Shown here: piece by piece, positions 1-15,287 of the stretch
Layout: each line of letters opens with the position of its first letter
Numbering within the stretch: the first letter of the stretch is position 1
From: Propionibacteriaceae bacterium
Lineage (GTDB): Bacteria > Actinomycetota > Actinomycetes > Propionibacteriales > Propionibacteriaceae
Length of the DNA stretch: 15,287 bases
Direction: 5' to 3'
Assembly (NCBI GenBank): GCA_030528545.1
Contig: JAUMYR010000061.1
Coordinates: forward strand, 1 to 15,287
Program-made: the position numbers and the translations under genes
Notes under the pieces: model-generated
Told to the model about the DNA's origin: nothing
Databases searched by the model: none
Seen by the model: the letters and a program-made list of their open reading frames with translations, nothing else

Positions 1-239
1 TATTCATCCCCAATAGTGCGCTTGCCGTGATGCTGCTGGCCGGTCTGTTGCTCGGTGTGATGGTGGGTGTCTTGACCGCTGGTCTTGGCTATGCGATGTC
101 GGGAGGCAAGCGGGATTTCAACTCAGTCCGCCACACCGTGGCGATGAAGTATGAGCTGCTCGCCGAGCACAACGTCGTGGCCAAGGCCCGTGAGCTGCTG
201 GCTCAAGAGCCCGGAACCCGTGCGGCGATGTTCCAGTGA
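1..239 (+). CDS. General stress protein, membrane, C-terminal part (5' truncated by window)
   Basis: The reading frame is open from base 3 and ends at TGA 237-239, so the gene starts upstream of the window. The visible part begins with a hydrophobic stretch rich in Gly spaced like a glycine zipper (LLLGVMVGVLTAGLGYAM). A soluble tail follows, with KRDFNSV and a VAKARELLA helix. This arrangement (a Gly-rich membrane hairpin, then a G(K/R)RDF motif and a short alpha/beta tail) is typical of the C-terminus of actinobacterial 'general stress protein' membrane proteins with an N-terminal YflT/GSP17M-like domain, which is not visible here. Internal GTG/ATG codons at 27-32 could be mistaken for a start, but the frame continues upstream with sensible residues. 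The stop overlaps the GTG start of the methyltransferase (GTGA), which implies co-translation. Molecular function is unknown. Confidence 0.6.
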   Translation, partial: FIPNSALAVMLLAGLLLGVMVGVLTAGLGYAMSGGKRDFNSVRHTVAMKYELLAEHNVVAKARELLAQEPGTRAAMFQ

Positions 240-844
240 GCGTCGAGTATTGGAATCAGCGGTATTCCCACCCGAACTATGTTTACGGCTACCGGCCCAA
301 TGATTTCCTGAAGCAGCAGGCGCTGTTGCTGCGTCCGTCTTCCCGGGTCCTGTGTCTGGCCGATGGGGAGGGGCGTAATGGGGTCTGGCTGGCTGGGCAG
401 GGTCATCGCGTGACCAGCGTCGACTGGTCTGGGGCCGGAGTGGACAAGGCTCTCGCGCTCGCCGCCGAGAGGGGCGTAGAGATTGACGCGCAGCTGGGTG
501 ACCTCGCCGAATGGGTGAACTCCGATGCCGCGGCGGGTCCCTGGGACGCGCTGGTGGTGATCTTCCCGCACCTGCCTGGGCCCATGCGGCGGCTGATCGC
601 TCATGCGCTGACGCCCCGCATGGGTGCGAGGGGGCTATTGCTGATGGAGGAGTTCACGCCGGGCCAGCTGTCGCTCAGTTCCGGCGGGCCAGATGACGAA
701 TCGGTGCTGATGACCCGGGAACGGGTACTTGCCGAGTGGCCGGGCTGGCGCCTCGACGTGCGTCTGAACGAGCGAAGAATCTTCGAGGGCATGGCACATC
801 AAGGGTTGTGCAGCGTGGTCCAAGTGCTCGGCCAGCTGAACTGA
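236..844 (+). CDS. Class I SAM-dependent methyltransferase, TehB-like
   Basis: This 202-residue protein has the Rossmann methyltransferase layout of TehB-like (tellurite-resistance-type) enzymes. The N-terminus YWNQRY...YGYRPNDFL is the usual lead-in of this subgroup. Motif I is VLCLADGEGRN (residues 38-48), the glycine-rich SAM-binding loop. Asp63 in VTSVDWS would bind the ribose hydroxyls, and GDL (88-90) is motif III. WDALVVIFPHLP (103-114) is the post-motif strand. The length is normal and there is no signal or membrane segment, so it is cytoplasmic. The GTG start is chosen because it overlaps the preceding stop by four bases and keeps the whole conserved N-terminus. Substrate is unknown: family members act on tellurite/selenite, thiols or other small molecules. 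A hairpin over the stop codon probably ends the transcript. Confidence 0.85.
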   Translation: MSVEYWNQRYSHPNYVYGYRPNDFLKQQALLLRPSSRVLCLADGEGRNGVWLAGQGHRVTSVDWSGAGVDKALALAAERGVEIDAQLGDLAEWVNSDAAAGPWDALVVIFPHLPGPMRRLIAHALTPRMGARGLLLMEEFTPGQLSLSSGGPDDESVLMTRERVLAEWPGWRLDVRLNERRIFEGMAHQGLCSVVQVLGQLN

Positions 845-862
845 ATCCGGCTTCAGCCTGGC
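831..862 (+). terminator. Hairpin at the end of the methyltransferase gene, possible terminator
   Basis: GCCAGCTGAA (831-840) pairs with TTCAGCCTGGC (852-862), apart from one bulged base, around an 11-nt loop that contains the methyltransferase stop codon. There is no T-run after it, which is common for actinobacterial terminators. It lies between the methyltransferase and the tetR promoter region, so it probably separates two transcription units. Confidence 0.4.
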
Positions 863-880
863 AGAAACACGACGGAGGTC

Positions 881-914
881 TGAACGCTTGTATAGTATAT
901 TGAATGTGAGTTCA
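881..914 (+). promoter_or_regulatory. tetR promoter and possible operator
   Basis: This short AT-rich patch stands out in very GC-rich DNA. It holds TATAGT (891-896), a good -10 hexamer. The half-sites TGAAC (881-885) and GTTCA (910-914) are symmetric about it, with TATA-G-TATA near the centre. A TetR repressor bound here would cover its own promoter. No clear -35 box is visible. If TATAGT is the -10, transcription would start around 903-906, at or beside the in-frame GTG at 906. That conflicts with translation from TTG 888. Confidence 0.4.
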
Positions 915-1514
915 ACTGATCTGACCGCGTCGGCGCGGATCCGCCAAGCTGCACTCGAACTCTTCGGGCAGCAGGGTTTCGGCGCTACGACGATGCGCCA
1001 GATCGCCCAGCGAGCCGAGGTGTCTCTCGGACTCATCAACCACCACTTCGGCAGCAAGGAAGGACTCCGTAGCGCCTGCGACGAGTGGGTGCTCGACTAC
1101 TTCTTCCGGGAGAAGATGCTGGTCGTGGCCTCAGGCTCGCTGCCGGAACTGCGGCGTTACATAGCCGAGCGTCCCGCCATCGCCCCGATGCTGGCCTACC
1201 TGACCCGCGCGCTGCGAGACGGTGGGCCCGTCGCCGATTCCGTCTTCGACGCCCTGGCATCGCTCACCCGCGACCTGAGCCGCGAGGGCGTGAAGGCCGG
1301 AAGGATGACGCCGGGCCAGGACGAGGAAGGCCGGGCGGCGCTGCTGGTCGCCTACGGCGCCGGGGTGTTGCTCCTCGCAGACCAGGTCGCGCGCCATCTC
1401 GGTGGGACCGACCTCATGGACCCGCAGGTCCAGGCCCGCTATGCGCGGGTCAGTTTGGAGATATTCACTGGCGGCATCATGGCTGAGGATGCCTTCAGCG
1501 TCACGGAGGAATGA
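888..1514 (+). CDS. TetR-family transcriptional regulator
   Basis: This 208-residue protein is a repressor of the TetR type. The N-terminal helix RIRQAALELFGQQGF (about 18-31) leads into the helix-turn-helix TTMRQIAQRAEVS...LINHHFGSKEGL (about 34-60), with the classic YxHF-like NHHF recognition-helix end. The helical remainder (about 65-200) would bind ligand and dimerise. The TTG at 888 has a GGAGG at 874-878, 9 nt upstream. GTG 906 is an alternative start if the mRNA is leaderless, and it would lose only six non-conserved residues. The gene sits 3 bp before an ABC ATPase gene and is co-directional with it, so it most likely represses its own operon and senses the exported compound. The three-gene order resembles mycobacterial Rv1219c-Rv1218c-Rv1217c. 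The ligand cannot be read from the sequence. Confidence 0.88.
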   Translation: MYSILNVSSTDLTASARIRQAALELFGQQGFGATTMRQIAQRAEVSLGLINHHFGSKEGLRSACDEWVLDYFFREKMLVVASGSLPELRRYIAERPAIAPMLAYLTRALRDGGPVADSVFDALASLTRDLSREGVKAGRMTPGQDEEGRAALLVAYGAGVLLLADQVARHLGGTDLMDPQVQARYARVSLEIFTGGIMAEDAFSVTEE

Positions 1515-1517
1515 ATC

Positions 1518-2396
1518 ATGGCAGCGATCGAGGTGAGAGGGCTCATCAAGAACTTCGGGCGAACGCGCGCCCTCGACGGGCTGGATCTCACGGTCGGGCA
1601 GGGGCAGGTGCACGGCTTCCTCGGTCCCAATGGAGCTGGTAAATCCACCACGATCCGGGTGCTGCTCGGCCTGCTCCGCGCGGATGCGGGCACGGTGCGC
1701 CTGCTCGGCGGCGACCCCTGGGCCGATGCCCCCAGCCTGCATCGCCGCCTCGCCTACGTCCCAGGCGACGTCAGCCTGTGGCCCAACCTGACCGGGGGTG
1801 AGGCCATCGACATCATCGGGGGCGCCAGGGGAGGGATCGACCGGGCCAGAAGAGACGAGCTCATCGAACGCTTCGATCTGGACCCGCGCAAGAAGGGGCG
1901 CTCCTATTCGAAGGGAAATAGGCAGAAAGTCGCGCTGATCGCCGCTCTGGCTGCGGATGTCGAGTTGCTGCTGCTGGACGAGCCGACTTCGGGCCTCGAC
2001 CCGCTTATGGAACGCACCTTCGCGGAGTGCATCAGGAGCGAGCGCGATCGCACGGTGCTGTTGAGCTCCCACATCCTGAGCGAGGTCGAGGCGCTGTGCG
2101 ACCACGTATCGATCATCAAGGCGGGCCGGATCGTCGAAACCGGGAGCCTCGAAGAGCTCCGTCACCTGCACCACACCCGGGTGGCGGCGGAGTTAGAGTC
2201 CGTTCCCGACCTATCGAGGGTTGCGGGAGTGAGCGAGGTTTCCGTGGCCGGTAACCGGATCGAGTTGTCGGTTGCCGCCGAGGCGATGCCCGCAGTGATG
2301 GAACTGCTGGCCTCATCAGGCATCCGTTCGCTGACGAGCGCGCCGCCATCCCTCGAAGAGCTATTCGTTTCCCATTACAGCAGGGCGGGGACATGA
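1518..2396 (+). CDS. ABC exporter ATP-binding protein
   Basis: This 292-residue nucleotide-binding subunit powers export through the permease encoded next. Walker A is GPNGAGKS (36-43) and Walker B is LLLLDEP (150-156). The D-loop is SGLD (158-161) and the switch His is H185 in SSH. The signature is SKGNRQK (131-137) in place of LSGGQ, as in DrrA/tetronasin-type exporters. The Q-loop region reads YVPGDVSLW, with Pro-Gly-Asp where most ATPases have Gln. The C-terminal 80 residues form the extra regulatory domain usual for this exporter group. The ATG at 1518 has GGAGGA (1505-1510) seven bases upstream and lies 3 bp after tetR. The stop overlaps the permease ATG by four bases. It is cytoplasmic and membrane-associated. 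Tetronasin or other lipophilic drugs are plausible substrates by family resemblance only. Confidence 0.92.
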
Positions 2397-3997
2397 CCGG
2401 TTTCGGCGTTGTTTTCGGCCTAGCCTGGCGACGCAGCCGGGCTTTCTATCTATGGTGGCTCCTGGGCCTGGTGTGGCTCATGCCGCTGACGGTGCAGCAA
2501 TACGACCGGATCGTCTGGTCCGGTCCGCACCCCGAGATCATGCTGAACCTGCTCGCGGATAATCCCACGATGAGGGCGCTGCTTGGACCCCCATTCGATC
2601 TGCTGAGCCCGGGTGGATTTACGTTCTGGCGGGTCGGGATCTTCGTCGCGGTGGGAGCCGCGATGATGGCTGGGCTAGGCGTCGTGCGGGCAACGAGGGC
2701 CGATGAGGAGGCGGGACGCTGTGAGCTGATCCGGGCCGGTGCTCTGGCCCGGCATGCTCCGCTCGTGGCCGGGCTCGTGCTCGCACTGCTGGCCTGTGCC
2801 GCGCTGGCCCTACTCGTCGCGGTCTCGATGGTGGCCTTGGGAGAGGCCGTCGCCGGGTCCGTGGCGGCGGGCCTGGGGATTGGGCTGACCGGTGCGGTAT
2901 ATGCCGGTGTGGCAGCTGTCTTGTGTCAGGTCTTCGAGAGTGCGCGCACCGTGCGGGCATGGACTCTCGGGATCTTTCTGGGAGGTTCCTTCCTCGCCCG
3001 GGCGCTGATCGATGGGATGGGTGCCCAGTCCTTCGTCCAGCCGCTGCAATGGGCCGTTCCGCTGCAATGGGCGGCGCTGGTAAGGCCCTACGCGGGTGAG
3101 CGGTGGGAGGTGCTCGTCCTACCCGCCGGGCTGACTCTGGTCCTCACCGGGTTAGCCTTGCTGCTGGAGGACCGGCGCGACCACGGAGCCGGACTGATGC
3201 CCGCCCGGGGTGGGCCCGCCACAGCCGGGCCCTGGATGAGCCGTGGACTAGGGCTGGCGTGGCGCCTGCAACGCCTAGGAATCGTCGGATGGCTCGCCGG
3301 GCTCGGCGTCTCCGCGTTGGGGCTCGGCTACCTTGCCAGAATGATGGAGCAGGTCTTGGCCGAGAACCCCCGTTTCGTGGAGATGATGCGCCTCCTCGGC
3401 GGTGGCTCACAGCAGTTTCGGGAGGCCTACCTGATCTCAATGAGGGGTTTGATGGCAGTGGTGGTCGCCATCTTCGCGGCACAACTGCTTTCCCGTGCGC
3501 GTTTGGAGGAATCCCAGGGCCGCCTCGAACTGTTGCTGTCGACGGCTTTGCCGCGCGCCCGGTTCCTGGGTGGTCATGTGGTGCTGTCCCTGATCGCCTC
3601 CGGCATCGGCTTCCTTGGGGTCGGGATGCTGTTGGCCCTGCCCGAGGCGCTGCGTTCCGGGAAGCTGTCCGAGATCTGGGACAGCCTCGCCGCGGTGGGG
3701 GTGCTCTACGCCGGTGTGGTCCTCATCGTCGGGCTCGTGACTAGCCTGATTGGCTGGGCACCGCGGTGGATGCCCGTGGCCTGGCTGGTCCTGTGCTGGT
3801 CGGTGGTCGCGGTCTGGATCGGACCGCTGTTTTCGCTGCCGGGATGGCTGGTCGAGATGAGCCCTTGGGGCTATCTGCCACAACTGCCTGGGGAAGACAT
3901 GTCCTGGCCCCCGGTGCTGATTCAGACGCTCGCCGCCGTCGGCCTGATCCTCCTGGGATGGGCAGGCTACCGGCGGCGGGACATCCCCGACAGCTGA
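2393..3997 (+). CDS. ABC exporter permease, internally duplicated, about 12 TM
   Basis: This 534-residue protein is almost entirely hydrophobic, with about 12 predicted membrane helices. It is the membrane partner of the ATPase, whose stop codon it overlaps (ATGA). The two halves look like a tandem duplication. [15 protein letters not shown] near residue 5 matches [18 protein letters not shown] near residue 290. [16 protein letters not shown] (about 103-120) matches [18 protein letters not shown] (about 368-387). Each half has six TM segments, so one polypeptide could replace the homodimer of simpler DrrB-type permeases. The same large size is known for Rv1217c/TnrB3-like tetronasin exporter permeases. 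A strong hairpin lies 10 bp after the stop, so the operon ends here. Confidence 0.85.
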
Positions 3998-4006
3998 GCC
4001 TTGGGC

Positions 4007-4058
4007 GGTGACCACGGCCCGGCCGAACCGCGGCTGGCTCTGCCGGGCCGTGGTGACC
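4007..4058 (+). terminator. Strong stem-loop after the ABC exporter operon
   Basis: Bases 4007-4023 (GGTGACCACGGCCCGGC) pair with 4042-4058 (GCCGGGCCGTGGTGACC). This is a 17-bp stem with one mismatch (4010/4055) and an 18-nt loop. It begins 10 bp after the permease stop. There is no T-run, but GC-rich stems of this kind are the usual terminator form in high-GC actinobacteria. Confidence 0.7.
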
Positions 4059-4511
4059 CGCTCGGCTTCGCTCGTGGGGCCACGATGTCACTGCGGCGAT
4101 ATCCGTCGGCGAAATGGTTTGCCCAGGCGCTCCCGTGGGGTGAGGGCCTCCTGGGCCGAGCTAGCGCCTCGACGGTGGCTGTCCAGGGATTTCCCGAGGG
4201 CTCTGGGTCGCGGCCTCCTGGCAGCGGTGGCCGGGGCTGTCCCTGGGGCGATCCTGGGTTCCGCGCTGCCCATGGGATGGGTAGTTCTCCCCGGTGCCCT
4301 CCGCGCAACTGGCCCGGCGCCCGGATCGCCCCATGGGTAAGGTCTCAATCCCAGGCCACCGCTGGCTGGCTGCCAAGAGGGGTGGAGCCCTAGGTGATTT
4401 CCTGGAACGGCCCCGCGGTATTCTCTGGCCCGGCGGGACGGTTCAAAGGCGGCTCTGGGGTGGGCCCGGTGGGCCGAATCAATAGGCCGGATAGTCCGGG
4501 CAATGATGCTT

Positions 4512-4530
4512 GGCAAGGACCAGCCTTGCC
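4512..4530 (+). terminator. Perfect 7-bp hairpin, terminator-like
   Basis: GGCAAGG (4512-4518) and CCTTGCC (4524-4530) form a perfect stem with the 5-nt loop ACCAG, followed by TTGTGG. It could end a short transcript within the intergenic region, or form part of a structured RNA leading into the polysaccharide operon. The T-run is too weak for a firm call. Confidence 0.35.
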
Positions 4531-4721
4531 TTGTGGCCGCAGCGTTGCGAGCGGTTTCAATCGAGACGGCCGCCAGGGCCAAGATATTGTCTGAGTCGCC
4601 GCGAAGGCGCCAAAAAATCGCGGAATCCTTCGCCGTCGTAGGAAACACCGCTAACCACTTTAACATGGACCAGATTAGCGAATCGGGGGTCACCTTCGTC
4701 CTACTGGGGCCGGTGTGAGCC

Positions 4722-4805
4722 GACTCCCCGAAGTGGCCCGTTGCCCTCCTAAGCTGCCGACAGAACGGAGCCGGGAAAACCGGCCTTCACGAGTCTTGGG
4801 GAATC
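4722..4805 (+). promoter_or_regulatory. Structured 5' leader of the polysaccharide operon (possible cis-acting RNA)
   Basis: The arms 4722-4733 (GACTCCCCGAAG) and 4795-4805 (CTTGGGGAATC) pair with one mismatch and one bulge, closing a domain of about 84 nt. Inside it, CCGTT (4738-4742) pairs with AACGG (4764-4768) around a 21-nt loop. GCCGG (4770-4774) pairs with GCCGG's complement at 4780-4784 around GAAAA. The outcome would be a three-way junction ending 14 nt before the ATG. CTCC (4805-4808) can also pair with the GGAG Shine-Dalgarno (4814-4817). It does not match the conserved cores of c-di-GMP-I, c-di-GMP-II, cobalamin, TPP or ydaO riboswitches as I remember them. Pairing was found by eye only. 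Confidence 0.3.
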
Positions 4806-4819
4806 TCCGGGGGGGAGCG

Positions 4820-7030
4820 ATGACAAGAATCGTCTTTGACTATGCGCGTGTCAACAGGCGGGTGCGCCTTTTGGCTATGGTGGCGGCCGCGTCGGTGCTG
4901 GCGATGCCGGTGCAGGCGTTACCGGCTAGCGCCGCAGCGGTACCAGCGGATGTCGCGTTGAACATCCTTGTGCTCGACGATGGTTCGCCCTCTACCGCGG
5001 CGATCAAGGAGCGGCTGTCGGCGGAAGGGCAGCACTACACCGAGGTCGACCTGGCCGCGAGCGGAAGGCAGAACATCACGAGTGAGTTCCTCGTCGATGT
5101 GGATCGTAGAGGCGCCCATGGCAAGTATTCGGGCATCGTCGTGCCCAATGAGGCGCCGCCCCAGCTGTCCGCGCAGGAGCAAGGCATCCTTGAGGCCTAT
5201 GCCGCCGGTTTCAAGGTGCGCACGGTTCTGGCCTACACCTGGGCCCATCCGGGGGTAGGTCTCAACTACGCTGGCGAAACGGGATACACGGGCCCGGTCG
5301 ACGGGATGAAGGCCTCGGTGACCTCTGCGGGTGCCGCCGATGCGTTCAGCTATCTGCGTGGTGTGCCCTTCGACGACATCTCGCCCGATGTCTCAGAATC
5401 CTACGGTTACCTGGCGACCCCGGCACCCGCGACGGCCGAGTCCTCCTTCACTCCGCTGCTCACGGCACCGATCCCCGGTACCCAGGAACAAGGGTCACTG
5501 ATTGGGGTTCACTCTCACAAGGGTCAAGAGCGCCTGGTGCTGACCTTCTCGGCCAACAAATATCAGAACCATTGGCGTACTCTGTCACACGGCGTGGTGC
5601 GCTGGCTGACCCGCGGTATCTCGACGAGCTTCAACAGGAATTACCTCAGCGTTCACATCGACGATGTCTTCGAAAACGACGCGCTGTGGAGCGAGGAAGG
5701 CAACTGCACGATTGGCGACGGCTGTGATTTGACCGCCTACCCGCCGGACGCTCCGGGGGCCACGAGCCGGATGGTTCCCTCCGACGTGGATCGGCTGGTG
5801 AACTGGCAGCGGGCGAGTGGGGTCAAACTGGAGATGGTCTATAACGGTAACGGTGCCGCTCGGCACCGGGCCGAGTTCGGATCTGACCCCCTGGAGGACG
5901 CGCTGCTTGCCCGGAAGCGGGACCTGCGCTGGGTCAACCACACCTGGTCTCATCCCTACCTGGGCTGTATCCAGAACGAGGCGGTCTCACCGTGGCAGTG
6001 CGTCCGGGACGCCGAGGGACGCATCCAATACGCGAGCGGACTCACCATCCACAACGAGATCGTCACCAACTCGTGGTACGCGCTGCGCAAGAAACTTCCA
6101 AACTATGACTATGGGGTGCTGGTCACGGGAGAGCATTCTGGTCTGAAATCGTTGCCCCAGATGGAAAATGACAACCCAAACCTGGCCCGAGTGCTGAACT
6201 ACGATCGAATCGACTGGATCGCCTCAGACGCTTCGCGTGAAAAAGACATCCGCAAGATTGGCCGGGCAACCACCGTGCCTCGCTATCCGATGAACATTTA
6301 CTATAATAACGAAACCAAGGCCCAGGCGGTTGACGAGTATAACTGGATTTATACATCGGAAGCCGATGGCGGCTCAGGTTTGTGTGAGCGTCATCCCGAC
6401 ATCATGACCTGTATCAAGCCATTGGATAAGCCTGCGGGATTCGATTCTTACATTGTTCCGATTGAGGCGAGGATCGCGCTCAGCCATCTGCTCAGCAACG
6501 ACCCGCGTCCCCACTACGCGCATCAGTCAAATCTCGCCGCCGATGGGATTCTCTATCCCGTGCTGGATAGTGTCCTCAGCCAGTATCGGGAGTCCTTCGC
6601 CGATAGTGCGCCGGTAATCAATCCGACGATGCGTGAGGCCGGTATCCAGCTGGAGCGGCAGGCGAAGTGGGCAAAGGCCAAAGGCAAGGTCGTGGGCAAG
6701 GTGAGCGGCTCGAAGGTGAGGTTGCACAATACCTCGGGAAGCAGGGTCACGGTACCGGTGACCATGCCAGCTGGGACGCGTCAGGCGCGCAGTGGCTTCG
6801 GTGAGTCCTATGGTGGGGAGTCCTCCGCCTGGGTGGATTTCCGGCGTGGCCAGCAGCGCACTTATAACCTCGCCGCTGAGTCCGGGTTCGCGACATCGGT
6901 GGTCTGGCCGCCTGTCCTGCCAGTGCAAGAGCAGATTCCGGCCCTTCGTAAAGCCACGGCTCCGGCGGTATTGGATCCCAAGAACGAAGCAGACATTGCG
7001 GTGCTGGAGGCCGCCGATGCAGCCGCCTAG
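4820..7030 (+). CDS. Secreted Agd3-like exopolysaccharide deacetylase (CE18-type)
   Basis: This 736-residue exported protein resembles fungal Agd3, which deacetylates GalNAc in galactosaminogalactan. A signal peptide is clear: Arg-rich start, hydrophobic LLAMVAAASVLAM (17-29), and an ASA-A cleavage site near 39. Residues about 45-265 form an N-terminal alpha/beta and beta-rich part, corresponding to the carbohydrate-binding region of Agd3. The deacetylase core follows. HIDD (279-282) gives the metal and catalytic Asp, NHTWSHP (373-379) the two metal His, then YPMNIYYN (489-496) and PHYAHQSN (564-571) near the active site. Residues about 625-700 look like a C-terminal beta-sandwich. ATG 4820 is chosen because the signal peptide starts there. 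An in-frame GTG at 4715 would add 35 polar residues inside the leader structure. The Shine-Dalgarno GGAG is unusually close (2 nt). It is the first gene of a five-gene operon whose other members are a polymerase-like GT and two glycosidases of polygalactosamine families. Exact substrate is inferred. Confidence 0.8.
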   Translation: MTRIVFDYARVNRRVRLLAMVAAASVLAMPVQALPASAAAVPADVALNILVLDDGSPSTAAIKERLSAEGQHYTEVDLAASGRQNITSEFLVDVDRRGAHGKYSGIVVPNEAPPQLSAQEQGILEAYAAGFKVRTVLAYTWAHPGVGLNYAGETGYTGPVDGMKASVTSAGAADAFSYLRGVPFDDISPDVSESYGYLATPAPATAESSFTPLLTAPIPGTQEQGSLIGVHSHKGQERLVLTFSANKYQNHWRTLSHGVVRWLTRGISTSFNRNYLSVHIDDVFENDALWSEEGNCTIGDGCDLTAYPPDAPGATSRMVPSDVDRLVNWQRASGVKLEMVYNGNGAARHRAEFGSDPLEDALLARKRDLRWVNHTWSHPYLGCIQNEAVSPWQCVRDAEGRIQYASGLTIHNEIVTNSWYALRKKLPNYDYGVLVTGEHSGLKSLPQMENDNPNLARVLNYDRIDWIASDASREKDIRKIGRATTVPRYPMNIYYNNETKAQAVDEYNWIYTSEADGGSGLCERHPDIMTCIKPLDKPAGFDSYIVPIEARIALSHLLSNDPRPHYAHQSNLAADGILYPVLDSVLSQYRESFADSAPVINPTMREAGIQLERQAKWAKAKGKVVGKVSGSKVRLHNTSGSRVTVPVTMPAGTRQARSGFGESYGGESSAWVDFRRGQQRTYNLAAESGFATSVVWPPVLPVQEQIPALRKATAPAVLDPKNEADIAVLEAADAAA

Positions 7031-7050
7031 GTCAGTTAGCGGGAGGAGAC

Positions 7051-8547
7051 ATGCGGATCGCTCTGGTCAACGAGGGAACCTATCCCGTCACGACCGGCGG
7101 CGTGAGCACTTGGTGCCATCGACTCGTCGAGACCCTGTTCGAGCATGAGTTTCATGTGGTGACCCTGGTCGGGCTGGAGAGAGACAATCTCTGGCCCGAT
7201 TTGGGCAATATCCGTAGCGTGACTACGGTTCCCCTGTGGGATCCACCGGCCTTCGGTAGAACGACGGCGGCGCAGCGCCGCGAGGTGGGCGATGCCCTCC
7301 GGCTGCTGTGGCGGGCGGTGCTTCCTGCCGACCGGGAGGACACCAATGTTGACCTTTTACGGGTGGCTCTGAAGCACATCGCCGACTCCGGGCAGGCGAG
7401 ACTGTCTACGGTGTTCGACAGGGTCACCTCGACGCGGGCCATCATGGAGGCCTGGGCGGCCCATATCCGTTCCCGCCCCGAACTGCCTGCGCTTCCCGCC
7501 GGGGTCGCCGCGGAGGTGGCCCGGCACGCTGACCGGGTGCTTGCCGTGATGGACACCGAGATGCCGGAGGTGGATCTGGTCACCGCCACGGCCAACGGCC
7601 CCGCGGGGCTTTTGTCCTTGGTCCCTTTCTGGCGCCGGGGAACGCCCCTAGTGCTGGCCGAACATGGCGTGTACCTGCGGGAGAGGTACCTCGCGCTCGG
7701 CGCGGCGGACTGGCCCTGGCTCACCAGATATGCGCTGCTGGCGTTCCTGCGCGGCATCAGCCAGCTGGTCTACGCCGACGCCGCGGCGCTGGCACCCGTC
7801 AGCGAGTTCAATGCCCGCTGGGAGATCAAGCTGGGAGCCGACCCGGCGATCATTGTCCCGATTCCCAACGCGATCGACCATGCCGAGTTCCCGCTGGTCA
7901 CCTGGGAGCCACCGGTACCCACTGTCTCCTTCGTGGGACGCATTGATCCGTTGAAGGACCTAGACAACCTCGTCACGGCCTTCGCATATGTCCGGCAGGC
8001 GATTCCCGCCGCGGTCCTTCGCCTGTTTGGCCCAACGCCTCAGGGTAACGAGGGATACCGGGAACGTCTCCAGGAGCGGATCAGAACCCTGGGGCTGGAG
8101 GAAGCCGTCATTTTCGAGGGCCCATGCAAGGGGCCCCAACCCGCGATTCTCGCCGGTCATGTCGTGGCTTTGTCGAGCATCTCCGAGGGGATGCCTTTCT
8201 CGGTGATCGAGGCGATGATGAGCGGACGCGCGACCGTGAGCACCGACGTCGGGGGCGTAGCCGAGTGCGTCGGGCGAGACGGTAAGTACGGCATCGTCGT
8301 CCCAGCCCGCGACCCGAAGGCTTTCGCCAGTGCACTGATCTGGTTGCTCACCGAGCATGAGTCCAGGCGTGCCATGGGCAGGGCGGCGCGGGAGCGTGCG
8401 CTGGATCGGTTCAGCATCGAGGTGTTCCGGCACCGTTACCAGACCCTCTACGACTGCCTTGGACCGCGGCGTTCCGCGCCGGGGGAGGCGCAGAGAGACG
8501 AACCCAAGTTTCCTCGTCGGGCCGCTTTGATGGAGGGGATGCTGTGA
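7051..8547 (+). CDS. pelF: PelF-like GT4 glycosyltransferase
   Basis: This 498-residue cytoplasmic glycosyltransferase of family GT4 has the PelF-type N-terminal domain (DUF3492). It opens with RIALVNEGTYPVTTGGVSTW (residues 2-21), the typical glycine-rich acceptor-side loop of PelF. Further PelF hallmarks are LAEHGVYLRERY (202-213), FVGRIDPLKD (294-303) and the EX7E donor-site motif SEGMPFSVIEAM (378-389; Glu379 and Glu387). PelF uses UDP-GalNAc/UDP-GlcNAc to polymerise Pel. The same chemistry would suit an alpha-1,4-galactosamine polymer here. The length matches PelF (about 500). The start is ATG 7051 with GGGAGGAG (7041-7048), 20 bp after the deacetylase gene. The stop overlaps the membrane protein start (GTGA), which suggests the two work as a synthase-export pair, like PelF-PelG or the fused fungal Gtb3. 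Confidence 0.9.
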   Translation: MRIALVNEGTYPVTTGGVSTWCHRLVETLFEHEFHVVTLVGLERDNLWPDLGNIRSVTTVPLWDPPAFGRTTAAQRREVGDALRLLWRAVLPADREDTNVDLLRVALKHIADSGQARLSTVFDRVTSTRAIMEAWAAHIRSRPELPALPAGVAAEVARHADRVLAVMDTEMPEVDLVTATANGPAGLLSLVPFWRRGTPLVLAEHGVYLRERYLALGAADWPWLTRYALLAFLRGISQLVYADAAALAPVSEFNARWEIKLGADPAIIVPIPNAIDHAEFPLVTWEPPVPTVSFVGRIDPLKDLDNLVTAFAYVRQAIPAAVLRLFGPTPQGNEGYRERLQERIRTLGLEEAVIFEGPCKGPQPAILAGHVVALSSISEGMPFSVIEAMMSGRATVSTDVGGVAECVGRDGKYGIVVPARDPKAFASALIWLLTEHESRRAMGRAARERALDRFSIEVFRHRYQTLYDCLGPRRSAPGEAQRDEPKFPRRAALMEGML

Positions 8548-9815
8548 GCGCCGCGCTCTCCCTGCTCACCGATGGGCTATCGCCCACCGACCCGGAGCCC
8601 GATCGCAACGACCCCGTCGATCTTTTCGACGCCGCGGCCCGCCTGGAGTCCTCTGGGGGAGGGGACGCCGCGGCCGAGCGTTTAGGTTATGCCGACGTGT
8701 TCCACCAGGCGGCCGAACAATATCGGACGCCGCAGAGCTGGTCTCCGCCCCCAGTGACGGCCTCCGGCTGGGTCAGTGGGATCTGGCGCGCGGCGACGAT
8801 GCTCGCCGGGGTCGTCATCTGCCTGACCACGCTGAGCGTGGCTCCACAGCCGGTGCAGACCTTCATCGCCGGAGCGAGTTGCTGGCTGGCGGTCCAGGTG
8901 GTCGGTTCGATGCTGTGGTGGGGCATCGGCCGGGGCCAGATCTCCGCCGCCGCCCGGTCCGCCTTGGTCGCCCTGCCGATGATCGCCGTTCCCGCCGCGA
9001 TCATGAGTCTGCTATGGATGGATCCGGTCATCCTGGCGTGGGCCTTGTGGGGCTGGAGCGTGGCGGTCTGTGCTTGCCTGGCGCCCGGAAGATGGCTCGC
9101 TGCGGCGTGTGCGCTCGGTGCGATCCTGTCCGTGACCATGCGTTTCGCCGTGGTGCCGCAGTTTCCGGTTCTTGGAGGGCTGGTGGTGATCGGGGCCGGA
9201 ACATGTGCGGCGGCGCTGATGCTGCTGCGGCGTGGGGCGACCAAGACGATCAAGCCTTTGAGCGTGTATTACCCCGTGAGCTGGGCACTGGCGTTCGTGA
9301 TCTTGCAATTGCTTGGTATCTGGATGGCCTATCTAGCGCTGGAGAACTCCTTCATCGCGGTTGCCATCGGCGCGATCGTGGGTACCGCGGTCAGCGAGGT
9401 CGCCCTCGACCTGTCCGGTTATCTCGCCCGGGTAGCCGTGATGCAGACTTCCCGCTGGTCCTCTGCTCGCTGGCTGGCAGCCGGTGCCGGGTTGCTTGGC
9501 GTTGCGCTGGTCGCGCTGTGCAGTGCAGCCTCCGCGTGGTGGTTCGCTCACTGGTGGGGCGTCCTCGTCACGATGGAACTGGTGAGCTGCGTGTTGCTGA
9601 TATCGGCTATCAGCAGCGGTGTGAGCTACGCGCTAAGACTCGGCTCGGTGTCTCAGGCTACCGCCATGGCCGGGCTCAGCGTGGTCTTGATGCTGGCGGT
9701 CCTCCTCGGACATAGAGTGGAATCGGTCGCGGTTCAGGTGGCGATCGCGGTGGTAGTCGTTGGCGTCGCGGTGGTGATCGCTGCGACGCGGCTGTCCTCG
9801 ACGAAAGCGTGGTGA
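8544..9815 (+). CDS. Polytopic membrane protein, probable polysaccharide exporter (PelG position)
   Basis: This 423-residue protein has a hydrophilic N-terminus of about 78 residues (acidic, Pro/Ala-rich, no recognised domain). About 12 hydrophobic segments follow, roughly at 80-98, 102-130, 139-158, 161-180, 183-201, 207-229, 242-266, 267-290, 308-336, 337-362, 372-391 and 396-418. Its size, helix number and translational coupling to the PelF-like gene (GTGA overlap) match PelG, the 12-TM MOP-type Pel transporter. I do not recognise PelG sequence motifs, and the long soluble N-terminus is unlike PelG. I infer that it moves the nascent chain across the membrane or scaffolds the glycosyltransferase. 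It could also be a separate, uncharacterised family. It ends 1 bp before the spherulin-like gene. Confidence 0.65.
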   Translation: MSAALSLLTDGLSPTDPEPDRNDPVDLFDAAARLESSGGGDAAAERLGYADVFHQAAEQYRTPQSWSPPPVTASGWVSGIWRAATMLAGVVICLTTLSVAPQPVQTFIAGASCWLAVQVVGSMLWWGIGRGQISAAARSALVALPMIAVPAAIMSLLWMDPVILAWALWGWSVAVCACLAPGRWLAAACALGAILSVTMRFAVVPQFPVLGGLVVIGAGTCAAALMLLRRGATKTIKPLSVYYPVSWALAFVILQLLGIWMAYLALENSFIAVAIGAIVGTAVSEVALDLSGYLARVAVMQTSRWSSARWLAAGAGLLGVALVALCSAASAWWFAHWWGVLVTMELVSCVLLISAISSGVSYALRLGSVSQATAMAGLSVVLMLAVLLGHRVESVAVQVAIAVVVVGVAVVIAATRLSSTKAW

Positions 9816-9816
9816 T

Positions 9817-10446
9817 ATGGCTTTAGCGGCACCCTGGTATGTGCATCCGGTGCGAAGAGCGCACTGGGAATGGCTGCGCGGGGCTGACATCGGGATCGCG
9901 GTCCTGAACGTCCAGGACGGGCCTGGGGACCAGATCGAGCCAAGCTACCAGGATGCCGTGTCGGGTTCCTTCCGTCCGAGGGTGCTCGGCTATGTGGATA
10001 CCGCCTATGGGCGCCGATCCGTGCGAGAGGTCTTCCGGGACGCCGAACGCTGGCGCGAGTGGTACGGGGTGAGCGGCATCTTCTTGGACCAGGTCCCGAC
10101 CTCGGCTCTCTGCGGTCACTGGAGGATCGGCTGGGTGCGGGAGTTGAGACGCGAGGGTTTCAGTTTCGTCGCCGCCAACTGTGGGACCGCTCCCGAGGAT
10201 GTGGTGCTGGAGACCGCTGACCTGACTTGCGTGTGCGAGGCGGACTGGCACAGCTATCAGATGTTCCCCCCTCCGGAGCGGTTGCTGAGTCATCCTCCGG
10301 AGCGGCAATGGCATCTGGTGCATTCGGTCCCGGCGTGGGCACCGCTGGACCTGAAGGCCCAGGCAAGAGCGCGCGGAGCGTCCTGGACCTGGGCAACCCG
10401 GGGGGTGCTGCCGAACCCGTGGTCTGTGGGATGGGAAGGGCAATGA
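9817..10446 (+). CDS. Spherulin-4 / Sph3-like glycosidase (GH135-type)
   Basis: This 209-residue TIM-barrel-type protein belongs to the spherulation-specific family 4, whose fungal member Sph3 is a GH135 hydrolase needed for galactosaminogalactan synthesis. Visible family signatures are PWYVHP (6-11), VLNVQDGPGDQ (29-39), VLGYVDTAYGRRS (56-68), WYGVSGIFLDQVP (82-94), AANCGT (119-124) and CEADWHSY (140-147), ending in LPNPW (198-202). Asp91 and Glu141 match the conserved catalytic acids of the family. The residue after Asp91 is Gln92, where Sph3 has a second acid (D-E pair, as I recall). No signal peptide or anchor is visible, and no upstream in-frame start would add one, so it appears cytoplasmic, unlike Sph3. 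The length is short but complete. It starts 1 bp after the membrane protein and overlaps the next gene (ATGA). Confidence 0.82.
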   Translation: MALAAPWYVHPVRRAHWEWLRGADIGIAVLNVQDGPGDQIEPSYQDAVSGSFRPRVLGYVDTAYGRRSVREVFRDAERWREWYGVSGIFLDQVPTSALCGHWRIGWVRELRREGFSFVAANCGTAPEDVVLETADLTCVCEADWHSYQMFPPPERLLSHPPERQWHLVHSVPAWAPLDLKAQARARGASWTWATRGVLPNPWSVGWEGQ

Positions 10447-11405
10447 GGGTCAGATATGCCTTATTCATTCTGCTCCTGGCAGGTTGTGCCGGACCCTCCG
10501 GGATCGCACCTGCCCCGTCGCCGACGCGCACCGTATCGGTGACGCCGGAGGTGGGTATCACCTCCTCACCGCCCACTGCTTCCACCGCAGCCAGCCCGGC
10601 ACCTCCTTCCGGAGCAGCGCCCAAGCCGGTTGAGCAGCCACCGCCAGCCACCGCAGATGCCCCGCCCCCGCCGGAAGCGACCCCACGGCAGGCGCCCGGG
10701 AATACCCCGGCGGACCAGCCGCCGTCTGGGGCCTCGTGGCAGGTTCAATACACGGGACCGCTCACGACAGCCGGGGCCCGGATCGTGGACATCGACGGTG
10801 CCGACTCTTCTAAGGAAGTGGTCTCTCAGATCCGTTCCGCTGGAGGGTATGCGGTGTGCTACTTCAACGCCGGAGCTTTCGAAGACTGGCGCTCGGATGC
10901 CTCCCGGTATCCGGCTCAACTCCTCGGCCGGAGCATGGCGGGCTGGCCACGGGAACGATGGGTGGACATCCGTCGGCTGGACGAGCTGATGCCCATCCTC
11001 GAACAGCGCATGGATCTATGCCGTAGCAAGGGTTTCCAGGCCATCGATCCCGATAACGTTGACGGCTGGGCCCACGACACCGGATTCGACCTGACCCGGA
11101 CGGATTCCATCCGGCTGGTGCGCGCGCTGGCTGAAGCCGCGCATGCCCGGGGGCTGGCGATCGGGCTCAAGAACAGCATCGAGATCATCGGGGAGGTCGT
11201 AGACACCGTCGATTTCGCGGTCAACGAGCAGTGCCTCGCACATGGTGAGTGCGGCGCTTACCAGCCCTTCCTGGACCGGGGCAAAGCGGTGTTGCACGTG
11301 GAATACGAGGGTAGCGAGGAGACCGTGTGCCGGGCGCGTCCGGAAGGTTTCAGCACCGTCATCAAAGACCAGGCTCTGGGCGCCGAACGGGTCGGTTGTC
11401 CCTGA
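10443..11405 (+). CDS. Lipoprotein endo-alpha-1,4-polygalactosaminidase (GH114, Ega3-like)
   Basis: This 320-residue surface lipoprotein has the lipobox LLAGC with Cys15. A low-complexity Pro/Ala/Ser/Thr linker (about 16-98) would span the cell wall. The GH114 barrel follows (about 99-318). Motifs are IVDIDGAD (114-121), YAVCYFNAGAFEDWRSDA (136-153), WVDIR (173-177), GFQAIDPDNVDGW (197-209), GLAIGLKN (237-244) and FAVNEQC (258-264). Family members cleave alpha-1,4-linked galactosamine, and the fungal member Ega3 is encoded in the galactosaminogalactan cluster. The motif usually reads GVEPDNVDGY, so Asp202 replaces the customary Glu. ATG 10443 is chosen because the lipoprotein signal starts there and overlaps the previous stop. 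An in-frame GTG at 10227 lies inside the spherulin gene and would bury the signal. It is the last gene of the operon and is convergent with aminopeptidase P. Confidence 0.88.
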   Translation: MRVRYALFILLLAGCAGPSGIAPAPSPTRTVSVTPEVGITSSPPTASTAASPAPPSGAAPKPVEQPPPATADAPPPPEATPRQAPGNTPADQPPSGASWQVQYTGPLTTAGARIVDIDGADSSKEVVSQIRSAGGYAVCYFNAGAFEDWRSDASRYPAQLLGRSMAGWPRERWVDIRRLDELMPILEQRMDLCRSKGFQAIDPDNVDGWAHDTGFDLTRTDSIRLVRALAEAAHARGLAIGLKNSIEIIGEVVDTVDFAVNEQCLAHGECGAYQPFLDRGKAVLHVEYEGSEETVCRARPEGFSTVIKDQALGAERVGCP

Positions 11406-11430
11406 TCGGGCCGCAGCCTGGGAACCTTCC

Positions 11431-12888
11431 CTAGCGGGACCAGATACCGCTGATCCAGGCTTCGACCTCGTCGGGCCTGCGGGGCAGCATCGCGGACAGG
11501 TTCTCGTTGCCCTGTTCGGTGATGAGGATGTCGTCCTCGATGCGGACGCCGATGCCGCGGAGCCGCTCGGGGACCATGAGATCGGTTGATTTGAAGTACA
11601 GGCCGGGCTCGACCGTGATGATCATGCCGGGGGCGAGCACTCCGTCGCGGTAGTTCTCTTGCCGGGCCTGAGCGCAGTCGTGCACATCGATGCCGAGATG
11701 ATGGCTGGTGCCGTGCACCATCCACCGCCGGTGGAATCCCCCCTCGCTTGATAGGGACTCTTCCGCGCTGCCGGGCAGCAGTCCGAGAGAGGCCAGGTAG
11801 CCGGCGATCACCGCGATCGCCGCCTCGTGCACTTGTTTGAAAGTCACACCGGCCCGGGCGGCCTTGATCCCGGCCTCCTGGGCCGCGAGTACCACCTCAT
11901 AGACCTCGCGCTGGTCGGCGGAGTAACGCCCGCTGACCGGCAGCGTTCGGGTGATGTCGGCGGTGTAGAGGGAATTGACCTCGACGCCTGCATCTAGCAG
12001 CAGCAGGTCACCCGGACGCAGGTTGCCGTCGTTGCGGATCCAGTGCAGGGTATTGGCATGGTCTCCGCTCGCGGCGATGGTGTCATAGCCGACGGCGTTG
12101 CCGAGGTGGCGGGCGTGCAGGCCGAAGATGCCCTCGACCCAGCGCTCACCGCGACCCCTTTTCACCGCTTCCGGCAGGTCGGCTACCACCGCTTCGAAAC
12201 CGACCGCCGTGGCCGCGCAGGCTGAGCGCATCTCGTCGATCTCGAAAGCGTCCTTGATGAGCCGGGCCTCGCTCAGCGCGACCTCTAGCTCGTGGTCGGC
12301 CTCATCGTGGGAGCCGGAGCGAACCTCGTTGACCTGGGCGGTGATGGCTGGGTCGGCCTCGGCGAGGACACGGATCGGTGCCCCCTGATCTAACTCGGCG
12401 CCGAAAGAGTCGATGTGGCGGCACTCCAGCCCGGTCAGCGCGGCCATCTCCTCAAGGGATTCGCGCTGCCCGACCCACATCTCCCCATATCGGGCGGAGG
12501 CATAGAACTCGGGATCGGTGCGTGGAGCGCGCGGTTTGAAGTACAGCACGGATTCACCCGAGGAGTGCAGCACCAAGACCGAATCGGGTTCCCGGTCCTC
12601 GCCCAGGCCGGACAGGTGGGCGAAAGCGGAATGGGGCCGGAACCGGTAGTCGGTGTCGTTTGAGCGGACCTTATAGGGCCCAGCCGGGATCACCAGGGTT
12701 TCGCCGGGGAAGAGAGCGGCTATCGCGGCCCGGCGGGCTGGCGTCCAGGAGGCGGCGGGCAAGGGGTCGGGCAGAGCGGACGGATAGGGCGCCCAGTCGC
12801 CGACGATAAACTCACGAAAAGCCGCCGAGAATGGGGTCTGGCGATTCGGGACTTCTGGCTGGGCCGGGGTGCTCGGGGTCTCGCTCAT
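11431..12888 (-). CDS. pepP: Xaa-Pro aminopeptidase (aminopeptidase P, M24B)
   Basis: This cytoplasmic metallopeptidase removes an N-terminal residue that precedes proline. It has the two-domain layout of aminopeptidase P: an N-terminal domain (about 25-200, containing GPYKVRSNDTDYRFR) and a pita-bread catalytic domain (about 215-475). All five dinuclear-metal ligands are visible: Asp299 and Asp311 in LDAGVEVNSLYTADITR, His396 in HGTSHHLG, Glu427 in TVEPGLYF and Glu451 in RIEDD. Length is 485 residues, normal for the family. I choose ATG 12888 (MSETPSTP), since related actinobacterial proteins begin similarly. In-frame GTG 12927 and ATG 12918 would add 13 or 10 unconserved residues. The gene is convergent with the GH114 gene (25-bp gap) and divergent from the zinc-ribbon gene, so it stands alone as a housekeeping gene. 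Confidence 0.93.
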   Translation of the reverse strand: MSETPSTPAQPEVPNRQTPFSAAFREFIVGDWAPYPSALPDPLPAASWTPARRAAIAALFPGETLVIPAGPYKVRSNDTDYRFRPHSAFAHLSGLGEDREPDSVLVLHSSGESVLYFKPRAPRTDPEFYASARYGEMWVGQRESLEEMAALTGLECRHIDSFGAELDQGAPIRVLAEADPAITAQVNEVRSGSHDEADHELEVALSEARLIKDAFEIDEMRSACAATAVGFEAVVADLPEAVKRGRGERWVEGIFGLHARHLGNAVGYDTIAASGDHANTLHWIRNDGNLRPGDLLLLDAGVEVNSLYTADITRTLPVSGRYSADQREVYEVVLAAQEAGIKAARAGVTFKQVHEAAIAVIAGYLASLGLLPGSAEESLSSEGGFHRRWMVHGTSHHLGIDVHDCAQARQENYRDGVLAPGMIITVEPGLYFKSTDLMVPERLRGIGVRIEDDILITEQGNENLSAMLPRRPDEVEAWISGIWSR

Positions 12889-12989
12889 GAGCCGACAGCC
12901 TACCTCGCCGGGCGCCATGACTGACACGCCACCACCTTGTCGGGGATCATCCGAGCGTGGGAGGGGTTTGCCTTGTACGCTTCAGTAAT

Positions 12990-13730
12990 ATGCTCGCCGA
13001 ACCAAGCGCCCAGCGACGCCTTCTTGACCTTGCCGCGGTCGATACCGAGATCGCCCAGCTAACGCACCGGCGTAAGACGCTGCCGGTGCACACCGAAATC
13101 GCCCGGCTCGCCGAGGCCCGGAAACGGGTTACCGAGCGGCTGGTGGCGGCGACGACTCAGGTCAGCGACGCCCAATACCAGCTCGACAAGCTGGAGCGTG
13201 AGATCGAGCCGATCCGGATAAGGATTGAGCGCGACCAGGAGAGGCTCGACAAGGGAAGCGTGAGCGACCCCAAGGTCGTTGAGCGTCTGGTGGCGGAGGT
13301 GGCCAAGATGCGCCAGCGGCTGAGCGATCTCGAAGAGGTCCAGCTCGAAGCCATGCAGGCGGTTGAGGATGCCACGGCGCGCCAGTCGGAGATCCAGGCG
13401 AAGCGGGACTCGGGAGACGTCGAGCTGCGGGAACTGGTCGTCCAGCGTGACCGTGCCGTAGCGAAGCTAGACGCTGAGATCGCCGACCGCGGTGCCGAGC
13501 GGGTGATCGTGGCAGGGGAGATCCCCGCCGATCTACTGGCCGCCTACGACAAGTCTTTCCAGAGGACCGGGCTAGGCGCCGCCAGGCTGCATCAGGGACG
13601 ATGCAGCGGCTGCGGGCTGGAGCTGAACCCGGCTGAGTTACGCAGGCTCCAAGGGGTACTCAGCAACGAGGTCCTCCGATGCGAGGAGTGCGGGCGTATC
13701 CTGATCCGCACCGCTGAATCGGGTGTGTGA
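12990..13730 (+). CDS. Coiled-coil zinc-ribbon protein (C4-type, CT398/DUF164-like)
   Basis: This 246-residue protein consists of a long antiparallel coiled-coil hairpin (about residues 8-175, Leu/Arg/Glu heptads) and a C-terminal zinc ribbon. Its four Cys are 205, 208 (CSGCG) and 231, 234 (CEECG). This is the actinobacterial 'C4-type zinc ribbon domain-containing protein' often annotated as a possible nucleic-acid-binding protein. Its role is not established. A longer frame opens at GTG 12957, but ATG 12990 is preferred because homologues begin with a short lead into QRRLLDLAAVD. ATG 12990 has no Shine-Dalgarno. A possible -10 TACGCT (12976-12981) would place the transcript start at about the ATG, so it may be leaderless. 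The stop overlaps the RNase gene start (TGATG), which points to a joint role or co-expression in RNA metabolism. Confidence 0.85.
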   Translation: MLAEPSAQRRLLDLAAVDTEIAQLTHRRKTLPVHTEIARLAEARKRVTERLVAATTQVSDAQYQLDKLEREIEPIRIRIERDQERLDKGSVSDPKVVERLVAEVAKMRQRLSDLEEVQLEAMQAVEDATARQSEIQAKRDSGDVELRELVVQRDRAVAKLDAEIADRGAERVIVAGEIPADLLAAYDKSFQRTGLGAARLHQGRCSGCGLELNPAELRRLQGVLSNEVLRCEECGRILIRTAESGV

Positions 13731-15187
13731 TGCCCAAGACCTGGTTCCGCACCCGGGAGGAACTGCCGAGGGACATCGCCGCGAGGCTGGCTGAACTGCA
13801 ACGCGAACTCGGAGTCCCCGGGGAGTTCTCGGCCCAGGTGCGCTCGGAGGCTGAGGCCCTCGCGCGTGGTGGGGCGAGTTGTGCGGGCCACCGTGACCTG
13901 ACCGGTGTGCCTTTCGTCACGATCGACCCGGCGGCATCGACTGACCTCGACCAGGCCGTGCATATCGAGGCTGACGGCAATGGCTACCTGGTCAGTTACG
14001 CGATCGCCGATGTCGGGGCGTGGATACCGCCGGGAAGCCAACTCGACCAGGAGGTCCGGCGCCGGGGACAGACCTACTACCTGCCCTCCGGACGGGTGCC
14101 GCTGCATCCGCCGGTCTTGAGCGAGGCCGCGGCCTCCTTGCTGGCCGATGGGGCACAGCGTCCGGCGATGGTGTGGCGGATGCGCCTAGACCGGGAGGGA
14201 GAACTTACCGGCATTGAGTTGCACCGGGCGATGGTTCGCAGCCGCGCCAAGCTCAGCTATCAGCAGGTGCAGCGCGACCTCGATGCCGGAACGGCCCCAG
14301 AACCGTTGCGGCTGCTTCGGGAGGTCGGGCTGTTGCGTCAGGGATTGGAGTCGGCTCGGGGCGGAGTCAGCCTCAACCTTCCCCAGCAGGAGGTGGAGGC
14401 CACCGGTCACGGGTGGCGACTGACCTATCGCCGGGTGCTGCCGGTGGAAGACTGGAACGCCCAGATCTCACTGCTGACCGGACACGCGGCCGCCACCCTC
14501 ATGCTGGGGGCAGGCACGGGGGTGTTGAGGACGCTGCCTTCGGCCGAGGAGCCTGGCATCAGGCGGTTGCGCCGGATCGCTCGCTCCCTGCGAATCTTGT
14601 GGGAGCCCGGTGTGGGCTACCCGGAGTTCGTCCGGTCACTGGACCCGGACGAGCCCCGCCACCTCGCGATGATGGCGGCCTGTGTCACGCTGTTCCGCGG
14701 CGCGGCCTATACGGTGCTCACTGGCTCCATCGCCCCGGGGGCGGTGAGTCACGGAGCCCTGGCCATGTCCTATGCGCACGCGACCGCGCCGCTGCGGCGT
14801 TTGGTGGACCGCTATGTGCTGGAGGTGTGCCATTCGGTGGCGAACGGCGAAGAGGTGCCGGAATGGGCGGCATCGGCGTTGCCGGACCTGCCGGAGGCCA
14901 TGGCGGTGAGCGAGCAGCGGGCGAAGAAGCTGGAGCGGGCCGTGATCGACCTGACCGAGGTCTGGTTGCTGCGGGAAAGGGTCGGTGAAGAGTTCGAGGC
15001 GGTGGCCACACACGTGGATACCGGACGCGGGGGAGCCGAGGTGTACCTGTCCGACCCCGCGGTCGCGGCCGTCGCCTTCGGGGTTCCCGGGGACGCGCTG
15101 GGCAGCCGGATTAGCGTCCGGGCCAGCAGCGCCGATGTGGCGAGGGCTCGGGTCCGCTTCGACTACGTCGGCCAGATTGAGGGTTAG
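13730..15187 (+). CDS. RNB-domain exoribonuclease, RNase II/R family, short actinobacterial form
   Basis: This 485-residue cytoplasmic 3'-5' exoribonuclease-like protein has an RNB core spanning about 60-400. The active-site segment TIDPAASTDLDQAV (64-77) supplies Asp66, Asp72 and Asp74. The fourth acid of E. coli RNase II (Asp210) is Gln75 here, which as I recall is usual in the actinobacterial branch. Downstream are YAIADVGAWI (90-99), YYLPSGRVPLHPPVLSE and the conserved YAHATAPLRRLVDRY (from 348). There is no clear N-terminal cold-shock pair and only a remnant of a C-terminal S1-like domain, so it is shorter than E. coli RNase II (644 residues). The start may be ATG 13730 (TGATG overlap) or GTG 13727. 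The stop codon lies in a candidate rnpB promoter. Confidence 0.9.
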   Translation: MPKTWFRTREELPRDIAARLAELQRELGVPGEFSAQVRSEAEALARGGASCAGHRDLTGVPFVTIDPAASTDLDQAVHIEADGNGYLVSYAIADVGAWIPPGSQLDQEVRRRGQTYYLPSGRVPLHPPVLSEAAASLLADGAQRPAMVWRMRLDREGELTGIELHRAMVRSRAKLSYQQVQRDLDAGTAPEPLRLLREVGLLRQGLESARGGVSLNLPQQEVEATGHGWRLTYRRVLPVEDWNAQISLLTGHAAATLMLGAGTGVLRTLPSAEEPGIRRLRRIARSLRILWEPGVGYPEFVRSLDPDEPRHLAMMAACVTLFRGAAYTVLTGSIAPGAVSHGALAMSYAHATAPLRRLVDRYVLEVCHSVANGEEVPEWAASALPDLPEAMAVSEQRAKKLERAVIDLTEVWLLRERVGEEFEAVATHVDTGRGGAEVYLSDPAVAAVAFGVPGDALGSRISVRASSADVARARVRFDYVGQIEG

Positions 15188-15190
15188 ACT
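15185..15190 (+). promoter_or_regulatory. Candidate -10 box for rnpB, overlapping the RNase stop codon
   Basis: TAGACT matches the TANNNT -10 pattern and would start transcription near 15197, where RNase P RNA homology begins. Its first three bases are the TAG stop codon of the RNB gene. TTCGAC at 15158 resembles a -35 box but the 21-bp spacing is too long, so the call is tentative. Confidence 0.35.
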
Positions 15191-15196
15191 GGTGCC

Positions 15197-15287
15197 AGGA
15201 CGAGCCAGCCAGATGATCGCGGCCGTAGTGCCGAGGAAAGTCCGGACTCCACAGGGCAGGGTGGTGGGTAACGCCCACCCGGGGTGA
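15197..15287 (+). ncRNA. rnpB: RNase P RNA (bacterial type A), 5' part, truncated by window end
   Basis: RNase P RNA is the catalytic RNA that removes 5' leaders from tRNA precursors. The visible 5' part contains the conserved P4/CR-I block GAGGAAAGTCCGGACTCC (15233-15250), then ACAGGGCAGGGTG. The GGTGGGTAACGCCCACC hairpin and CCGGGGTGA complete it, in the order typical of actinobacterial rnpB. The P1/P2 strand (GACGAGCCAGCC, from 15199) precedes it. The exact 5' end is estimated. The rest, including CR-IV/V, lies beyond the window. Confidence 0.93.

Follow-up and report, generated by a model that had tools for sequence, protein, structure and literature searches.

A five-gene actinobacterial operon of the agd3 type with a likely role in galactosamine-rich exopolysaccharide synthesis

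Organization of the locus

Five genes, all on the forward strand, lie between positions 4820 and 11405 of the DNA analysed here (a stretch of 15,287 nucleotides from a member of the Propionibacteriaceae, hereafter ‘the window’). In order, they encode an Agd3-like (CE18/CBM87-type) secreted polysaccharide deacetylase (4820..7030; 736 aa from the ATG at 4820; assigned by profile and structure); a PelF-type GT4 glycosyltransferase carrying DUF3492 and Glycos_transf_1 domains (7051..8547; 498 aa; family profiles); a membrane protein of approximately 12 spans with a predicted MATE/MOP-superfamily fold (8544..9815; ORF call, helix and fold prediction); a GH135/Spherulin-4-type hydrolase that has no signal peptide and is predicted to be cytoplasmic (9817..10446; 209 aa; Spherulin4 profile); and a GH114 endo-galactosaminidase-type lipoprotein (10443..11405; 320 aa; GH114 profile, lipobox LAGC). 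The ORF calls separate these genes by a 20-nt gap, a 4-nt overlap, a 1-nt gap and a further 4-nt overlap, confirming the tight linkage described in the original prediction. The mechanical start of the deacetylase ORF is a GTG at 4715; the alternative ATG at 4820 is the likelier start, because it is preceded by GGGGGGAGCG and because a signal-peptide-like stretch opens there.

Neither promoter nor terminator signals exceeding shuffled controls were found between 3900 and 11600, and no tRNA genes were found in the window. In the 3' half of the gene for the deacetylase (window positions 6001-7000) the GC content drops to 0.58, versus 0.63-0.69 in the other 1-kb blocks. Upstream (1518-3997) are genes for a DrrA-like ABC ATPase and for its probable permease, a protein of 534 aa to which no family could be matched convincingly. 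These were considered as operon members and rejected: the putative permease is found in no other of 80 loci that were compared (see below), the ATPase occurs in 3 of the 80, and more than 700 nt separate the pair from the deacetylase gene.

Component proteins

Against the Pfam family Agd3_CE (PF25115) the deacetylase scores 18.9 bits (E 8e-4), below the cut-off of 27.6 bits, and this shortfall counts against assigning the operon to a GAG/Pel-like system. Despite that score, profile and structure comparison confirm that the enzyme is kin to Agd3 (CE18), as had been proposed. All four CE18 catalytic motifs, CM1-CM4 (Asp-Asp, HxxxH, Arg and His), are present: D316-D317, R523 and H603 align with D377-D378, R613 and H668 of Agd3 (numbered with a chain offset of 122 derived by hand from the printed alignment), and the HxxxH motif corresponds to H409/H413. 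These residues are invariant across a 26-row alignment, with the exception of H413 (kept in at least 90%); the position of Agd3 M666 is occupied by Tyr. The three-domain Agd3 architecture (an N-terminal CBM87-like domain, a CE barrel and a beta-rich C-terminal domain) is likewise present. A 98% identical copy lies on another contig, the best named relative is an 80% identical protein in a Propionibacteriaceae bacterium, and members from Burkholderia have already been named ‘Agd3-related carbohydrate deacetylase’ by NCBI.

Several unusual relatives of the deacetylase were also recorded. One 972-aa protein (P0047) aligns with 84% of the deacetylase query, also has a precomputed GH114 domain and is apparently a natural deacetylase-GH114 fusion, and a Deinococcus aquaticus plasmid (L083:8704-13269) holds two different Agd3-like genes adjoining in one operon, followed by a GH114 gene and a TM1410/GH191-like gene. 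Two other relatives appear to be broken: one (G444 contig C5:93170-94977) is split into four pieces that match separately, two of them interrupted by a stop, and the other (G084 contig C18:66243-66545) matches over a short length that contains four internal stops.

The glycosyltransferase exceeds the cut-off of 100 bits for the NCBIfam PelF equivalog (NF038011) with a score of 146.5 bits, and is 25% identical to a Pseudoalteromonas PelF. For the membrane protein 11 long helices are predicted, among them one of double length, in keeping with the 12 spans originally predicted; ahead of the first span lies an N-terminal segment that is conserved. Profile searches assigned it to no family. It occupies the place of PelG in the operon without matching PelG in sequence: none of 20 members matched PelG (PF16933) at E 1, and alignment to one PelG with hhalign gave a probability of 0.1%. 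A weak, below-cut-off PelG match in the genome that contains locus L009 (L081) belongs to another protein, which does not match the membrane-protein profile. The MATE/MOP-superfamily fold is itself a model prediction, and it is possible that the membrane protein and PelG have it in common.

Both hydrolases exceed their family cut-offs, as the earlier assignments required, and both retain catalytic residues. The GH135 enzyme scores 84.3 bits against Spherulin4 (PF12138; cut-off 30.2), and its catalytic Asp (FLDQ) and Glu (VCEA) align with those of Sph3. Both residues are kept in all 59 GH135 copies (the window’s included); where Sph3 has Glu directly after the Asp, these copies have Gln, Arg or Cys. 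The GH114 lipoprotein scores 254 bits against PF03537 (cut-off 27), aligns with fungal Ega3 at E 7e-52, and carries its catalytic Asp and Glu in the motifs DPDNVD and NEQC; among 54 operon GH114s, a lipobox-like motif is found in 49, and regular expressions written for the two catalytic motifs hit 51 (Asp) and 50 (Glu).

The location predicted for the GH135 enzyme sets it apart from its fungal counterpart, Sph3, which is described in PMC12054363 as membrane-bound and as acting while the polymer leaves Gtb3. Neither a membrane anchor nor an extracytoplasmic placement is predicted for the window’s enzyme: no signal or transmembrane segment was found in it, and no signal peptide could be recognized by eye in any of the 59 copies. 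In 57 of these, up to 60 residues 5' of the domain contain no hydrophobic stretch, and in the other two such a stretch precedes the apparent start codon. In 56 copies a start codon is found no more than 15 codons from the edge of the domain, and in two more (L036 and L069) an in-frame stop lies 5 codons upstream, which leaves L068 as the one remaining copy.

Conservation and operon variants

A scan of genome contigs returned 510 stretches encoding a relative of the deacetylase, of which the best 80 loci were kept, so that all locus counts given here describe the closest relatives, mostly from Streptomyces. At least 9.5 kb of downstream sequence is available for 62 of these loci, and less for the remaining 18. 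In 43 of the 62 long loci the PelF-type, membrane-protein, GH135 and GH114 genes are all retained, in order, after the deacetylase gene, upholding the expectation that related genomes would keep the five genes together. This conservation of gene order excludes chance clustering. A detected GH114 gene is missing from 10 of the long loci and a detected GH135 gene from 6, which indicates that neither hydrolase is strictly required; 3 show less. (One of these 3, L059, was scored without its last three genes in this count, yet is complete for all five in another listing.) Across all 80 loci, 44 are complete, GH114 goes undetected in 14 and GH135 in 6, and 16 show less.

The most constant parts of the long loci are the PelF-type synthase (61/62) and the MOP-fold membrane protein (60/62). 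That constancy bears on the idea that the operon is a catabolic set, used to degrade the GAG or Pel of neighbours, for which the presence of two hydrolases and one deacetylase might speak; with the synthetic genes the best conserved, and no sugar uptake gene within the five, we regard a degradative role as very improbable.

Comparison of the loci also revealed two forms of the operon. In the 58 loci that contain both genes, the distances between the membrane-protein and GH135 matches fall into two classes, 6-60 nt in 23 loci and 2,689-3,043 nt in 35, with no intermediate values. The extra DNA of four long-form loci that were read individually (L009, L010, L033 and L089) encodes a LegB-like 4,6-dehydratase, a nucleotidyltransferase and an SDR protein. 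The same trio is annotated in Deinococcus aquaticus and D. ficus, and relatives of all three Deinococcus genes are present in 37 of the 80 loci, hinting that some relatives may use another N-acetylhexosamine. Instead of a GalNAc polymer, the operon could direct the synthesis of a wall glycan, or of a polymer of some other N-acetylhexosamine, that contains for instance a 6-deoxy sugar, a proposal with which the sequence distance between the window’s deacetylase and fungal Agd3 would also agree. The window copy is without the trio, however, its GH114 and GH135 enzymes retain their catalytic Asp and Glu, and the members of those families that have been characterized to date act on GalN/GalNAc polymers (PMC12054363); such an alternative product appears rather unlikely.

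The family as a whole is patchily distributed. Among 147 genomes from the family to which Propioniciclava soli belongs, 4 match (one of them only through a short piece with stops); at the level of its phylum, 9 out of 296 do so.

A copy bracketed by insertion sequences

On a mobilizable plasmid of Kocuria rosea RP1 (NZ_CP126484.1; L082:7572-16900), the five operon genes are flanked on both sides by an IS5-family element, the two copies of which are inverted, and no other genes are annotated between these copies. The element is 940 nt long with matching end repeats, and its second copy is 100% identical over those 940 nt (the inverted arms were first computed as 944 nt, 100% complementary; the 940-nt length comes from reading the ends). 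No further full copy was found by megablast in 72,556 plasmid records. The arrangement resembles a composite transposon, as judged from sequence. The flanking trinucleotides are ACT outside and ACT inside the left copy, and ACC inside and ACT outside the right copy; the outer ACT pair is weak evidence that insertion of the whole bracketed unit duplicated a 3-bp target, and the flanks would equally fit a 3-bp duplication around the left copy alone. No report of an operon of this kind bracketed in this way was present among the literature matches listed.

Relationship to the fungal GAG cluster and to Pel systems

The fungal GAG cluster comprises uge3, sph3, ega3, agd3 and gtb3. The original prediction that the window mirrors this cluster stands in part: four enzyme functions, the CE18 fold and the pairing of GH135 with GH114 are common to both. 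The correspondence fails at several other points, in that no uge3-type epimerase was present among the 10 window ORFs scanned against families (1518-15187), the synthase is split into a PelF-type glycosyltransferase and a separate MOP protein, the GH135 enzyme is without an anchor, and the GH114 enzyme is a lipoprotein.

Pel systems are encoded by pelABCDEFG. A Gram-positive version of the operon has the order pelDEADAFG (PMC7112168). The window’s operon resembles these in its pairing of a PelF-type GT4 with a multi-spanning membrane partner, and differs in that its deacetylase is of CE18 type, its hydrolases are GH135 and GH114 where that of Pel is GH166, and none of the 10 scanned ORFs (1518-15187) matched PelA, PelD or PelG. 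The absence of these three, and of a uge3-like epimerase, from the scanned ORFs is counted against a GAG/Pel-like explanation. On a plasmid of Pseudoalteromonas sp. THAF3 (L139:8884-12581), a GH114 gene is convergent to pelG of a classical pel operon, 12 nt away.

It had further been suggested that this lineage was the donor, or a relative of the donor, of the fungal cluster; transfer had already been raised by Lee et al. 2016 (PMC4817252). The clustering of the same four enzyme types, the common Agd3 fold and the ability of the cluster to reside on mobile DNA are compatible with such an origin, and an AU test does not reject fungal Agd3 as sister to the window’s group (p 0.34). Against it, fungal Agd3 (PDB 6nwz) scores 202.9 bits with the ‘A3’ profile (21 rows, comprising Burkholderia, Trinickia, one acidobacterial and two Deinococcus proteins, and others), versus 38.7 bits with the profile of the window’s group (26 rows). 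In a tree of 47 bacterial rows and one fungal row, those 26 rows are split from the fungal row, which has a long branch, at 100/100, and two Deinococcus rows fall beside them at 88/93.

The GH114 enzymes lead to a similar view. Fungal Ega3 shows similar identities to a Burkholderia protein (49.1%), the closest operon GH114 (48.6%) and another actinobacterial GH114 (50.5%), making it about equally close to both bacterial sources, and is 41% identical to the more distant window enzyme. A short-search, midpoint-rooted GH114 tree with several long rows did place the window, L001 and L002 beside the fungal block; for it, hits with a domain below 180 aa were dropped, operon rows were reduced from 55 to 30, 25 of the 56 fungal rows left after thinning were included, and the ‘non-operon’ label is unsafe for loci with only ~1.5 kb of flanks. 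This tree was not relied upon, because its set was without other phyla and because the identities with added Proteobacteria show no special closeness. Since neither the Agd3 profile and tree nor the Ega3 identities bring the window’s lineage specially close to the fungi, it is not favoured as donor, and we consider that origin improbable.

Proposed function and significance

Operons of this kind are not new. Bacterial agd3 operons were published by Bamford et al. 2020 (PMC7229062), who list for them an Agd3-like deacetylase, a cytoplasmic glycosyltransferase, a multi-spanning membrane protein and a GH114 enzyme, together with, in some Actinobacteria as in the window, a spherulin-4 protein; by that account they show no essential difference from the window’s operon, and the novelty first attached to the gene set falls away. 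Among the literature matches listed, no title reported experimental work on such an operon from an actinobacterium.

On the established gene content, order and conservation, with the retained catalytic residues, predicted folds and signals, the window most likely carries a synthase-type exopolysaccharide operon of this published kind, which would build, export, deacetylate and trim a sticky, galactosamine-rich polymer resembling that of mould biofilms. The conserved order and the protein families together support the proposal of a bacterial GAG/Pel-like operon in which deacetylase and hydrolases are separate proteins. In such a system a housekeeping epimerase encoded elsewhere would supply the UDP-sugar from which the PelF-type GT4 would polymerize an N-acetylhexosamine, probably GalNAc, and the MOP-fold protein would move the chain, the substrate and linkage of which we infer, through the membrane. 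The secreted Agd3-like enzyme would then strip part of the N-acetyl groups to yield a cationic polymer, with a putative role in biofilm formation or adhesion, and outside the cell the GH114 lipoprotein would trim the chain where it is deacetylated. Lacking an export signal, the GH135 enzyme might cut acetylated chain on the cytoplasmic side of the synthase or close to it.

A more speculative extension, which we hold only tentatively and judge doubtful as a whole, would combine a self-contained, transposable polymer module hopping among Actinobacteria, a cytoplasmic GH135 at the inner face of a PelF/MOP-fold synthase, and two chemical types, one (window-like) built on GalNAc and the other on its own 6-deoxy N-acetylhexosamine made through the LegB-like trio.

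The operon is mainly a well-supported new example of a known system, with three details that we have not met in print: the GH135 enzyme without a signal, the two operon types and the transposon-bracketed copy. It supports the idea that fungi and many bacteria share partly deacetylated galactosamine polymers, and offers a minimal five-gene set for testing in a non-pathogenic host, while the mobile copy and the two-type split make the origin and chemistry of the polymer testable.
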